NCBI GenBank assembly: GCA_031269875.1
Contig: JAISYM010000043.1
Coordinates: 1 to 64,000, forward strand
DNA: 64,000 bases
Reading direction: 5' to 3'
Origin: Synergistaceae bacterium
Lineage (GTDB): Bacteria; Synergistota; Synergistia; Synergistales; Synergistaceae
Each line of letters opens with the position of its first letter. Positions within the stretch are counted from its first letter, which is position 1. Both the position numbers and the translations under genes were made by a program. Below, piece by piece: positions 1 through 64,000 of this stretch. The notes beneath the pieces were generated by a model. That model had not been told where the DNA came from and ran no database searches. It worked only from the letters and a program-made list of their open reading frames with translations.

Positions 1-893
1 TGATTGCGGGCGCGATAGACAAGTATGTCTACGTCTCCGTGCTGCGCCCTTTCACGGAGGGGATATTCCTCAAGTATTCCCATATTGAAAATGCCAAGGG
101 CATAGAGGAGATAAAGCACCCGATCATCAGAGAGGCCCTCCTGATGCAGGGGCTGAAAACGCCGCAGATCGAGATAACCACGTTGGCCGACATCCCGGCC
201 GGCACCGGCCTGGGCTCGTCTGGGTCCTTCACTACGGCATTGCTGAGGGCGCTTTACGCCCACAGGAAGCAACACATACTCTCGGGGAATCTAGCCGAGA
301 TGGCCTGCCATATAGAGATAGACCGGCTGGGCGAGCCTGTGGGGAAGCAGGACCAATATATAGCGGCTTTCGGGGGGCTCACGGCGTTTACGTTCCACAA
401 GGACGACAGCGTGACGTCCGAACCCATAAAAATACCCATCGAGACGGTTTTCAACCTGGAGGACAGCTTGCTCTTGTTTTTCACGGGTTTTTCCCGCAGC
501 GCCGGGTCGATATTGAGCGACCAGCACCAGCGTTCGCAAAGAAATGATTCCCAGATGCTGGACAACCTCCACTATACGAAGGATCTTGGCTACAGGAGCA
601 GGGATGCCCTTGAAAGCGGCGACCTGAAAAAATTTGGCAAGCTCATGGACGAGCACTGGCAGCGCAAAAGGGCGCGCTCGCTTGGCATGAGCAACGATGA
701 AATAGACAGCTGGTACAGGCTGGCGATGGATAACGGGGCAATCGGCGGCAAACTGGTGGGGGCGGGCGGAGGCGGTTTTTTGATGTTTTTGGCGGGCGAC
801 GCGGCCCTCCTGCGCAGCGCCATGCACCTCGCAGGCCTGGAGGAAGCGCGCTTCCGTTTTGACTACGAGGGTACAAAGGTGTTGCTGTCATAA
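1..893 (+). CDS. hddA: D-glycero-D-manno-heptose 7-phosphate kinase (5' end outside window)
   Basis: GHMP-family small-molecule kinase that phosphorylates C1 of heptose 7-phosphate on the way to GDP-D-glycero-D-manno-heptose. The reading frame is open from base 3 with no stop, so the N-terminus lies upstream; the GTG at 39 is internal, because the residues before it (IAGAIDKYVYVSV) fit the family. Visible motifs are the glycine/serine-rich ATP loop PAGTGLGSSGSF and the C-terminal GHMP motif GGKLVGAGGGGF. About 296 residues are visible against roughly 340 expected. The stop overlaps the start of the downstream guanylyltransferase gene by one base (TAATG), so the two steps are translationally coupled. 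Assignment to heptose rather than another sugar rests on the family look and on the neighbouring hddC-like gene. Confidence 0.85.
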   Translation, partial: IAGAIDKYVYVSVLRPFTEGIFLKYSHIENAKGIEEIKHPIIREALLMQGLKTPQIEITTLADIPAGTGLGSSGSFTTALLRALYAHRKQHILSGNLAEMACHIEIDRLGEPVGKQDQYIAAFGGLTAFTFHKDDSVTSEPIKIPIETVFNLEDSLLLFFTGFSRSAGSILSDQHQRSQRNDSQMLDNLHYTKDLGYRSRDALESGDLKKFGKLMDEHWQRKRARSLGMSNDEIDSWYRLAMDNGAIGGKLVGAGGGGFLMFLAGDAALLRSAMHLAGLEEARFRFDYEGTKVLLS

Positions 894-1603
894 TGCTGCC
901 TGTCGCGATCCTGGCCGGGGGGCTGGCGAAACGCATAAGGCCCCTTACCGAAAAAATACCCAAAGCGCTCGTCGAGGTCAACGGGCGCCCCTTCATCGAT
1001 CATCAATTGGAGCTCCTGCGCTCTGAGGGCATTGAGGAAGTGGTGCTTTGCCTGGGGTTTTTCAGCGAGCAGGTCATAGGGTATCTGGGGGACGGAGGGC
1101 GATACAGGCTGAAAATTCGTTTCTCCGTCGATGGCGGGCAACCGCTCGGGACCGGCGGGGCGCTCAAAAAAGCGCTGCCGCTCCTGGGGGGGCAGTTTTT
1201 CATATTATACGGCGACAGCTACCTCCCGATAAACTATGGGGCAGTGGGGGACGCTTTCGCGAGATCGTCAAAGAAGGCGCTGATGACGGTCTTTCGAAAC
1301 GGTGGGCGCTGGGATGCCAGCAATGTGGCCTATGAGCCATGCGGCGGGGGCAATGCCGGGCGCGTGGTCGCCTACGACAAAAAAACTCCGGCACATGGTA
1401 TGGATTACATCGACTATGGGTTGAGCTGCTGCAAAGCTGATGAAATATTGAAAGAAACCCGCGATGCTTTTGACATAGCCGACGTTTTCTCCCGGCTTTC
1501 GTCGGAAGGCCAGCTGGCTGGGTTCGAGGCGACAGAGCGTTTTTACGAAATAGGCTCGTTTGGTGGGATCGCTGATTTCAGCCGCTATTTAGAGGGCAGG
1601 TAG
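893..1603 (+). CDS. hddC: D-glycero-D-manno-heptose 1-phosphate guanylyltransferase
   Basis: Nucleotidyltransferase that should activate heptose 1-phosphate with GTP to GDP-heptose for surface-glycan assembly. The N-terminal LAGGLAKRIRPLT loop and the following IPKALVEVNGRPF are the nucleotide- and sugar-phosphate-binding signatures; YGDSY near residue 105 gives the metal-binding Asp. Length 236 aa is usual for the HddC group. The ATG overlaps the stop of the kinase gene. The matching GmhA and GmhB steps are not in the window. A different hexose-1-phosphate substrate is possible, because this fold is shared by many sugar nucleotidyltransferases; the pairing with the GHMP kinase is the main argument for heptose. 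Confidence 0.82.
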   Translation: MLPVAILAGGLAKRIRPLTEKIPKALVEVNGRPFIDHQLELLRSEGIEEVVLCLGFFSEQVIGYLGDGGRYRLKIRFSVDGGQPLGTGGALKKALPLLGGQFFILYGDSYLPINYGAVGDAFARSSKKALMTVFRNGGRWDASNVAYEPCGGGNAGRVVAYDKKTPAHGMDYIDYGLSCCKADEILKETRDAFDIADVFSRLSSEGQLAGFEATERFYEIGSFGGIADFSRYLEGR

Positions 1604-1607
1604 CGTC

Positions 1608-2018
1608 GTGTCACTGAAAGGGCTTTTGCTCAGCCATTCGGAGAACGCGAACGTCCAGTTTTTCAGGTATTGCGTCCTGGGGGGGGTAACTTTTTGCTTG
1701 GACGCCGCGTTCGTCTATTTGATAACGGAATCTGGCGTGAATTATTTATATTCATCAGGCATCTCGTTCGCAATTGTCCTTTTCGTACACCTCGGGATCT
1801 CTAAAAAGGTCATATTTACAAAGTGCAAAATGCCGCTTCATGCCGAGCTTTTTTGCTATAGCGGAATCGCTGTCATAGGGCTTATCCTAACCGAACTGTT
1901 TATGTATTTGTTTACCGGTATATTCGGAATTTATTACTTATTTTCGAAAGTAATAACAACTTTCGTGGTTTTGATATGGAACTTCACGGCAAGGAAGTTT
2001 TGGCTGTATAAAAATTAG
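1608..2018 (+). CDS. GtrA-like membrane protein (polyprenyl-linked sugar flippase family)
   Basis: Small integral membrane protein of 136 aa with four hydrophobic segments (about residues 20-40, 44-62, 78-100 and 105-125), the layout of the GtrA/DPMS-like family. Family members are thought to move or stabilise undecaprenyl-phosphate-linked sugars for glycan modification. The N-terminal FFRYCVLGGVTFCLDAAFVYL and the C-terminal basic tail TARKFWLYKN match the family pattern (VG..s...n...ar..vF). The start is a GTG four bases after the hddC stop. No dedicated GtrB-like glycosyltransferase lies directly beside it, so its lipid-sugar partner is unknown. Confidence 0.75.
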   Translation: MSLKGLLLSHSENANVQFFRYCVLGGVTFCLDAAFVYLITESGVNYLYSSGISFAIVLFVHLGISKKVIFTKCKMPLHAELFCYSGIAVIGLILTELFMYLFTGIFGIYYLFSKVITTFVVLIWNFTARKFWLYKN

Positions 2019-2035
2019 GCCGCCATGTGGAGCTA

Positions 2036-2064
2036 TTGACTTGTATTTCTAGTTGGGATACCTT
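2036..2064 (+). promoter_or_regulatory. possible sigma70-type promoter
   Basis: TTGACT at 2036-2041, a 17-base spacer and TACCTT at 2059-2064, just before a strong GAGAGGAG ribosome site at 2076. The -10 is poor. It lies in the 367-base stretch without a full-length gene between the GtrA-like gene and the GDP-mannose gene and could serve the small ORFs and the latter. Confidence 0.3.
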
Positions 2065-2107
2065 AAATAGAAATAGAGAGGAGTGAGTTATCATTGATTT
2101 CCCCATT

Positions 2108-2275
2108 GTGGCTGCGAACAACGAGAGTGACAGCGTTTTCGAGAGAGAAGAAAGGATAACCTTGTCTGAGCGGGATCAAATCGCCTTGGCTGAACTCATA
2201 TTAAACCCTCCGAATCTGAGCGATGTCCTCAAGTCCGCTTTGAAAGAGCAAATAGCCCAGATGAAGGGTGCATGA
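2108..2275 (+). pseudogene. remnant of a DUF1778 (TacA-type) antitoxin
   Basis: A 55-residue frame from GTG 2108 (or an ATT at 2093, better placed 9 bases after GAGAGGAG) to TGA 2273-2275. Its core, ITLSERDQIALAELILNPP, resembles the C-terminal toxin-neutralising part of DUF1778 antitoxins, which normally reads like L-[ST]-x-[RE]-[DE]...LxxPPxPN. The N-terminal ribbon-helix-helix DNA-binding half (about 40 residues) is missing: an in-frame TGA lies just upstream. It is therefore read as a decayed toxin-antitoxin antitoxin. The residual ORF that follows may be what is left of the partner. Family assignment comes from the motif only. Confidence 0.5.
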
Positions 2276-2383
2276 ATGACAGTTAAAATCGTATTCCATC
2301 ATAGAGCCGCTCGTCGCGATGCTGAAATAAGTGGGGGGGATTATAATTATAACGACGCAATGGCGCATGATCGGAGAGTTTAA
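2276..2383 (+). other. short ORF, possible toxin remnant or noise
   Basis: An ATG abuts the TGA of the antitoxin remnant (TGAATG) and opens a 35-codon frame (MTVKIVFHHRAARR...) ending two bases before the start of the GDP-mannose gene. It has no recognisable domain. The tight junction is what a toxin start would look like in a DUF1778/GNAT pair, but the reading is far too short to be functional as such. It may equally be chance. Confidence 0.25.
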
Positions 2384-2385
2384 AG

Positions 2386-3816
2386 ATGGATAAAAATTAT
2401 TCAAAGAAACCTTATGCGCTGATATTGGCGGGAGGCAGCGGGACGCGTCTGTGGCCGCTGTCGAGGGAGGAGATGCCGAAGCAATTTTTGGCCTTGTGCG
2501 GTGACACGCGGACACTTTTGCAGCGGACGGCTTTGCGATTGCTCGCCCTTACGGAAAAAAACAGGCTTCGCGTCGTCGCCTCTGGAAAATGGAGGGCCCT
2601 CGTGTCGCATCAACTGCTCTCTGTTGGAATGAGCGGCGACTTTATCATCGAGGAGCCGGAGGGAAGGAACACCGCGCCGGCCATAGCCCTTGGCATGGCG
2701 GAACTGATATCGTCGGGCGCTTCCTTGGACGATATTGTCCTCGTCTGCCCGAGCGACCACCTGATAAGGTCGGAAGAAAACTTCGCGGCGGCCGTGGAGA
2801 CCGCAATGGACGCCGCAATCGCCGGAAACATCGTCACGTTTGGGATAATACCGACTAAACCGGACACCGGCTTTGGCTACATAAAGACTACGCAAACCGA
2901 CGCGCCCTGGCTCTCTGCCGAGGAGTTTGTGGAGAAGCCCGACGCAAAGAAGGCAAAAAGTTACGTAGAGTCCGGAGATTATTACTGGAACGGGGGCATT
3001 TTCTGCTTTCGCTTATCCGATATGATCTCGGCATTCGAAACTTATTTTCCGGAGGGTGCGTCTATTTTCAGCGCTCCCAGGGAACACATCATTCCGCATT
3101 TTCTCGCGTCTCCGAAACAATCAATAGATTACGCGGTTATGGAAAAAGCTAAGAACATCGCCTGTGTCCCGCTTGATGCTGGTTGGTCAGATGTCGGTTC
3201 ATGGGACTCCGTGTATGAGCATTCCCCGAAGGACGAAGAAAACAACGCGGTCTCCGGCGACGTCATCCTGAGCGGCGGAAAGGATAACCTGGTAATTGGC
3301 TGTGAAAGGCTGATATGCGGCGTGGATCTCGACTCCATGATAGTGGTAGACACACCGGACGCGCTCTTTATATCACCTAAAGGATCCTCCGAGAAACTGC
3401 GCTGCGTTGTCAAAGGACTCTCCGACGCCGGTCGGAACGAGGTTGTGGAGTCCTCGATCAGCGCCCGTCCCTGGGGAACGTATAGCGTACTCTCAAAGGG
3501 CGACAGGCAGAAGATCAAAAAAATCGAGGTATCACCCGGCAAACGCCTCTCGCTTCAGTATCACGTTCACCGCTCGGAACATTGGGTAGTCGTCAGAGGG
3601 ACGGCGCTCGTTACGATCTGCGATCTCGGCCAAGATACGCTGGGAAAGGAGATATTCGTCCACGAGGGCGAGAGCGTCTTTGTCCCGAAGGGAAAGCTTC
3701 ACCGGCTCGAAAACCCCGGTAAAATCCCCCTTGAAATAATCGAGGTTCAGATAGGCGAATACGTCGGTGAGGACGACATCGAAAGGGTGGAGGACGACTT
3801 CAAACGCGAGAGATAG
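2386..3816 (+). CDS. manC: bifunctional mannose-1-phosphate guanylyltransferase / mannose-6-phosphate isomerase
   Basis: Two-domain enzyme of 476 aa (family usual about 470-480) making GDP-mannose from fructose 6-phosphate via mannose 6-phosphate and mannose 1-phosphate, with phosphomannomutase supplied elsewhere. Residues 10-40 carry the nucleotidyltransferase signature LILAGGSGTRLWPLS followed by MPKQFL; FVEKPD lies near residue 185. The C-terminal cupin begins at RPWG near 363 and has the metal site region LQYHVHRSEHW, typical of type II phosphomannose isomerase (AlgA/XanB/ManC). GDP-mannose can feed mannosyl, fucosyl or rhamnosyl routes. It follows a likely promoter region and precedes the A+T-rich block. 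Confidence 0.9.
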   Translation: MDKNYSKKPYALILAGGSGTRLWPLSREEMPKQFLALCGDTRTLLQRTALRLLALTEKNRLRVVASGKWRALVSHQLLSVGMSGDFIIEEPEGRNTAPAIALGMAELISSGASLDDIVLVCPSDHLIRSEENFAAAVETAMDAAIAGNIVTFGIIPTKPDTGFGYIKTTQTDAPWLSAEEFVEKPDAKKAKSYVESGDYYWNGGIFCFRLSDMISAFETYFPEGASIFSAPREHIIPHFLASPKQSIDYAVMEKAKNIACVPLDAGWSDVGSWDSVYEHSPKDEENNAVSGDVILSGGKDNLVIGCERLICGVDLDSMIVVDTPDALFISPKGSSEKLRCVVKGLSDAGRNEVVESSISARPWGTYSVLSKGDRQKIKKIEVSPGKRLSLQYHVHRSEHWVVVRGTALVTICDLGQDTLGKEIFVHEGESVFVPKGKLHRLENPGKIPLEIIEVQIGEYVGEDDIERVEDDFKRER

Positions 3817-3956
3817 TTTGTTGGCACGGGGGGCAGATAAATGGATTTTTTCCGGCACTATGAGAACACATTGTCAATGATTTAGTTGCTCAGGATTGCG
3901 GTGTGAAAAAATATGCGCCATACCGCTAAGTTTTTAATAGCGAAAGGAAGTGTAAA

Positions 3957-5249
3957 ATGATTATCGGTATAATTGGTCTTGGTTATGTTGGGCTAACGCT
4001 AGCTATTGCGGCGGCAGATTGCGGTGTTACTGTCTATGGAACTGAGGTCAACAACCACATCAAGGAATGCCTCAAACGCAATCGAGCGCACTTCTATGAA
4101 CCCGGTTTGGACAAGGTGATTGCAAAACTCAACGAGAAAGCGTTCTTTTGCGTTGACACCTTTCCTGAAGATGTTAAATTTGACGCGTTCGTCGTTAGTG
4201 TTGGCACGCCTCTACTTACCGGTACGCATAGTCCCGACTTCGACTATATCAGACAGGCTTTGCGGTCAATTTCCAACATTTACACGGGCGAACAACTGGT
4301 AATTATCCGAAGTACAGTTTCCGTCGGAACGACTCGGAGAATCGCATTGCCTTTACTTGCGGAACTTTGCGGAAAACCGGAGGATGAAGTTCTCATCGCG
4401 ATGTGTCCAGAACGTACGATTGAGGGGAAGGCGATAGAGGAAATTACAGGGCTTCCGCAAATTATCAGTGGCAATAATGCACGGTCTGTTGAAATTGCGG
4501 ATAAACTTTTCAGAATGATTACAACCCGGACAATTGTCGTCGGCAGTTTGGAAGAGGCTGAACTTGCAAAACTCTACTGCAACGTATATCGGGATACTAT
4601 ATTTGCAGTCGGTAATGTTCTTTGTATGGCGGCGCAGGAGTTTGGAGTGGACGGTATTAAAGTCATTCGCGCCGCGAATGACGGCTATGCTCGCTCAAGC
4701 ATTGCCTCACCAGGGTTTGTGGCGGGACCTTGCTTGGGAAAAGATGCGTACATCCTAACGAACAATTTGCCCGAGTGTAGCGCAAAGGATTTTATCCTGT
4801 CAGAGCGTAAGTTCAACGAATCGCTTGAGGATACAGTCGTCGAGTGGGTAGAGCGTAACAGTAGAGGCAGAATAGTCGCAATATCAGGCATGGCGTTCAA
4901 AGGTAAACCAGAGACGTCAGATTTGCGCGGGTCAAGTTCTGTTCGTATCGCTAAAGAGTTAAAGAAAAGGGGTTACTCACTTCGTTTGCACGACTTCGCG
5001 GCGATTAGCGGAGAACTGTCCGCTCTTGAATTGGGCGAGGTTTTTGAAACTGTTGAAGAAGTGTGTGCCGGAACGGCTGCGTTACTTGTGCTAAACAATA
5101 ACGCAAGGTATTCAAAACTTATGCCCTTCTCAGCAATGTTCCAATCCGGTTTTGTGATATTAGACGCTTGGGGTGCGCTTTCACATCTTGAGGGAAAAGG
5201 GATTTGCGCGTTTACATTGGGAAATATTAAACTACGGAGGGAATTATGA
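3957..5249 (+). CDS. nucleotide-sugar 6-dehydrogenase (UDP-ManNAc/UDP-glucose DH family)
   Basis: NAD-dependent four-electron oxidation of a UDP-hexose to a UDP-hexuronate. The 430-aa protein has the N-terminal Rossmann motif GLGYVG (residues 7-12), the middle-domain segment CPERTIEGKA (150-159) and the active-site motif GPCLGKD with catalytic Cys259 and Lys262, followed by the C-terminal UDP-binding domain. The PERTIEGKA stretch is closer to N-acetylhexosamine dehydrogenases (WecC/VipA-like) than to UDP-glucose dehydrogenase, so UDP-ManNAc or UDP-GlcNAc is the more likely substrate. The gene is A+T-richer than its upstream neighbours and overlaps the epimerase gene by four bases (ATGA). Confidence 0.85.
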   Translation: MIIGIIGLGYVGLTLAIAAADCGVTVYGTEVNNHIKECLKRNRAHFYEPGLDKVIAKLNEKAFFCVDTFPEDVKFDAFVVSVGTPLLTGTHSPDFDYIRQALRSISNIYTGEQLVIIRSTVSVGTTRRIALPLLAELCGKPEDEVLIAMCPERTIEGKAIEEITGLPQIISGNNARSVEIADKLFRMITTRTIVVGSLEEAELAKLYCNVYRDTIFAVGNVLCMAAQEFGVDGIKVIRAANDGYARSSIASPGFVAGPCLGKDAYILTNNLPECSAKDFILSERKFNESLEDTVVEWVERNSRGRIVAISGMAFKGKPETSDLRGSSSVRIAKELKKRGYSLRLHDFAAISGELSALELGEVFETVEEVCAGTAALLVLNNNARYSKLMPFSAMFQSGFVILDAWGALSHLEGKGICAFTLGNIKLRREL

Positions 5250-6265
5250 AAATTCTATTAACTGGTTCGGCTGGCTTTATTTCGGGCTATTTGGTTGAAG
5301 AACTGCTCAATTGCGGGCATAACGTTGTGGGACTTGACAATTACAGTAAGTACGGCTATGTCGAGAAAAGCTATGACAACCATCCAAACTTCACCAAAAT
5401 CAGTGGTGACGCTAAAAACACCACACTGTTAAAAGAACTTTCTGAAGACTGCGACCAAATTGTTGCAAGTGCGGCGATGATTGGAGGCATAACTTACTTC
5501 CATGAGTTTGCCTACGATTTGCTCGCCGAAAATGAGCGCATATTGGCGGCGACATTCGACGCGGCCATTTGGGCATTCAGAGAACGTCACTTACAAAAGA
5601 TTACGGTGCTGTCATCAAGCATGGTATATGAATGCGCTTCGACATTCCCAACGGTTGAAGGCGATCAATACAAGTGTCCCCCACCAGGTTCAACATATGG
5701 GTTTCAAAAGTTAGCTTGCGAATATTTTGCAAAAGGCGCATACGAGCAGTATGGGCTGCCGTATACAATTGCCCGCCCTTTTAACTGCATTGGTATCGGC
5801 GAGAAAAAGGCAAGATTTGAGCGAGACATACTATCCGGCAATATCAAACTCGCAATGAGTCACGTTGTGCCAGATTTAATTCAGAAAGTCGCTAAAGGTC
5901 AAGACCCGTTGCATATTCTCGGCAGGGGAAACCAAGTTCGCGCATACACATACGGGGGCGACATTGCCGAAGGGATACGGCTTTGTATTGAAAAACCACA
6001 AGCGCTTAATGAAGATTTCAATATTGCGTCTTCCAGTCCTATAACGGTGCTTGAATTAGCAAAAGTCATTTGGAATAAGATTAATAAGGATAAGGAATTC
6101 AATTACATCAGCGATGACCCGTACCCATATGATGTTCAAGTCCGCGTCGCTTCGACCGAAAAAGCTAAACAACTGCTTGGATTTGAAGCTAAAACATCAT
6201 TGAATGATGCTCTGGACGAAGTTATTCCGTGGATAATTGAACAGATAGCTCAGGGAAAAATCTGA
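5246..6265 (+). CDS. NAD-dependent nucleotide-sugar epimerase/dehydratase
   Basis: Extended short-chain dehydrogenase/reductase of 339 aa. The Rossmann start GSAGFISGYL (residues 7-16), the serine cluster SSSMVY (123-128) and the catalytic YGFQK (Tyr151, Lys155) are all visible. The ATGA overlap with the dehydrogenase gene indicates that both act on the same sugar nucleotide, for example oxidation and C4 epimerisation to a galacto-configured uronic acid, but the exact substrate cannot be read from the sequence. Its composition is A+T-rich like that of the dehydrogenase. The 180 bases after it hold no gene, only an open frame that runs into the next gene without a start codon. Confidence 0.82.
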   Translation: MKILLTGSAGFISGYLVEELLNCGHNVVGLDNYSKYGYVEKSYDNHPNFTKISGDAKNTTLLKELSEDCDQIVASAAMIGGITYFHEFAYDLLAENERILAATFDAAIWAFRERHLQKITVLSSSMVYECASTFPTVEGDQYKCPPPGSTYGFQKLACEYFAKGAYEQYGLPYTIARPFNCIGIGEKKARFERDILSGNIKLAMSHVVPDLIQKVAKGQDPLHILGRGNQVRAYTYGGDIAEGIRLCIEKPQALNEDFNIASSSPITVLELAKVIWNKINKDKEFNYISDDPYPYDVQVRVASTEKAKQLLGFEAKTSLNDALDEVIPWIIEQIAQGKI

Positions 6266-6445
6266 TTGATAGTGTTGATTTATGTATGGACATGCTGTAG
6301 TCTTCTTCCTAAGAGGAAAATGAGAATATGTATTTGACTCGATATCAAAAGTGAACCCCAGCGTGGTTATATCAGCCATGATTTTGATGATATAGAAAGA
6401 AAAGTTGGCATTTACTATGACTGGGTAAAGGGGAGCGAAACGTCG

Positions 6446-7240
6446 TTGGTTCGAGTGATCAAGGATTTTATCAAAAAATTTGTCCGCAGATATAGGATAT
6501 TGCCGGTGTATTGGCTTTATCATTTTCTCAAATGGGTACCGTTAGCTGTAAAGTATAATGTGAATTATTTCAGCAAGTTGGGGGAATTAACCGATAATCG
6601 ATTCGAATCCAGTTGGAGTTTGCGCTGGCCGTGTTTATATGACGCTACGCCAACAACAGGTTTTGATCCTCACTATATTTACCACACAAGCTGGGCCGCC
6701 AGAGTTGTAGTTCGCATAAACCCGGAATACCATGTAGACTTGAGTTCATCACTATATTTCGTAAGTATTGCATCGGCCTTTATCCCTGTTCGCTGTTATG
6801 ATTACCGTCCTGCGGAGATCAGATTGACGGGTCTTGAGTGCGGAAGAGCCGATATCACCAATTTACCTTTTGAGGATAACAGCATAAAGTCTTTATCCTG
6901 TATGCATGTCATGGAGCATATCGGTCTTGGTAGGTACGGGGATCCTTTTGACCCTAAAGGTGATTTGCGCGGAATTTCAGAGATGATAAGGGTTTTGGCA
7001 CCAGAAGGAAATCTTTTGTTTGTAGTGCCTGTCGGTGGCGTGCCAAAACTTCAGTTTAACGCGCATAGAATATATACTTATCGTCAGATAAAAGAGTATT
7101 TTCGTTCACTTGAACTGGAAGAGTTCTCTCTGGTAACTGATAAGGGTTCTTTTGTCGAGAATGCAAGTGAAGACGATTCAAACCAACAAGCATACGGTTG
7201 CGGTTGCTTTTGGTTCAAAAAAACAGCAAAGGCTAATTAG
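6446..7240 (+). CDS. DUF268 / methyltransferase-like protein of glycan loci
   Basis: A 264-aa protein with the DUF268 pattern: a central SWAARVV...YHVDLSSSLYF segment, CGRADITNLPFEDNS and SCMHVMEHIGLGRYGDP, then EMIRVLAPEGNLLFVVPVG. The order resembles motifs I-IV of class I SAM-dependent methyltransferases (acidic DxSS, DITNLPF, HVMEHIG), so a methyl transfer to a sugar or glycan end is a reasonable but unproven role. The start chosen is TTG 6446, 11 bases after AAGGGGAG; GTG 6455 is an alternative, and the frame stays open back to about 6336 without a start codon. A basic hydrophobic N-terminus (residues 1-35) could bind membrane. Confidence 0.6.
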   Translation: MVRVIKDFIKKFVRRYRILPVYWLYHFLKWVPLAVKYNVNYFSKLGELTDNRFESSWSLRWPCLYDATPTTGFDPHYIYHTSWAARVVVRINPEYHVDLSSSLYFVSIASAFIPVRCYDYRPAEIRLTGLECGRADITNLPFEDNSIKSLSCMHVMEHIGLGRYGDPFDPKGDLRGISEMIRVLAPEGNLLFVVPVGGVPKLQFNAHRIYTYRQIKEYFRSLELEEFSLVTDKGSFVENASEDDSNQQAYGCGCFWFKKTAKAN

Positions 7241-7788
7241 TAAAATGGAGGTATATCGAACATCAAATTTTTGCAAGGAGAGAGCAAAGTGGTTTTAAAA
7301 GATGTTCTTGATGGGAAAAATTCGCCAATGTTATTCTGGCTGGATGCTCATTGGTCTGGTGGCGATACCGCAGGTGAAAATATCCAATGCCCTCTCCTTG
7401 AAGAGTTAAAAATTATACTGGATTCCAACAGCAGTCATTTTATTTTGATTGACGATGCTAGGCTAATTTTGGCATCTCCCCTGTTGCCTTAAGAAAACCA
7501 TATGATCTGCCTTCTTTTGGAGATGTAATACAAGTCCTTGATTCTTTGGGGCCGAGATATTCTATCGTCTGGAGGGATGTCCTGTTATCAGTGCCTTTGG
7601 CTGTTGAGGAACAAACATATCGTTTTATAAAAGATCAGGGCGATCTTGTTTTTTATAATGCCTCAAATGATTTTAGCAACGATGGAATAGGCTTAATCAT
7701 CAGGAGTTGGCAGAACGCACTAAATGGATTGTGTTATATTCCCGGCGCGTTATATCGAAGCGTTCGCGCGAGGGTGGGCAGAAAATAA
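7241..7788 (+). pseudogene. truncated and frameshifted glycan-locus gene
   Basis: Two frames make one protein: 7271-7492 (FLQGESKVVLKDVL, then FWLDAHWSGGDTAG and HFILIDDARLILASP) and, shifted by one base, 7480-7788 (PVALRKPYDLPSFGDVIQV...). The switch falls in a run of four C at 7478-7481, where one missing base explains the break. The 5' part is missing too: an in-frame TAA at 7241-7243 precedes the first recognisable residues, which in comparable proteins follow an N-terminal domain. The DAHWSGG...IDDAR layout is familiar from uncharacterised proteins in lipopolysaccharide clusters, possibly SAM-methyltransferase-like. The frameshift could be a sequencing error, but the missing N-terminus argues for a real pseudogene. 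Confidence 0.6.
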
Positions 7789-7808
7789 AATGTTGAGGGG
7801 AGAAAAAG

Positions 7809-8927
7809 ATGACTCAGGTTTGTTTTGCGGTCCCTTATCATTGTGGATTCTGCAATGTAAATGACAGCATAAAATGTTTTACAGAAGATGGCACCGGAAT
7901 GGTGCATAACGGGAAGGTACTGTTCACTCCTGAACAAACAGAACAGGCAAACTGGCTTTTAGTGCAGGATTTTGAACATAATAACTTCGATGAGTTTTAT
8001 ACCAAAATTCCCCGAGCGCGAAGAATTCAGTTACTAAATGAGTCAATTGCCTCAATGACGTATAACTTGGAATATCTAGAGCAATTCGGAATCGTCATAT
8101 CTACATATCCCATCGACGGCTATACAGGTGATCTCGTAATTACCAACGCGTGTCTTGGGTGGTTTGCTGGCACTGGTTTCGGAAGGAAAGATTCCATTCC
8201 CCCACTCTTTAAGAATATGCGTGACGCAATTGATTATAACGCGACTGATAAAAAAGAAAAGGGCATATCCATGGTAACATCAACCTATAATTATTATAAG
8301 GGGCATCAGCTGCGCATTGATTTCTTTAAAGCCCTAAAGCGGCATTTTGGAAGGAAGATCGACTTTTATGGTAAAGGGGTTCGGGCTATAGACGATAAAT
8401 TAGAGGCAATCGCGCCGTATAAATATACTATTGTTATAGAAAATTCAAGAGAGCCTAATTATTGGACGGAAAAACTTTCCGATGCATGGATAGGTTGGAG
8501 CCTCCCGATATATTATGGCGATCCGACTATTTTAGAGCAAATTCCGGATCCCGACGGTTTGGTCGCTATAAATTTAGATGATTTCCGCGTGGCGTTTAAG
8601 GCGATTGAAAATCTGTTAGAGGAGGACCTCTATTATTCACGGATAAACGCTATAAAAAAATGCAGGGAGTGGGCTATCGCTAAAGGCAATCCTTACGAGA
8701 AGGCTGCTGGCTTGATTGAATTGGCAACAGAAGAAACGTTCGCTACTCCATTGCTTGAAAAAGAAGAATTAATTACCCCACACCCAAGGGAAGAAATGAT
8801 AGCAGAGAGAAAAAATATCAATTATTATTTTTTCAGGGGTTTGTGCAGAATTTTTGGAGAAAAAAACACCAGCTTGTTGCGTGATATTTATACAAAAAAA
8901 GTAAAGAAGGGTTATAAAAAGTGGTAG
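7809..8927 (+). CDS. glycosyltransferase family 10 (alpha-1,3-fucosyltransferase-like)
   Basis: A 372-aa inverting transferase of the fucosyltransferase C-terminal (GT10) fold. The hallmark donor-binding stretch is present around residues 217-242: YKYTIVIENS, then YWTEKLSDAW and LPIYYGDP; family members use the EN and the Lys/Asp region to hold a GDP-sugar. The usual donor is GDP-L-fucose, but no gmd/fcl pair is visible here, whereas GDP-heptose and GDP-mannose routes are, so the donor is open. ATG 7809 follows the AGGGGAG site. Low GC and frequent AAA/ATA codons mark it as part of the A+T-rich block. Its end overlaps the next gene by seven bases. Confidence 0.82.
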   Translation: MTQVCFAVPYHCGFCNVNDSIKCFTEDGTGMVHNGKVLFTPEQTEQANWLLVQDFEHNNFDEFYTKIPRARRIQLLNESIASMTYNLEYLEQFGIVISTYPIDGYTGDLVITNACLGWFAGTGFGRKDSIPPLFKNMRDAIDYNATDKKEKGISMVTSTYNYYKGHQLRIDFFKALKRHFGRKIDFYGKGVRAIDDKLEAIAPYKYTIVIENSREPNYWTEKLSDAWIGWSLPIYYGDPTILEQIPDPDGLVAINLDDFRVAFKAIENLLEEDLYYSRINAIKKCREWAIAKGNPYEKAAGLIELATEETFATPLLEKEELITPHPREEMIAERKNINYYFFRGLCRIFGEKNTSLLRDIYTKKVKKGYKKW

Positions 8928-10030
8928 GTATCAAAAGTTCTTTTATGAGAAGGAGTGATGTTTCAAAGCGGGTGACGGTCGTTATCTGCGCGTATAACAG
9001 GACGGATTTTCTGCGAGAATCGTTGCAAAGCGTCTTGAACCAGACGTATAAAGATATCAGGATCGTTGTGCTGGATGATTGCTCAACGGAAGATGTCGAA
9101 AGTGTGGTTCGATCTTTTGATGATGGCAGGATTGAATATATCAGAAACGAGAAGAATCTGGGTCTGGTTGGTAACTGGAATAAGGCTTTTGAGGTTTGCG
9201 ACACAGAATATCTTAACATATTTCACGACGACGACAGGATGTTTCCTTGGATGATAGAAAAACTTGTATGGGTTCTTGATAATAACCCGAATGTTGTCGT
9301 TGCCCTCTCTGGGAAGTTCTTCACGCTAGAGTCATCCGCGATTCCCTCCGCACCTGAGAAAATGAATGGTTTACTGTATGAAAAAGGTGAATTCGTAAGG
9401 AATATTTGCTCAAGAGGCGCTAATTATGTTGTCTGCCCTTCCGCGTTTTTCAGGAAAAGGGCTATTGATAGCGCGGGAATGTTTTTCCGTGACGATGTCG
9501 GGCTTGCCGCAGACCTGTATTTTTGGCTTGAAGCGAATAGCAAGGGCTTGCCTCTATATATTTTGAACAGCCCGCTGCTTGAATACAGGGTGCATCCAGG
9601 CAGCTTTTCGAATACGAGCGGTTCGGAAAAATGGATTTTTACCCATAAAAGGGTAGAGGATCTCATCAAGGGAATGAATATAGGCTGCGATACAAGAAAG
9701 CTACAGGAAACTTTCGGAATGATGCCGATTACGCTTTATGTACGGCGAGAAGGGGAAGATTTCGATCCGAGCCGTATAAACGATCTAAGACGCAGATTGC
9801 AAGAAGATCTGGGTTGGACTCTTTCAGATAAAGCTCTCAATGAGGCGGTGGCGGTGGGGTACCTGGGAGAAAGCATTACGGCGGTCGCAAAAGGACAAGC
9901 CGGCTGTTTGGATTATCTTAAAAAGCAAAGAGAACTTCATCGAAGAGGGTTCCCTGTCCCAATTAAAAGACAGATAAAATGGTTTCTCAAGTATGTTCTT
10001 GCGCCCAAAATAACCGGTAAGAAATTGTGA
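8921..10030 (+). CDS. family 2 glycosyltransferase
   Basis: GT-A fold transferase of 369 aa. The N-terminal VTVVICAYNRTDFLRESLQ and VLNQTYKDIRIVVLDDCS are the classic GT2 opening, and FHDDDRM near residue 105 gives the metal-binding DxD. The start may be the GTG at 8921 inside the preceding gene or ATG 8946. The C-terminal ~110 residues are basic and helical-looking, with no transmembrane segment clear enough to call. It belongs to the assembly line for the repeat unit; donor and linkage cannot be predicted. Composition is intermediate between the A+T-rich block and the GC-richer genes after it. Confidence 0.85.
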   Translation: MVGIKSSFMRRSDVSKRVTVVICAYNRTDFLRESLQSVLNQTYKDIRIVVLDDCSTEDVESVVRSFDDGRIEYIRNEKNLGLVGNWNKAFEVCDTEYLNIFHDDDRMFPWMIEKLVWVLDNNPNVVVALSGKFFTLESSAIPSAPEKMNGLLYEKGEFVRNICSRGANYVVCPSAFFRKRAIDSAGMFFRDDVGLAADLYFWLEANSKGLPLYILNSPLLEYRVHPGSFSNTSGSEKWIFTHKRVEDLIKGMNIGCDTRKLQETFGMMPITLYVRREGEDFDPSRINDLRRRLQEDLGWTLSDKALNEAVAVGYLGESITAVAKGQAGCLDYLKKQRELHRRGFPVPIKRQIKWFLKYVLAPKITGKKL

Positions 10031-10074
10031 CTTGCAGAGATTTGCTCTCCTAAACGACGCGGAAACATAATAAC

Positions 10075-11034
10075 ATGAGAACTAATGAAAAATCCAAAAT
10101 CTGTGTTGCCACCGTCGCGTACAATAATCCTGGTGAGTTGTCGGGCTTGTTCGAGTCATTGAGCCTCCAAACAAGGCCGATAAATGGCATAGTTGTGGTT
10201 GATAACTCGGAATCAGAGGATATGGCCAAGGCCAATCGCGCGGTTTTTGACGAGTTTGCGAAAGCGGTATCGTGGTCTGTGTTTGTGCCGCTTTACAGGA
10301 ACACCGGTTCGGCGGGGGGATTTCGCAGGGCTATGGAACTCGCGCATAAAGAAAACTTTGACTGGATCTGGATGCTCGATCAGGATGGATTGCTCGAGGG
10401 CGATTGCTTGGAACGTATGGCGGCTCATTTGGACGAAGCAAAGATTCTGTGTGCAAGGGTACTAAGCGCCGAAGACAGAAAATCCGATTTGGCGTTTACA
10501 AAAAAAATCAACTTCTGGGGCAGATTGTTGCCTATCGCTCAGGAGGGGGATTATCCCGTTAAAGTTTCTCTGTTCTGCACACACGGGACTCTGTTGGGCA
10601 GGGATGCCATTGATGCGGTGGGATACTACGATGATGAAAATTTTTTCTTCAGATGGGAAGATTTGGATTACGGATACCGAGTGCACGCTAAAGGTATATC
10701 AGCGCTTCTGATACGCGATGCTATCGCGTATCATCCTGAACGAGCGGCACCTAAGGCGTCTGACGTATATCCATCAGGACTTGCGGGGAAATTTGTATTC
10801 TACATAAGGAATATCTTCCCTTTATTTTTACCTTGTGACTGGAGGCTCGATTCAGAGTCGGATGTGTTGAGCCATAACAGCTATAAGGCTATTATACGCA
10901 AGCATATAAAGGGGTACAAGTTTTGGGGAGCTCTGTTTTTTTCGGTCTTTTTTCTGCTTTATGCAAAATGCCGAGGGGCGGCAATACCCCTTGGCAAGAC
11001 CATACGGGATTATATTGCGTTAAGGAAGAGTTGA
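10075..11034 (+). CDS. family 2 glycosyltransferase, first of three tandem paralogues
   Basis: A 319-aa GT2 protein of the rhamnosyltransferase-like (WbbL/RfbN) type: TVAYNNPGELSGLFESL, GIVVVDNSE, NTGSAGGFRRAMELA and the metal motif in WMLDQDG near residue 101. The acceptor-side signature CTHGTLLGRDAI and FRWEDLDYGYRV follow. The C-terminus ends in a hydrophobic stretch (KFWGALFFSVFFLLYA), a membrane anchor or amphipathic helix that recurs in the two genes that follow. Placement directly upstream of rmlBDCA suggests dTDP-L-rhamnose as donor (inference). Confidence 0.85.
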   Translation: MRTNEKSKICVATVAYNNPGELSGLFESLSLQTRPINGIVVVDNSESEDMAKANRAVFDEFAKAVSWSVFVPLYRNTGSAGGFRRAMELAHKENFDWIWMLDQDGLLEGDCLERMAAHLDEAKILCARVLSAEDRKSDLAFTKKINFWGRLLPIAQEGDYPVKVSLFCTHGTLLGRDAIDAVGYYDDENFFFRWEDLDYGYRVHAKGISALLIRDAIAYHPERAAPKASDVYPSGLAGKFVFYIRNIFPLFLPCDWRLDSESDVLSHNSYKAIIRKHIKGYKFWGALFFSVFFLLYAKCRGAAIPLGKTIRDYIALRKS

Positions 11035-11038
11035 TTTA

Positions 11039-12019
11039 ATGGCAAAAACGATACCAAGCCAACAGACAGTCTGCGCGGTCACCGTCGCGTATAATGACCC
11101 GGATGAGCTTAATAGGCTGTTGGAATCGATATCGGCGCAAACGCGTCCAGTCGACTGCGTGATTGTGGTCGACAACTCCGACGAATCGCTCCTGTCGGAT
11201 AGAAATAGCGTTGTCACGGACTCCGCGCTGTGTGAAATTTCGAACTTCGAATTTGTAAAAAGTCCCGTCAACCGAGGCTCTGCAGGTGGGTTTAAGATGG
11301 GAATGGCACTGGCCTATGCTAGAAATTACGACTGGATATGGCTCTTGGATCAGGATGGCATTGCCGCCAAGGATTGTTTGAAGAAATTGCTGGAATCGTC
11401 CGGGAAAGCCGGCATACTCTGTCCGAAAGTTCTATCTATCGGCGATGAGTCCGCGGAGTTATATTTCAGGGGCAGATTGAATTTTTTGGGAGGTTCTTTC
11501 CCTGTGTTCTCTTGTCCTGGCAAAGAACTCAGTATAACGCTGTTCGCGACCCACGGGGTCATGATAAGCAGGGCGGCTATCAGCGAGACTGGGTACTACG
11601 ACGACAGGAATTTTTTTTGCGGATGGGAGGATCACGATTACTCACAGCGGCTCAAAAAGAACGGCATAAAAATGCTGCTCGTCTCAGATGCTGTCGTCTA
11701 TCACCCGGATCTGATCGCGAAGTATAAAAAAACCAAAGCGGGGCGATTCCACTGGACGAGCCTCCTTTATATGTTCGTCAACTCTCATCTCCCGCTGCCC
11801 GCTTTCCTTGGGGTGGTGACGAAGACCGATATGAGTACCGAGCTCGGAGTTATCAGGAAGAAAACGCTCGTTGCTCTCACAAAGAAACATATAAGGGGAT
11901 TCAAGTTTTGGGCAGCGTTCATTTTCTCGTTCTTTTGTCTCGTGGTAATGAAGGTCTCCGGCAAGCCGGTTTTGTTTGTCGATTCGCTCAAGATGTACGC
12001 GGATATGACGCGTGATTAA
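11039..12019 (+). CDS. family 2 glycosyltransferase, second of three tandem paralogues
   Basis: A 326-aa protein co-linear with its upstream neighbour: TVAYNDPDELNRLLESI, CVIVVDNSDE, NRGSAGGFKMGMALA, WLLDQDG near residue 103, the ATHGVMISRAAI acceptor motif, then CGWEDHDYSQRL. The final ~45 residues (KHIRGFKFWAAFIFSFFCLV) repeat the hydrophobic C-terminal helix of the first copy. It starts four bases after the previous stop and overlaps the next gene by eight bases. The three copies most likely arose by tandem duplication and then diverged to make successive linkages of one repeat unit. Confidence 0.85.
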   Translation: MAKTIPSQQTVCAVTVAYNDPDELNRLLESISAQTRPVDCVIVVDNSDESLLSDRNSVVTDSALCEISNFEFVKSPVNRGSAGGFKMGMALAYARNYDWIWLLDQDGIAAKDCLKKLLESSGKAGILCPKVLSIGDESAELYFRGRLNFLGGSFPVFSCPGKELSITLFATHGVMISRAAISETGYYDDRNFFCGWEDHDYSQRLKKNGIKMLLVSDAVVYHPDLIAKYKKTKAGRFHWTSLLYMFVNSHLPLPAFLGVVTKTDMSTELGVIRKKTLVALTKKHIRGFKFWAAFIFSFFCLVVMKVSGKPVLFVDSLKMYADMTRD

Positions 12020-12959
12020 AGAGACTTCATCCTGTGCCGCGATAATCGTGGCGTTTGAGGATCCGGGCGATTTGAATGAGATTCTTGGCTCCGTGGCCGC
12101 GAATCGGCCCGGGTTTATCATCGTCGTGGACAACAGTGTGGATTTGGCGAATAGAGCGGAAAATGAGAGGATCGCAAAGGGTTTCGGCGCGAGGTATCTT
12201 CCCCAGTCCAGGAATCTCGGCTCCGCCGGGGGGTTTGCACTTGGAATGAAGCTTGGTTATAAGGAAGGCGCCGAATTGGTGTGGCTGTTGGATCAGGATG
12301 GATTGGCCGCCGAGGACTGCCTTTTAAAGCTGCTTCAGAACGCCAGGCGCGGGATTCTGTGTCCTGCCGTAGAGGCGACACTTGGGGGATATCCTCTCCC
12401 GGACTTCAGGTGCAAGCTGAATTTTTGGGGCGGGATTGTTCCGGCCGGCGATATGGACCGTATTTCAAAGATCGCGCTGGCTGGTACGCACGGGATTTTA
12501 ATTCACCGCGATGTGATTGAAGCGATAGGTTTTTACGATGGCAAGCGCTTTTTTGTGGGGGGAGAGGATTTTGATTACTCTTTGAGGGCGGCGAATGCCG
12601 GTTTTGATCTGTGGCTGATCCCGGACGCCAAGGTTTTCCACCCGGATCTCTCACGGAAATCCGCGTTGTCCAGAACCGCGCGATTTCTGCGCGGCATTGC
12701 CAGGGTTACATCACGCTTCACGCCGCAATTCCTCGGTTTTTTGCGCGGCAATATCAAGCCTGAAGGGTGCGAACGACGGGCCTTGATGATAAAATTTAAC
12801 ATGAGCCGATTGTCCGGTTTCCGGTTTTTTGCCGCCGTTGTTTATTCGGTGATTATTCTTTTCCTGCTCAAACTTGTTGGTTTGGATGTAAGGTTTTGGG
12901 GTACGTTGAAAATTTATATGAGCGCTGATAGTGTCAAAACGGAGGGGGTTGGGTCATGA
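12012..12959 (+). CDS. family 2 glycosyltransferase, third of three tandem paralogues
   Basis: A 315-aa protein with the same order of motifs as the two genes before it: [48 protein letters not shown] near residue 96, [13 protein letters not shown] and [11 protein letters not shown]. It is the most divergent of the three: the opening carries AFEDP in place of AYN[ND]P, and the helix before the tail reads [19 protein letters not shown]. The start is a GTG at 12012 inside the previous gene. The stop overlaps the rmlB ATG by four bases, tying it to dTDP-rhamnose synthesis. Confidence 0.83.
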
Positions 12960-14017
12960 CGCTGCTAGTAACGGGCGGGGCGGGCTTTATCGGCAGTAAC
13001 CTCGTCAAATACGCGGTAGGGCTGGGACATAAGACGCTTGTCATCGATAAGCTGACCTACGCGGGGAATCTCTCGTCGCTCGACTCCGTCAGGGACGATG
13101 AGGCGTTTACTTTTGTCCGTGGAGATATATGCGACAGGGGCCTGTTGGACTCGGTATTCGAGGAGTACCGGCCTGACGCTGTTTTGAACTTGGCGGCGGA
13201 ATCGCATGTCGACCGCTCGATAGACGGCCCGGGGGAATTTATCGAGACAAATCTCGTCGGTACTTTTACGCTGCTCGAGGCGGCGCGGGGTTATTACGAG
13301 CGCCTTGCTGGAGATGAGCGGCTCGCTTTTCGCTTTCTTCACGTGTCCACGGACGAGGTCTTCGGCTCGCTTGGCAGAGAGGGCCGTTTCAATGAGAATA
13401 CGCCATACGGCCCGCGTTCGCCTTATTCGGCGTCGAAGGCCGGTTCCGATCACCTCGCGCGGGCTTGGTATCACACCTATGGCATGCCCGTCCTCCTGAC
13501 TAATTGCTCGAACAACTATGGGCCTTATCAATTTCCCGAAAAACTGATCCCACACATGATAATCTCCGCTTTAAACGGAAAACCGCTTCCGGTGTACGGC
13601 GACGGCAGCAACGTCAGAGACTGGCTTTACGTCGGCGATCATTGCGCTGCGCTATTGGCGGTTCTGGAGAGAGGCCGCGTTGGCGAGACTTACGCGGTCG
13701 GCGGCGGAGATGAGCGAACGAACCTCCAGATAGTTCACGCGATATGCGATATTCTGGATGGGACGCGCCCGAGGCGTTCAGGAAGCTACCGCGATCTCGT
13801 CACATTTGTGAAGGACAGGCCTGGACACGATTACCGCTACGCTATAGACTCCGCTAAACTCCGGACAGAGCTCGGATGGTCGCCGTCGCTGACGTTTGAC
13901 GCCGGAATTAAGGAGACCGTAAATTGGTACCTCGGCAATACATCGTGGACAAATAGGATTTTGAGCGGAGAGTACAGGCTCGAGCGCATAGGTATGGGAA
14001 ACGCCGATGAACGATAG
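12956..14017 (+). CDS. rmlB: dTDP-glucose 4,6-dehydratase
   Basis: Second step of dTDP-L-rhamnose synthesis: dTDP-glucose to dTDP-4-keto-6-deoxyglucose with bound NAD. The 353-aa protein shows GGAGFIGSN (residues 7-15), the catalytic triplet Thr132-Asp133-Glu134 in HVSTDEVFG, the YSASK motif (Tyr157, Lys161) and a [14 protein letters not shown] substrate loop. Length and motifs are canonical. It overlaps the upstream glycosyltransferase gene by four bases and rmlD by eleven, indicating one continuous message. The keto-sugar product could also feed amino-sugar branches, although the nearby aminotransferase is on the other strand. Confidence 0.95.
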
Positions 14018-14921
14018 ACCCATGAGGATCATGCTGACGGGTTCCGGCGGACAAGTAGGCTGGGAACTCAACAGGGTCCTTCTGCCATACGGGATTGTTG
14101 GGGGGTATGGGGCGAGCGGTCTGGATCTGCTGGACGGCCCCGCAACGCGGGAGGCGGTACGCCGCTTTCGTCCGGACGTGATCATTAACGCGGCCGCTTA
14201 CACCGCCGTTGATAAGGCAGAGACCGAGAGGATTGTCTGCCGCGGCCTTAACGCCGTTGCTCCGGGAATCTTGGCGGAGGAGGCGGAAAGGCTCGGGGCG
14301 TGGCTCATACACTATTCGACGGATTACGTTTACGGCGGCAAAAATGACCGGCCTTGGCTGGAGGATGACGAGCCCAACCCGGTGAATTACTACGGTGAGT
14401 CGAAACTGGAGGGGGATATCGCCGTCTCCGAGAGAGCCTCCAAGCACCTTGTTTTCAGGACGAGCTGGGTTTACTCGTCCAGGCGGTCGAATTTTCTGCT
14501 CACAATGCTTCGCCTCTTTGCTTCAAGCGAGGGCGGCCGGAAAAAGGCCGTTCGTGTCGTCGATGATCAGATAGGGGCTCCGACATGGGCGCGTTTTATC
14601 GCCCAAGCAACCGCCATCGCGGTAAAAAGCGCGATCGAGACGGCTGACGCCGGTATTTCGGGCGTGTATCACTTGGCGAGCGGCGGTTTTGTGTCGTGGT
14701 GCGGTTTTGCCCGCGAAATACTCGAATACTCCAGGGCGCGTATGGGCCTGGGAGATGTCGAACTTATTCCGATATCGTCGAAGGATTACGCGTCCGGCGC
14801 GGCGCGTCCGGCATGGTCGGTACTCTCCACAGAAAAGACGCGCGGGACGTTCGGCGTTCACGCCATTCATTGGCAAGAAGCCGCCAGACTATGCATCGAC
14901 GAGATTATGGAGAGGCGGTAG
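14007..14921 (+). CDS. rmlD: dTDP-4-dehydrorhamnose reductase
   Basis: Last step of the pathway, reducing dTDP-4-keto-L-rhamnose with NAD(P)H. The 304-aa protein has the N-terminal [11 protein letters not shown] nucleotide-binding turn (residues 11-21), the [18 protein letters not shown] segment and the active-site YYGESK (Tyr129, Lys133), as in RmlD. The annotated ATG at 14007 lies inside rmlB; ATG 14022 (MRIMLTG) is an alternative that would remove the five leading residues. The order here is B-D-C-A, one of the common rml arrangements. Confidence 0.93.
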
Positions 14922-14927
14922 GAAATA

Positions 14928-15485
14928 ATGAACAATTTCACGCTGAATCGCCTTCCGATAGATGGATTGCTTCTGATAGAGACAAAGAAATACGGGGACG
15001 ACAGAGGTTTTTTCATGGAGACGTACAATGAGGAGGGCTTTCGGGAAATCGGCTTATCGCTCGACTTCGTTCAGGACAACAGGTCGCGTTCACGGCGCGG
15101 AATCCTGAGGGGGCTTCACTTTCAAAAAACACATCCCCAGGGCAAACTCGTATGCGTGACTAACGGTGAGGTCTTCGACGTTGCGGTGGACTTGAGGAAA
15201 AGTTCCACGACCTTTGGCGAGTGGTTTGGGGTAAATCTCTCCGGCGACAGAGGCACGCTTTTTTACATCCCTCCCGGCTTCGCGCACGGTTTTTATGTCC
15301 TGTCGGATACCGCTGATTTTATGTATAAGTGTACGGATTTCTACAGGCCGGACGACGAAGGAGGGCTCCTTTGGAACGATCCGGCAGTCGGAATAGCGTG
15401 GCCCGTCTGTGACGTTTCATACCCGGTGATGACGGAGAAGGACAAGCATTATCCTGTTTTCGCGGATTGTTTCCACTATGAGTAG
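14928..15485 (+). CDS. rmlC: dTDP-4-dehydrorhamnose 3,5-epimerase
   Basis: Cupin-fold epimerase of 185 aa converting dTDP-4-keto-6-deoxyglucose to dTDP-4-keto-L-rhamnose. Visible are GDDRGFF near residue 23, RGILRGLHFQ with the catalytic base His64, the YIPPGFAHGFYVL turn and a tyrosine pair around 133-139 (FMYKCTDFY) that supplies the acid. Length fits the family. It sits six bases after rmlD and twelve before rmlA. Confidence 0.94.
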   Translation: MNNFTLNRLPIDGLLLIETKKYGDDRGFFMETYNEEGFREIGLSLDFVQDNRSRSRRGILRGLHFQKTHPQGKLVCVTNGEVFDVAVDLRKSSTTFGEWFGVNLSGDRGTLFYIPPGFAHGFYVLSDTADFMYKCTDFYRPDDEGGLLWNDPAVGIAWPVCDVSYPVMTEKDKHYPVFADCFHYE

Positions 15486-15497
15486 GAGGCGAGTGAA

Positions 15498-16382
15498 TTG
15501 ATCGAAAAGGGCATACTGCTCGCGGGAGGTCTTGGCACCAGACTGTACCCCATGACATTGGCGGTCAGCAAACAGCTTTTGCCGGTGTACGACAAACCGA
15601 TGGTCTATTATCCGCTCTCGACGCTCATGCTCGCCGGCATAAGGGATGTCCTGCTCATATCGACCCCAGTCGACATAGAATCTTACAAACGCCTGCTCGG
15701 GGACGGCGCGATGTGGGGGATTTCCATAAAGTACGCTGTGCAGCCAAAGCCGGGCGGGCTTGCGCAGGCTTTTTTGATAGGGGAGGATTTCCTGGAGTCG
15801 CGGGGATGCGCCCTTGTGCTTGGCGATAATATTTTTTACGGGGCGGAATTCCAGAAGCTCTTGAACGAGTCCGCTGCTCTCGGCGACGGCGCCGAAATTT
15901 TTGCCTATCAGGTGAGCGATCCGTCGCGATACGGCATTGTCTCGTTCGACAGCGCCGGAAAAGTGCTGGATTTAGAGGAAAAACCGGCGAAGCCGAAGTC
16001 AAATTACGCCGTGGTGGGCCTTTATTTTTACGATAATACCGTGACTGAGAGGGCGAAGGGGCTTACGCCTTCGGCCCGGGGAGAGTTGGAGATCACAGAC
16101 CTCAACAAGCTGTACCTGAATGACGGCAAACTCAATGTTCGTCTGATGCGAAGGGGCTACGCGTGGCTGGACACCGGGACGTGCGAAAGCCTCACGGAGG
16201 CGTCGTCGTTCATAGAGGCCATCCAGAAGCGGCAGGGCCTTATGGTTGCCTGCCCGGAGGAGATAGCCTTCCGCGGCGGGTGGATCGGACGCGGCGATCT
16301 CGTCTCGCGCGCGAAAGCCCTCGGTGGTTCCGACTACGCGCGCTATCTTGTTGCGCTTGCCGAACTTACCGAAAGTTCTTAG
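15498..16382 (+). CDS. rmlA: glucose-1-phosphate thymidylyltransferase
   Basis: First step of dTDP-rhamnose synthesis, joining dTTP and glucose 1-phosphate. The 294-aa protein carries [16 protein letters not shown] and [12 protein letters not shown] at the N-terminus, LGDNIF near residue 110 and the substrate segment VVGLYFYD. The start is a TTG placed eight bases after AGGAGGCGAG, the strongest ribosome site nearby. It ends the plus-strand glycan operon, converging with galE only 12 bases away with no hairpin between, so transcripts from the two strands may overlap. Confidence 0.95.
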
Positions 16383-16394
16383 GGAAAAGCCGAG

Positions 16395-17408
16395 TCATTC
16401 ATACCCGTCCGGGTTCTGGCTCTGCCATCGCCACGAGTCGGCGCACATGGCGTCCAGGTCGTATTTCGCCCTCCAGCCCAGCTCGGCTTCAGCCCTCGAT
16501 GGGTCGGCGTATACCTCGGCTACGTCGCCGGCGCGGCGCGGTTCGAATCTGTAGGGGATGCGCTTGCCGCACGCCCGCTCGTATGACTTTATCACATCCA
16601 GCACGCTGTAACCGCGTCCCGTCCCGAGGTTGCAGATAAACGCGGCTCCGTTTCCGTCGAGTTTTTTTAACGCATCGACGTGACCGCGGGCGAGATCCGC
16701 CACATGAATGTAGTCCCTCACCCCAGTCCCGTCAGGAGTTGGGTAGTCGCTGCCGAAGACCCTTACATACTCCAGCTTGCCGGCGGCTACCCTCGCGATA
16801 TACGGGACTAGGTTGTTGGGGATGCCGTTCGGGTCCTCCCCGATAAGTCCGCTCTCGTGAGCCCCTATGGGGTTGAAGTAGCGGAGGATCGCCGCCTTGA
16901 AATCCGCGTCCGCGGCGGAGACGTCGCTCAGGATTCGCTCGATGAAGAGCTTTGTCGCGCCGTATGGGTTGGTGGCGGAAGTTGGAAAATCCTCTCGTAC
17001 CGGCACGGATTCGGGGTTTCCGTATACCGTTGCGGACGATGAGAAGACGAAACGATTTATGCCGTGCATCTTCATTGTATTTAAGAGGCAAAGGGTACCG
17101 GTCAGATTGTTGCCGTAGTAGTCGAGCGGCTTCTGGACGCTCTCTCCAACAGCCTTGAGCGCGGCAAAGTGGATGACGGCCCAGATATCTGCGTTTTCCG
17201 TAAATATCCCTTCACATGCGGCTTCGTCGCAGACGTCCGCCTTATAGAATTTTACGGCCTTGCCGGTTATCCTCTCTATCCTATGGATAACCCCCGCCTT
17301 CGCGTTGACCAGGTTATCGGCGATAATGACGCCGCAACCGGCCTTCATCAATTCTACGCAGGTATGGCTGCCGATATATCCGGCGCCGCCGGTCACAAGA
17401 ATCATCAT
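16395..17408 (-). CDS. galE: UDP-glucose 4-epimerase
   Basis: Interconverts UDP-Glc/UDP-Gal or the N-acetylated pair. The 337-aa protein has GGAGYIGSH (residues 7-15), the VFSSSATVYG catalytic serine/threonine segment and YGATK (Tyr149, Lys153), then NPIGAH and the C-terminal sugar-binding domain. It is the promoter-distal gene of the minus-strand glycan group; its ATG overlaps the end of the GT4 gene by four bases, suggesting that the product sugar is used by that transferase. Confidence 0.93.
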   Translation of the reverse strand: MMILVTGGAGYIGSHTCVELMKAGCGVIIADNLVNAKAGVIHRIERITGKAVKFYKADVCDEAACEGIFTENADIWAVIHFAALKAVGESVQKPLDYYGNNLTGTLCLLNTMKMHGINRFVFSSSATVYGNPESVPVREDFPTSATNPYGATKLFIERILSDVSAADADFKAAILRYFNPIGAHESGLIGEDPNGIPNNLVPYIARVAAGKLEYVRVFGSDYPTPDGTGVRDYIHVADLARGHVDALKKLDGNGAAFICNLGTGRGYSVLDVIKSYERACGKRIPYRFEPRRAGDVAEVYADPSRAEAELGWRAKYDLDAMCADSWRWQSQNPDGYE

Positions 17409-18541
17409 AATGCCGCCTCCCTTTTGGGTGTCGTGTCAAGCAGTCCGCCGTACAGCTCCTCGTGCTTTGCCAGCAGGTTCTCTATTCTCCATTCCGGGTC
17501 TGGTTTCGCCGGCGGCAGCGGGTCGCTTGCGACGCGAAGGATGGCGTCGCGGAGCGCGTATACGTCGCCCACGGGATAAAGGAGACCTCTGTCCGGGAGT
17601 ACGACGTCGCGTATGCCTCTGGCGTCCGCGCCAATTATAGGAGTACCGATACAGGCCGACTCCATCAGCGAGCGCGCGAGACCCTCCTGTCCCGACGTCA
17701 GGATCGCGGCGCGCGAAGCGCGCAGGAGGCGCGGTATGTCGCTCCTGAAGCCCAGGAAGTGCGCGCGCTTTGCTACATTGAGGCTCTTCGCGAGTTCCTT
17801 CGTCTCGTCGAGCAGGGGGCCTTCACCGGCGAACGCTATATGTATTTCCTTTTTCTTCGAGAGCGCAAGGGCCTCTATCGCGTCCTTGTGCCTCTTGCGG
17901 GGGATGAATTCCGCGATCATTGTGTAAAGCGCGTCCTCCGGTGCCATCCCCAATTCAGCGCGGATTGCCTCCGTTTCGCCCGTGCCTGACCGTGTCTTAT
18001 CGTATTTTGAGAAGTCGAGGCCTATGCCCGGCATATAGCAGAGAGCCGAATCGCTCGCGATGTGATATTTTTTAGCGCCCTCGAAATCATCGCGATTGAT
18101 AACCACCAGCTTGTCTGTCCAGTGTCCCGCAATGCGTTCGAGCGTCTTGAACGCAAAGTTTCGCGCCGGCGAGCCGCCCCTGTGAAAGTGAAATCCGTGG
18201 GCGGTGTAGACGACTTTCAAACCTGACGCGCGCATCCCTCGGAGAGCCGCGCGCGTCACGAACGCGGCCACCGGGGTATGGACGTGAACGATATCGTAAG
18301 AGCCGCGCTCCGCCGCTTCACGGATGCGGGCGCACTCGCCGAGGTTTGCGGGGGCTAAGGGGTTCCTGTTCCAGTTTATGTCCAGAAGCTCGTCGAAGTG
18401 TCCCGCCAGTTCCGGCGACGACGTGACGCCGCGCGCCATCGCGTCCACCCTCCAGCCCTTTTGTCTGAAAAAGTCCGCGTACGGCAGCAAAAACGCCCTG
18501 ATAGTTTCCGGTACGGTCGTCGCAATCAGGAGCCTTGGCAT
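17405..18541 (-). CDS. family 4 glycosyltransferase
   Basis: GT-B fold retaining transferase of about 378 aa in the PglA/CapM group. N-terminal MPRLLIATTVPETIRAFLLP, then DIVHVHTPVAAFVTR and the acceptor-side AHGFHFHRG motif; the C-terminal half has the donor site EFIPRKRHKDAIEAL and the ESACIGTPIIG...GIRDVV stretch with its EX7E-like glutamates. The open frame extends upstream to 18679, but ATG 18541 gives the family N-terminus. It overlaps the FkbH gene by 16 bases. In PglA-type systems this enzyme adds the second sugar to an undecaprenyl-diphospho sugar, fitting the PglC-like gene upstream. Confidence 0.85.
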   Translation of the reverse strand: MPRLLIATTVPETIRAFLLPYADFFRQKGWRVDAMARGVTSSPELAGHFDELLDINWNRNPLAPANLGECARIREAAERGSYDIVHVHTPVAAFVTRAALRGMRASGLKVVYTAHGFHFHRGGSPARNFAFKTLERIAGHWTDKLVVINRDDFEGAKKYHIASDSALCYMPGIGLDFSKYDKTRSGTGETEAIRAELGMAPEDALYTMIAEFIPRKRHKDAIEALALSKKKEIHIAFAGEGPLLDETKELAKSLNVAKRAHFLGFRSDIPRLLRASRAAILTSGQEGLARSLMESACIGTPIIGADARGIRDVVLPDRGLLYPVGDVYALRDAILRVASDPLPPAKPDPEWRIENLLAKHEELYGGLLDTTPKREAAL

Positions 18542-20214
18542 GGCATCGTCCGGTATATGTCCTTTTTTTCGCGAACGCGGACAGCGACTGTCCTGCTCGG
18601 CGCCGCGTCCGCGGAAAGCGCGTACTTCACCCCGCCGTTCTCGGTGCGGCCTGTTACCAGGTAACCCATTTTCTCCCAAAAATCGCGAACGGCCTCGTTC
18701 TTGCCGGTAGGCTGATAGAGCGCCTCTATTTCCGAAACGCCGGCATCGCGCAGGTCTTGCTCTATCGCGCTTAAAAAGGCGCTTTCGACGCCGCGTCCCA
18801 TAACCCTGCAGCTCATAAGGAACACATCTATCGAGGCCGTTTTATGGGGCTCGCCCGAAAGCCTTGCCACGCAAAGGGCGATGTTCCCGTACTCTCCGAA
18901 GCGGTCGCGAAGCTCGCCTATGCAGCACTTAATCGACGGGTCAGCCGCCATTTCCTTCATCTGCGCCTCCGAGTATCTGATGGATGTGAGGTTGAACTGG
19001 TTCGTCTTCTGGGTGAGCTGTGACGCGCGGGAGATATTGCTCCTCGACAGCCCCTCGATCGAGAGCGTCATATCAAGTGAGGCCAGGTATTCATCCAGGC
19101 TCGCGAATGAGCTCATGTATTCGCGCCTGTCCGCCTCAGCCCGATACTGCTCGGTCTTTACCCTGTCCTCATCCGTCGATCTGAACTGGAGGAAATAGTC
19201 CCGCGCCGTTTCGATCATAAAATTTTCGAGCTGCGCCGAGTCGGACGGGAAGTTAGGAACAGCCACTTCGGGGAACGCTATCTGCATAGTCTCGCGCTCG
19301 ACGGGGTTGTCGTCGATAAAGACGAAGGAGTCGACGCCGATGTTTAACTCCTTCGATATCGAGAGGAGGTTCTCCGGTTTGGGCGCCCAGTTGGCCCTTA
19401 TTGCGGCGAAATCTTGTTCCTTGAGCAGCATGGCCGGGTGTTCTCTTATTCCGGTCATCGCGTCCTCCATATTATTTTTGGAGATTATCGCCAGCAGTAC
19501 GCCGCTCTCCTTCAGATCCAGCACCCTGCGCTGAAAATCACGGAAGCGCGAGCCGGAACCGGTTAAATCCAAATGTACGCCCTCAACGCCGAGTTCTCCT
19601 ATCGCGCCGCCCCAGAGCGTTCCGTCGAGATCCAGCGCGAGGCACTTTCTCCTTGCGCCGATAATGGCCCTCCGAATCCTCGCCATCTCAGCCGCGATAG
19701 CCTCCTCGCCGCTCTTTGAAAACGGAAGCGAACCCATGTACCATACCCTATTGTTGTAAAAGTGCTTTCTTCCTATGGCGGACGCCATCTCTCCAAGATC
19801 GATGAGCGGTATTCCGCGCCGTTCCATCTCCTCGCGCCAGAACGCGGAGGCGTATGGCTCGAATGCGCGGGAGACGAGCGGGCGTATTTTATTGATGGGA
19901 ATGTCGAGGGTGGAGACGACAAAGACCGTCTTTTCGCGGTTTGCGGCGGCCTGCCCTATCGCGTCCGCCATCGGGGCGAGCGCGGCCTTGGCCTCCTCGG
20001 GCGAACCCGCTCCGTCCTCTCCGAACAGCGAGGTCCCGTGCAGTATTATGAAGGCAATCTCAGGGTTGTTCGAGTAGAGCTCGGATTCAGGATCCGCCAG
20101 CTCCTGCAGCCATGTATTGTACCCGCCTGGACTGTATACCTCCTCGCGCACGTCCTTATTGAGCCTCATTGCCAAGGAGGTTACTGTGACGTTGGAGAGA
20201 AGCGCGATGGTCAT
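18526..20214 (-). CDS. FkbH-like HAD-family acyl-carrier loading protein
   Basis: A 562-aa protein with three parts: an N-terminal SGNH-like region (residues 1-185, beginning ALLSNVTVT), a HAD domain with DLDGTLWGG (Asp195, Asp197) and FIDDNPVERE, and a C-terminal GNAT-like part (about 420-545, ending in PTGKNEAVRDFWEKMGY). FkbH relatives dephosphorylate 1,3-bisphosphoglycerate and load glyceryl onto an acyl carrier protein. The next gene upstream in the operon is a small ACP, so the pair likely makes a three-carbon acyl-ACP used to decorate an amino sugar of the glycan. Whether the acyl unit is glyceryl, and what transfers it, cannot be seen here. Confidence 0.8.
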   Translation of the reverse strand: MTIALLSNVTVTSLAMRLNKDVREEVYSPGGYNTWLQELADPESELYSNNPEIAFIILHGTSLFGEDGAGSPEEAKAALAPMADAIGQAAANREKTVFVVSTLDIPINKIRPLVSRAFEPYASAFWREEMERRGIPLIDLGEMASAIGRKHFYNNRVWYMGSLPFSKSGEEAIAAEMARIRRAIIGARRKCLALDLDGTLWGGAIGELGVEGVHLDLTGSGSRFRDFQRRVLDLKESGVLLAIISKNNMEDAMTGIREHPAMLLKEQDFAAIRANWAPKPENLLSISKELNIGVDSFVFIDDNPVERETMQIAFPEVAVPNFPSDSAQLENFMIETARDYFLQFRSTDEDRVKTEQYRAEADRREYMSSFASLDEYLASLDMTLSIEGLSRSNISRASQLTQKTNQFNLTSIRYSEAQMKEMAADPSIKCCIGELRDRFGEYGNIALCVARLSGEPHKTASIDVFLMSCRVMGRGVESAFLSAIEQDLRDAGVSEIEALYQPTGKNEAVRDFWEKMGYLVTGRTENGGVKYALSADAAPSRTVAVRVREKKDIYRTMPCQGS

Positions 20215-20229
20215 AGTATCACCCGCCCG

Positions 20230-20433
20230 TTATTCGCCCGCCATCGCGAGTATATCGGCCGCGGAACGAATTTCGGCTATCCTCTCGAACGGTATCGCGA
20301 TACCCTCCTCGTCCAGGGCCATCACGATTTGAAGGGTCTTCAGCGAATCCCACGAAGGGTTGTTGTCCATGGACGTCTCCATCGAGGCGTCAGGCAGAAT
20401 TTTACGCATGATTTCTATTATCTTGTCCTTCAC
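20230..20433 (-). CDS. acyl carrier protein (small, glycan locus)
   Basis: A 67-aa four-helix carrier protein. Its phosphopantetheine attachment site is WDSLKTLQIV with Ser30 in the canonical DSL. It is acidic and shorter than the fatty-acid ACP (about 77 aa), as is common for dedicated carriers beside FkbH proteins. The start overlaps the stop of the sugar transferase gene by four bases, and the FkbH gene begins 15 bases after its stop. Role: holds the acyl unit loaded by FkbH until it is moved to the sugar (inference from context). Confidence 0.82.
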   Translation of the reverse strand: MKDKIIEIMRKILPDASMETSMDNNPSWDSLKTLQIVMALDEEGIAIPFERIAEIRSAADILAMAGE

Positions 20434-21053
20434 TTATCATCGCTCCTGTCGCGTCCGCCCAAAAAACGGGGCATTGTGGCCTCTCCTTGTGCAGAGACGC
20501 CCTCCCGCGAGAGGGCTTTCTTTATTGTAAGCAGGATTATCCTGACGTCAAGCATGACGCCTCTGTTTTCGACATACCAAACGTCCAGCGCGAACTTTTC
20601 ACGCCACGATATGGCGTTGCGGCCGTTGATTTGCGCCCAGCCCGTTATCCCGGGCGGCGCGTCGAGCCTCCTGCGCTCGGTTTCGCTGTAAAGCGGCACA
20701 TATTCCATAAGAAGCGGGCGAGGCCCGACGATGCTCATATCGCCCCTGATGACGTTCCAGAGCTGCGGGAGTTCGTCGATGCTCGTCCTCCGGAGCCAAC
20801 GTCCAAAATCCGTAAGACGTTCCCCGTCCGGGAGAAGCTCGCCGGACGCGTCACGTTCGTCCGTCATCGACCTGAACTTGTACAGGAGGAACGACTCACC
20901 GTCCTTTCCCGCTCTGGGCTGCGTGAAGACGGCGGGAGGGCCCATCTTCCGCCTTATCATGGCGGCTGCCCATACCATGATGGGCGATAAGAGGAGCAGC
21001 CCGAGAACCGAGCAGAATAGGTCCATCAACCTTTTCGTTACCCTGTAGAACAC
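20430..21053 (-). CDS. PglC/WcaJ-type initiating sugar phosphate transferase
   Basis: Small monotopic phosphoglycosyl transferase of 207 aa that moves a sugar 1-phosphate from a UDP-sugar to undecaprenyl phosphate, the first membrane step of glycan assembly. It has a re-entrant hydrophobic helix (residues 10-33 with the Ser-Pro kink LLLSPIMVW), YKFRSMTDE, and the catalytic Asp93-Glu94 dyad in SIDELPQLWNV, then GDMSIVGPRPLL and PGITGWAQINGRN. Size and sequence match the single-domain PglC group (bacillosamine-type sugars) better than the large WbaP. It follows the aminotransferase that would make a 4-amino sugar. Confidence 0.88.
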   Translation of the reverse strand: MFYRVTKRLMDLFCSVLGLLLLSPIMVWAAAMIRRKMGPPAVFTQPRAGKDGESFLLYKFRSMTDERDASGELLPDGERLTDFGRWLRRTSIDELPQLWNVIRGDMSIVGPRPLLMEYVPLYSETERRRLDAPPGITGWAQINGRNAISWREKFALDVWYVENRGVMLDVRIILLTIKKALSREGVSAQGEATMPRFLGGRDRSDDK

Positions 21054-21059
21054 CGCGCC

Positions 21060-22199
21060 CTACCGAATGGCTCCTCGAACCAACCGTATGACGAGCGCCT
21101 GATCCTCTAAAGACAGGTTCGATCCGGACGGCAGACAGAGACCGTTTTCGAACAGGCGGCGGCTCTGGTCACCGTCGTGTTCGTAATACTTTGCGCCCAT
21201 GAATACGGGCTGCAGGTGCATGGGCTTCCAGACCGAGCGCGATTCGATGTTTTCCCGGGCGAGCGCGTCCATTATCTTTAAATTTGTCGTGCCGGCAAGG
21301 CCCGGGTCTACGGTTAGCGTCGTAAGCCAGCGATTTGACCTGCTATGCGGGGACTCCGGCATGAACGAGATCCCAGGCAGATCGCCGAGCCCTTTCCTGT
21401 ACCGATCGAAGATGGCCCTGCGCCTGGCGACCCTGTCCTCTAACAGCTTTAGCTGCGCTCTGCCTATGCCGGCAAGGATGTTGCTCATGCGGAAGTTGTA
21501 GCCCAGTTCAGAGTGCTGATACCACGGCGCTTTTTCCCGAGCCTGAGTCGACCGGAAGCGGGCTTTGGCGATGGCCTCCTCGTCGTCCGAGAGGAGCATC
21601 CCTCCGCCGGACGTCGTTATGATCTTGTTCCCGTTAAAGGAGTAAAAGCCGAACGCGCCGAACGACCCGGTTGGTCTGCCTTTGTACAGAGAGCCTGCGG
21701 ATTCGGCTGCATCCTCTATGACCGGGACGCCGCGCTCCCCGCACAGCGGAAGAATTTGGTCCATGTCGCAGGGCTGCCCGTAGAGGTTGACCAGTATGAC
21801 CGCCTTCGGCTTTTGCCCGGACGACTCGGCGTCCCTAAACGCGCGTTCCAGAGCCTGCGGGGATATATTCCACGAGTCCGGGTCCGAGTCTATGAAGACG
21901 GGAACGCCGCCCATTTGAACAAGTGGGGCGAGCGACGCCACGAATGTCAGGGAAGAACAGAAAAATAAGTCGCCGGGCTTTATGTCGAGCGCCTTAGCGG
22001 CCAGGTGAACCGCGGCGGTGCCGGAAACCAACGCGAGCGCGGCCTTTACGCCGGCCGCCTCCGCGCACTCGCGCTCAAAATTTTCGACGTGGGGACCAAG
22101 CGGCGCTATCCAGTTTGTGTCAAACGCCTCCTGTATGTATTCCATCTCCCTGCCGCCCATGTGAGGCGGCGAAAGGTAAATCCTCTCTCTCTCGGGCAT
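21060..22199 (-). CDS. DegT/DnrJ/EryC1/StrS sugar aminotransferase (PglE-like)
   Basis: PLP-dependent aminotransferase of 379 aa adding an amino group to a keto sugar nucleotide. The PLP lysine is Lys192 in FYSFNGNKIITT, the ring-contacting Asp163 lies in VIEDAAES, and the phosphate clasp is LVSGTAAVHLA. The N-terminus YLSPPHMGGREMEYI and W[IV]APLGP are typical of PglE-like UDP-4-amino-4,6-dideoxy-GlcNAc transaminases. It leads the minus-strand operon aminotransferase-pglC-ACP-fkbH-GT4-galE. No PglF-like 4,6-dehydratase or PglD acetyltransferase is in the window, so the keto substrate must be made elsewhere. Confidence 0.87.
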   Translation of the reverse strand: MPERERIYLSPPHMGGREMEYIQEAFDTNWIAPLGPHVENFERECAEAAGVKAALALVSGTAAVHLAAKALDIKPGDLFFCSSLTFVASLAPLVQMGGVPVFIDSDPDSWNISPQALERAFRDAESSGQKPKAVILVNLYGQPCDMDQILPLCGERGVPVIEDAAESAGSLYKGRPTGSFGAFGFYSFNGNKIITTSGGGMLLSDDEEAIAKARFRSTQAREKAPWYQHSELGYNFRMSNILAGIGRAQLKLLEDRVARRRAIFDRYRKGLGDLPGISFMPESPHSRSNRWLTTLTVDPGLAGTTNLKIMDALARENIESRSVWKPMHLQPVFMGAKYYEHDGDQSRRLFENGLCLPSGSNLSLEDQALVIRLVRGAIR

Positions 22200-22400
22200 A
22201 TTGGTTCCCTCCGCATCTTTTATATCACCACAAACGCATTTTAATTGCTCAAGGCAATATTGCGCAACATAACAACCAAACTACTAAACAAAATACCGCA
22301 GTGTTGCTTGACTAAAAACGGCAAGCTGGTATCGTAAGGAACGATTGCGATTACAGATACTGATTTGCTATCATACCAGAAAAGGTGGCGATTTCACTTT

Positions 22401-23483
22401 ATGTTTGGCCTTGTTCAAGCCTTTAAAACAAAGTCAGTGAATTCACTATGCGTTATTATTGCGCTTATTCTGTCCGCGGCGTTCCCGTTTTTGGCTTTCG
22501 ATATACCGGCCTCCGCCTCTGTGTATCTTAGAGAGAATCCTGAACTGCTCATGTTTACGATACATATTCCGGCTGAGCTCGGGGAACAGGCGAAGGTGAT
22601 ATTTCCCGACGGGCGGTCCATCGATGTGGGGAAAGTGCGGGGCGTGCCGATTAAGAGCAGATATCCGGGTTTTACGGCGAGCAAGTATGGGATAGGAGGC
22701 CAGGTGATAGCGTCCGCCGCCAACGCGCACCACATACAGGTATCGGTGGAGGGCGGTCTTGGCCGGACGATCAGCCTGATTCCCTCTGAGACATTCGTCG
22801 CGGCGTCCGGCATGGGGACTTCTTTCGTTGTTGAGGGCGTCGGCGGCGCGGGGTTGTGGGGCAGATACGCGCCGTTTGTGGGCAGTCCCGTGTACATAAT
22901 AAATCAGGTTGGCGTGCCTGTCCTGTTTAACAGCATGGATCTGTTCAAGTACGCTAAGGCGATCGAGATTCGTGTATACGAGCCTGAAGATGAGATAGAC
23001 TACATCGAAATAGAGAACAAAGAGGGCGGTCTGGCTTGGTATCACGACGGGAAGGGCGATCACCAGTTCGCGGTCGTCGAGAGCGGCGTGACCGGGACCG
23101 GGCGCTTCGAGGGAAGCCTATATCAAAGTCTCGGCAAAGTCCGCGCCAATCACCCGGGCGTCATCTGCGTCTCGACGACGAATAAATACGATATCGGCGG
23201 TTTTCAGATAGTCCCTCTCACGCACACATACTCCAAGGAGATGCAGAAAACGCGCAGGATGAGCCAATATATAGTCTTAAGGGGCATAGACTTCGAGGAT
23301 TTGACCGGGCATGCCCCGTTCTTCAGGGGATACATACGTCCAAGCGAGTCAGAAGACGCCTTGAGCCGCGTCGGAAGCGTAGTGTGCATGATCGGCGGGC
23401 AGTGGCGCGAATTGCCGCTCATTTCCGGCCTTACGGAGGGCAGCCTGGCCGATGTAGAGGCCTTCAGAATTTTTCTCAGGTGA
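22401..23483 (+). CDS. exported protein of unknown function
   Basis: A 360-aa protein with a signal peptide: a hydrophobic run (SLCVIIALILSAAFPFLAF) ending in ASAS near residue 38. No family is recognised. The mature part is rich in beta-prone, Gly- and Val-containing segments and contains paired motifs such as VIFPDGRSIDVG and GFTASKYGIGGQVIAS, with few cysteines, consistent with a periplasmic or surface beta protein. The start chosen is ATG 22401, 12 bases after AAAGGTGG; TTG 22365 is in frame but would put charged residues before the signal. It is divergent from the glycan operon (200-base gap) and stands alone ahead of the chemotaxis receptor. Confidence 0.6.
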   Translation: MFGLVQAFKTKSVNSLCVIIALILSAAFPFLAFDIPASASVYLRENPELLMFTIHIPAELGEQAKVIFPDGRSIDVGKVRGVPIKSRYPGFTASKYGIGGQVIASAANAHHIQVSVEGGLGRTISLIPSETFVAASGMGTSFVVEGVGGAGLWGRYAPFVGSPVYIINQVGVPVLFNSMDLFKYAKAIEIRVYEPEDEIDYIEIENKEGGLAWYHDGKGDHQFAVVESGVTGTGRFEGSLYQSLGKVRANHPGVICVSTTNKYDIGGFQIVPLTHTYSKEMQKTRRMSQYIVLRGIDFEDLTGHAPFFRGYIRPSESEDALSRVGSVVCMIGGQWRELPLISGLTEGSLADVEAFRIFLR

Positions 23484-23598
23484 TTTTCATCTTTTTCTAA
23501 ATTATATGGCAATAAAGATAGTGTTCATTGCGACATGAGGGCGTTTTTGTGTTAATATCCTTTTACAAAAATATCTGCAAACAAAGGGGCTGATTAGG

Positions 23599-25371
23599 AT
23601 GTCGTGGTTCAGGAATATGAAGACTATTGGCAAGATTATGTCGTGCGTGACCCTGATGCTTATCCTTCTGATAGTGGTTTCATACTTGGCTTATCGATCT
23701 GGCAAGAATATGGAGGACGCCATGGTGCTCCTCTACGATGATTTCGCGTCCCCAGCGATTTACATGAGCCAGGCACAGTCGGACGCGCACGAGGCTAGGT
23801 ACATCGTCATGTCGAGCGTCCAAGAGATCGACGAAAGCGTGTCGAGGACGTACCAGGCCGAGATAGTCGAAAGAAGAAGGCAAGTGGCCGACGCGATAGC
23901 CCGGTATAAAAAGACCAACATGACCGAAGAGGAGAAGGTGATCCTGGCCCGCCTGGAAGCTGCGAGGGCAAAGATTGGCCCGATTCAGGACGAGGCGCTC
24001 AGATTGGGAGTGGAGAACAAGAACGAGGAGGGCTACGCCCTGCTCGCGACGCCGGAGATGGGCGCTCTGGAGAAAGAATACTTCGGCTGCTATGGGGAAC
24101 TTACGGATCTTCTGATGAATCTGGCGGACAAGACCAAGCTTGCGTCGATCGAAAACGCGAGCGCTTCGATCCGGCTGACTTTGATCCTTTCTGCGATAGC
24201 CGTTGTCGTGGGCGCACTGGCCGGATTACTGATAGCGAGGATGATAACGAACCCGCTGAAGACGCTCCGCGAGGGCGTGGAGAAGTTCGCGCACGGTGAC
24301 CTCACGGTGTCCCTCAAGAGCGAGGGTAAGGATGAAATCGCGCAGGTCGGAACGGCGCTCGATGACATGTCGTCCGCGCTGAACCGGGTTATCGGCGCCG
24401 TGAACGAAGGAAGCCGCAATATCGCGGAGACCGCGCATGAATTTTCCGCCGCGGCCCAGGAAACAAACGCCTCCGTGGAAGAATTTAGGGCGAACATCGA
24501 GGATATGGGCTCCAACTTGGACAAGCTGGCGGCGTCGGGCGAAGAGGTAAACGCTTCCGTTGAGGAGGTTGCCGCGGGCGCACAGGCAACCGCCGAAAAG
24601 GGCACAAATATCGCCCGCAAGGTCGACGAGGCCATTACTGCCGGGGATTCGGGCGTAGACGCGGTCAAGCGTGTGGTCGGAGGCATCAGCGAGGTCGAGA
24701 AGTCATCGACCGCTACGACGACGGCCGTGCTGGAGCTTGGCAACAGGGCGCGCCAGATACAGGGCTTTGTGTCCCAGATAGGCGGCATAGCGGATCAGAC
24801 AAACCTCCTGGCGCTCAATGCCGCGATAGAGGCCGCCCGCGCCGGCGACGCCGGGCGGGGCTTTGCCGTAGTCGCCGAGGAAGTTCGTAAACTCGCCGAG
24901 GACAGCAATGTCGCGGCTAAGAATATCGCGGATCTTGCCTCGAAGATAACGAGTGAGCTCGATTCCATCGTGAACTTCTCCCAGGCAAACGTCGAAAAAT
25001 CGACAAGGGCAAAAGAGCTCTCGGCCGACACGGAATCCGCTATCAACAAGATGATAGAATATCTGAGGGAAATAGCGTCCTCGACGCAGGATCTCGCGGC
25101 GGTTGCCCAGGAACAGGCCGCTTCCAGCGAGGAGATAGCGGAGACGATACAGAATATGTCCGTAAGGATAAGCGATACCGCGAAAGCCGGCGACAATATC
25201 AGAACGAGCGTCGTAGAGGTGGCCGGTGCTGCCGAACGCATCGCGCAGGGAGCGGAGGGCCTGACGAACCTTTCCGCCGAGTTGCAGGAGGAACTCGCGT
25301 TTTTCACCCTCGCCGGACATAAGGAGTACAACCCCACCCGCGCTGACCGCTTGCGCGCGCTTCCGGGTTAG
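23599..25371 (+). CDS. methyl-accepting chemotaxis protein
   Basis: A 590-aa transmembrane receptor. TM1 lies at about residues 12-32, a periplasmic helical sensor (4HB_MCP-like, with [15 protein letters not shown]) at 33-190, TM2 at about 194-214 ([19 protein letters not shown]), a HAMP domain at 215-270, and a long signalling coiled coil with the CheA/CheW contact tip [22 protein letters not shown] near 400. There is no CheR-binding pentapeptide at the C-terminus. The ligand is unknown. No che genes flank it, but a CheV lies about 28 kb downstream in the same window. Confidence 0.93.
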
Positions 25372-25389
25372 GGAAGGTTTTTTAAGTTT

Positions 25390-25959
25390 ATGGCAAAAGT
25401 TTCCGTTTACGATAACATGCGGGACGAGTTTACCGCTGGTTATTTGCAGGTTTACACCGGTGACGGCAAAGGGAAGACGACCGCTGCGATAGGACTCGCC
25501 GTGAGGGCTGTAGGGGCAGGACTGAATGTATTCTTCGCTCAGTTCATCAAGTGCGGGAAGTACAGCGAGATAGAGGCGCTTGAGAAGATGTCCGGCGAGG
25601 GACTTGGCACTTTGACTTGCAGACAGTATGGGCTGGGATGTTTCATCATGAGAGCCCCGACCGAGGAGGACAAGTCCGCCGCTAGAAACGGCCTGGAGGA
25701 CGCCGCGAGCGAGATGAAAAGCGGGCGGTATCGGCTGGTCGTCCTTGACGAAGCCAACGTGGCCGTGAAGCTCGGGCTTCTGGACGAGGGGGAGCTGCTT
25801 CGTTTCGTGGAAGCGCGCCCGGACGACACGGAGCTCGTCATAACGGGCAGGGGCGCTCCCGCTTCGCTGATCGAGAGGGCTGATCTCGTCACTGAAATGA
25901 GGGAGATCAAGCACTATTACAGCGGGGGCGTTCGGGCCCGAAAGGGTATAGAGAGCTGA
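25390..25959 (+). CDS. cobO: cob(I)yrinic acid a,c-diamide adenosyltransferase
   Basis: CobO/BtuR-type ATP:corrinoid adenosyltransferase of 189 aa forming the Co-C bond of adenosylcobalamin. The P-loop variant GDGKGKTTAAIG starts at residue 24, and VLDEANVAVKLGLL holds the Walker B-like acidic residues; the FAQFIKCGKYSE segment is also typical. It starts 18 bases after the receptor gene. No other cobalamin genes are near, so it may serve corrinoid salvage and B12-dependent fermentation enzymes. Confidence 0.9.
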   Translation: MAKVSVYDNMRDEFTAGYLQVYTGDGKGKTTAAIGLAVRAVGAGLNVFFAQFIKCGKYSEIEALEKMSGEGLGTLTCRQYGLGCFIMRAPTEEDKSAARNGLEDAASEMKSGRYRLVVLDEANVAVKLGLLDEGELLRFVEARPDDTELVITGRGAPASLIERADLVTEMREIKHYYSGGVRARKGIES

Positions 25960-25995
25960 TGGGGCGTTCCATAGTTTTCGGGAGAGTGATTTTTT

Positions 25996-27171
25996 GTGTT
26001 AGATTTTGATTTTTATTCGCCGACACGCATCTTGTTCGGCAGGGGTAAGCATAAAGAAGCAGGCGCTTTGGTGGCGCCTCTCGCGAAAAAGGTTCTTTTG
26101 CACTACGGCGGCGGGAGTTTGAAGCGTTCGGGAATTTACAAAGAGATAACTTCATCGTTAAGGGAAAACGGCGTCGGGTTCGTCGAGCTTGGCGGGGTTG
26201 TTCCCAATCCGCGCCTGTCGCTCGTCCGCGCCGGCGTCGAGCTTTGCCGTTCCGAGGGCGTGGACCTGATCCTGGCCGCGGGAGGCGGGAGCGTCATTGA
26301 TTCGGCGAAGGCGATAGCGATGGGAGCTTGTCACGATGAGGACGTTTGGGACTTCTTCGAGGGGAATGCCAGCGCTAAAAACGCCCTTCCACTGGCCGTT
26401 GTGCTGACCATACCGGCGGCCGGGAGCGAATCCAGCCCGGTCTCCGTCATCTCAAATGAGGAGAAAAAACTTAAGATAGGTTATCATTGCGATCTCCTGC
26501 GCCCATTCGCAAGCGTTGTCAACCCTGAGCTCTTTTTCACGCTGCCCAAAAATCAAATCGCAAATGGCGTGGCGGACATGATGAGCCATATTTTCGAGCG
26601 GTATTTCACAAATACCGCGCATACCGACCTGACTGACGGTTTATGCGAAGCGGCGCTCAGAACCATCATAAAAAACGCGCCCCTTCTTATGGACGACCAG
26701 CGGAATTACGACGCCTGGGCGGAAATAGCCTTCAGCTCGACGCTCGCGCACAACGGACTCCTCGGAATGGGCCGCGAGGAGGACTGGGCGAGCCATCGCA
26801 TCGAACACCAGCTTTCGGCGGTCTACGACATCGCTCACGGCGCAGGTCTTGCCGTTATCATACCCTTTTGGATGGAGTACGTTTGCGGTGATAACGCCGG
26901 TATGTTCGCTCAGTTCGCCATGAACGTCATGGGGGCCGCCCCTTCCAGGGATATCGAGGGATTGGCGGCGGAGGGCATCGCGAGGCTTCGCGCCTTTTTC
27001 TCGCGGCTTGGGCTTCCTTCGTCCCTTTGCGACTTCGGCATTGACGGCAGGGATTTCGAGTTTATGGCAAAGAACGCGACCGGCGCGGCGTTTGGCGCTG
27101 AAAAACCGCTCGGAGGCTTGAAAAAACTCTTATGGCAGGATGTTCTGGAGATATACAGGCTCGCGGTATAA
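25996..27171 (+). CDS. iron-containing alcohol dehydrogenase (butanol dehydrogenase-like)
   Basis: Group III NAD(P)H-dependent alcohol dehydrogenase of 391 aa, likely reducing an aldehyde (butanal-type) in fermentation. Visible are FGRGKHKEAG, the dinucleotide-binding AAGGGSVIDSAKAIA near residue 95, and metal ligands in ADMMSHIFERYF and the HRIEHQLSAVYDIAHGAGLA segment (His residues spaced as in BdhA). The start is GTG 25996 after GGGAGAG. It is the last gene before the ATPase operon; the 59-base gap has no hairpin, so read-through is possible. Confidence 0.88.
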   Translation: MLDFDFYSPTRILFGRGKHKEAGALVAPLAKKVLLHYGGGSLKRSGIYKEITSSLRENGVGFVELGGVVPNPRLSLVRAGVELCRSEGVDLILAAGGGSVIDSAKAIAMGACHDEDVWDFFEGNASAKNALPLAVVLTIPAAGSESSPVSVISNEEKKLKIGYHCDLLRPFASVVNPELFFTLPKNQIANGVADMMSHIFERYFTNTAHTDLTDGLCEAALRTIIKNAPLLMDDQRNYDAWAEIAFSSTLAHNGLLGMGREEDWASHRIEHQLSAVYDIAHGAGLAVIIPFWMEYVCGDNAGMFAQFAMNVMGAAPSRDIEGLAAEGIARLRAFFSRLGLPSSLCDFGIDGRDFEFMAKNATGAAFGAEKPLGGLKKLLWQDVLEIYRLAV

Positions 27172-27239
27172 TCAACAGGGCAAATCATAATAAAGGTTCC
27201 GGTGTTTTAAAGATTATTTAATGAAGGGGGGTGGCATGG

Positions 27240-27563
27240 TTGGCTGAGAGTATGGCTGACGAAATCAGGACTAAGGAGGCGGAGGCCAAGGAGTTAATAG
27301 TATCCGCAAAGCGGGAGGCCGCGAAGATTTTGGCTTCAGCGCGCGCCGCCGCCGAGCTGTCCATCAAGGAGGCCAGGCAGAAATCGCACAGGGATTTCCG
27401 CGAGAGTGTCCGGCAAGCGGAAGCGGAAGCGGAAGCCAAGGCCGCCGAAATTGAGGAAAGAGGGCGGACGACCGCGGACGAGTTTTACCTGGACGGCAAA
27501 AACAAGGTGGCCGGTGTGGCGGACTGGCTCGTAAAAGAGGTGATGTCTGGATATGGCAATTGA
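27240..27563 (+). CDS. ntpF: V/A-type ATPase subunit H (NtpF-like stalk protein)
   Basis: Small coiled-coil protein of about 107 aa, rich in Ala, Glu, Lys and Arg from residue 10 to 85 (AEAKELIVSAKREAAKIL...), the peripheral-stalk partner of subunit E. The gene order ntpF-I-K-E-C-G-A-B-D is that of the Enterococcus hirae sodium ATPase operon. Start choice: GTG 27231 directly touches the AAGGGGGG ribosome site and would leave no spacing, while TTG 27240 sits nine bases after it; TTG 27240 is preferred. It overlaps the next gene by 11 bases. Confidence 0.75.
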   Translation: MAESMADEIRTKEAEAKELIVSAKREAAKILASARAAAELSIKEARQKSHRDFRESVRQAEAEAEAKAAEIEERGRTTADEFYLDGKNKVAGVADWLVKEVMSGYGN

Positions 27564-29577
27564 GTCAATGCAAAAAGCGCGCATCGCTGTCCATAAATCA
27601 GTCTCCGACGATCTGATCGACAGGGTTCAGTCTCTCGGTTGCTGTCAGTTCGTTCCACATGACCGGAATAACGCCGATGGAGCGGAGATCGCCCCTCTCA
27701 AACTTCGGTTGAGGGAGATCGACGAATTACTGGCCGACGCCCGTTTCGTGACGCGGTTTCTAGACCCGTTCGCGACGAAGAAGGGCGGCGGCATGGCCGT
27801 CGCTCTGGGCGACGCCCCGGAGTACACTATGGGGCAGCTCGCGGATATGGCCTCCGGCGATAGGTTCGTAAAGACAGTCAAGCTGGTCAGGTCGCTCGAG
27901 AAAAGGCTCTCCGACGCCAGGTCCGGCCTGTCCAGGGTATCGGGGCTCATTGCCCAGGTCACTCCGCTTGCGGAGCTGCCTTGCTCTTTGGATTTCTATA
28001 ACAAAGGCGCGGAAAAAGTAGCCGGCGCGCTCCTGTCGGTTCCTGTTTCCGGCGTGGCTTCGCTCGAATCCGCTTGCGAGACGGCGTTCGGGGATCAGGT
28101 CGAGTTCCTGGCCCTGCCCACGGCGGCAAAGAGCGAGACTCAGGTGGTCTCGATTATTTATCCGAGGGAAAAAGCCGACGCCTTTCAGGAGATGCTGTCC
28201 GGCCCGTCCGGTACGAAGGGACGCCAGTCGGCTAGGATAGAAGTGTCGCCCCACCTCACGCGCACTCCCAGGGAAGAACTTTCCGCCCTGACTGTGGAAG
28301 CGGAGGGCTTCAAGGCGGAAGAAGCCGCGGCAGTTAAGGAAATAACCTCTGTCGCGAACGAATCCTATGACCTCTGCCAATGCTGCACGGATTACTGGAA
28401 TATCGGGAAAGCGAAGCTGGAGTCGCTCGTGTCCGGGGAGCAGACGGAGCAGATCACGATCCTGTCCTTCTGGATACCGGAAAGCGCCCTAGACGTTTTC
28501 AAGGAAGCCGCAGCGCCATACGAGAATTTGGTGGAGATGGTCTATGTCGAGCCGGAAGATGGCGAGTTGCCGCCGACGTTTTTGCGCAACCGGGGCCTGG
28601 CGAGTCCGATGGAGCCGCTGATTACGATGTACGGTACCCCGACATACGGGAAGATCGACCCTACCGCCGCCACCGCGCCGTTTTTCTACATGTTTTTCGG
28701 TATCTGCTACGGAGACGCGGGGTACGGCCTTCTTATAGTCGCGGGCTTGCTGTTTCTCCTGATGCGCAAGCATATTACAGGGATACTCGCAAAGTTCATA
28801 AAGATTCTCATAATAGGCAATATCGGAGCGGTGATATTCGGCGCGATCACCTTCTCGTGGTTTGGAGACAGCATAACGAGTTTTTCCTTCCTGCATTTCC
28901 TGGCGCCCCTTGAAAAGTTGAAGATTCTGGATCCTATGAACGACCCGATGACAATGCTTGGGGTAGCGATGGCACTCGGTTTCATCCAGATAATGTTCGG
29001 GCTCGCTCTGGCGTTCGCGGAGAACATGCGCAAGGGCGACATGTTTGCCGCCCTTGCCGATCAGGGCGCGTGGATAGTGTTTCTGTGCGGATTGGTCCTC
29101 GGCGGACTCGCTTCGGGCGGGGTTGTAGGTGTACCGGCTAAGGCCGGCTGGATTATGGCCGGCGCCGGCGCCGCCGCCCTAGTGCTGACTCAGGGCAGGA
29201 GCAAGCCCAGCTTGTTCGGCAAAGCGTTTTCTGGGGTGCTGAGCCTTTACAACGTGACGGCTTATCTCGGCGATGTTCTGAGCTACAGCAGGCTTCTGGC
29301 GCTCGGTCTCGGCTCCGCCGCCATAGGGATGGTCGTGAACCTGCTGACGCATATGGTGTCGGACGCGATACCAGTGGTAGGTTTTGTCTTTGGGCTTCTG
29401 ATATTCGTCATAGGGCACGGGTTTGGCATGGCTGTAAATATACTGGGCGCTTTTGTCCATTCGCTCAGGCTCCAGTACGTCGAGTTTTTCGGCAAGTTTT
29501 TCGAGCCTTCCGGGGAGGAGTTCTCACCTTTGGGGATATCGACCCAATATGTGAGGGTCAAGGAGGGGCTGGGGTAA
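27553..29577 (+). CDS. ntpI: V/A-type ATP synthase subunit I
   Basis: The 674-aa membrane stator (a-subunit) of the rotary ATPase. The N-terminal half (to about residue 330) is soluble and partly coiled-coil; the C-terminal half has seven to eight hydrophobic segments. The conserved segment YGKIDPTAATAPFFYMFFG and GDAGYG are present near 360-385, LSYSRLLALGLGSAAIGM holds the essential arginine region, and GHGFGMAVNILGAFVHSLRLQYVEFFGKF closes the channel domain. It is full length for the family. The 91 bases after it contain a stem-loop before the rotor gene. Confidence 0.93.
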   Translation: MAIESMQKARIAVHKSVSDDLIDRVQSLGCCQFVPHDRNNADGAEIAPLKLRLREIDELLADARFVTRFLDPFATKKGGGMAVALGDAPEYTMGQLADMASGDRFVKTVKLVRSLEKRLSDARSGLSRVSGLIAQVTPLAELPCSLDFYNKGAEKVAGALLSVPVSGVASLESACETAFGDQVEFLALPTAAKSETQVVSIIYPREKADAFQEMLSGPSGTKGRQSARIEVSPHLTRTPREELSALTVEAEGFKAEEAAAVKEITSVANESYDLCQCCTDYWNIGKAKLESLVSGEQTEQITILSFWIPESALDVFKEAAAPYENLVEMVYVEPEDGELPPTFLRNRGLASPMEPLITMYGTPTYGKIDPTAATAPFFYMFFGICYGDAGYGLLIVAGLLFLLMRKHITGILAKFIKILIIGNIGAVIFGAITFSWFGDSITSFSFLHFLAPLEKLKILDPMNDPMTMLGVAMALGFIQIMFGLALAFAENMRKGDMFAALADQGAWIVFLCGLVLGGLASGGVVGVPAKAGWIMAGAGAAALVLTQGRSKPSLFGKAFSGVLSLYNVTAYLGDVLSYSRLLALGLGSAAIGMVVNLLTHMVSDAIPVVGFVFGLLIFVIGHGFGMAVNILGAFVHSLRLQYVEFFGKFFEPSGEEFSPLGISTQYVRVKEGLG

Positions 29578-29614
29578 AGGATAGCCGGTTTAAAGCAAGC
29601 GCCTAATTATCAAA

Positions 29615-29630
29615 CGGGGCCGCAGCCCCG
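29615..29630 (+). other. stem-loop in the leader of the rotor-subunit gene
   Basis: Perfect six-pair stem CGGGGC / GCCCCG with a CGCA loop, followed by seven A and no T-run, so it is not a standard terminator on the plus strand. It stands between the subunit I and subunit K coding regions, about 40 bases before the K start. It could protect a processed 3' message or tune the translation of the rotor gene, which is needed in many copies per complex. Confidence 0.6.
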
Positions 29631-29668
29631 AAAAAAATTAAACAGTGTTCAGGGAGGTAGGATGAAAC

Positions 29669-30169
29669 ATGGAAGACATAATCACAACAATGGCTGCGCA
29701 GTTGGGGCAGGTGCTGGTCGTGCTGGGCGCGGGTCTGGCTGTTGGAATCGCCGGTTCCGGCTCCGCGTGTGGCATAGGCATTGCGAACGAGACGGCGGCC
29801 GGAATCCTTACCGAGGATCCGAAGAAGTTCGTTTACGCGCTGATTTTGCTCGCTCTGCCCGGCACTCAGGGCATCTACGGCTTTTTGATCGCGCTTTTGG
29901 CAATCAACAAAATCGGCCTTCTCTCCACGGCTGTGCCCATTACGATTTGGCAGGGCCTGGGTATCTTCGGCGCTTGCGTACCGATTGCGATCGTTGGCTT
30001 CTATTCGGCCATCTGGCAGGGCAAGTCCTCAGCCGCAAGCATCCTCTTGATCTCGAAACGTCCGGATCAGATGGGTAAGGCCGTCATCCTCCCCGCTATG
30101 TGCGAGACATACGCCGTTCTGGGGCTTCTTATGAGCATTTTCCTGCTGAACGGCATAAAAGTAGGCTGA
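29669..30169 (+). CDS. ntpK: V/A-type ATP synthase subunit K (sodium-type rotor)
   Basis: A 166-aa rotor proteolipid with four membrane helices, i.e. two fused hairpins. Only the second hairpin has the ion-carrying carboxylate (Glu146 in AMCETYAVLG). The other sodium ligands known from E. hirae NtpK (Leu61, Thr64, Gln65, Gln110, Glu139) have counterparts here at Leu63, Thr66, Gln67 (LPGTQGIYGF), Gln117 (WQGKSS) and Glu146. This points to a Na+-coupled enzyme. The start is ATG 29669; GGGAGGTAGG at 29652 lies seven to eight bases before it. Confidence 0.93.
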   Translation: MEDIITTMAAQLGQVLVVLGAGLAVGIAGSGSACGIGIANETAAGILTEDPKKFVYALILLALPGTQGIYGFLIALLAINKIGLLSTAVPITIWQGLGIFGACVPIAIVGFYSAIWQGKSSAASILLISKRPDQMGKAVILPAMCETYAVLGLLMSIFLLNGIKVG

Positions 30170-30200
30170 TTGGCAGAGCAGCGGGACAAGGGGGGATACC

Positions 30201-30788
30201 ATGTCGCTGGCCCAGATAACAGAAAAAATTGAGCGGGACGCTCGCGACGAGGCGGAAAAGATATTATCCGCCGCGAAGGAGCGGGAAAGAGAGATAAGGC
30301 GCGACGCCGAAAGGGAGATAACGCATCTCGAAGATGCCGCCAAGGCGCGCTTCGAAAAGGAGCGCCCGGAGATATTTAAAAGGCGCGAGATAGTGGCAAA
30401 GCTGGACGTTGACAAGCTCCACCTCGGCGTAAAGAGGAAGTTGATCCAGGACGTTTTCGACGAAGGCCTCAACCGCCTGAATGGCCTTAAAAAGGACGAG
30501 TATCTGAAGTTCTGTGAAAGCCTCCTGCGCGAGGCGCTGAGCTCCGGGGGAGAAGTGATGGAGATCGCGTCGAGCGAGGCGTTCATAGGGTCAGAGTGGA
30601 TCGAAGCCGTGGGCTCCGGCAGCGCGAAAAGGATTGTCATCTCCCCTGACCGGCAGGATTTCTCGGGGGGATTCGTCCTCAATAACGGGCGCGTCTCGGT
30701 CAATTGCTCGTTCGAGATGTTGATGAGGGTCGCCCAGGAAAAGCTCGAGCCAGAGGTGGTAAAGCGGCTTTTCCCAGCCGTGGCCTGA
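30201..30788 (+). CDS. ntpE: V/A-type ATP synthase subunit E
   Basis: Peripheral-stalk subunit of 195 aa. Residues 1-85 form a charged coiled coil (KIERDARDEAEKILSAAKER...), and the globular C-terminal part contains the family pattern GGFVLNNGRVSVNCSFEML near residue 155. It pairs with the ntpF product as the outer stalk linking the A3B3 head to subunit I. It sits 31 bases after ntpK and 13 before ntpC. Confidence 0.88.
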   Translation: MSLAQITEKIERDARDEAEKILSAAKEREREIRRDAEREITHLEDAAKARFEKERPEIFKRREIVAKLDVDKLHLGVKRKLIQDVFDEGLNRLNGLKKDEYLKFCESLLREALSSGGEVMEIASSEAFIGSEWIEAVGSGSAKRIVISPDRQDFSGGFVLNNGRVSVNCSFEMLMRVAQEKLEPEVVKRLFPAVA

Positions 30789-30801
30789 TGGAGGTGATCT
30801 G

Positions 30802-31815
30802 ATGTCCCGCCGCGAGTATTACCGTTACGCCGTGGCGCGCATCCGCGCTATGGAACACTTGCTGCTCGACGCCGGGGTCATCCAGCGGCTGTTGGATGCC
30901 AGCGACTTGGCGGAGGCGCTCAAGGTCTTGGGCGAGACATGCTACGCGAGGAGCCTGGCGGAGAATGTTGTGCATGAGCGCTACGACGCGGCGCTGGAGG
31001 CGGAGCTTTTGTCGTCCATTATGGAACTGCGGGCTTTCGTCCCGGACAAGGAACTCGTCGACCTGTTCCGAATCCAGTATGACTTTCATAACGTGAAGGT
31101 CATACTCAAGAGCTCGTTTCTGGCCAAGCGCGGCGGCAAAAAACGCTGGGAGCTGATGACCAGCCTTGGAACTATTCCAACGGACAGCCTCATCGTGAGC
31201 GTCGAGTCCGAGGATTACAGCCTCCTGCCCTACGGCCTGCCGTCCCTCATCCCCGCCGCTCTCTCCATTTGGGAGCAGACGGGCGATATAGTCGAGGTGG
31301 AGAAGCTGCTGGACGCGGGTCTTTTCGCCGCCATGCTGAAGGTGGCGGAGGGTTTTGACGAGCCGGGCGTCTTGAAGTGGGTGAAGGCCCGTATAGACTC
31401 CGAGAATTTCAGGAACCTCCTCCGGCTGAAGAGGTTTGGAATGAGCGCTCAGAAGGCCGCCGCGTTCCTCCACAGCGGGGGGACTGTGTCCGTGGATACC
31501 CTCGTCCAACTGTTCTCTGAGCCTTTCGAGAGCTGGGGCCGCGCCCTGTTTCACTTCGAAGTGGGGGGCGCTGTCTCCAAGGCGCTGGACGAGAGAGGTT
31601 TCGACCGGCAGATCGCCGCGCTCGAAAAGGCGCTCGACGATTACTGCAGGGACGCCGTTTCGCTCGCCCGGTACAGCCAGGACGCGTTGGAGAACGTGCT
31701 GGCGTACCTCTGGGGCAAGGAGATGGAGGTAAAGAACATCAGGATCGCCTTGGTATCGAAGGGCGCGTCAACCGGCAGGGACGAGACGAGGAGGATGCTG
31801 CGGAATGGCTATTAG
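30802..31815 (+). CDS. ntpC: V/A-type ATP synthase subunit C
   Basis: A 337-aa helical funnel protein (VmaC/AC39 group) that connects the rotor ring to the central shaft. Typical features are YAVARIRAMEHLLLD at the N-terminus, the three-fold repeated helical layout, and KEMEVKNIRIALVSK near the C-terminus. It overlaps the F subunit gene by 11 bases. No odd features. Confidence 0.88.
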   Translation: MSRREYYRYAVARIRAMEHLLLDAGVIQRLLDASDLAEALKVLGETCYARSLAENVVHERYDAALEAELLSSIMELRAFVPDKELVDLFRIQYDFHNVKVILKSSFLAKRGGKKRWELMTSLGTIPTDSLIVSVESEDYSLLPYGLPSLIPAALSIWEQTGDIVEVEKLLDAGLFAAMLKVAEGFDEPGVLKWVKARIDSENFRNLLRLKRFGMSAQKAAAFLHSGGTVSVDTLVQLFSEPFESWGRALFHFEVGGAVSKALDERGFDRQIAALEKALDDYCRDAVSLARYSQDALENVLAYLWGKEMEVKNIRIALVSKGASTGRDETRRMLRNGY

Positions 31816-32146
31816 CGGAAAAGAAGCCCCGATGGCCGCTATGGGCGGCTATGACAGCGTCCTGCCGTTTCAGGCGATAGGTGTCGAGGCCGTCATCATA
31901 AACGACGAGAATAAAAGCTCCGCCGCGAGCCTCGTGAGGAGGTTGGTCAGGGAGGGCTACGCCGTGTTGTTCATGGAGGAGTCGCTTTTCCTGGATTTGG
32001 CGGAGGACGTGGACAAGATCAACGAGACCGAACAGCTCAGCATCATACCGATCCCGGGCGGGGACGGATCTCTGGGAATTGGAGTGGCCTCTATCAGGAA
32101 GAGTACTGAACGAGCCGTCGGAATGGACATTTTCAATGTTGGATAA
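31805..32146 (+). CDS. ntpG: V/A-type ATP synthase subunit F
   Basis: Central-shaft subunit of 113 aa (NtpG in E. hirae naming). The family opening is replaced by a longer N-terminus, but the alternating beta/alpha fold is recognisable: AVIINDENKSSAASLVRRLV, AVLFMEESLFLDL and IIPIPGGDGSLGIGVASIRKSTERAVG, the last being the conserved glycine-rich turn near the end. A 79-base gap with no hairpin separates it from the catalytic subunit gene. Confidence 0.85.
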   Translation: MAISGKEAPMAAMGGYDSVLPFQAIGVEAVIINDENKSSAASLVRRLVREGYAVLFMEESLFLDLAEDVDKINETEQLSIIPIPGGDGSLGIGVASIRKSTERAVGMDIFNVG

Positions 32147-32225
32147 TGCCGATTGCCAGCCCCGTCACTGTGTCCGCGGCTTGTGGGCCGGATGCAAAGA
32201 AGTTAAGAAAATGGAGGCGATGTGA

Positions 32226-34022
32226 GTGGCCGTGGAAAAGAATATACAAGGGACCATCGCGAAAATATCGGGTCCTCTTGTCGTTGCGAAGGGCATGTTG
32301 GGCGCAAGCATGTTCGACGTGGTGCGAGTGGGTTCCGCGGGGCTCGTCGGAGAGATTATCGAGCTTCGCGGCGACACGGCGTCCGTGCAGGTGTACGAGG
32401 AGACCTCCGGCCTGAAACCTGGGGAGATCGTAGTCGACACGAACGCGGCGCTCAGCGTGGAGCTCGGGCCGGGTTTGATAGAGCAGTTCTACGACGGAAT
32501 CCAGAGGCCCCTTGAGAGCATAGAATCCGTCGCGAACAGCCCATACATAACGAGGGGCATATCCGTTCCGGCTATCAGCCGCGCGAAAAAATGGGACTTT
32601 GTCCCGTCCCTCGAGGCAGGCGCCACTGTCGAAAGCGGCGACATCCTTGGAACGGTGAGGGAGACGATCCTGGTAGAACATCGGATCATGGTTCCGCCGG
32701 GACTCCGAGGCACGGTGGACTCGATACGGGGCGGCAGTTTCACCGTCGAGGAGACCGTTGCGGTAATAAAGGACGAGAGCGGCGCGAAACATGAGATTGC
32801 CCTTCTCTCGCGCTGGCCTGTAAGAAAATCGCGTCCGGTCGCGAGGCGTCTTCCTCCTGAAGTCCCTCTCTCGACGGGGCAGCGAGTGATCGACCTTTTC
32901 TTCCCGATAGCTCGCGGCGGCACCGCCTGTGTCCCGGGCCCCTTCGGATCCGGCAAGACGGTTATACAGCACCAGCTCGCTAAGTGGGCCGACGCCGAGA
33001 TAGTCGTTTATATAGGCTGTGGTGAGCGCGGCAACGAGATGACGGACGTCCTTCTGGAGTTCCCTGAGCTCGAGGACCCGCGTTCCGGCCAGCCGCTAAT
33101 GAAGCGCACCCTGCTCATAGCGAACACGTCGAACATGCCGGTCGCGGCGCGCGAGGCGTCCGTTTACACCGGAATCACGATAGCCGAATACTTCCGCGAC
33201 ATGGGCTACTCGGTCGCCCTTATGGCGGACTCCACGAGCCGCTGGGCGGAGGCGCTGCGCGAGATGTCGGGCCGTCTGGAGGAAATGCCGGGTGAGGAAG
33301 GCTATCCGGCGTACCTCGGCACAAGGTTGGCGTCGTTTTATGAGCGGGCCGGCCGCGCGATATGCCTCGGCAAGGACGGGCGGGAAGGGGCTGTCTCCGT
33401 CATAGGGGCCGTCTCGCCTCCTGGCGGCGACCTCTCGGAGCCGGTCACGCAGAACACACTGCGCGTCGCCAAGGTATTCTGGGGTCTGGACGCGCAGCTT
33501 GCGTATCAGCGTCACTTCCCTGCCATAAACTGGCTCACGAGCTATTCACTGTACGCGGAGACGCTTGGGGAGTACTGGGACAACGAGTATGACGGCGAGT
33601 GGAGCGAGATGAGGGTTCAGGCTATGTCACTCCTCGAAGAGGAGGATCAGTTGAAGGAGATAGTACGCCTCGTTGGCATCGACGCCCTTTCAAAGGAAGA
33701 GCGCGTCGTCATGGAGACCTCGAAATCCATTCGGGAGGACTTCCTCCATCAGAACTCCTTCCACGAGGTAGACACATACGCGTCTATGGACAAGCAGGTG
33801 AAGATGCTGAGGAACATTCTCATGTTTCACAGGCACGGCATGCAGGCTCTCTCACACGGAGCGCTGCTCCGGGATCTCCTTCACGCGCCGGTGCGCGAGG
33901 ATATAGCGAGAATGCGCTATGTGGAGGAGTCTAACCTCTCCGAGCTTGACGCGCTGGAGATAAAGATTGGGGAGGAGCTTGGCAAATTGGCAGCAGCCGG
34001 AGGTGAGGAAGATGTTGCCTAG
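32226..34022 (+). CDS. ntpA: V/A-type ATP synthase catalytic subunit A
   Basis: The 598-aa catalytic subunit. Walker A is GPFGSGKT (residues 238-245), followed by the arginine-containing [10 protein letters not shown] and the non-homologous insert (about 110-200) that separates V/A-type A from F-type beta subunits. [18 protein letters not shown] and [14 protein letters not shown] are also canonical. The start is GTG 32226 (VEKNIQG follows). It overlaps subunit B by 11 bases. Confidence 0.96.
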
Positions 34023-35445
34023 GGAGTACCGTACCATCTCGAACCTCTCGGGGCCGCTGATGGTAGTTGACAAGATAACGGACGTGCGCTACGACGAGCT
34101 TGCGGAGATTCGTCTCGCGTCCGGTGAGCACAGGAGAGGAAGGGTTCTCGAGATTTCGGAGGACAGAGCGCTCGTTCAGGTTTACGAGGGAAGCGACGGA
34201 ATTGACGCCGACACCACGAAGATTCGTTTTTTGGGCGGCGTTCTGACGCTGCCCGTCTCAAAGAGTATGCTGGGCCGCATCTTCAACGGACGGGGTGTGC
34301 CGATCGACGGCGGGGCGGATATCATCCCGGACGATTACCTGGATGTGAACGGCAACCCGATGAACCCGTTCTCGCGAGACTATCCCTCTGAGTTCATTCA
34401 GACGGGTATTTCTACGATAGACGGTATGAACCCGCTCGTCCGCGGACAGAAGCTGCCCATATTCTCCGGCAGCGGTATGCCGCACAACCGTATGGCGGCG
34501 CAGATAGCGAGGCAGTCTACGGTAATAAGCGGCCACGCCGCGTTTGCGGTCGTATTCGCGGCAATGGGCATTACATTTGAGGAAGCGTCATTCTTCATGG
34601 AGGATTTCCGCAAGACCGGCGCGCTCGAACGCACGGTAATGTTCGTGAACTTAGCGGACGACCCGGCGATCGAGCGTATAGCCACTCCGCGCCTTGCACT
34701 GACCTGTGCGGAGTATCTGGCCTTCGAGCACGATATGCATGTCCTAGTCATACTGACGGACCTTACAAACTATTGCGAGGCGCTTCGCGAGATATCGGCG
34801 GCCAGGAAGGAGGTTCCCGGACGCCGCGGCTATCCGGGTTATCTCTACACCGACTTGGCGACGATGTATGAGAGGGCGGGGCGTATTCGGGGCAAAAACG
34901 GCTCTATCACTCAGTTCCCGATACTTACGATGCCAGAGGACGACAAAACGCACCCGATCCCCGACCTCACCGGTTACATAACGGAAGGTCAGATCATTTT
35001 GGGCCGCAGCCTGCACAGGAAGGGCATTTACCCGCCCGTGGACGTCATGCCGTCGCTGTCGAGGCTGAAGGATAAGGGCATAGGCGTCGGCAAGACCAGG
35101 GAGGATCACGCCGATCTGATGAACCAGCTCTTTGCGGCGTATTCGCAGGGCAAAGAGGCCAAGGAGCTGGCCGTCATCCTGGGCGAGGGCGCTTTGAGCG
35201 ACGAGGACAAGGCGTTTGCCAAGTTCGCGGATCTCTTTGAGGACACTTATGTCCGGCAGGGCGAATACGAGAACAGAACGATCGAGGAGACGCTTCAGCT
35301 TGGCTGGGATCTTCTGACGCTCGTCCCCGCAAAGGAACTGAAGCGTATAAGGGATGCGTATATTGAGAAATACCTTCGGCCGCTGCTGGCGCAAAAGGCC
35401 GAGGAAGCAGAGGGCGCACGAACAGCGGCGGCGGCCGCTGAGTAA
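34012..35445 (+). CDS. ntpB: V/A-type ATP synthase regulatory subunit B
   Basis: The 477-aa non-catalytic partner of subunit A. The nucleotide loop is degenerate, [15 protein letters not shown] in place of a Walker A, as is normal for B subunits. [27 protein letters not shown] supplies the arginine finger region. The frame runs upstream to 33967, but ATG 34012 has a GGAGGTGAGGA ribosome site and gives the family N-terminus [16 protein letters not shown]. The C-terminus has an Ala/Glu-rich tail. Confidence 0.95.
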
Positions 35446-35456
35446 GGAGGCTGTCG

Positions 35457-36083
35457 ATGGCGAAGGTTCTCAACGTAAACCCGAACCGGATGGAGCTGTC
35501 ACGCCTTAAAAAGCGCGTCATCGTCGCGAAGCGCGGGCATAAGCTCTTGAAGGACAAGCAGGACGCGCTTATAAAAGAATTTCTGCGGAAGGCACGCGAG
35601 GTAAAGGCGCTCCGTGAGGATGTGGAGCGCGAACTTGAACTTTGCTATAACAGCTTCAGGATAGCCCGCGCCCAGACTCTGCCCTCTATGATAGAGCAGT
35701 CGCTTCTGCTCGCGGGCGGTTCCACAAACGTGCGCGTCAGCTATCATAACGTTATGAGCGTGAACATACCGACATTCCACATGCCGGAGAGCCGCGTCGA
35801 GATCAGTTACGGCTTGGCATCTTCTCCGGGAAGCCTGGATGTCGCGCTCGAGCGCTTCTCACTCGTCATCCGCCGCCTCGTTGATCTTGCGGCCGCCGAA
35901 AAGGGGCTCAAGCTGATGGCGCTTGAGATCGAACGCACCCGCAGGCGGGTAAACGCTCTGGAGCACGTTATGATCCCATCGTTCACGGAAACAGTCCGCA
36001 GCATCTCGATGAAGCTGGAGGAGAACGAGCGCTCCGTCCTGAGCAGGTTGATGGTCGTAAAGGAGATCGTGAGGGCGCACTGA
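35457..36083 (+). CDS. ntpD: V/A-type ATP synthase subunit D
   Basis: Central shaft subunit of 208 aa, two long antiparallel helices that rotate inside the head. The family start NPNRMELSRLKKRVIVAKRG and the C-terminal RRVNALEHVMIPSF are clear. It is the last gene of the operon; a strong bidirectional stem-loop begins five bases after the stop. Confidence 0.93.
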   Translation: MAKVLNVNPNRMELSRLKKRVIVAKRGHKLLKDKQDALIKEFLRKAREVKALREDVERELELCYNSFRIARAQTLPSMIEQSLLLAGGSTNVRVSYHNVMSVNIPTFHMPESRVEISYGLASSPGSLDVALERFSLVIRRLVDLAAAEKGLKLMALEIERTRRRVNALEHVMIPSFTETVRSISMKLEENERSVLSRLMVVKEIVRAH

Positions 36084-36087
36084 AAAT

Positions 36088-36141
36088 AAAAAAATACGCG
36101 GCGACCGGTTCAACATCGACCGGCTGCCGCGTATTTTTTTA
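36088..36141. terminator. bidirectional rho-independent terminator
   Basis: Arms A7-TACGCGGC and GCCGCGTA-T7 (36088-36105 and 36125-36140) pair for about 17 bases, with further CCGG pairing beyond a two-base mismatch and a loop around CAACAT. The A-run on one side and T-run on the other let it stop both the ATPase message (plus) and the thioesterase message (minus). The minus-strand gene's stop codon lies in its outer T/A-run. Confidence 0.9.
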
Positions 36142-36588
36142 TTTTTTCACGCTCTCGGCTTTAGCCGCCTCTAGAAGTGTTTGGACCCTTTCTTCCAGCA
36201 GCTTTTCCTCGTCGCCGAAGGGTTCTATGGTGATATTGTGCGGCATCGGTTTGCCGTGTTCGTCCACGCGTACGAAGGTGAAGAATCCATCCACGAAAAA
36301 TTCATTCGTCATCCGGTTCAAGACCTCTACGTATACCGTCAGGCTCGAACGCCCCCCGTGAACCAATCTGCTCGTGAAGGTCAGGATATGCCCCTTCTGG
36401 ACTGGTTTCATAAAAAGCAGGCTGTTTATGCGCAGACAGACAACGTGTTCGTCGCCGACAGCGTAAGAAGCGGCGATAAAAGCGGCCTCGACCATCCATT
36501 CAGTCGCTCGTCCGGCGTACAGCGTCCCGTGATGATTGAGATCCTCGCTCTTTACCAGGTGCCATGTCGATATTGTTTCCATCTTCAT
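36139..36588 (-). CDS. hotdog-fold acyl-CoA thioesterase
   Basis: A 149-aa single hotdog domain of the ACOT/BFIT (YciA-like) group that hydrolyses acyl-CoA. The helix signature NHHGTLYAGRATEWMVEAAF near residue 18 carries the catalytic Asn/Gly region; the beta-sheet strand pair LRINSLLFMKPVQKGHILTF follows. Tail residues (about 125-149) are charged and probably disordered. It stands alone, convergent to the ATPase operon. Substrate chain length is unknown. Confidence 0.85.
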   Translation of the reverse strand: MKMETISTWHLVKSEDLNHHGTLYAGRATEWMVEAAFIAASYAVGDEHVVCLRINSLLFMKPVQKGHILTFTSRLVHGGRSSLTVYVEVLNRMTNEFFVDGFFTFVRVDEHGKPMPHNITIEPFGDEEKLLEERVQTLLEAAKAESVKK

Positions 36589-36795
36589 CCCAATTCCTCC
36601 AGATTCAGCGCTCCATTGTTGATATTACTATAGTCCGCCGCGCGAACGCGAAAGACTACAGTATATAAGCATACCACCAGGAACGGCATTTTGGATAGAA
36701 GTTTAGACGGATCTCGCTCGCGATAAGCGATATTGCTATAAAAATGAGTTAAGCGGGCTTGATCAATCTTGTTGAATATGGTCAAAGTATAATTG

Positions 36796-37869
36796 TTATT
36801 TTTCCTGCCGTGAACAGAGTTCCGCCAGTTTCTCGCCGAACGGCGGCCGGATGACGCCGTGTTCGGTTATGACGGCGGTTACGAGAGTGTTTTCGGCGCA
36901 GTCGAAGGCCGGGTTGTACACCTTTACGCCTTCCGGGGCCATGCGCTCCTTGAACCACATCTCAGTGACCTCCTCAGGGGGGCGCTCCTCTATCACGATA
37001 TCAGCGCCGCTTCGGGCCGATATGTCTATCGTCGAGGTCGGCGCACAGACGTAGAACGGCACGCCGTAGTGTTTCGCGATTATGGCAAGGCCGGAGGTTC
37101 CGATTTTGTTACAGGCGTCCCCATTTGCGGCGAGGCGGTCGCAGCCGACAAATACCGCCTGAACCCAGCCGTTTTTCATAACGGAGGACGCCATGCTGTC
37201 GCAGATGACTGTGGTGTCCGCTCCGATGGATGACATCTCTAGCGACGACAGGCGCGATCCCTGGAGGAGGGGGCGGGTTTCGTCGGTGAAGACGCGAAAG
37301 TTATAGCCCTTCTCGCGTCCCAGGTAAATGGGAGCGAGCGCGGTTCCGTACTTCACTGTCGCGAGCTGGCCGGCGTTGCAGTGGGTGAGGATGCCGTCTC
37401 CGTCTTTGATGAGGCTCAAACCGTGTTCGCCTATCGCTCGGCAGACGCGGATATCCTCGTCGTGAATGGACACGGCCTCCGCGCGAAGCAGCTCTTTGAT
37501 GCGCGGGACGGGAAGATCGCTGTTCCGGCTCGCCGCCTCCTCCATGCGCCTAAGCGCCCAAAAGAGGTTCACCGCCGTCGGGCGCGACGAGGCCAAATAG
37601 TCGCTCGCGGCCTTGAATTTGCCATAAAAAACCTCGTACACGTCAGAATCTATTTCAAGCGCCGCCAGATAAAGCCCGATCGCCGCGGCGACCCCTATGG
37701 CCGGCGCGCCGCGCACCTGCAATGTTCGTATCGCGCGGTGGATATCCTCCTGCTTCGTGAGATAGAGGATTTCGAAAGAGCCGGGGAGTTTCGTCTGGTC
37801 TATTATGGCGAGCGCCCCGCGCTCAGTATCGAGCGATACCGTCTCGTAGTCCGTTATGTTCTCCATCAT
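36796..37869 (-). CDS. mtnA: S-methyl-5-thioribose-1-phosphate isomerase (MtnA-like)
   Basis: A 357-aa member of the eIF2B-alpha/MtnA family; converts methylthioribose 1-phosphate to methylthioribulose 1-phosphate in methionine salvage. The active-site Cys lies in THCNAGQLATVKYGTAL near residue 160 and the catalytic Asp in VGCDRLAANGD near 240, followed by NKIGTSGLAIIAKHYGVPFYV. No mtnK, mtnN or other salvage gene is nearby, so in this organism it may work in a shortened or alternative route, or on another 5-thio or 5-deoxy pentose phosphate. Confidence 0.87.
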   Translation of the reverse strand: MMENITDYETVSLDTERGALAIIDQTKLPGSFEILYLTKQEDIHRAIRTLQVRGAPAIGVAAAIGLYLAALEIDSDVYEVFYGKFKAASDYLASSRPTAVNLFWALRRMEEAASRNSDLPVPRIKELLRAEAVSIHDEDIRVCRAIGEHGLSLIKDGDGILTHCNAGQLATVKYGTALAPIYLGREKGYNFRVFTDETRPLLQGSRLSSLEMSSIGADTTVICDSMASSVMKNGWVQAVFVGCDRLAANGDACNKIGTSGLAIIAKHYGVPFYVCAPTSTIDISARSGADIVIEERPPEEVTEMWFKERMAPEGVKVYNPAFDCAENTLVTAVITEHGVIRPPFGEKLAELCSRQEK

Positions 37870-37904
37870 CTTGCCACCCGTCCTTTATATAATCGGTCTT
37901 TCAT

Positions 37905-40433
37905 TTATTTCAGGAGCCGCATCGACGTGGCGATTCGCACCGCGTCGGCGCGGTTTACCGCGCCGAGTTTGTTGTAGACGCTCCGTATGACGCTCTTTAC
38001 CGTGTTGATGGACAGCGAGTTCGCGGCGGCGATTTCATCGCGTGTCAGACCCTGCGAAAGATTCCCCAGAACCTCTATCTCGCGCCTCGATAGCTTGCTG
38101 GGCTGTGCAGCCGCGCGAGAGCCGCCGTGCCTGTTGTATTCGCTTGCGATAGTGGTGAGCCTCTTCGCGAAAGTGGACGCTTTCCTGGAAACGTCATCCA
38201 GCCAATCGCCGTCAAATTTAAATTTATCGGATCTTTTGGCCGCCTCGGCCAACCTCCTCATGCTGCCGGCGCTCTCAACGAAGGGCGTTATGATCCTGTT
38301 CCCCCGCGCCTTTTCGTAGGCGTCCCAGAAAAGAGAGAGCGCGCGTTCCGTATCTCCTAGCTTAAGGTTAGCGACCGCGCGCAGCACAAGGCACTTGAGC
38401 ACGTTTATCCACCTGCTCTGCAACCTGTAGAGTTCCTCGTTGTGTTCCAGGAATGCTATGGCCTCGTGATATTTTTCGGACGCCACCAGATATTCAGCCT
38501 GGACTATCTTCTCGCGCCCCCCGATAGCCATCGGGCGGTTCATGTTGGCCTTGTTCATCTCCGGCGAGATGATCCAAAGCGCGATCGAACTGAAATCCCC
38601 GACTGTGATATAAATCGTCGCCATCGCGCAATCCCTCAGCTCGTAAAGTTCGGTGAGTTCCCTATCGTTTATGTAGTCCCTCACGAACGTGATGTGGGTC
38701 ATGCACTCGCCAAAATCGCCCTGCATTATGGCTGTCCTGGCAAGTATCATGTGGGCGTTGCCGAGTATGTCGTGCTGTCCCGCGTCCATCGCGGCGAAAA
38801 TCGCCTTGTGCGCATACTCCTTCGCTCCGTTGAAGTCGAACCTGTGATAGCCCGCTTCGGCTGAAAAGAGGTAATTGAGCCCGCTCCCGCCGCCTCTTGC
38901 CGCCCGCGTGTAGTAGGGCATGGTTTCGTTGATCTCTTTTTCGGTGCGCTCTACAGCGCCGGGCAGGTCGTTTTCCAACATCAGTACGTCTGTGTTCCTG
39001 ATGTGCATGTAATTCTTATGGTCCGAGCCATTGGGCAGGCACTCGCTCGCCAGTTTGAAGAATTTGGCGTAAACGGGTTTCGGGAGCATCATGTTGACCT
39101 GTCCCATCAGCCAGTAGACCTCGCCCAAAAGGGGTTTGGTTTCGGGGAGACGGAGTTTTCCGGTCAAACCGTCAAGAATCTCGTAAGCCTTGTCGAGCTC
39201 CAGCTTGTTGACGAGGGATACGGCGGTCATGAACTCCGCGACTGGGTTTTGCTCGACGAACTCCTTGCTCAATAGCGACAGTTCTTTTAGGAGGTAGTTT
39301 GAGTGTTCTCTGCTGTAAACGACGTTCCTGGTAGAATATTCGACTATCGCCCTGAGCATCCCGTCGGGGTTGCCGCACTTTTCGTAGCAGTCTATCGCGT
39401 CCAGGAAGTAGCCCTGGTCTAAAAATTTGTCTCCGGCGCTGCGCCAGAAGTCGCGCTTCTCATCGTCGCTCAGCATGAAATCCTTTGTGGTGAGGAAGGC
39501 GCGGTACATCTTTTGGAACGCGAAGAGCCCCGTCTCGCGGTCGCCTATGATAAACAGATTGGATTTCAAGACGCTCTCGGCCTCGTATTCCTCGATGCTG
39601 GCGATACCCCTCGATATCTCGTACGTGATGCGGTTGATAAGCGACAGCTTTATGAGCTTCTTTTTGACCCGGATGGGATAGGTCGAAAAGAATTTCCTCT
39701 CGAACATTTCGTAAACAATTTCCAGTTTTGTTTTCTCAGTGCCGTTGGGCCTCACGTCTAACTCGTTCGCGAGAAGGTAAAGCACCATCGGCCAGCCCTC
39801 CACGTCGTTTTCGAGCTTTTTCAGCTTTTCATCCGTCAGGTCATGCCCGTACAGGTTGAATAGCTGGCGCGTCTCGTCGTCCGTGAACTTCAGGTCGTCC
39901 GAAGTGACCTGAAAGAGCCGTCCGCTCAGCAGCGCGTCAAAACCTATGTCTGTCTTGGTGTCTGAGATGAGCAGCAGGCAGAAGTTTTCGAGGTTCGCCC
40001 TTATGAGTCTTTCGAAAAAATACAGTATCTCGCTGTCCGTAATGTGCCCGAAGTCGTCGACGACGAATAAAATCTGAGTGCCGCTGTAGACCTCTTTGGT
40101 GTATATGCGCAGGAACGAGTCAAAGGACTGGCTGTTCTGGGGGAAGCCCAGGGATCGTAATTTCTCCGCCGTATTGGGGAACGCGGCGCCCACCGAGTCG
40201 ACAAAGTCGTCCCAGAAATGACCCACGACGTTGTCTAACGGGTTTACCTGCATCCATAGGACGCGCGCGCGCGACTTTTGTACAAAAGAGGTGACTTCGC
40301 AGGTTTTGCCGTAGCCTGGGCCGGCCAGCACAATTACGAGCGTCTTTTGGACGGCGCGTTCCAACAGCCTTGTAATTCTGGGACGTTCGAGAATTCCGTC
40401 CCTCGCCGGAAGAGATATATGCGAGCTTTCCAT
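37905..40433 (-). CDS. MalT-like STAND ATPase with LuxR-type DNA-binding domain
   Basis: An 842-aa signal-dependent activator. N-terminal NTPase with Walker A GPGYGKT (residues 38-44) and FVVDDFGH as Walker B, a winged-helix linker region, a long TPR-like helical array (about 330-750) and a C-terminal LuxR helix-turn-helix (LSRREIEVLGNLSQGLTRDEIAAANSL, then INTVKSVIRSVYNKL). In MalT the effector binds the TPR-like part. ATG 40433 is chosen over ATG 40457 because only the former has a purine-rich site (GCGGGGA) upstream. It lies 35 bases before mtnA on the same strand and is divergent from hpt. Confidence 0.88.
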   Translation of the reverse strand: MESSHISLPARDGILERPRITRLLERAVQKTLVIVLAGPGYGKTCEVTSFVQKSRARVLWMQVNPLDNVVGHFWDDFVDSVGAAFPNTAEKLRSLGFPQNSQSFDSFLRIYTKEVYSGTQILFVVDDFGHITDSEILYFFERLIRANLENFCLLLISDTKTDIGFDALLSGRLFQVTSDDLKFTDDETRQLFNLYGHDLTDEKLKKLENDVEGWPMVLYLLANELDVRPNGTEKTKLEIVYEMFERKFFSTYPIRVKKKLIKLSLINRITYEISRGIASIEEYEAESVLKSNLFIIGDRETGLFAFQKMYRAFLTTKDFMLSDDEKRDFWRSAGDKFLDQGYFLDAIDCYEKCGNPDGMLRAIVEYSTRNVVYSREHSNYLLKELSLLSKEFVEQNPVAEFMTAVSLVNKLELDKAYEILDGLTGKLRLPETKPLLGEVYWLMGQVNMMLPKPVYAKFFKLASECLPNGSDHKNYMHIRNTDVLMLENDLPGAVERTEKEINETMPYYTRAARGGGSGLNYLFSAEAGYHRFDFNGAKEYAHKAIFAAMDAGQHDILGNAHMILARTAIMQGDFGECMTHITFVRDYINDRELTELYELRDCAMATIYITVGDFSSIALWIISPEMNKANMNRPMAIGGREKIVQAEYLVASEKYHEAIAFLEHNEELYRLQSRWINVLKCLVLRAVANLKLGDTERALSLFWDAYEKARGNRIITPFVESAGSMRRLAEAAKRSDKFKFDGDWLDDVSRKASTFAKRLTTIASEYNRHGGSRAAAQPSKLSRREIEVLGNLSQGLTRDEIAAANSLSINTVKSVIRSVYNKLGAVNRADAVRIATSMRLLK

Positions 40434-40471
40434 GGGTACTTCATTCCCCGCTCTCATTTATGATATACATA

Positions 40472-40477
40472 ATTATA
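40472..40477 (-). promoter_or_regulatory. possible -10 element of the LuxR-type gene
   Basis: On the minus strand this reads TATAAT in a very A+T-rich stretch about 40 bases before the regulator's ATG. No good -35 is seen at 16-18 bases, so an activator or an A+T UP-type element may contribute. Confidence 0.4.
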
Positions 40478-40637
40478 CAAAATTTTAACCAAAAGGGTGT
40501 ATATTTTTTGAGATATTTCGTTTCGTAAAGTTCAGGTTGAAATTTATCGAGGCTGAAAAATTTTCCGGGGCGTCCAAACCGTGGGTACGGATGGTATACT
40601 TCACCAAGAGGTAATTGCAGCATGGAGGAGGTAGGAT

Positions 40638-41009
40638 ATGATGTCAGGAGGTAATAACGCTGAGTCGGCATTCAATGTAAAAGACGCGATGGCAAGACTT
40701 GGCAACAACAAAAAGCTGTACGAGAAACTCCTCACCCGCTTCTTGGCTGAATACTCGGATTTTTACGAAAAGCTGCGAGCTGCGGTTGACGGGAATGATT
40801 TAGAGGGCGCGTCTCACTTGGCGCATACCATGAAGGGGCTGGCCGGCAATCTGGGCGCAGACGACCTGCAGGCCGCAAGCCTCGCGGTCGAGATACTTTG
40901 CAAAGCGGGAAGCGTCACGCCTGAAATGGAAGAAAATCTGGAAAAGTTTTCGCGTGAACTGAACCGGGCGCTCGACGCTGTCCGTGCGGGAGTGAACATG
41001 GAAATTTAA
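40638..41009 (+). CDS. stand-alone histidine phosphotransfer (Hpt) protein
   Basis: A 123-aa four-helix Hpt domain. The phospho-acceptor is His63 in SHLAHTMKGLAGNLGADDL, with the usual Lys66 and Gly67 beside it. It should relay phosphate between a hybrid kinase and a response regulator in the cytoplasm; neither is adjacent. ATG 40638 (two Met in a row) follows GGAGGAGGTAGG. The last codons and the TAA stop lie inside a MITE-like repeat (left terminal repeat from 41005), so the natural C-terminus may have been a little different. Confidence 0.88.
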   Translation: MMSGGNNAESAFNVKDAMARLGNNKKLYEKLLTRFLAEYSDFYEKLRAAVDGNDLEGASHLAHTMKGLAGNLGADDLQAASLAVEILCKAGSVTPEMEENLEKFSRELNRALDAVRAGVNMEI

Positions 41010-41126
41010 GGAAACGCTGATTAATTCGCCTAAACGACTTTTGCCGTTTGGAAAGCCGGACGCCGCAAGAGTTTAAATTTTCACCCTTTATATAGGCATC
41101 TAACAATAAATCAGCTTTTCCTTAAA
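41005..41126. repeat. MITE-like repeat, family I (copy at 41 kb)
   Basis: A 122-base element with 22-base terminal inverted repeats: left end TTTAAGGAAACGCTGATT at 41005, right end the complement of TTTAAGGAAAAGCTGATT finishing at 41126, with two mismatches over 22. The internal segment 41067-41088 recurs in inverted orientation at 50425-50446 with one mismatch in 22. No ORF inside. It supplies the hpt stop codon. Confidence 0.75.
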
Positions 41127-41141
41127 GACCTGATAACATTT

Positions 41142-41176
41142 GCGGAAACGGCTTGAAGCGCCGCTTCCGCTTTTTT
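41142..41176 (+). terminator. rho-independent terminator after hpt
   Basis: Stem GCGGAAACGGC (41142-41152) with GCCGCTTCCGC (41160-41170), one A-C mismatch, seven-base loop, followed by six T. It lies beyond the repeat and just before the end of the convergent gltS gene, so it should end the hpt transcript. Confidence 0.88.
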
Positions 41177-41184
41177 GTTCTTTT

Positions 41185-42405
41185 CTACATCAACGAAACA
41201 AAGCCCTGTATCACGAAGGCGTTCACTATGTCGATGAAAAACGCGCCGACGATGGACACCAGGAAAAAGGCTCTCGGCGCAGGCCCGTGTTTAGCGGATA
41301 TCGCCTGCATGTTGGCTATGGCGTTTGGCGTCGCGCCAAGCCCGAAACCACAGTGCCCGCTCACCAGCACGGCCGCGTCGTAGTCCCTGCCGCAAAGGTT
41401 GAACGTAACGAACGTGGCGTATGTCAGCATCAGCACGATTTGCCCCGACAACACAGCGAGCAGCGGAACCGCCAGCCCGGCAAGCTGTCTGAGCTGCATC
41501 GACATGAGCGCCATCGCCAGGAAAAGGGAGAGGGAAGTGGAGCCCATCATCTCGACTAGCCTGATGTTGACCTTGTACCAGCCCTTATAATCAGCGATGT
41601 TCCTTACTATGATCCCCACAAAGAGCGCGAACAGGTAGGTCGGCACCTTTATCCCTATCCTCACGAAGTACGCGTAAAGCACCCCGCCAATGCTCATACA
41701 CAGAGCAAGCTGAAATATCGAGCGAAGCACGTCTCCCTCGGCTATGGGCTGATGCTCGATCGCCGTGAAATCACTCTCGGCCGCTTTGATTTCCATATCC
41801 GAGTCAGAAGACGGTTTCAGGTTTCTCTTCATGATAAGATATCTCGCCACCGGGCCGCCCAGGAGCGATCCGGATATGAGGCCGAATGTGGCGGCGGCCA
41901 TCGCCACCTCCATTGCCCCGTACAGATTGAATGTTTCGGAAAAATAGTTGGCGAAAGTCGCCCCGGTCCCGTGCCCTCCGCTCATCGTTATAGAGCCGGC
42001 AAGCAGACCGATCAGCGGGTTGATTCCCATTGCCAGCGACAGGCCCCATGAGACGAGATTTTGCAGCACCAGAAGGACTGAGGCCACGACAAGGAAGGTA
42101 ATAAGTTTCGAGCCGCCCTCCTTGAGCAGTTTTATGCTCGCGCCCATGCCGATGGAGGTGAAGAACGCGATCATGAACACGCTCTGGAGCGTCATGTCAA
42201 AGCGCAGCCCGATGTCCGCCTGCTGGAGACCTAAATTTACAAAGGCGAACAGCAGACCGCCTATGACCGGCGTCGGAATATTGTACTTGAGGAATACCTG
42301 GAATTTTCCGCGAATGAACGCGCCTACAAATAAGAGGAACGCCGCGAACGCTACAGTCTGTATGATGTCGAAGTAAAGCATTAAATCCATAATATTAACC
42401 TCCAT
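41185..42405 (-). CDS. gltS: sodium/glutamate symporter GltS family
   Basis: A 406-aa inner-membrane carrier with about ten hydrophobic segments in two inverted halves. The family hallmarks are the glycine-rich re-entrant loops: GSITMSGGHGTGATFA near residue 140 and SGHCGFGLGATPNAIANMQA near 355. It couples Na+ entry to glutamate uptake, which fits a Na+-based energetics with the Na+-type ATPase and amino-acid fermentation. The start is probably ATG 42405 or the internal ATG 42390 (MDLMLYFD). Confidence 0.92.
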   Translation of the reverse strand: MEVNIMDLMLYFDIIQTVAFAAFLLFVGAFIRGKFQVFLKYNIPTPVIGGLLFAFVNLGLQQADIGLRFDMTLQSVFMIAFFTSIGMGASIKLLKEGGSKLITFLVVASVLLVLQNLVSWGLSLAMGINPLIGLLAGSITMSGGHGTGATFANYFSETFNLYGAMEVAMAAATFGLISGSLLGGPVARYLIMKRNLKPSSDSDMEIKAAESDFTAIEHQPIAEGDVLRSIFQLALCMSIGGVLYAYFVRIGIKVPTYLFALFVGIIVRNIADYKGWYKVNIRLVEMMGSTSLSLFLAMALMSMQLRQLAGLAVPLLAVLSGQIVLMLTYATFVTFNLCGRDYDAAVLVSGHCGFGLGATPNAIANMQAISAKHGPAPRAFFLVSIVGAFFIDIVNAFVIQGFVSLM

Positions 42406-42465
42406 TTGACTGTATCGACGTCAAAGCCGGCAAGAGCGTGATCCAACGCCTATATCACAGCCTTC

Positions 42466-42571
42466 TTATACCAATTTGAAATCAAAGGCCCGAAGGGTGG
42501 AGCGTTAAAACGGGTTTTGGACAACCCTTATGCCACATCAAAAACAGCCTGTTGATCGCGAATTGGTATTA
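42466..42571. repeat. MITE-like repeat, family II (copy at 42.5 kb)
   Basis: A 106-base element. Left end TTATACCAATTTGAAATCAA (42466), right end the complement of TAATACCAATTCGCGATCAA (to 42571): 16 of 20 match. An 18-base block CAATTTGAAATCAAAGGC is shared exactly with the inverted copy at 57.8 kb. It also holds AAGGGTGGA, resembling the core of family I. It encodes the last residues and stop of the GNAT gene. Confidence 0.7.
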
Positions 42572-43020
42572 CAATCCTTGACCATCTGCAGATAATCCAG
42601 CCTTTCGTACCCCCTCCTCTCGTAGAGCCGTATTGCCGAATCGTTGGTTCGCGTGACTTCCAAGCGGAAGCGGCTTGCCTTATCGCCATACTCGCCCTCG
42701 ACGAAACGGAGCAGGGCGCTCCCTGCGCCTTCCCCCCTGAAGCCGGGTATGACGTATACCTCCTCTATCAGAACACAGGGGCCGCCTGCCTCGTTAGACC
42801 AAGTAAAGGACAACAGCGCGTAGCCGGCCACAACTTTCTCTATTTCAAGGATCAAACCGCGCAGTAACGGGTTTTTTCGCAAACACTCCTCAAAGGTTCG
42901 GGTGATGTGTTCATGCGGGACGGGATGCAAAACGGCGCAAGACGAGAAAAAGGACTCGGACATCTCGATATACCCGTCCAGATCACCTCGCTCGAAGTCG
43001 CGGATTACTACATTACCCAT
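42538..43020 (-). CDS. GNAT-family N-acetyltransferase
   Basis: A 160-aa acetyl-CoA-dependent acetyltransferase. The pyrophosphate-binding loop is PGFRGEGAGSALLRFV near residue 100; the beta-4 strand VLIEEVYVIPG and C-terminal NDSAIRLYERRGYERLD complete the fold. The frame is open far upstream (to 43401), but ATG 43020 gives the family start GNVVIRDFERGDLDGY. The final ~11 residues (CNTNSRSTGCF) come from the family II repeat and look like a fused tail. It is the last gene of the transporter operon, 23 bases after the YfcC gene; substrate unknown. Confidence 0.83.
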   Translation of the reverse strand: MGNVVIRDFERGDLDGYIEMSESFFSSCAVLHPVPHEHITRTFEECLRKNPLLRGLILEIEKVVAGYALLSFTWSNEAGGPCVLIEEVYVIPGFRGEGAGSALLRFVEGEYGDKASRFRLEVTRTNDSAIRLYERRGYERLDYLQMVKDCNTNSRSTGCF

Positions 43021-43043
43021 ATTACCACCCCTTACTCCTCCAT

Positions 43044-44471
43044 TCAATATCCGATTACTACCGCGCCGGCTAAGCAAAGCATCTGCGTCGTGAAGAGTAC
43101 GGCAAAAAGAGGGATGAACCACTTGAGCCACACTCTCGGCGGAACGCCCGCGAACTTGCATATAATAGGCATAGAGCCGGTTATCCAGAGGATATTCGAG
43201 AGTCCGTCCCCAAACTGAAACGCCAGCACGGCGGTCTGACGCGATATGCCGAGCAGGTCGGAGAGCGGCGCCATGACGGGCATACTGACGAGCGCTTGGC
43301 CGGAGCCGCTTGGGACAAAAAAATTCATCGCCGTCTGCACCACGAGCATGGCTTCGGCGGCCGCCAATTTCGGCAAATAAGAGAGCGGCTCCGATATCCA
43401 CTTTATGAGGGTGTCAAGCGTGCGAGAGTCTTGCAGAACGAGGAGGATACCCTTTGCCAGAGCGATCTTTATGCAGGTGGACGTTATTTCGGACGCGCCT
43501 TCAGCCCATTTGTGCGATATTTTGTCCGGAGACCAGCCCATCACGAACCCGGAGGCAATACCCATACATAGATACACAGCAGAGAGCTGCTGGAAAAACC
43601 AGCTCCGGTTCAGCACTCCCCATAATATCACGCCGATCCCGGTAACCACGATGACGAATACTCCCACAAACCGCTTATTCATTTTGTACTCCCTGGGTAC
43701 TTTCCAGATTGACGCGGCAGGAAAGCAGGAGTCTCTTAAAAGGCTCTTTTCCGGGTTCAAAGAGATTTTCTCTGCATATACCATGACGTATGCGGAAGCC
43801 ACCGCGACCATCACGAAATAGCAGAGGATCCTATATCCGGTTCCTGAATAAAGCGGAAGCCCGGCGATATCCTGGGCAATTCCCACCGTAAACGGGTTGA
43901 GAAATGCCCCGGAATATCCGAGGCCGATGCCAAGCGCGACTATCGACATGCCGACGAGCGCGTCAAACCTCATGGCGACAGCGGTCGCCACAAAGAGGGG
44001 TATGAACGTGAACATCTCCTCGAACACCGCTATCGTGGACGAAGATAGGCCGATAAGCGTGATGAATATCGGGATCATCAGTATCCTGGCCCTTCCATTC
44101 AAGACGCCCATGAGCCCCGCGATGAGCGCGTGGAATACCCCGGTGGAGACGACCACATTTATCGACGAATACGTGATAAAGACGAAAAAAACTGTCTCGG
44201 CCGCGCCAACCATCCCTCGATAGACCGTGGAGAGCGTCTCCGCCGGACCGACCGGCCGCGATTCGACCGCGTGATACGTCCCCGGCATGATGACCATCTC
44301 TCCATGCACCCCCGGGCTTCTGTCGTATTCTCCCGCCGGCACGAACCACGTGGTCGCGGCAAAGAAGATCAATATCAGGAATAGCGTAGAGTAAACGTGC
44401 GGAATTCCGGTCGCGTGAGAATTATCATCAGCGCGAGAGCCGGAATGTTCCTGTTCCTCGCCGCTTTTCAC
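43044..44471 (-). CDS. YfcC-family membrane carrier
   Basis: A 475-aa integral membrane protein with about 11-12 hydrophobic segments. The opening HVYSTLFLILIFFAATTWFVPAGEYDR, the GLSSSTIAVFEEMFTFIPL segment and FLNPFTVGIAQDIAGLPLYSG belong to the YfcC/ArsB-like (short-chain carboxylate or amino-acid) group; members are predicted basic amino-acid or dicarboxylate exchangers, but substrates are mostly unproven. The start ATG overlaps the end of the TRAP permease gene by four bases, a tight coupling that is unusual for two separate carriers. Confidence 0.8.
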   Translation of the reverse strand: MKSGEEQEHSGSRADDNSHATGIPHVYSTLFLILIFFAATTWFVPAGEYDRSPGVHGEMVIMPGTYHAVESRPVGPAETLSTVYRGMVGAAETVFFVFITYSSINVVVSTGVFHALIAGLMGVLNGRARILMIPIFITLIGLSSSTIAVFEEMFTFIPLFVATAVAMRFDALVGMSIVALGIGLGYSGAFLNPFTVGIAQDIAGLPLYSGTGYRILCYFVMVAVASAYVMVYAEKISLNPEKSLLRDSCFPAASIWKVPREYKMNKRFVGVFVIVVTGIGVILWGVLNRSWFFQQLSAVYLCMGIASGFVMGWSPDKISHKWAEGASEITSTCIKIALAKGILLVLQDSRTLDTLIKWISEPLSYLPKLAAAEAMLVVQTAMNFFVPSGSGQALVSMPVMAPLSDLLGISRQTAVLAFQFGDGLSNILWITGSMPIICKFAGVPPRVWLKWFIPLFAVLFTTQMLCLAGAVVIGY

Positions 44472-46513
44472 GCGAGATTGCGCCTGTGCCGCGCAAGAAA
44501 GAGCTGGACCGACAAAAGCAGTATGAGTACTCCGAGACCAATCAGATCAGTATATACTCCGCTGTCGATCAGGCAGAGAGCGCCTATCGCCGCAACTACG
44601 CGAAGCAGCGGGTTGATTGGGACGAACAGATATCCCTCCACGGCGGAGGCTATCATAAATACGCCGACACACGCGCCGGCGGCCACGCGAAGGCCCTCCA
44701 TAAAGGAAGTGTCGATCAGCAGGAGCTGCGGAGAGTAGATGAACATGTATGGAACGATGAAACCGGCAATAGCGAGCTTTACGGAGGCGAAACCAGTCCT
44801 CATCGGGTCGCCGCCGGACAATCCCGCCGCAGCGAACGCCGCGAGCGCTACAGGCGGCGTGAGGTTCGCGAACATCGCGTAGTAGAAGGAGAACATGTGG
44901 GCTGCGATCGCCGGGATCCCGAGTTTGACGAGGGCCGGCGCCGCTATGGACGCGGTGATGATATATGCCGGAATCGACGGTACTCCCATTCCGAGGATCA
45001 TGCATGTAATCATCGAAAACACGAGCGTAAAGAGCAGGTTTTGACTGCCGAGCGAGATTATCGCGTTTGCCATCGTGAGCCCAAAGCCGGTCTTGGACGT
45101 AACGCCGATGATTATGCCGACGCAGGCGCAGGCAATCGCTACCGGAACCGTGGCTTTCGCGCCATCCGCGAAGGCGTCGCAGATGTCCTTGAAGTTCATC
45201 CTGGTCGACTTTTTGAGGCACGCGATGACGATTGTAGCGATTATAGTGACAACAGCCGAAAATATTACGGTCCTGCCTGAGAAGAGCAGGAAGTAGAGGA
45301 GTACGCCGATGGGTATCAGGAGATGTCCTTTGTCCTTTAAGACATGTCCGGCAACGGGCAGCTGTTCGCGGGGGAGTCCCATCAGCCCGTTTTTACCGGC
45401 GCGGAGCTGTACCTGGATGATGATGCCCAGATAGTATAAGAGCGCTGGGATAGCCGCGTGAACGATGATGACGGAGTAACGGATCCCCAGATTTTCCGCC
45501 ATGATGAAAGCCGCCGCGCCCATGACGGGAGGCAGGAGCTGTCCCCCGACGGATGCGGACGCTTCGACCGCGCCGGCGAACTCCTTGGAGTATCCGGTTT
45601 TTTTCATCAACGGGATGGTGAACGCGCCGGTAGTAACGACGTTGGCCACGGCGGATCCGTTAATGGAGCCCAAAAGACCGGAGGCGATAACGGAAACCTT
45701 GGCCGGCCCGCCCTTCGTGTGCCCGGCGAGCGCCATAGCGAAGTCGTTGAAGAACGAGCCCATTCCCGATTTGCCCATAACGGCGCCAAAGAGGATAAAA
45801 AGGAATATATAACTTGCCGCTACGCTTACCGACGAACCGTAGATGCCTTCGGTGTTGGCGAAGAAATGGTTTGAGAGTTGAAGCCAGGTGTAACCCCTGT
45901 GGCCGAATATACCGGGCATTCCTCTCCCGTAAAGACCGTACAGGATAAAGACTATGCCGAGCGACGTGAGCGCCCAGCCCGTTATACGGCGCGCCGACTC
46001 CAGCACCAGCAGTACCAGGATAGTCGCCATGACGAGGTCGGTGGTGTTCGGGTTCCCGGCCCGGCTGATTATGCCGTCGTAAGCAAACCAGACATATACG
46101 GGCAGCGATACGGAGAGCGCGATCAGGACCCAGTCGTGCCACTCTACCTTTTTCATGCTGCTCCTCTTGCTGAGCGGGTACAGCGCAAAGCCCAGCACCA
46201 GCATCATCGCGACGTGCAGCGAACGATGTTTCAGCACTACCGGGGTTCCAAAATACGATGTGACAAAGTGATAAACGGACACTGCTATGCACGCCCAATA
46301 AAAGGCTTTAGCGAAAAGAGGGTTTTCGAATGTTCTGGTGCTGGATTCCTTGTCGAGCTTTTCGATAAGCTCGTGCTGCTCCTTTGTCAGGATACCTTCC
46401 CTTGCATTCCTCAGCGCTTCTTCGGAGTCGTCAGTCAGTTCCGCGCCGCTGTTCTCACACGCGGAGTCTGAAACGACCGCGTTCAACTTCTCCTCTTTCG
46501 GATCATTCATCAT
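44468..46513 (-). CDS. TRAP transporter fused permease (4TM/12TM)
   Basis: A 681-aa fusion of the small (DctQ-like) and large (DctM-like) TRAP membrane subunits, the normal form in TAXI systems. The N-terminal ~60 residues are acidic and cytoplasmic; the DctM part shows SGLLGSINGSAVANVVTTG and the paired SASVGGQLLPPVMGAAAFI, which hold the Na+ and substrate sites. It should work with the TAXI binding protein encoded upstream and be driven by Na+. Confidence 0.93.
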   Translation of the reverse strand: MMNDPKEEKLNAVVSDSACENSGAELTDDSEEALRNAREGILTKEQHELIEKLDKESSTRTFENPLFAKAFYWACIAVSVYHFVTSYFGTPVVLKHRSLHVAMMLVLGFALYPLSKRSSMKKVEWHDWVLIALSVSLPVYVWFAYDGIISRAGNPNTTDLVMATILVLLVLESARRITGWALTSLGIVFILYGLYGRGMPGIFGHRGYTWLQLSNHFFANTEGIYGSSVSVAASYIFLFILFGAVMGKSGMGSFFNDFAMALAGHTKGGPAKVSVIASGLLGSINGSAVANVVTTGAFTIPLMKKTGYSKEFAGAVEASASVGGQLLPPVMGAAAFIMAENLGIRYSVIIVHAAIPALLYYLGIIIQVQLRAGKNGLMGLPREQLPVAGHVLKDKGHLLIPIGVLLYFLLFSGRTVIFSAVVTIIATIVIACLKKSTRMNFKDICDAFADGAKATVPVAIACACVGIIIGVTSKTGFGLTMANAIISLGSQNLLFTLVFSMITCMILGMGVPSIPAYIITASIAAPALVKLGIPAIAAHMFSFYYAMFANLTPPVALAAFAAAGLSGGDPMRTGFASVKLAIAGFIVPYMFIYSPQLLLIDTSFMEGLRVAAGACVGVFMIASAVEGYLFVPINPLLRVVAAIGALCLIDSGVYTDLIGLGVLILLLSVQLFLARHRRNLA

Positions 46514-46531
46514 CGCCTCTCCCTTCGATAC

Positions 46532-47044
46532 TCAATTTCGATGTTCGACTGCCAGCCTCAGCCTGACGTGATGCGGCAGATCGCTTCCTCTGGCTACCAA
46601 GACGTCGTCGAGCCTGATGTCCCTGGTCGCCGTATGGGAGTTGAGCCATACCAGCTCCTTGAAGGGCTGGTCTATCTCCTCCATGTGGATCAGTCCGTCC
46701 TTGACATAACAAACGCGCCCTTTGTTCTCAGGGATACCGGCGCCGAACGCCGGAAAGGTTATCGCGTCCAAAATGAGGCCGTAGTTCTCGTCAATGTGGT
46801 AGTACTCGTTCCACGGTATCTTTTCCTGGGAATGAATCCATCCGAAAAAAAGACGGCTTCCGACCCGCGCCTCAGCTTCGGCATAGACCGCGCCGCTCTT
46901 CCAGTCGTATATTCGCAAAACCAAGCCGCCGGAAGCATAGACGGGCCGGGAAAACCCGTAAAGCACCGCGCAGATTATCGAGATTATAGAAAGGACAAGG
47001 AAAGCGCGGCGCCTTCCCTGTCCTGAAAAATCCCGGCTGAGCAT
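46532..47044 (-). CDS. DUF1850 protein associated with TAXI-TRAP transporters
   Basis: A 170-aa protein with one N-terminal membrane segment (about residues 14-34) and a periplasmic domain with the DUF1850 signature: a central GWIHSQEKIPWNEYYHID block followed by DAITFPAFGAGIP. DUF1850 genes recur between TAXI binding proteins and fused permeases. The function is unknown; its constant position implies an accessory role in uptake. It sits 14 bases after the binding-protein gene and 18 before the permease. Confidence 0.8.
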   Translation of the reverse strand: MLSRDFSGQGRRRAFLVLSIISIICAVLYGFSRPVYASGGLVLRIYDWKSGAVYAEAEARVGSRLFFGWIHSQEKIPWNEYYHIDENYGLILDAITFPAFGAGIPENKGRVCYVKDGLIHMEEIDQPFKELVWLNSHTATRDIRLDDVLVARGSDLPHHVRLRLAVEHRN

Positions 47045-47058
47045 CCAAAACCGCGTCG

Positions 47059-48051
47059 TTATTTCAATAGGCCCTTTTCCTTATAGTAGTTTATTGCGCC
47101 ATCATGTAACGGAACCGATGTTCCGACTATTCCGCGCAGCGCCGTGTCGGGCTTGATGTTGGCCTTTGCCGTCGCGTGGGATGATTGGATCGCGTCGAGG
47201 CCCTTCGGGGAATATATGTTGTCCAGCAAGTCGTAAACGACTTCCGCGGGCAGCTTCACGTCAACCAGCATTATATTCATCACCGCGGCCGTCGTCGTAT
47301 CCTTGTCCGTCCCGTAAGTCTCCGCTGGAATTGTCGCCTCGATGTAGAACGGATATTTTTCTATGAGTTTTTTCAAAGGCTCGCCCTCGACCGGCACAAA
47401 CTGGATTTTCGTGGAGGTTCCCAGCTCCATGATCGTTGCGTTGCCGAGCCCTGACGTGACAAAGGCGACGTCGCACAGACCGTTTTTCATCTGGTCGATC
47501 GCCTCGCCGTAGTTAAGGTAGTCGACCCTGCAATCCTTGTACGACATGCCGTGCGCCTCGAACATCATGCGCGCGTTGAGCTCGACGCCGGAATTAGGGG
47601 CGCCGACGCCGACTCTCTTGCCCTTCAGGTCGGCGAACGTCTTGATGCCTGAATTTGCCGTGGTGACTATTTGACAGAAGTTCGGCCAAAGGCCCATCAT
47701 TGCCCGCAGCTCTTTTGCGGGCGGCTTCCCCTCATACGCGCCGAACGAATCTACCGCCTGGATCACAGAGTCGGCCATCGCTATGGCCATCTCGCCCTGG
47801 CCTGTCAAGAGCGCGTTGATGTTCTCGGCCGTGGCGCCAGTTGCCGTAGCGGACGTCTTGTAGCCGATGCCGCCTATGAACGTAGAAAACGCGCCGCCTA
47901 TCGGGAAGTATATCCCGCTCGACGGACCGGTGAGAACTGTTATGAAATAGTCCGAGCGTTTCACGGACGGAGCGGCTGCAAAAGACACCGTCGTCGCGAT
48001 AATAGAGATAACTAGGATCAAAACACCAATGATGATGAACTTTTTCTTCAT
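47059..48051 (-). CDS. TAXI-family TRAP transporter substrate-binding protein
   Basis: A 330-aa periplasmic binding protein with a signal peptide (residues 1-26, cut after SFAAA). The TAXI hallmarks are VLTGPSSGIYFPIGGAF near residue 38, AENINALLTGQGEMAIAMAD, and the GKRVGVGAPNSGVELNARMMFEA lobe. The frame runs upstream to 48225, but ATG 48051 (MKKKF) has GAGGAG nine bases before it. It leads the operon TAXI-DUF1850-permease-YfcC-GNAT. TAXI substrates are often glutamate or other carboxylates; not readable here. Confidence 0.92.
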   Translation of the reverse strand: MKKKFIIIGVLILVISIIATTVSFAAAPSVKRSDYFITVLTGPSSGIYFPIGGAFSTFIGGIGYKTSATATGATAENINALLTGQGEMAIAMADSVIQAVDSFGAYEGKPPAKELRAMMGLWPNFCQIVTTANSGIKTFADLKGKRVGVGAPNSGVELNARMMFEAHGMSYKDCRVDYLNYGEAIDQMKNGLCDVAFVTSGLGNATIMELGTSTKIQFVPVEGEPLKKLIEKYPFYIEATIPAETYGTDKDTTTAAVMNIMLVDVKLPAEVVYDLLDNIYSPKGLDAIQSSHATAKANIKPDTALRGIVGTSVPLHDGAINYYKEKGLLK

Positions 48052-48190
48052 TACTCTCATCTCCTCACAAATATCCATCGTAAAAATTTCACCTCTCGGC
48101 TTCCTTCCCGGCGTTTCAAAAGCCGAACCCATACCGCGCGCAGCAAAACAGCGTATTAACCCCGCACACCACCCCCGCTGGCACAAGGTC

Positions 48191-48196
48191 ATTATA
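48191..48196 (-). promoter_or_regulatory. possible -10 element for the TAXI operon
   Basis: TATAAT on the minus strand, preceded by an A/T tract and a poor -35 candidate (ATCGTT). It lies about 140 bases before the binding-protein ATG and about 25 after the lspA stop, so a long untranslated leader would result. Confidence 0.4.
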
Positions 48197-48221
48197 AGGG
48201 GAAAAAAATTTTTAACGATAA

Positions 48222-48665
48222 TCATTTTTCCCTATTTTCAGTAATCTTATCCTTTTCGTCGAGAGCGGCGGGTTTTCCTGAAAACCAATGCTGAATGAGA
48301 AGAATGCCGCCCAGACAGAGCCAGATATCCGCAAGATTAACAAATAACACGATATGTATCCAATCTATGACAAAGCCGTAAATAAGCCGATCCGCAATGT
48401 TCGATACAGCTCCGGCCCAGAGCAGAGGTATGCCGGGCGCCGCTCTGAGCGCCGCGCTCCTTATACATGCGCAGCCCAGCAAACCAATCCCCGCAAGAGC
48501 GATCAAGAATCCGGCGGACGCGCTTTTATCCAGGAGGGAGAATGAAACGCCGCGATTTAGATACAGCTCTCCCAAGGTTCCGGACAGAGCAAAATATTTT
48601 GTCGCCCTGTCGGAGGCTGCGGCTAATAAAAAAGTATAAAAACCGAAATTGTTCCGCTTTATCAT
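48222..48665 (-). CDS. lspA: lipoprotein signal peptidase II
   Basis: A 147-aa inner-membrane aspartyl protease removing lipoprotein signal peptides. Four hydrophobic segments; the catalytic aspartates are in SNIADRLIYGFVIDW and NLADIWLCLGG, matching the GNxxDR and NxAD motifs, with Ser in place of Gly and IA in place of LI. YLNRGVSFSLL is the N-terminal family motif. ATG 48665 is preferred over GTG 48698, because a plausible AGGGT site precedes it. No ileS neighbour, unlike many genomes. Confidence 0.87.
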   Translation of the reverse strand: MIKRNNFGFYTFLLAAASDRATKYFALSGTLGELYLNRGVSFSLLDKSASAGFLIALAGIGLLGCACIRSAALRAAPGIPLLWAGAVSNIADRLIYGFVIDWIHIVLFVNLADIWLCLGGILLIQHWFSGKPAALDEKDKITENREK

Positions 48666-48752
48666 GGGACCCTGTAAAAAACCCGTCTTATAGATCACGG
48701 CGCGGCCCGCGGTTTAAAATGATTGATTCGCTGGTAAACACAAAAGCGTTCT

Positions 48753-49103
48753 TTAATAAAACACAGCGCCGTCGCCGGATAATTTTTCACTCCAGAGCGC
48801 TTTCATCTCGGTGAGGTCGTTCATAAACTCAGCGGCGGAACTGGACGCGTCTTTGGTGTACTCTTCAAGCACGTTGAAGGCAAATGATCCGGCTCCCCAT
48901 TTATCCCAATCTTTTTTGATCTTGGCTATTTGGCAAATCCCGGTTTTTTGCGAGAAATCAAAGCGATTTCCGCTCGCGCATATGTCCGCCGTGGCGTCCA
49001 GAAACATTGTCCCGTCGTGAGTATTTCGGATGACGTATACCCCTCCGACGATCTTTCTCTCGTTATATTGTCGAACAAGTTCTTTCTTGGCTTTTTTCTC
49101 CAT
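48753..49103 (-). CDS. small GIY-YIG nuclease-family protein
   Basis: A 116-aa protein with a GIY-YIG-like core: IVGGVYVIRNTHDGTMFLD, then NRFDFSQKTG, DWDKWGAGSFAFNVLEEY and the C-terminal helix EMKALWSEKL. This compact form (no extra domains) is common in Firmicutes and related anaerobes and has no assigned biological role. The catalytic Arg and Glu expected in GIY-YIG enzymes are present only approximately, so activity is uncertain. It is divergent from the Rpn-type gene. Confidence 0.65.
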   Translation of the reverse strand: MEKKAKKELVRQYNERKIVGGVYVIRNTHDGTMFLDATADICASGNRFDFSQKTGICQIAKIKKDWDKWGAGSFAFNVLEEYTKDASSSAAEFMNDLTEMKALWSEKLSGDGAVFY

Positions 49104-49342
49104 CGATGTACCCCCTTAAAAATTCAAGTGTGTCAAACAGATATTTCATCTATAGGACAAGCCGCTCTCATTCCGGTATTATATACGTCCAACCACGACA
49201 AAGTCCAGTGTTGTCAAGACTTCAATGGGCTTACTCTTGTCTTGAACTGAAAAGCCAGAGGTTTTTACATGCGTCCCGCCTCGCGGGGGAGCCCAACTTT
49301 AGTAAATCCGCGGCAAGAATTTTACATTTCTATTAATCTGCG

Positions 49343-49369
49343 TTACGTTATTCAATTCTCTGTTATAAT
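49343..49369 (+). promoter_or_regulatory. possible promoter of the Rpn-family gene
   Basis: A consensus -10 TATAAT at 49364-49369 with TTACGT 15 bases upstream, ending 24 bases before the ATG. The rest of the 290-base gap from 49104 to 49393 shows no gene; a GC-rich patch at 49265-49290 is unexplained. Confidence 0.4.
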
Positions 49370-49393
49370 TGTTTAACGAAAGGACGTGAGCCG

Positions 49394-50374
49394 ATGAACG
49401 AATCAATCGACGATGAATATCTTGAGGAATCATATTCTCCGGAACTCGACGAGCTGATTCCAAAGACGCGGGATGAAGCGGTGGAACGGTTGAAGCAGGG
49501 CCGTCTTTTCCGCCTCCTCGACAGCATCGTGAAGTTTCTTCTGGCCCGCCCCGAAAGCGAGGAGATTTGCCGCGATTTCCTGAACTCCGTGATTTTTCCG
49601 GAAGGGCACAGGGAGATATCGAGCGTCGAACTGCTCGACACGAACCTGCCGCCGGCGCGCCTTCGCGGTCGCGGAAGCCGGATAGACGCGTACTGCACAG
49701 TCGACGACGGCTCGAAGATAAACGTGGAGATTCAGCTCAACTACGACGCCGCTCACGCGAGCAGAGCGGTCTACTACTGGTCTCTGGTACACACGAATCA
49801 ACTGGAGTCCGGCGATATCTTCCAGGACGTGGACAGAACCGTCAGCGTCAATATACTGGGCTTTGACATGTTGAAACTCGAAAAAAACTTTTGCAACAGT
49901 TATTCCATTCGGAATGACGGCAGCAGCCGCGTGTTGACGGACGACCTCAAAATTATTTTCATAGAATTACCGAAGTTCATACGCGAACTCAAGAAACCCG
50001 GCAGAAAACTGAAGAACAAGCTGGAGAGGTGGCTCTGCTTCTTCGTCGGGCTGGAGGACGAGATCATGCCGGACATAGCCGACGCCGAGCCGGTAATCAG
50101 CCTGGCATTGAAGCAGGAGCAGATTTTCCTGATGGATGAGCGAATGCGGATGGCCTATATCGACGACCTGATGGATATGTATTCGGAGCGAAAGCGCGGC
50201 GCTCGGGCGCAGAAGCTGGCGCGCGACAGATACGAGCTGGCGGAGGAAAACCGTAAACACGCCCAGAGGGAGCGCAAGGCCGCCATTAAATTTATCGAAT
50301 TGGGCATGTCCATCGAAGAGATTGCCCTAACGATGGGATTGCCGGAAAGCGATGTCCGCGACTATATAGCGTGA
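49394..50374 (+). CDS. Rpn-family recombination-promoting nuclease / PD-(D/E)XK transposase-like
   Basis: A 326-aa protein. The PD-(D/E)XK nuclease core is in the first half: DFLNSVIFPEGHREI, then RGRGSRIDAYCTVDDGSKINVEIQ, where the Asp and the E-x-Q give the metal site. The C-terminal ~60 residues form a charged helical region and a short helix-turn-helix-like tail (MSIEEIALTMGLPESDVRDYIA), typical of these proteins. Members are either selfish insertion-like genes or host recombination factors. Only one copy is in the window, with no clear terminal repeats around it. Confidence 0.82.
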   Translation: MNESIDDEYLEESYSPELDELIPKTRDEAVERLKQGRLFRLLDSIVKFLLARPESEEICRDFLNSVIFPEGHREISSVELLDTNLPPARLRGRGSRIDAYCTVDDGSKINVEIQLNYDAAHASRAVYYWSLVHTNQLESGDIFQDVDRTVSVNILGFDMLKLEKNFCNSYSIRNDGSSRVLTDDLKIIFIELPKFIRELKKPGRKLKNKLERWLCFFVGLEDEIMPDIADAEPVISLALKQEQIFLMDERMRMAYIDDLMDMYSERKRGARAQKLARDRYELAEENRKHAQRERKAAIKFIELGMSIEEIALTMGLPESDVRDYIA

Positions 50375-50392
50375 CCCAATAACTTCCGCCTC

Positions 50393-50487
50393 GAGGAACG
50401 GCTGATTTTATTATAAGAGGCCTAAAGGGTGAATATTTAAACTCTTTTGAAATATCGTTCAGCCGGATACTCGGCGTTTTCTTTAGA
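50393..50487. repeat. MITE-like repeat, family I (copy at 50.4 kb)
   Basis: About 95 bases, left end GAGGAACGGCTGATTTTATT, right end CGGCGTTTTCTTTAGAG. The segment AAGGGTGAATATTTAAACTC at 50425 and its surroundings match the 41-kb copy over some 50 bases, in opposite orientation, but the terminal repeats are more decayed. The right end supplies the TAA stop of the pepF gene. Confidence 0.6.
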
Positions 50488-52342
50488 GCAGCGACTCCAT
50501 TTCGTCTAAGGTCTTTCCAAAGACCTCTATCGTGTCCTCTATCGGTTTAGGGGTTCTCATATCGACGCCGGCTTCCAGCAGGAGGTCGATCGGGTAATCG
50601 CTGCCGCCGCTTGACAGGAACTTTATGTATCGCCGCGCGGCGGGTTCGCCATCCGTAAGGATCATTCTCGATAGGGCTGACGCCGCGGAGAAGCCCGTGG
50701 CGTACTGAAAGACATAAAACGGCGAGTAGAAGTGCGGTATCCGCGACCACTCGAAGGCGATCTCGCCGTCTATGACGACGTCCGGGCCGAAGTACTTTTC
50801 GTTGAGACCGAGCCAGACAGCGCCTAACTCCTTTGCCGTTGTGTCCTCCCCGTTCCAAGAACGTTTGTGAACCTCGCGCTCGAACGAGGCAAACATGGTC
50901 TGCCGGTAAACCGTGGCGCGTATGCGTTCCAAGTGCTGATTCAACAGATACGCCCGCTTTTCCCGCTCCGTAGTGGTCCGCAGGAGGCAGTCCATCAAAA
51001 GTTCTTCGTTCGTCGTGGAAGCTATTTCCGCGCAAAACGTCGTGTAATCGCACATGGGGTACGGCTGGTTCCCGTGAGAGTAGAACGTATGCATAGAGTG
51101 GCCCATCTCATGCACGAGTGTGGAGACGTCCGACAGCTCCCCGTTGTAGTTGAGCAGGATGTAGGGATGCGTGCCCCACGTACCCCACGAGTATGCGCCG
51201 CCTCGTTTGCCTCTGTTTCCCTGTACGTCGATCCAGCCGGATTCCAGCCCTCGTTTGAACTGTTCCATGTAGTCCGCGCCCAGAGGCGTGAGCGCCTCCC
51301 GAGCCATCGCCTTCGCCCTCTCCCAGGGTATGTCCTTGTAGGGATTCTCCACAAGAGGAGAGTATACGTCGTACATGTGAAGTTCATCTAAGCCGAGCGC
51401 GCGTTTTCGGAGCGACATATAGCGATGCAGCGGTTCGAGGTTCCCTTCGATGGTGTTTATGAGGTTGTCGTAAACCTCCGTTGGGATATTTGGCCCGTCG
51501 AGCGCCGACGCCAGAGATGAGCTGAACTTTCGCGCGCCGGAGTAGAAGCGTGAGGCCTTGAGCATGCCGCCAAACGTCGCCCCGAGCGTGTTGTTGCTCG
51601 CGGCGTAAGCGCCGTACAGTGAATCGAACGCGGCCTTGCGAACCGACCTGTCGCGGGACGAGATATATTTAATGTAGCGCTCGTCCGATATTTCGACCTC
51701 ACGGCCCTCCTCGTCGCGAATCTGCGAGAACTTCATGTCCGCGTTTGTGTGCATCGAGAATACGTCCTCCGGCGCGCCGGCGACTTCGCCGCTTTGGGCC
51801 AGAAGTTCCTCCTCCGCCTCGCTCAGGACGTGCGCCTTCTGGCGGATGATCTCCTTCAGCATAAAGCGATAGTCCGTGAAATCGGCGTCCAGGCCGCTCG
51901 TGAGGGCGTGCAGCCGCTCCTCAGGGATGGTGATTATCTCTGGGGTTATAAAGCTGGCGGCGGAGGAGAGCTGGACCGCAAGCGTGTTTACCCTGCCGGA
52001 GAGGGCCTGATATTTCGCGTCTCGCGTGTCCTCGTGGCTCTTCATCACGGCGTACGCGTAGAGGCGTCCCGCGGTTATCGATATCTCGTCCCTCAGCTTC
52101 AGGCAGGAGAGCAGCGCCTCCGCGCTCCGCGCAAGCGTCCCCTGTCTTGCCGCGAGCTCCGGCAAGCGTTCGCGCGTCGTCTTAAAATCGCTCTCCCAAT
52201 CGTCAAGGGAGGCGTAAATATCGGACAGCCGCCATTTAAACTCATCGGGTATGTCCTTCCGCTCGGGCAGGGCTAAGACGCCCGCGGCGGCGTCCGGCGC
52301 GAGCAATGGCGTTTGGGGCATCGTTAAGGGACTTAATTTCAT
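50483..52342 (-). CDS. pepF: oligoendopeptidase F (M3B)
   Basis: A 619-aa zinc metallopeptidase that cuts medium-length peptides in the cytoplasm. Zinc motif HEMGH at residues 411-415 with the third ligand Glu439 in FCAEIASTTNE; the M3 domains before it (residues 30-200, PepF N-terminal; 210 onward, catalytic) are complete. The stop codon is inside the family I repeat. It is 20 bases after the gene of unknown function, so it may be part of a cheV-unknown-pepF message. It fits amino-acid and peptide fermentation. Confidence 0.95.
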   Translation of the reverse strand: MKLSPLTMPQTPLLAPDAAAGVLALPERKDIPDEFKWRLSDIYASLDDWESDFKTTRERLPELAARQGTLARSAEALLSCLKLRDEISITAGRLYAYAVMKSHEDTRDAKYQALSGRVNTLAVQLSSAASFITPEIITIPEERLHALTSGLDADFTDYRFMLKEIIRQKAHVLSEAEEELLAQSGEVAGAPEDVFSMHTNADMKFSQIRDEEGREVEISDERYIKYISSRDRSVRKAAFDSLYGAYAASNNTLGATFGGMLKASRFYSGARKFSSSLASALDGPNIPTEVYDNLINTIEGNLEPLHRYMSLRKRALGLDELHMYDVYSPLVENPYKDIPWERAKAMAREALTPLGADYMEQFKRGLESGWIDVQGNRGKRGGAYSWGTWGTHPYILLNYNGELSDVSTLVHEMGHSMHTFYSHGNQPYPMCDYTTFCAEIASTTNEELLMDCLLRTTTEREKRAYLLNQHLERIRATVYRQTMFASFEREVHKRSWNGEDTTAKELGAVWLGLNEKYFGPDVVIDGEIAFEWSRIPHFYSPFYVFQYATGFSAASALSRMILTDGEPAARRYIKFLSSGGSDYPIDLLLEAGVDMRTPKPIEDTIEVFGKTLDEMESLL

Positions 52343-52362
52343 CTGCTGGGCACGGTCCTTCC

Positions 52363-53058
52363 TTAAAGTAGATTATCCATAGATAGTTCGGGTATCGGGC
52401 CTACGAAGCGCCTCGTTTCGTCAAATTCAAAGCAGGATAGAAGATGCGAAATCTGGAGCTGTGTCATGTCGTCCGTCTCGTAAGGTATCGCGACCCTTCT
52501 GTAGCCGAATTTCTCCGCATAGTACGGGACGTTGTCGCCGCAGAGCGGCATTTTAGGCGCGCACAGCGCGAGGCAAAGCGCGTCTAAGAACACGTCCGGG
52601 TCAAAGAGAGGGCTCTCGCTTGCCACGACCAGCACCTTGAACTCGGCGACGAGTATGGAACTCCTCCAGATACCGCAAAGCGTGATTCCCGCGCCGAAGT
52701 AAGCGCCTTCGCGGACTAGGTCGAACAACACATCCTCCATGCCCCGCGAGTACGAGAACACCATCGCGAAGCTGCTTCTGCCGCTATTGCCCATGCGCGG
52801 GCGGATCAGGTTCTCCGGCACGAGCGTACCAACGGGACATCCGCCGCCGGCATCCATGTATAAAAATTCGCTCTCCAAACGCAGGGCCATTTCGGCTATC
52901 TTGCCTAGAGCGTCACTGAAGAGCGAGTTTATGGTGATCGGCTTGAAATCGCATCCGTAAGGAACCCACGTCTCTATGTCAAAATCCATGTTGCGATCCC
53001 AATACGGCAAACGGGTAGTCCCGTTGAAGAGGTTATGTCCTATAGCGTTACCTCTCAC
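52363..53058 (-). CDS. protein of unknown function coupled to cheV
   Basis: A 231-aa soluble protein with no recognised domain. It has notable segments DFDIETWVPYGCDFKP near the N-terminus, an alpha/beta-looking middle part (VREGAYFGAGITLCGIWRSSILVAEFKV) and CLALCAPKMPLCGDNVPYYAEKFGY. There is no signal peptide or membrane segment. It overlaps the end of the cheV gene by four bases, so the two are made together, which suggests a role linked to chemotaxis coupling. This is inference from position alone. Confidence 0.55.
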   Translation of the reverse strand: MRGNAIGHNLFNGTTRLPYWDRNMDFDIETWVPYGCDFKPITINSLFSDALGKIAEMALRLESEFLYMDAGGGCPVGTLVPENLIRPRMGNSGRSSFAMVFSYSRGMEDVLFDLVREGAYFGAGITLCGIWRSSILVAEFKVLVVASESPLFDPDVFLDALCLALCAPKMPLCGDNVPYYAEKFGYRRVAIPYETDDMTQLQISHLLSCFEFDETRRFVGPIPELSMDNLL

Positions 53059-53990
53059 GAAGCCTTCTTTTTATCCAGTTTGCCAAGAAGCTCCACAACG
53101 GTCTCCAATAACCTGTGCATCTCTGGCTTTGTGATCTGAGCGTCCGCTCCGATGCTCTGAGCTTTGCGCTTGATGTCCTCCGCCATAACGGAGGAGAATA
53201 CTATCACCGGAATATGGGAGAGTTTAGGATCCTCTTTTACCCGCCGCGTTAAAGCGAGGCCGTCCATCTTCGGCATCTCGATATCCGTCAGGAGGATGTC
53301 GAAGTCGTCGCCGTCCTCGACGAGTCTGTCCCATGCCGCTTTACCGTGACCAACAAGCTCCAAATTATGGAATCCGCCCTGAGAAAGCGCGCCCTGTATG
53401 AGCTTGCGGATGAGAGGAGAATCCTCCGCGACCAGTATCTTGTACTGATCCGGGTCGCCCAGCGATTCGGATATTTCTTTAGAGACGACGTTTTCCGGCA
53501 GCTTGAATTGATCCGCAAGCGCCGGGTTGACCACCTGAACTATGCGCTCGTAATCGAGGAGCAGAATGTTGCGCCCCTCGCGCTTTATGACGTACAGCGC
53601 GTTTTCGCCGAGGAACGTCCCCGTGAGCGAGGCGTCGAGCTCCTCGGAGGCTATGCGGTAAATCCTGTCGACAGCGTCCACCATGAAGCCCAGCTTCATC
53701 TTGTTGAACTCCGCGACGATCAGTTTGCTGTTCTCCAGCTCGACCCCAGGCGTTATGTCCAGATAAACCCTGAGGTCAATAAGGGGGATGACCTCGCCGC
53801 GTATGGTGGTGATGCCGCGCATCGCCTTGTGCGTCTGAGGAACATCCCGTGAACCGGGCCATCTGAGAATTTCCCGCGTCTTGTCGACGTTGATGGCGAA
53901 GTATTGCGCACCCAGGAGAAAAACGACGACCTGCCACTCGTTGGTACCGACCTCGGTAAGAATTTTATCGTCCTGCTGCACAGCGATCAC
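53055..53990 (-). CDS. cheV: chemotaxis coupling protein CheV (CheW + receiver)
   Basis: A 311-aa two-domain protein: a CheW-like SH3 pair (residues 15-155, with FAINVDKTREILRWP and RGEVIPLIDLR) and a response-regulator receiver (about 183-300) with acidic AED (188-190), phospho-acceptor Asp236 in LLTDIEMPKMDG and Lys in ITKPE. It links receptors to CheA and adapts by phosphorylation. No cheA is in the window, but an MCP is 28 kb away. Confidence 0.93.
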   Translation of the reverse strand: MIAVQQDDKILTEVGTNEWQVVVFLLGAQYFAINVDKTREILRWPGSRDVPQTHKAMRGITTIRGEVIPLIDLRVYLDITPGVELENSKLIVAEFNKMKLGFMVDAVDRIYRIASEELDASLTGTFLGENALYVIKREGRNILLLDYERIVQVVNPALADQFKLPENVVSKEISESLGDPDQYKILVAEDSPLIRKLIQGALSQGGFHNLELVGHGKAAWDRLVEDGDDFDILLTDIEMPKMDGLALTRRVKEDPKLSHIPVIVFSSVMAEDIKRKAQSIGADAQITKPEMHRLLETVVELLGKLDKKKAS

Positions 53991-54086
53991 TCCCTAATCT
54001 TTGTTCAAAGTATCCTACTATCGTCATTCATTCTATAGTATACGCTGATTAAATGTAAAGCGCGCGCGGCGGGTATTTCCCACAGA

Positions 54087-54659
54087 TTAATTTACAAAGT
54101 TTACCACGCCGTCGATGCGGTCCGGCGGAATGGCGATCGAGTGTGCGGGGTAACCGATACATACGCAGGCGTAAACCTTGTAGTTCTGAGGCACGCCAAG
54201 CTCGGTCAGAAGCGAGCGGAACTGCGGCACATCGCAGACCGCGCCGGGTTGGTTGATCCAGCAGGATCCAAGCCCCAGCGAGTGCGCGGCGATCATAATA
54301 TTGCCAGCCGCCAGGCTGCAATCGTTTATTGCCGTTGCCCAGACCGGGTCGCCGGAGATGATGATAAACGCCGGAGCGCCATAATTTACGGTGTACTCGG
54401 GTTTCGTTACCCTTGTCCTGAAGTCGGCCGGCACGCTCTCATGGAGCGAAGCCGCCTTGAGCGTATCCGTGACGCGGTCGATGACGCCGCGATTGGTGAT
54501 TACGGTAAAGTGCCATATCTGTGCGTTCATTGCGGACGGGGCGTACTTCGCGGCCTTGATCAGGAGCTCCAGGACGTCGTGCGGAACCACCTGCTCCAGG
54601 TACTGTCGTATGCTCCTTCTTTCGATGATGTCGCTTATAGTTCTGCTCATTTTGATCAA
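54087..54659 (-). CDS. nitroreductase-family flavoprotein
   Basis: A 190-aa FMN-dependent oxidoreductase. The FMN phosphate clasp RRSIRQY near residue 12, the AAKYAPSAMNAQIWHF segment and the GLGSCWINQPG loop near 125 are family hallmarks. Some members reduce nitro compounds, others flavin or dehalogenate; the substrate is open. It is 20 bases downstream of plsC on the same strand. Confidence 0.87.
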   Translation of the reverse strand: MIKMSRTISDIIERRSIRQYLEQVVPHDVLELLIKAAKYAPSAMNAQIWHFTVITNRGVIDRVTDTLKAASLHESVPADFRTRVTKPEYTVNYGAPAFIIISGDPVWATAINDCSLAAGNIMIAAHSLGLGSCWINQPGAVCDVPQFRSLLTELGVPQNYKVYACVCIGYPAHSIAIPPDRIDGVVNFVN

Positions 54660-54678
54660 CTCCCGTAAGTTTTATAAT

Positions 54679-55308
54679 TTATTCGTCTCTCAGGTTTTCC
54701 AGGGACGCCCGCAGCGCTTCGAGAAGCAGTCTGCGGCGTTCTTTTTCCGGCGCCTCCGGGGCAATCTCGCTTGGGATTATCGGCGCCCCGAAGGTTATAG
54801 TCACTTTGCGGGGCCTTGGAAGCGTCAGATGAATGGGAAACGCGTCCCACGAGCCGGATATCCACACCGGCGCTATGGGAACATTCGTCTTCAAGGCGAC
54901 CAGCGCCACGCCGCCCTCCAGCGGCAGGAGCTTGCCGTCCGGGCTTCGACTGCCCTCCGGAAATATCAGCACGTTAAATCCGTCCTCGATAAAGCCTATG
55001 ACTTGAAGCAGAAGCCCCGCCGCGCTTCTTTTGTTCTCCTGGCTCACCGGGACAGCGCCAAGCGCGCGTAACATCGAGCTGAAAAATGGGACTTTAAAGA
55101 GCCCGTCCCACGCCACGAAGCGCATCTTCCCGGGAAAGGCCATCCCTATGGCTGGCGGGTCGAGGTAGCTTGCGTGGTTTGAGGCCAATACCACCGGCCC
55201 GCCGCGCGAAGCGATAAATTTTTCGAGCGAGGCCAGGCCTCTGACGCTTACGCGGTGATATATCAAAAAATACAGCCTGAAGAACATTCTGGCAAACCAA
55301 TAAAACAT
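54679..55308 (-). CDS. plsC: 1-acyl-sn-glycerol-3-phosphate acyltransferase
   Basis: A 209-aa membrane-bound acyltransferase making phosphatidic acid. Motif I is NHASYLDP (the NHxxxxD catalytic pair), motif III is IFPEGSRSPDG, and VWISGSWDAFP follows. An N-terminal hydrophobic-aromatic helix (MFYWFARMFFRLYFL) anchors it. ATG 55308 is chosen over ATG 55329 because AGGAGG lies eight bases upstream of the former and inside the coding part of the latter. Confidence 0.9.
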   Translation of the reverse strand: MFYWFARMFFRLYFLIYHRVSVRGLASLEKFIASRGGPVVLASNHASYLDPPAIGMAFPGKMRFVAWDGLFKVPFFSSMLRALGAVPVSQENKRSAAGLLLQVIGFIEDGFNVLIFPEGSRSPDGKLLPLEGGVALVALKTNVPIAPVWISGSWDAFPIHLTLPRPRKVTITFGAPIIPSEIAPEAPEKERRRLLLEALRASLENLRDE

Positions 55309-55495
55309 CCTTAAAACCTCCTGTTGCATTTTATACCAAATTGCAATGAAATGGCGCGTTAATTATCTTCCCGGACGACACGCCGCGCGGCGATTTTGAG
55401 GACGCGCGCCGCTGAAAAGAGTCTATGATTTTAGCATACACTTTAGCCTCTGATTATGGTATTCTTCCCCAATAAACTAAATCAGGGGAGGTAAC

Positions 55496-56428
55496 ATGAC
55501 AATGAAACAACTCAGGTCGCTTACCGAGCTATTGAGCTATGCGCGCGACGTAGGCCCATTGACTATAAGCGTAGCGTGCGCCGAGGACGCGGAGGTTCTG
55601 GAAGCTGTCGACGCGGCAAGAAAAGAGGGCGTAGCAAAGGCGTTTCTGACAGGCGACGCGGATAAGATCGCAAAAACCGCCTCATCCATAAAGGTGGACT
55701 TGCGCCACTTCGAGATCGTCGACGAGAAGGGCGGCGAGTCCGAGGCGAGCTTGAAGGCCGTGGAGCTTGTCTCGACCGGAAAGGCGGATGTGCTTATGAA
55801 GGGAATGGTCAAGACCGCGAATTTCCTCCGCGCCGTCTTGAACAAGGAGAAGGGGCTTCGCTCCGGTTCACTGCTCTCCCATGTCTACCTGCATCACGTG
55901 GCTCACTATGACAGAATCTTCTTCGTCTCCGACCCTGCTTTCAACATGTACCCGGATTTGCAGGGGAAGGTCAGCATCATCGAGAACGTCGTCAAACTGG
56001 CCCAGTCTTTTGGCGTCGAGATCCCGAAGGTGGCTGCCTTGGCCGCGGTCGAGGTCGTCAACACGGACATGCCGCCCACGGTAGACGCCGCGATGCTGAC
56101 TCAGATGAATCGCCGCGGCCAGATACAGAACTGCCTGATAGACGGGCCTCTCGCGCTCGACAACGCCCTTTCCCCCGAATCGGCGCGTCACAAGGGGATT
56201 GTCTCGGATGTGGCCGGTTACGCGGATGTGTTCCTCGTGCCGGATATCGATGCCGGAAATATGCTCTCTAAATCGATCATTTACCTTTCAGCGGGAAGCA
56301 AGACGGCAGGACTGGTTCTCGGCGCGAAGGCGCCGATAGTGCTGACCAGCAGGGCTGACTCCGCGGAAACAAAGCTGCTCTCCATAGCCTCGGCGGTAGC
56401 GCTGGCCGTCTTCCAGAAGCGGAAATAG
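55496..56428 (+). CDS. ptb: phosphate butyryltransferase
   Basis: A 310-aa Pta/Ptb-family enzyme exchanging CoA for phosphate on butyryl-CoA. Family segments include the N-terminal VACAEDAEVLEAV, KADVLMKGMVKTANFLRAVLN near 100, HVYLHHVAHYDRIFFVSDPAFNMYP, and the C-terminal GAKAPIVLTSRAD. It is followed by butyrate kinase in the same orientation, so the pair makes ATP and butyrate (or branched acids) from acyl-CoA. Confidence 0.93.
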   Translation: MTMKQLRSLTELLSYARDVGPLTISVACAEDAEVLEAVDAARKEGVAKAFLTGDADKIAKTASSIKVDLRHFEIVDEKGGESEASLKAVELVSTGKADVLMKGMVKTANFLRAVLNKEKGLRSGSLLSHVYLHHVAHYDRIFFVSDPAFNMYPDLQGKVSIIENVVKLAQSFGVEIPKVAALAAVEVVNTDMPPTVDAAMLTQMNRRGQIQNCLIDGPLALDNALSPESARHKGIVSDVAGYADVFLVPDIDAGNMLSKSIIYLSAGSKTAGLVLGAKAPIVLTSRADSAETKLLSIASAVALAVFQKRK

Positions 56429-56471
56429 TTAAAACGCGTCAGGCGAAAAAGTAAATCCAGCTATCGAACGG

Positions 56472-56506
56472 GCGCGGAGTCGGCGAATGAGTTGCTGACT
56501 CCGCGC
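56472..56506 (+). other. stem-loop between ptb and buk
   Basis: Perfect ten-pair stem GCGCGGAGTC (56472-56481) with GACTCCGCGC (56497-56506), extended by a partly paired inner stem; no T-run follows, so full termination is unlikely. In the 190-base gap it may attenuate or stabilise the message and set the ptb:buk ratio. Confidence 0.65.
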
Positions 56507-56618
56507 TCGTTAGGGCGTATCTTGCGACAATATACCAAATTAAAATTTACGAGCCTGATAATTGTACTTTTGCCGGAGCGCATTCAAATTCCCAATACCG
56601 GCAAGGAAGGAAGCGGCA

Positions 56619-57743
56619 GTGAAAGTATTATCTTTTATCACTAAACTGACCAGCACGGAATTTGCGATATATAAGGACGAGGAGGAGACGCACTGCGAGG
56701 TTGTGCGGCATTCGTCTGTGGCGCTCAACGCGCTCCTCTCTCCTTCGGAGCAGGGAGAGTTCAGGTTCCGGGAGATGATGGACGTGATTACGCGGCGGGA
56801 GATATCGATAAGCGACGTCGATATCGTGATAACCCAAGCCGGGGTCGAAGCTCTGTCGAGCGGAGTATACCTCATCAATAAGGAGTTATCCCGTTTGATG
56901 AGGGAGAGCAGAATCGACGAGAACGCGCAGCGATCGGCGGTATTTGCGGCCAGCCGATTCGCCGACCTCATCAATTCGATGAACGTCTGCGAATGCCTCC
57001 CCCTCGTCGTGGAACCCGCTATGGACGATGAAATTATGACGGACGCGGCGCTTTCAGGGTTGAAGGGCGTGGGCAGAGCGCCCGTCACTCACGCGTTTTC
57101 CCATAGAGCGGCCGCTGTCGTCATCGCCTGGGATATGATGAGGATCGGTCCTAACAACATCAACTTGGTTGTGGCTCACCTTGGAAAAGAAATTAGCGTC
57201 TGCGCGTATAACAAGGGACGTATAGTGGACAGCAACAGCCCGCTCGACGGCGAAGGTCCCTTCTCCCCTGTCACTGCCGGTTCCCTCCCGACTATTCCTC
57301 TGCTTGAACTCTGCTATACCGGAAAATACGACATGGACGAGATGATGAGCCGTATACAGTCATCGGGAGGTCTTGCCGCTTATCTCGGTAACGGAACGCT
57401 TCAGAGTGTCGAGGAGGCGTACTTGCGCGGAGATGAAAGGGCGATCTTCCTCGTTAATGCGATGGCGTATAAGGTCGCGCGTGAAATTGGCGCAAAGGCG
57501 GCCGCCCTGTTCGGCAACGTGGACAGGATTGTAATTACAGGTCCCTGGGCGCTGTTCGAGAGCTTTGTAAATGAGATAATCCCACGGGTCGAATGGATAG
57601 CCCAGACCCTCGTTTACGTCTGGAAGAGCGAGCTGTATCTTTTGATGTCGGCAGCCACAAGGACGTATGAGGGATCGGTCAAACTGGAGTTGTACGGCGG
57701 ACGGCGTCCCGAAATGAACGTCCCGAAAGCGATTCCCTTTTGA
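56619..57743 (+). CDS. buk: butyrate kinase
   Basis: A 374-aa acetokinase-family (ASKHA) enzyme converting butyryl phosphate and ADP to butyrate and ATP. GTG 56619 follows AAGGAAGGAAG and gives the right N-terminus (KVLSFITKLTSTEFAIYKDE). ASKHA motifs: VVAHLGKEISVCAYNKGRIVDSN near residue 190, GEGPFSPVTAGSLP, and NAMAYKVAREIGAKAAAL; the GPWALFE turn replaces the usual TGG. The frame starts upstream at 56562 without a ribosome site. The family II repeat begins four bases after the stop. Confidence 0.92.
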   Translation: MKVLSFITKLTSTEFAIYKDEEETHCEVVRHSSVALNALLSPSEQGEFRFREMMDVITRREISISDVDIVITQAGVEALSSGVYLINKELSRLMRESRIDENAQRSAVFAASRFADLINSMNVCECLPLVVEPAMDDEIMTDAALSGLKGVGRAPVTHAFSHRAAAVVIAWDMMRIGPNNINLVVAHLGKEISVCAYNKGRIVDSNSPLDGEGPFSPVTAGSLPTIPLLELCYTGKYDMDEMMSRIQSSGGLAAYLGNGTLQSVEEAYLRGDERAIFLVNAMAYKVAREIGAKAAALFGNVDRIVITGPWALFESFVNEIIPRVEWIAQTLVYVWKSELYLLMSAATRTYEGSVKLELYGGRRPEMNVPKAIPF

Positions 57744-57746
57744 TGT

Positions 57747-57840
57747 CATACTAATTTGTATCAATAAAGCTGTTTACCATGAGGCAGCGCGGTTATACGA
57801 GATGGCTTTAACGCTTCAGCCTTTGATTTCAAATTGATGT
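57747..57840. repeat. MITE-like repeat, family II (copy at 57.8 kb)
   Basis: A 94-base element, left CATACTAATTTGTATCAA, right end the complement of ACATCAATTTGAAATCAA. Its right part (57808-57838) is the inverse complement of the left part of the 42.5-kb copy, with CAATTTGAAATCAAAGGC identical. It fills most of the space between buk and the DHH gene, which converge on it. Confidence 0.6.
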
Positions 57841-57856
57841 CGCTTGTTTCTCTCTT

Positions 57857-59800
57857 TCATCCTGTTTGCCTCGTCTTTGCCACGACCTCGAAGGTATTCT
57901 CGAAAATTTCCCGGCCGACCACGCCGTATTCTCCCGGAGCGTATTGCGTCAGCCAGTCCCCCGGTTCTCCCCGCAGGGTTCCCCTTCCGCCCGCGAGATC
58001 GACCACGAAGGGCGCGTCGATTTTCATCGCGATGCACGGGGCCGTTCCACGTCTGATATATATTCCGTCTTCCCCGGGCGCCGTGCCGGCGCAAGGGGAG
58101 TAAGTCTCCATAAAACACTCTTTCGCAACGGGCCACGACTCGCCCAGCGTCCCCGTTAGCAGCGCGTCCCCTTCCTCATAGGAAACCTTGCCCTCGCGGG
58201 TGTCGAGGATTCCCCGCTCTCGGGCGAAAGCTACCGAGAAGGGGATGATTTTTTTCATCACGCGCACCGCCTCCTTCCTGGCGGACAGATCCTCGCCCGT
58301 GTAGTCGCGGATATAAAGCGAGCCGAACACGTCGCCTTTAATGACATACACATCGTCTTGCGAGCGCGCCACAAACCAGTCGTTCGGGTCGCCGCTGAGA
58401 TAATTTTCCGCATCCCATCGGGTGAACACCTTGACCCGCTTCTTGAGGCGCGACGCTGACACCTTGCTCTCGTCCGTGCCGACGCAGACATTGGCGAATT
58501 CCAGCAAGGACAGGCGCACCCCGGTGTTTTTGTTGAGGACGGTCGGGTTATAGGCCAAATCGGGCTCGAAGCGCTCACCGGTGAGCGTGTAGGACTCGAT
58601 AAATTTTTCGAGTTCGATGGGGTATACCTCGCCCTTTACCCCGATCATCAGAACCGTTGACTCGTCCGCCGTAATATCCATGTCTCCTTCGAGCATACGA
58701 ATTTGCAGGCCCGCTTTTCCCTCGAAGAGCGTGTTGCATGGCACGAACCCAAGTCTGACGGGCAATTTCCGGTAAGTTTTCATAGATGCCGTATTGATTA
58801 TCGCCTCATTCAGCCCGGACTCAGCCCCGCAGTCGATCACATCGCAGCCCCCGATGTAATCACGAACGGTCTCGGTGAAGTACGCGGAAAAAGACAGGTC
58901 GCCAAAGCGTTCCAGAAATTTTTTCCTCGCGATATATCCTCCCGCCTTCTCTTTGTGCCCTCCGCCCGAACCCACTCCGCGCGCAATCCAGACGGCCAGA
59001 TCGGACGCTTTGGCTTCGCGGGCGGCGGTACGGACGGAAAACTTGACACCCTCTATTCCCGCCGAATAAGCCACGGCAATATCCACGGTGTCCACCTGCA
59101 TGGACATGTCGCTGATGAACCCAAGCAGATTTGGGTCGCAAGGAGGCGTCGGGATGATGACGAAGCCGAACGCCTCGTCACAAGAGAGACCAGAGAGCGC
59201 GCTTGAAGCCGTTGAAAGATCGTGGAGCGTCAGGTTTGAGCGTTTCAGCTTTTTCAAAATACCTTGATCCACATCCAGAGCGTCCCACATATCGCGGTCG
59301 AGAGGATGCCTGATCTCCGAAAATCCGTTCGTGTCTGAAAACAATCCATAGTGCAGCGCGGTGCCAAGGCAGACGTCTATGGCGAACGATTCCTGCGCCA
59401 GCAAGCTCCAAACCAATGTTGAACAGCTTCCGAGCCACGGTCGCAGATCACAGAAGCCGGGCAGTTCGCGCTCCTGGATGTGGTGATCTATCACGGCAAT
59501 CCGGCTTGCGGCGACAGGCGACACGTTAGCCGCCCCGTGCTGACAATCGACGTTTATGATAAGGCCGTCCCACTCATCCATATCAGGTTCATGTTCGACC
59601 GGAATATGCAGCCATTCGATCATGCGCGTCAGATTCGGTTTCGAGACAGGGGCGCCGCGGTAAAAAAATTTCAGCCCCGGCGTTTTTTCCGCTTCAAAGT
59701 ATCGGTACAGGCCAAACCCGGAAGCCAGCGCGTCGGCGTCTGGGTTGTCATGGCATTGTATGGCGATTCGCCCCTCGTTTAACAGATCACTCAATCTCAT
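57857..59800 (-). CDS. long DHH/DHHA1-family phosphoesterase
   Basis: A 647-aa protein. Residues 1-290 are a DHH-family hydrolase of the NrnA/RecJ-like type: CHDNPDADALASG (metal-binding His17, Asp21, Asp23), Asp85, the DHH motif at 105-107, SDTNG (Asp157) and the DHHA1 glycine-rich GSGGGHKEKAGG at 277-288. The remaining ~350 residues match nothing I recognise and are not repeats or membrane segments. Ordinary NrnA is near 320 aa, so this is about twice the usual length. Expected chemistry: hydrolysis of phosphodiesters such as nanoRNA or pAp. Confidence 0.75.
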   Translation of the reverse strand: MRLSDLLNEGRIAIQCHDNPDADALASGFGLYRYFEAEKTPGLKFFYRGAPVSKPNLTRMIEWLHIPVEHEPDMDEWDGLIINVDCQHGAANVSPVAASRIAVIDHHIQERELPGFCDLRPWLGSCSTLVWSLLAQESFAIDVCLGTALHYGLFSDTNGFSEIRHPLDRDMWDALDVDQGILKKLKRSNLTLHDLSTASSALSGLSCDEAFGFVIIPTPPCDPNLLGFISDMSMQVDTVDIAVAYSAGIEGVKFSVRTAAREAKASDLAVWIARGVGSGGGHKEKAGGYIARKKFLERFGDLSFSAYFTETVRDYIGGCDVIDCGAESGLNEAIINTASMKTYRKLPVRLGFVPCNTLFEGKAGLQIRMLEGDMDITADESTVLMIGVKGEVYPIELEKFIESYTLTGERFEPDLAYNPTVLNKNTGVRLSLLEFANVCVGTDESKVSASRLKKRVKVFTRWDAENYLSGDPNDWFVARSQDDVYVIKGDVFGSLYIRDYTGEDLSARKEAVRVMKKIIPFSVAFARERGILDTREGKVSYEEGDALLTGTLGESWPVAKECFMETYSPCAGTAPGEDGIYIRRGTAPCIAMKIDAPFVVDLAGGRGTLRGEPGDWLTQYAPGEYGVVGREIFENTFEVVAKTRQTG

Positions 59801-59867
59801 TCGCGTTCATCTCATTTATAGCGCAGCGTCATGGCGCGATCGCGGCAGCAAGCGGGCCGTTATCCGT

Positions 59868-61346
59868 CTACTTCTTTCCCTTGCCGAGATTCGACTTTTC
59901 GTCGAGCGCGGGTTGATAGGTAGGCCGGCGGGAGAGGGCAAGCTCGAACCATTCCGCCGCTTCCGTTTTATCCTTGAGTTTCAGGGCGGCCATCCCTGCC
60001 CAGTAAGCCGAGAGATAGTTGCACTCGTAATCTTTGGCGAGGGAGCCGAACGCCTCCAGCGCCTCCTTGTATCTTTTGGAGGAGTACATTTTATAAGCGC
60101 CCCTGTGCTTTATCCCGACGAGGTTCCTTTCGGTGCTGCCGAGCGGGAACGTCTCAATCAGCTTCGCGTCTGTGGTGGAGTCCGGATCAACGCCTTCCAC
60201 AGCCTTGGCCGGAGCGGTAACGGCGGCAGGTTTTGCCTGTTCCTCGGCGGGAGCCGGCGCCTCAGCCGCGACGATTTCCTCGGGTTCCGCCTTTCCCGCT
60301 GCGGGAACGCCGCTTGCGCCGGGATCGTCACCCTTGGCGAAGAGGTCGGCTTCGGAGGAGCTTCGCGCGGCCGGGCGTCCCTTCGGCAGTTTGTTCGCCA
60401 TATCCTTCGCTTTCTGCGCTGATATTGGCTCCACCTTGTCGCCGCGCCGGATATTTTGAGCGCCGCCACCGCCGTCGGCCAGTTTCGCCGTGCTGTAACC
60501 GACGTTTACGTCAGTCACTTTGAGTACCGCTATCGGGTTTTTCTCATGCGCTATGACGTTTCCGTCCATATCGCGCAGTGTCTTGCCGTCCGCGTAAACG
60601 AGATAGAGCGCGCCTTCCTTCGGTGCCGCCGTGTCGATAGTGAAGCTGCTTCCATCGGCGGCGATAACGCGCGGATATTCGTTCGCGATCGCGCCCCTCG
60701 TGTCATACGCCAACTGTGTCACGGCGTCCGCTATGGCGCGGGCTTCCAAACCGCCGAACTCTTTTTCAGCGTAACCGAACCCTCCGAAGCCGCCGTATCC
60801 CCAACCGGCAAAACTTATCCCCGCGCCGTCATTTTTCGACGATCCCTGCGCGCGCAGGGCAAGTTTTATCTCCGCTGTCGCAACGTCCACGACCCTCATA
60901 TCTATCGTCGCTTTCAGCTCCTCAGAACTGCCTCCGATGCCGACGCCGAAGAATCTGGCGCCTCCCCCGGCCGCGCCGCCGGAATTTTTGCGGTCGACCT
61001 GAGTTACGGAGCCGAGAAGCATATATTGCAACCCCATAATCCTTCCCACTTCCGCCGCGGTAGACGGGTCGACGAGCCCGGACATGCCGAATTTCAACTC
61101 CTCGCCGATTTTCTGAATCTGTTCGCGCTCAGAGACTGAGATGCTCTTAGACTGAGCGAGCTCGAAGGTGAAAAGGTCGGTGATGATCGAGACCTGCTGG
61201 CCGGACAACCAATCGGCCTTGTTGGCGAAAGGCGCTATCCCCACCCTTATCTTCTCGCCCGCGCAAGCGACGTTCGCTTGTGCGGTGATAAACAGCACGG
61301 CCGCGAGAACAGCCGAAAATATCTTATTTTTGTCCGATTTTTTCAT
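59868..61346 (-). CDS. CsgG-like exported protein with C-terminal TPR-like part
   Basis: A 492-aa exported protein. Signal peptide at residues 1-29 (SAVLAAVLFITAQANVACA); a CsgG/HfaB-like domain about 32-230 (VGIAPFANK, EREQIQKIGEELKFGMSGLVD, TAAEVGRIMGLQYMLLGSVT, MRVVDVATAEI); a low-complexity Ala/Pro/Glu linker at about 330-400; and a C-terminal TPR-like helical pair (AYKMYSSKRYKEALEAFGSLA). The last residue of the signal peptide is Ala before Gly, and the -3 residue is Asn, so a lipobox is not evident. ATG 61346 is preferred over ATG 61364 because GGGAG lies eight bases before it. It is the distal gene of the cluster. Confidence 0.75.
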   Translation of the reverse strand: MKKSDKNKIFSAVLAAVLFITAQANVACAGEKIRVGIAPFANKADWLSGQQVSIITDLFTFELAQSKSISVSEREQIQKIGEELKFGMSGLVDPSTAAEVGRIMGLQYMLLGSVTQVDRKNSGGAAGGGARFFGVGIGGSSEELKATIDMRVVDVATAEIKLALRAQGSSKNDGAGISFAGWGYGGFGGFGYAEKEFGGLEARAIADAVTQLAYDTRGAIANEYPRVIAADGSSFTIDTAAPKEGALYLVYADGKTLRDMDGNVIAHEKNPIAVLKVTDVNVGYSTAKLADGGGGAQNIRRGDKVEPISAQKAKDMANKLPKGRPAARSSSEADLFAKGDDPGASGVPAAGKAEPEEIVAAEAPAPAEEQAKPAAVTAPAKAVEGVDPDSTTDAKLIETFPLGSTERNLVGIKHRGAYKMYSSKRYKEALEAFGSLAKDYECNYLSAYWAGMAALKLKDKTEAAEWFELALSRRPTYQPALDEKSNLGKGKK

Positions 61347-61360
61347 AGACCTGTCTCCCT

Positions 61361-61987
61361 TCATTCCTCGAAATGTTTTGTCTTCATTGCCGCGACATGC
61401 TTTTCGACGCTGTCGCGCACCGCCGTGGCCAGGATGCCACCGTATTGGACGCTCCCGAAGCCGCCGAACACCGTCAATATGCCGCCGGCCTCGCGTTTGG
61501 CCGATCCTTGAGTCGCTCCCGCGTAGATAACCTCGCCGGTAGAACTGTCCACTATGCGTATGTCGAGTTTCGCGTAAGCCGTTTTAGACGCCGCCGCGCC
61601 TCCCGCTATCCACGGAATGACTATCGCGCCGCCCGACGCGTTGTAGTAATATCCGGTAATCGCGCCGATCATCTGGTATTTTGCGCCGACAATCTTACCG
61701 ACCTCCGGCGCGGTCTCCATATCCATGAGGCCGGATTGCGAGAGCTTGAGTTCTTCACCGATGACATCGAGCCGATCGCGCTCCACAAGCCTGAAAAGTC
61801 CGGCCTCGTAAAGCTCGGTAGTCATCATGTCCGTTATAGCGTCGGCGGGAGGCTCGAACGACTTTTCATCTGTCTTGTTCTCGAACGTCTTGACCGCAAG
61901 GGTAGGTTTCGCTTCAGCCGAGGCGCAAGCGTATAATACGGCGAGCGACGCCAGAAACAAAAACGCGATTTTGCGCGATTTTTTCAC
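61361..61987 (-). CDS. second CsgG-like exported protein
   Basis: A 208-aa CsgG/HfaB-like protein, essentially the N-terminal half of its downstream neighbour: LAVKTFENKTDE, ERDRLDVIGEELKLSQSGLMD, VGKIVGAKYQMIGAITG, LDIRIVDSSTGEVIYAG. The signal peptide is residues 1-25 (IAFLFLASLAVLYACASAEA). A Gly-rich loop (GGAIVIPWIAGGAAASK) corresponds to the pore-loop region. GTG 61987 is chosen since GGAGG stands eight bases before it. CsgG itself forms an outer-membrane pore for curli; no curli subunit is visible here. Confidence 0.75.
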   Translation of the reverse strand: MKKSRKIAFLFLASLAVLYACASAEAKPTLAVKTFENKTDEKSFEPPADAITDMMTTELYEAGLFRLVERDRLDVIGEELKLSQSGLMDMETAPEVGKIVGAKYQMIGAITGYYYNASGGAIVIPWIAGGAAASKTAYAKLDIRIVDSSTGEVIYAGATQGSAKREAGGILTVFGGFGSVQYGGILATAVRDSVEKHVAAMKTKHFEE

Positions 61988-62001
61988 AACCGTTCCTCCG
62001 C

Positions 62002-62553
62002 TCATTTGACAAGCTCTCCCGCGACGGCGCCCGCCGCGTAGTCTATGGACTTCGTGCGCGCCTCGTCCTCCGAATAGCCCACCTGCTTGGCCATTATCGT
62101 TTTACGCGAGGCGTAAGAATAATTGCCCTTCGAGTCGCGCGCGTTGAAAGTGGCCGACGCGGTTCCCGTGTACATCTTGAACTCGTTTAACGCCGGGTTG
62201 TCCACGCGGAATTTGACAGTGACGGCCGTGCCGGCCCCGTACGAAAAACTGATTTTCATAAGCGCTTCGACGTCGCCGTTCAAGTAAGCGGCGTCGGCTT
62301 TTTTCTGAGCGGCCGCCTTGTGGATCTGGCGCTTTTTAGCCTCGTCCACCACTTTGTAGCCGGAAGATACCAGTTCCTGAATGACAGCGTTTTCGACTAT
62401 ATCAGTATATTCGGCGGACTGGCCGTTCATGGGCACGGCGATTACCGCGACATCGCCCTTTTTCGGCATGGCGGCCTCGGCGGGAACCCCGGCCGCTGAG
62501 ACGGCGAGCAGCGAGATCCAGCACAGACAGAGAAAAACAAAACGTTTCATCAT
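62002..62553 (-). CDS. exported protein of unknown function in the CsgG cluster
   Basis: A 183-aa protein with a signal peptide (residues 2-28, ending AEA). The mature part looks like a small periplasmic domain: DVAVIAVPMNGQSAEYTDIVENAVIQ resembles the first strand-helix of CsgG-like or penicillin-binding-associated LpoB/GNA1162 folds, and TVKFRVDNPALNEFKMYTG is beta-rich. No family can be named with confidence. It is 15 bases after its FlgT-like neighbour and overlaps nothing. Confidence 0.6.
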   Translation of the reverse strand: MMKRFVFLCLCWISLLAVSAAGVPAEAAMPKKGDVAVIAVPMNGQSAEYTDIVENAVIQELVSSGYKVVDEAKKRQIHKAAAQKKADAAYLNGDVEALMKISFSYGAGTAVTVKFRVDNPALNEFKMYTGTASATFNARDSKGNYSYASRKTIMAKQVGYSEDEARTKSIDYAAGAVAGELVK

Positions 62554-62565
62554 TAACCTCCCTTT

Positions 62566-63717
62566 TTATTCCTTCCACCCGGCGTCTATCGTCTGCTGCG
62601 AAACGCGGGAAATGGACGAACCGTTTTTGGACAGCCACCTGGCCAGGGCATTCGCGTCCATCTCTGACACCACGTCGAGTTCGAGCGTCCCGTTGTCGTA
62701 AGAGCGCTGATAAACGCTCTTCACCCCGTCAAGCGTCTCCAAACTTTCGATCAGCTCAAACACCGCGTCGAACGGAATACCGGCGATTTTTATCCTGTAG
62801 GTCGGAGCGCCGAGCGAGCCGAACATCGAGTAGGCTATGGAGTTTACCATCTTCTTGGCGCCCTGGGAAGCGCATATCTGAAACCCTTTTACCGCCGCGT
62901 CTTCCTCAGTGGTTCCCCTCGTTATCTTCTGGTCCGCCTCCGACGTGTTGAAGGCAATCTGCTGCGCTGTATTTGTGAGGACGGCTTTTAACTGGACGGA
63001 GGCCCGCCCGCTGTATACCGGGTGTCCGCCGGCCTTGACGCTCACGAACGAACCGGCGTAAGCTTTCCCCGACACGAGGACGTCCGCTTTGAAATTTCGG
63101 GCGATACGAAGCAGCTCCTCGTCGTTCTGCTTCTTCCTGGCTTCATTTAGTTGCACGTCGGAGAGTACGTCGGACTGCGCTTTGTCCACGATATGCAGCC
63201 CTGAGTTCTGAAACACCCTCTCGACCTGTCCTTCGGATGTATACATGAAAGGCTGTTTCTCAGCGACGCGTTCGTCGATGATTATCAGAACTCTCGGGTT
63301 TCCGAGCATGTCGATCGCCGCGGGCCCGAGGACGCCATCGAGCGCCGCGGCGGAGACGACGGCGCGCGCCTCTATGGTGATGAGGCCGTCCGCGTCCTTG
63401 CGCTCGTTCAGGACCTCGAATTTTTTGATGATCCCCTGCGCTTTCGAGAATACTTTGTCGGTGACGACCTGATAGTCCTTCATCTCCGTGTAGCCGTCGA
63501 TAAAAGCGCCTATCCCCTGCTCTATGGCGCTGCGCTTGGCGTCATCCTCGGCGGCCTTGCGGCTTGTGCCGGTCCCGACCGCTTCGTTCACAACAATCTC
63601 CCCGGCCGTAATCGCCGCGGCTGAAGCGCGGTCCGCAAACGCGGCGGCGAACAGTAATATCGTGACGAGAACCGGGAAAAATTTACCTCCCATGAGAGAT
63701 CGTCTTATTTCACGCAT
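62566..63717 (-). CDS. FlgT/LPP20-like exported protein
   Basis: A 383-aa protein with a signal peptide (MREIRRSLMGGKFFPVLVTI onward, cut after RASA). Residues 40-130 have the FlgT N-terminal/LPP20 pattern: AVGTGTSRKAAEDDAKRSAI, QGIGAFIDGY, KAQGIIKKFEVLNE and ITIEARAVVS. The middle part (NPRVLIIIDE, HIVDKAQSDVLSDVQ) matches the second FlgT-type domain, which resembles TolB/CsgG N-domains. In flagellated bacteria FlgT forms an outer-membrane basal ring, but LPP20-like proteins are not flagellar. ATG 63717 lies 12 bases after AGGGA and overlaps the upstream gene by 13 bases. Confidence 0.65.
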   Translation of the reverse strand: MREIRRSLMGGKFFPVLVTILLFAAAFADRASAAAITAGEIVVNEAVGTGTSRKAAEDDAKRSAIEQGIGAFIDGYTEMKDYQVVTDKVFSKAQGIIKKFEVLNERKDADGLITIEARAVVSAAALDGVLGPAAIDMLGNPRVLIIIDERVAEKQPFMYTSEGQVERVFQNSGLHIVDKAQSDVLSDVQLNEARKKQNDEELLRIARNFKADVLVSGKAYAGSFVSVKAGGHPVYSGRASVQLKAVLTNTAQQIAFNTSEADQKITRGTTEEDAAVKGFQICASQGAKKMVNSIAYSMFGSLGAPTYRIKIAGIPFDAVFELIESLETLDGVKSVYQRSYDNGTLELDVVSEMDANALARWLSKNGSSISRVSQQTIDAGWKE

Positions 63718-64000
63718 ATTATAACTTTGCATTCCCTGCGGAAGTCATACGAGCTGCCGCGGATTTTAGCGGCGGCTGAATTGGGGATGACTATCGCCAC
63801 GTTATCGGCGCCGAGACGAATGGCTTTGGTCGTTATGGGTTTCGCTGCCACTCTTATTTCTCCCTTCGCGTAATCGAAATTGTTGTAGTAAGTGCAGAGC
63901 CCCGATTGGGCGAGGAATTTCTGATCGGCGAAATTGACGCCGTACACTTCCCTGCCCGATTCGTCGACTACGTAAAACGAAAGAGAGGGGACTATCGAAA
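63705..64000 (-). CDS. partial protein of unknown function (5' end outside window)
   Basis: The last 98 codons of a gene that continues past the window edge; the frame is open through base 64000. Visible residues include LSFYVVDESGREVYGVNFAD and LGADNVAIVIPNSAAAKI; the sequence is beta-rich and resembles a periplasmic LPP20/FlgT-associated domain, but no firm family. It overlaps the FlgT-like gene by 13 bases, so it belongs to the same operon. Confidence 0.5.
   Translation of the reverse strand, partial: SIVPSLSFYVVDESGREVYGVNFADQKFLAQSGLCTYYNNFDYAKGEIRVAAKPITTKAIRLGADNVAIVIPNSAAAKIRGSSYDFRRECKVIICVK

Follow-up and report, generated by a model that had tools for sequence, protein, structure and literature searches.

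CsgG and PelC form export rings and are lipid-anchored, as are the flagellar proteins FlgP and FlgO, and EssC is the ATPase that serves as motor in type VII secretion systems (T7SSs). Even for mycobacteria, it has not been settled how a T7SS crosses the outer layer. For the flagellum, the H-ring of Vibrio mediates outer-membrane penetration (PMC7990780). The T7SS subtypes T7SSc to T7SSj described by Garrett et al. 2024 (PMC11217815) all come from Bacillota and Actinomycetota, several of them with kinase, phosphatase and FHA parts, and the text of that paper does not mention Synergistota. For some Gram-negative phyla, a survey of polymorphic toxins from 2012 (PMC3482391) noted solo WXG proteins together with a distinct ATPase, Synergistetes not being listed among these phyla. 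Searches of the open-licence literature for a T7SS or WXG100 in Synergistota, Synergistetes or Fretibacterium returned nothing relevant, and in the accessible literature no published T7SS subtype has ring-gene partners or comes from Synergistota; any novelty claimed here is relative to that literature.

Gene layout and domains of the cluster

The window, i.e. the whole stretch of 64,000 nucleotides analysed, comprises positions 1-64000 of a contig of 76,368 bp, which extends 12.4 kb past it, and belongs to a genome of 2.58 Mb in 146 contigs (94 % complete; G000 in our analysis). At its end lie five successive ORFs, A to E, all on the minus strand and each with an N-terminal hydrophobic segment, in line with the five consecutive exported-protein genes of the initial annotation (Table 1). 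Following the contig past 64 kb revealed a sixth exported gene, F, and no curli subunit genes just outside the window. F lies 16 bp from E and is counted into the run, which is a six-gene operon of exported proteins. The overlaps reported initially hold (A/B 4 bp, B/C 4 bp and D/E 28 bp), whereas the gap between C and D measures 12 bp and not 15.

Table 1. Genes of the cluster, with positions on the contig.
Gene	Position	Strand	Length (aa)	Product	Evidence
A	59868-61364	-	498	exported CsgG-domain protein	PF03783 1e-28; C-terminal linker; TPR_16 3e-6; signal segment
B	61361-62005	-	214	exported CsgG-domain protein, paralogue of A	PF03783 1.7e-27, profile 5-199/210
C	62002-62553	-	183	small exported protein, PelC/GNA1162/CsgG-type fold	AF2 model and Foldseek
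D	62566-63732	-	388	FlgT-like exported protein	Foldseek, profile, Pfam on homologue
E	63705-64000 in window; complete 63705-64562 on contig	-	285	FlgP-like exported protein	profile match
F	64579-65721, past window edge	-	380	exported protein, sixth gene of the run	

Upstream of F lie a membrane LuxR-type regulator and then a solute-binding protein (contig 65914-68980), and genes of similar start sequence and size also precede the operon of the closest relative locus, L049. Downstream of A follows an unrelated gene (window 57857-59800) for a protein in which a DHH phosphoesterase-like part is joined with a PGDYG domain; in L049, a TMEM43-family gene (11032-12246) comes immediately after the operon. 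A promoter scan of the region found no sigma-70-like site.

A and B contain near-complete CsgG domains (PF03783), are paralogues of each other (hhalign E 3e-36) and are the only CsgG genes in the window's genome. The single TPR of A lies at about 430-485, after a linker, so that the description of two CsgG-like paralogues, one with a linker and a TPR-like tail, proved accurate. The LpoB profile also matches B (5e-14) and A (7e-7), as would be expected of LpoB-like activators of peptidoglycan synthases or of other soluble periplasmic factors; however, CsgG far outscores LpoB on B (97 vs 53 bits), the LpoB equivalog model reaches 44 bits against a cut-off of 110.6, and the FlgP/FlgT partners in the same operon point to a ring. 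An LpoB identity was therefore rejected, and this explanation appears very unlikely. A curli system was ruled out as well, i.e. no curli gene adjoins the cluster, with the contig checked past the window edge, and Curlin_rpt (PF07012) was absent from the window's genome and four relatives (E. coli control positive).

The fold of C was recognized by structure: a search of its sequence against the PDB gave no match, and Foldseek with its AF2 model (pLDDT 83.8) returned PelC, GNA1162, CsgG and FlgT, all at probability 1.00, which supports the earlier comparison with GNA1162. C also resembles the middle of D (hhalign 4e-9), a protein composed of an N-terminal FlgP/FlgT_N-like domain, this C-like domain and a C-terminal alpha/beta domain. 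The top Foldseek matches of the AlphaFold model of D (pLDDT 84.5) were FlgT of the Vibrio ring (8z5n, 1.8e-10) and FlgT (3w1e, 2.6e-9), nearly full length, and its N-terminal part matched FlgP (9hmf, 1.6e-4); the global TM-score against FlgT is only 0.3, i.e. in the monomer model the domain order agrees but the overall shape does not. Pfam FlgT_N exceeded its cut-off in the D homologue of locus L056. By profile search, E matched FlgP of C. jejuni (9hmf, 1.3e-13) and further FlgP chains; this likeness came from the PDB profiles, the LPP20 Pfam model giving no match in eight genomes. The FlgT/LPP20-like assignment made initially is supported by the matches of the D homologue and of E; for F nothing was found beyond one weak match. 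With such partners and no curli gene, the earlier idea of an envelope complex unlike curli gains support.

Since CsgG and PelC are export rings, the two CsgG paralogues and the PelC-fold protein could also belong to an exporter that releases a fibre or polysaccharide and has no connection with flagellum or T7SS. We regard this as unlikely, given that there is no curlin repeat and that no fibre or polysaccharide gene recurs beside the module in the loci examined.

All of these proteins carry a signal-like hydrophobic segment at the N-terminus, with no other membrane helix. Lipobox-like motifs were rare among the module proteins in a pattern test (A 1/38, B 4/31, C 4/43, D 6/55 and E 4/29), B of the window having a weak one (LYAC). 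Of the outer-membrane ring of periplasmic lipoproteins proposed in the initial annotation, the ring may stand in outline, whereas the lipoproteins are not supported, given these counts.

Distribution in Synergistota and linkage to type VII secretion genes

D is present in 80/188 Synergistota genomes, and the 52 GTDB loci recovered with a D alignment all come from Synergistota, many of them being in MAGs of animal guts; the D closest to that of the window shares 88 % identity with it. Many relatives retain the gene order E-D-C-B-A, which rules out a chance cluster, and the deepest branches show E-D-E'-A-C. Omp85 was found, so an outer membrane is expected.

The main point, missed by the initial annotation, is the link of this module to a T7SS in relatives. 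EssC occurs in 23 genomes of the Synergistota set, and D was found in 23/23 of these vs 57/165 of the others (Fisher 4e-10, kinship ignored). In 17 of the 23, D and EssC share contig and strand, with D upstream at a distance of no more than 10 kb; in two more (G030 and G142) the contig ends would fit such a layout, and in four (G118, G120, G131 and G174) the contig breaks off within or at EssC. The last module gene is 0-21 bp from essC in uninterrupted loci, a few loci having an intervening gene. In this subset, the gene after the module encodes a protein of about 1,500 aa that contains FHA and FtsK/SpoIIIE domains; in loci L043 and L027 this protein scores 928 and 983 bits against the TIGR03928 equivalog (cut-off 778), and the best PDB match of the module-linked EssC is YukB of B. 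subtilis. Behind EssC come genes for a YukD-like protein, for several WXG100 proteins and for further small proteins, frequently along with a PP2C phosphatase and a Ser/Thr kinase. WXG100 proteins above the cut-offs of TIGR03930 and PF06013 are among them (two above cut-off in L043), and the YukD/EsaB-like protein reaches 25.3 bits with PF08817 (cut-off 27), its size and place fitting. EssB/YukC (PF10140) was absent from nine EssC genomes tested, with a positive B. subtilis control.

Several loci hold further genes of note. The T7SS-linked loci L137 (7223-16617) and L138 (9563-17155) contain several CsgG-type paralogues, including proteins of 796-848 aa, of which the 848 aa one, a long paralogue of A, shows weak FlgT_M and FlgT_C matches. 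A candidate T7SS substrate or wall hydrolase is encoded in L136 (14754-15623); its head weakly resembles WXG100 and its tail, also weakly, a CHAP/amidase domain. In L043 (7408-8667) and L133 (16830-18152), the WXG100 genes are followed by proteins of 419-441 aa with no confident known domain, possibly secreted substrates.

Taken together, the cluster probably represents a periplasmic or outer-membrane ring module made from parts of the flagellar H-ring/basal disk and of CsgG/PelC, which would serve an envelope-spanning machine, i.e. a T7SS in many Synergistota, the copy in the window being stand-alone. Based on the signal segments seen, its proteins would leave the cytoplasm via Sec and, judging by homology, could build stacked rings beneath the outer membrane, with E and D as FlgP/FlgT-like scaffold and C and the CsgG proteins B and A as ring or pore; the TPR tail of A may reach for partners. 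The machine served would be one that has to cross the outer membrane or be anchored there. For many Synergistota this would be the T7SS, with the module placed immediately before essC in an operon-like series of genes, and there the module may carry the secretion path from the inner through the outer membrane. The linkage suggests that the ring module could be the outer-membrane route of the T7SS in these relatives. Going further, we see about an even chance that the module, built from FlgP, FlgT and CsgG parts, plugs into different machines in Synergistota and, with EssC and WXG100, makes up a two-membrane T7SS with its own outer-membrane stage, a subtype undescribed in the open-licence literature searched.

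In the D tree, the window copy forms a fully supported clade of stand-alone copies with L049 and L048, and every T7SS-linked D falls into a separate, well supported clade of 28 rows. Stand-alone D also occurs in the latter clade, which indicates that the linkage changed several times. Considering that 57/80 module-bearing genomes are without T7SS, the module probably did not serve a T7SS ancestrally. In L024 (6068-11061), the genes after a stand-alone module encode FHA-RDD, FHA and Ser/Thr kinase-Sel1 proteins, which looks as though a set of phosphorylation genes remained with the ring module in the absence of EssC.

Candidate clients of the window copy

Neither EssC nor WXG100 was found in the window's genome, and its D lies outside the T7SS-linked clade. 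A T7SS remnant in the window was therefore rejected, and from such comparisons the copy is best read as a stand-alone paralogue and not as a broken T7SS. The same two observations speak against a T7SS sited in an unassembled part of the genome, as does the contig itself, which runs on into the DHH gene where linked genomes have the module abutting essC. Despite a genome 94 % complete in 146 contigs and a linked module in a genome of the same genus (G002), we consider such a hidden T7SS very unlikely. L049, the locus nearest to the window copy, and the T7SS-linked L075 co-occur in one MAG (JAISYN); this was not counted as evidence because G171, with a contig like L075 in gene content, is listed at 7 % contamination.

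For the stand-alone copy of the window, we infer the flagellum to be the likeliest client, followed by an exporter of another kind. FliF and FlhA are present in its genome. FliF was found in 74/80 genomes with D vs 55/108 without (kinship ignored), and of the six D genomes without FliF, four keep FlhA or part of it. This co-occurrence and the FlgP/FlgT identity of E and D make a flagellar ring plausible: stand-alone modules, including that of the window, would be the H-ring or basal disk (FlgO/FlgP/FlgT) of the Synergistota flagellum, surrounding the L-ring, holding the stators and aiding passage through the outer membrane, as the H-ring does in Vibrio (PMC7990780). The genomes tested yielded no classical LPP20 gene, which agrees with this. 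However, 55 flagellated genomes are without D, the correlation with FliF ignores kinship, and none of the loci examined, with gene maps of many, has a flagellar gene adjoining the module. Moreover, FlgP and FlgO are lipoproteins, and the module proteins mostly are not. On balance, we view this flagellar assignment as tentative, well short of probable. Flagellar gene linkage in the deepest families gave no direct support either, the neighbours there being housekeeping genes and one chemotaxis receptor (by Pfam: TatD, MetRS, methylases, PAP2 and HU, besides the receptor).

Comparison with described systems

The cluster is real and combines known ring parts in a new way, and the T7SS link in relatives, drawn from genome comparison, is the valuable result. 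That essC shares an operon with ring genes of the flagellar outer-membrane type in a phylum with two membranes offers a concrete candidate for the crossing step, and if this is true, one ring module would be common to a motility organelle and a secretion system.

With the curli exporter CsgG (and HfaB), the cluster shares the CsgG domain of A and B, but curli subunit genes are missing, a lipid anchor is absent in most cases, A bears a TPR tail and the partners differ. The lipoproteins PelC and GNA1162 resemble C in fold (Foldseek probability 1.00); C, however, is about 12 % identical, the lipobox is usually missing and no Pel genes were seen. Like T7SSb to T7SSj (EssC/TsxC, WXG100, YukD, PP2C and kinase; PMC11217815), the relatives have EssC, a YukD-like gene, WXG100 and often PP2C and a kinase, here preceded by the module. 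In contrast to the published subtypes from Bacillota and Actinomycetota, they belong to a two-membrane phylum, no EssB was found in them and exported ring genes precede essC; the window's genome has none of this T7SS. The flagellar H-ring/basal disk (FlgO, FlgP and FlgT) of Vibrio and Campylobacter shares with the module a FlgP-like E, a FlgT-like D of what appears to be the same domain order, CsgG-fold proteins and flagellated hosts, whereas the module lies away from flagellar genes, mostly lacks a lipobox, comprises five or six genes, two of them CsgG paralogues, and also occurs beside a T7SS.
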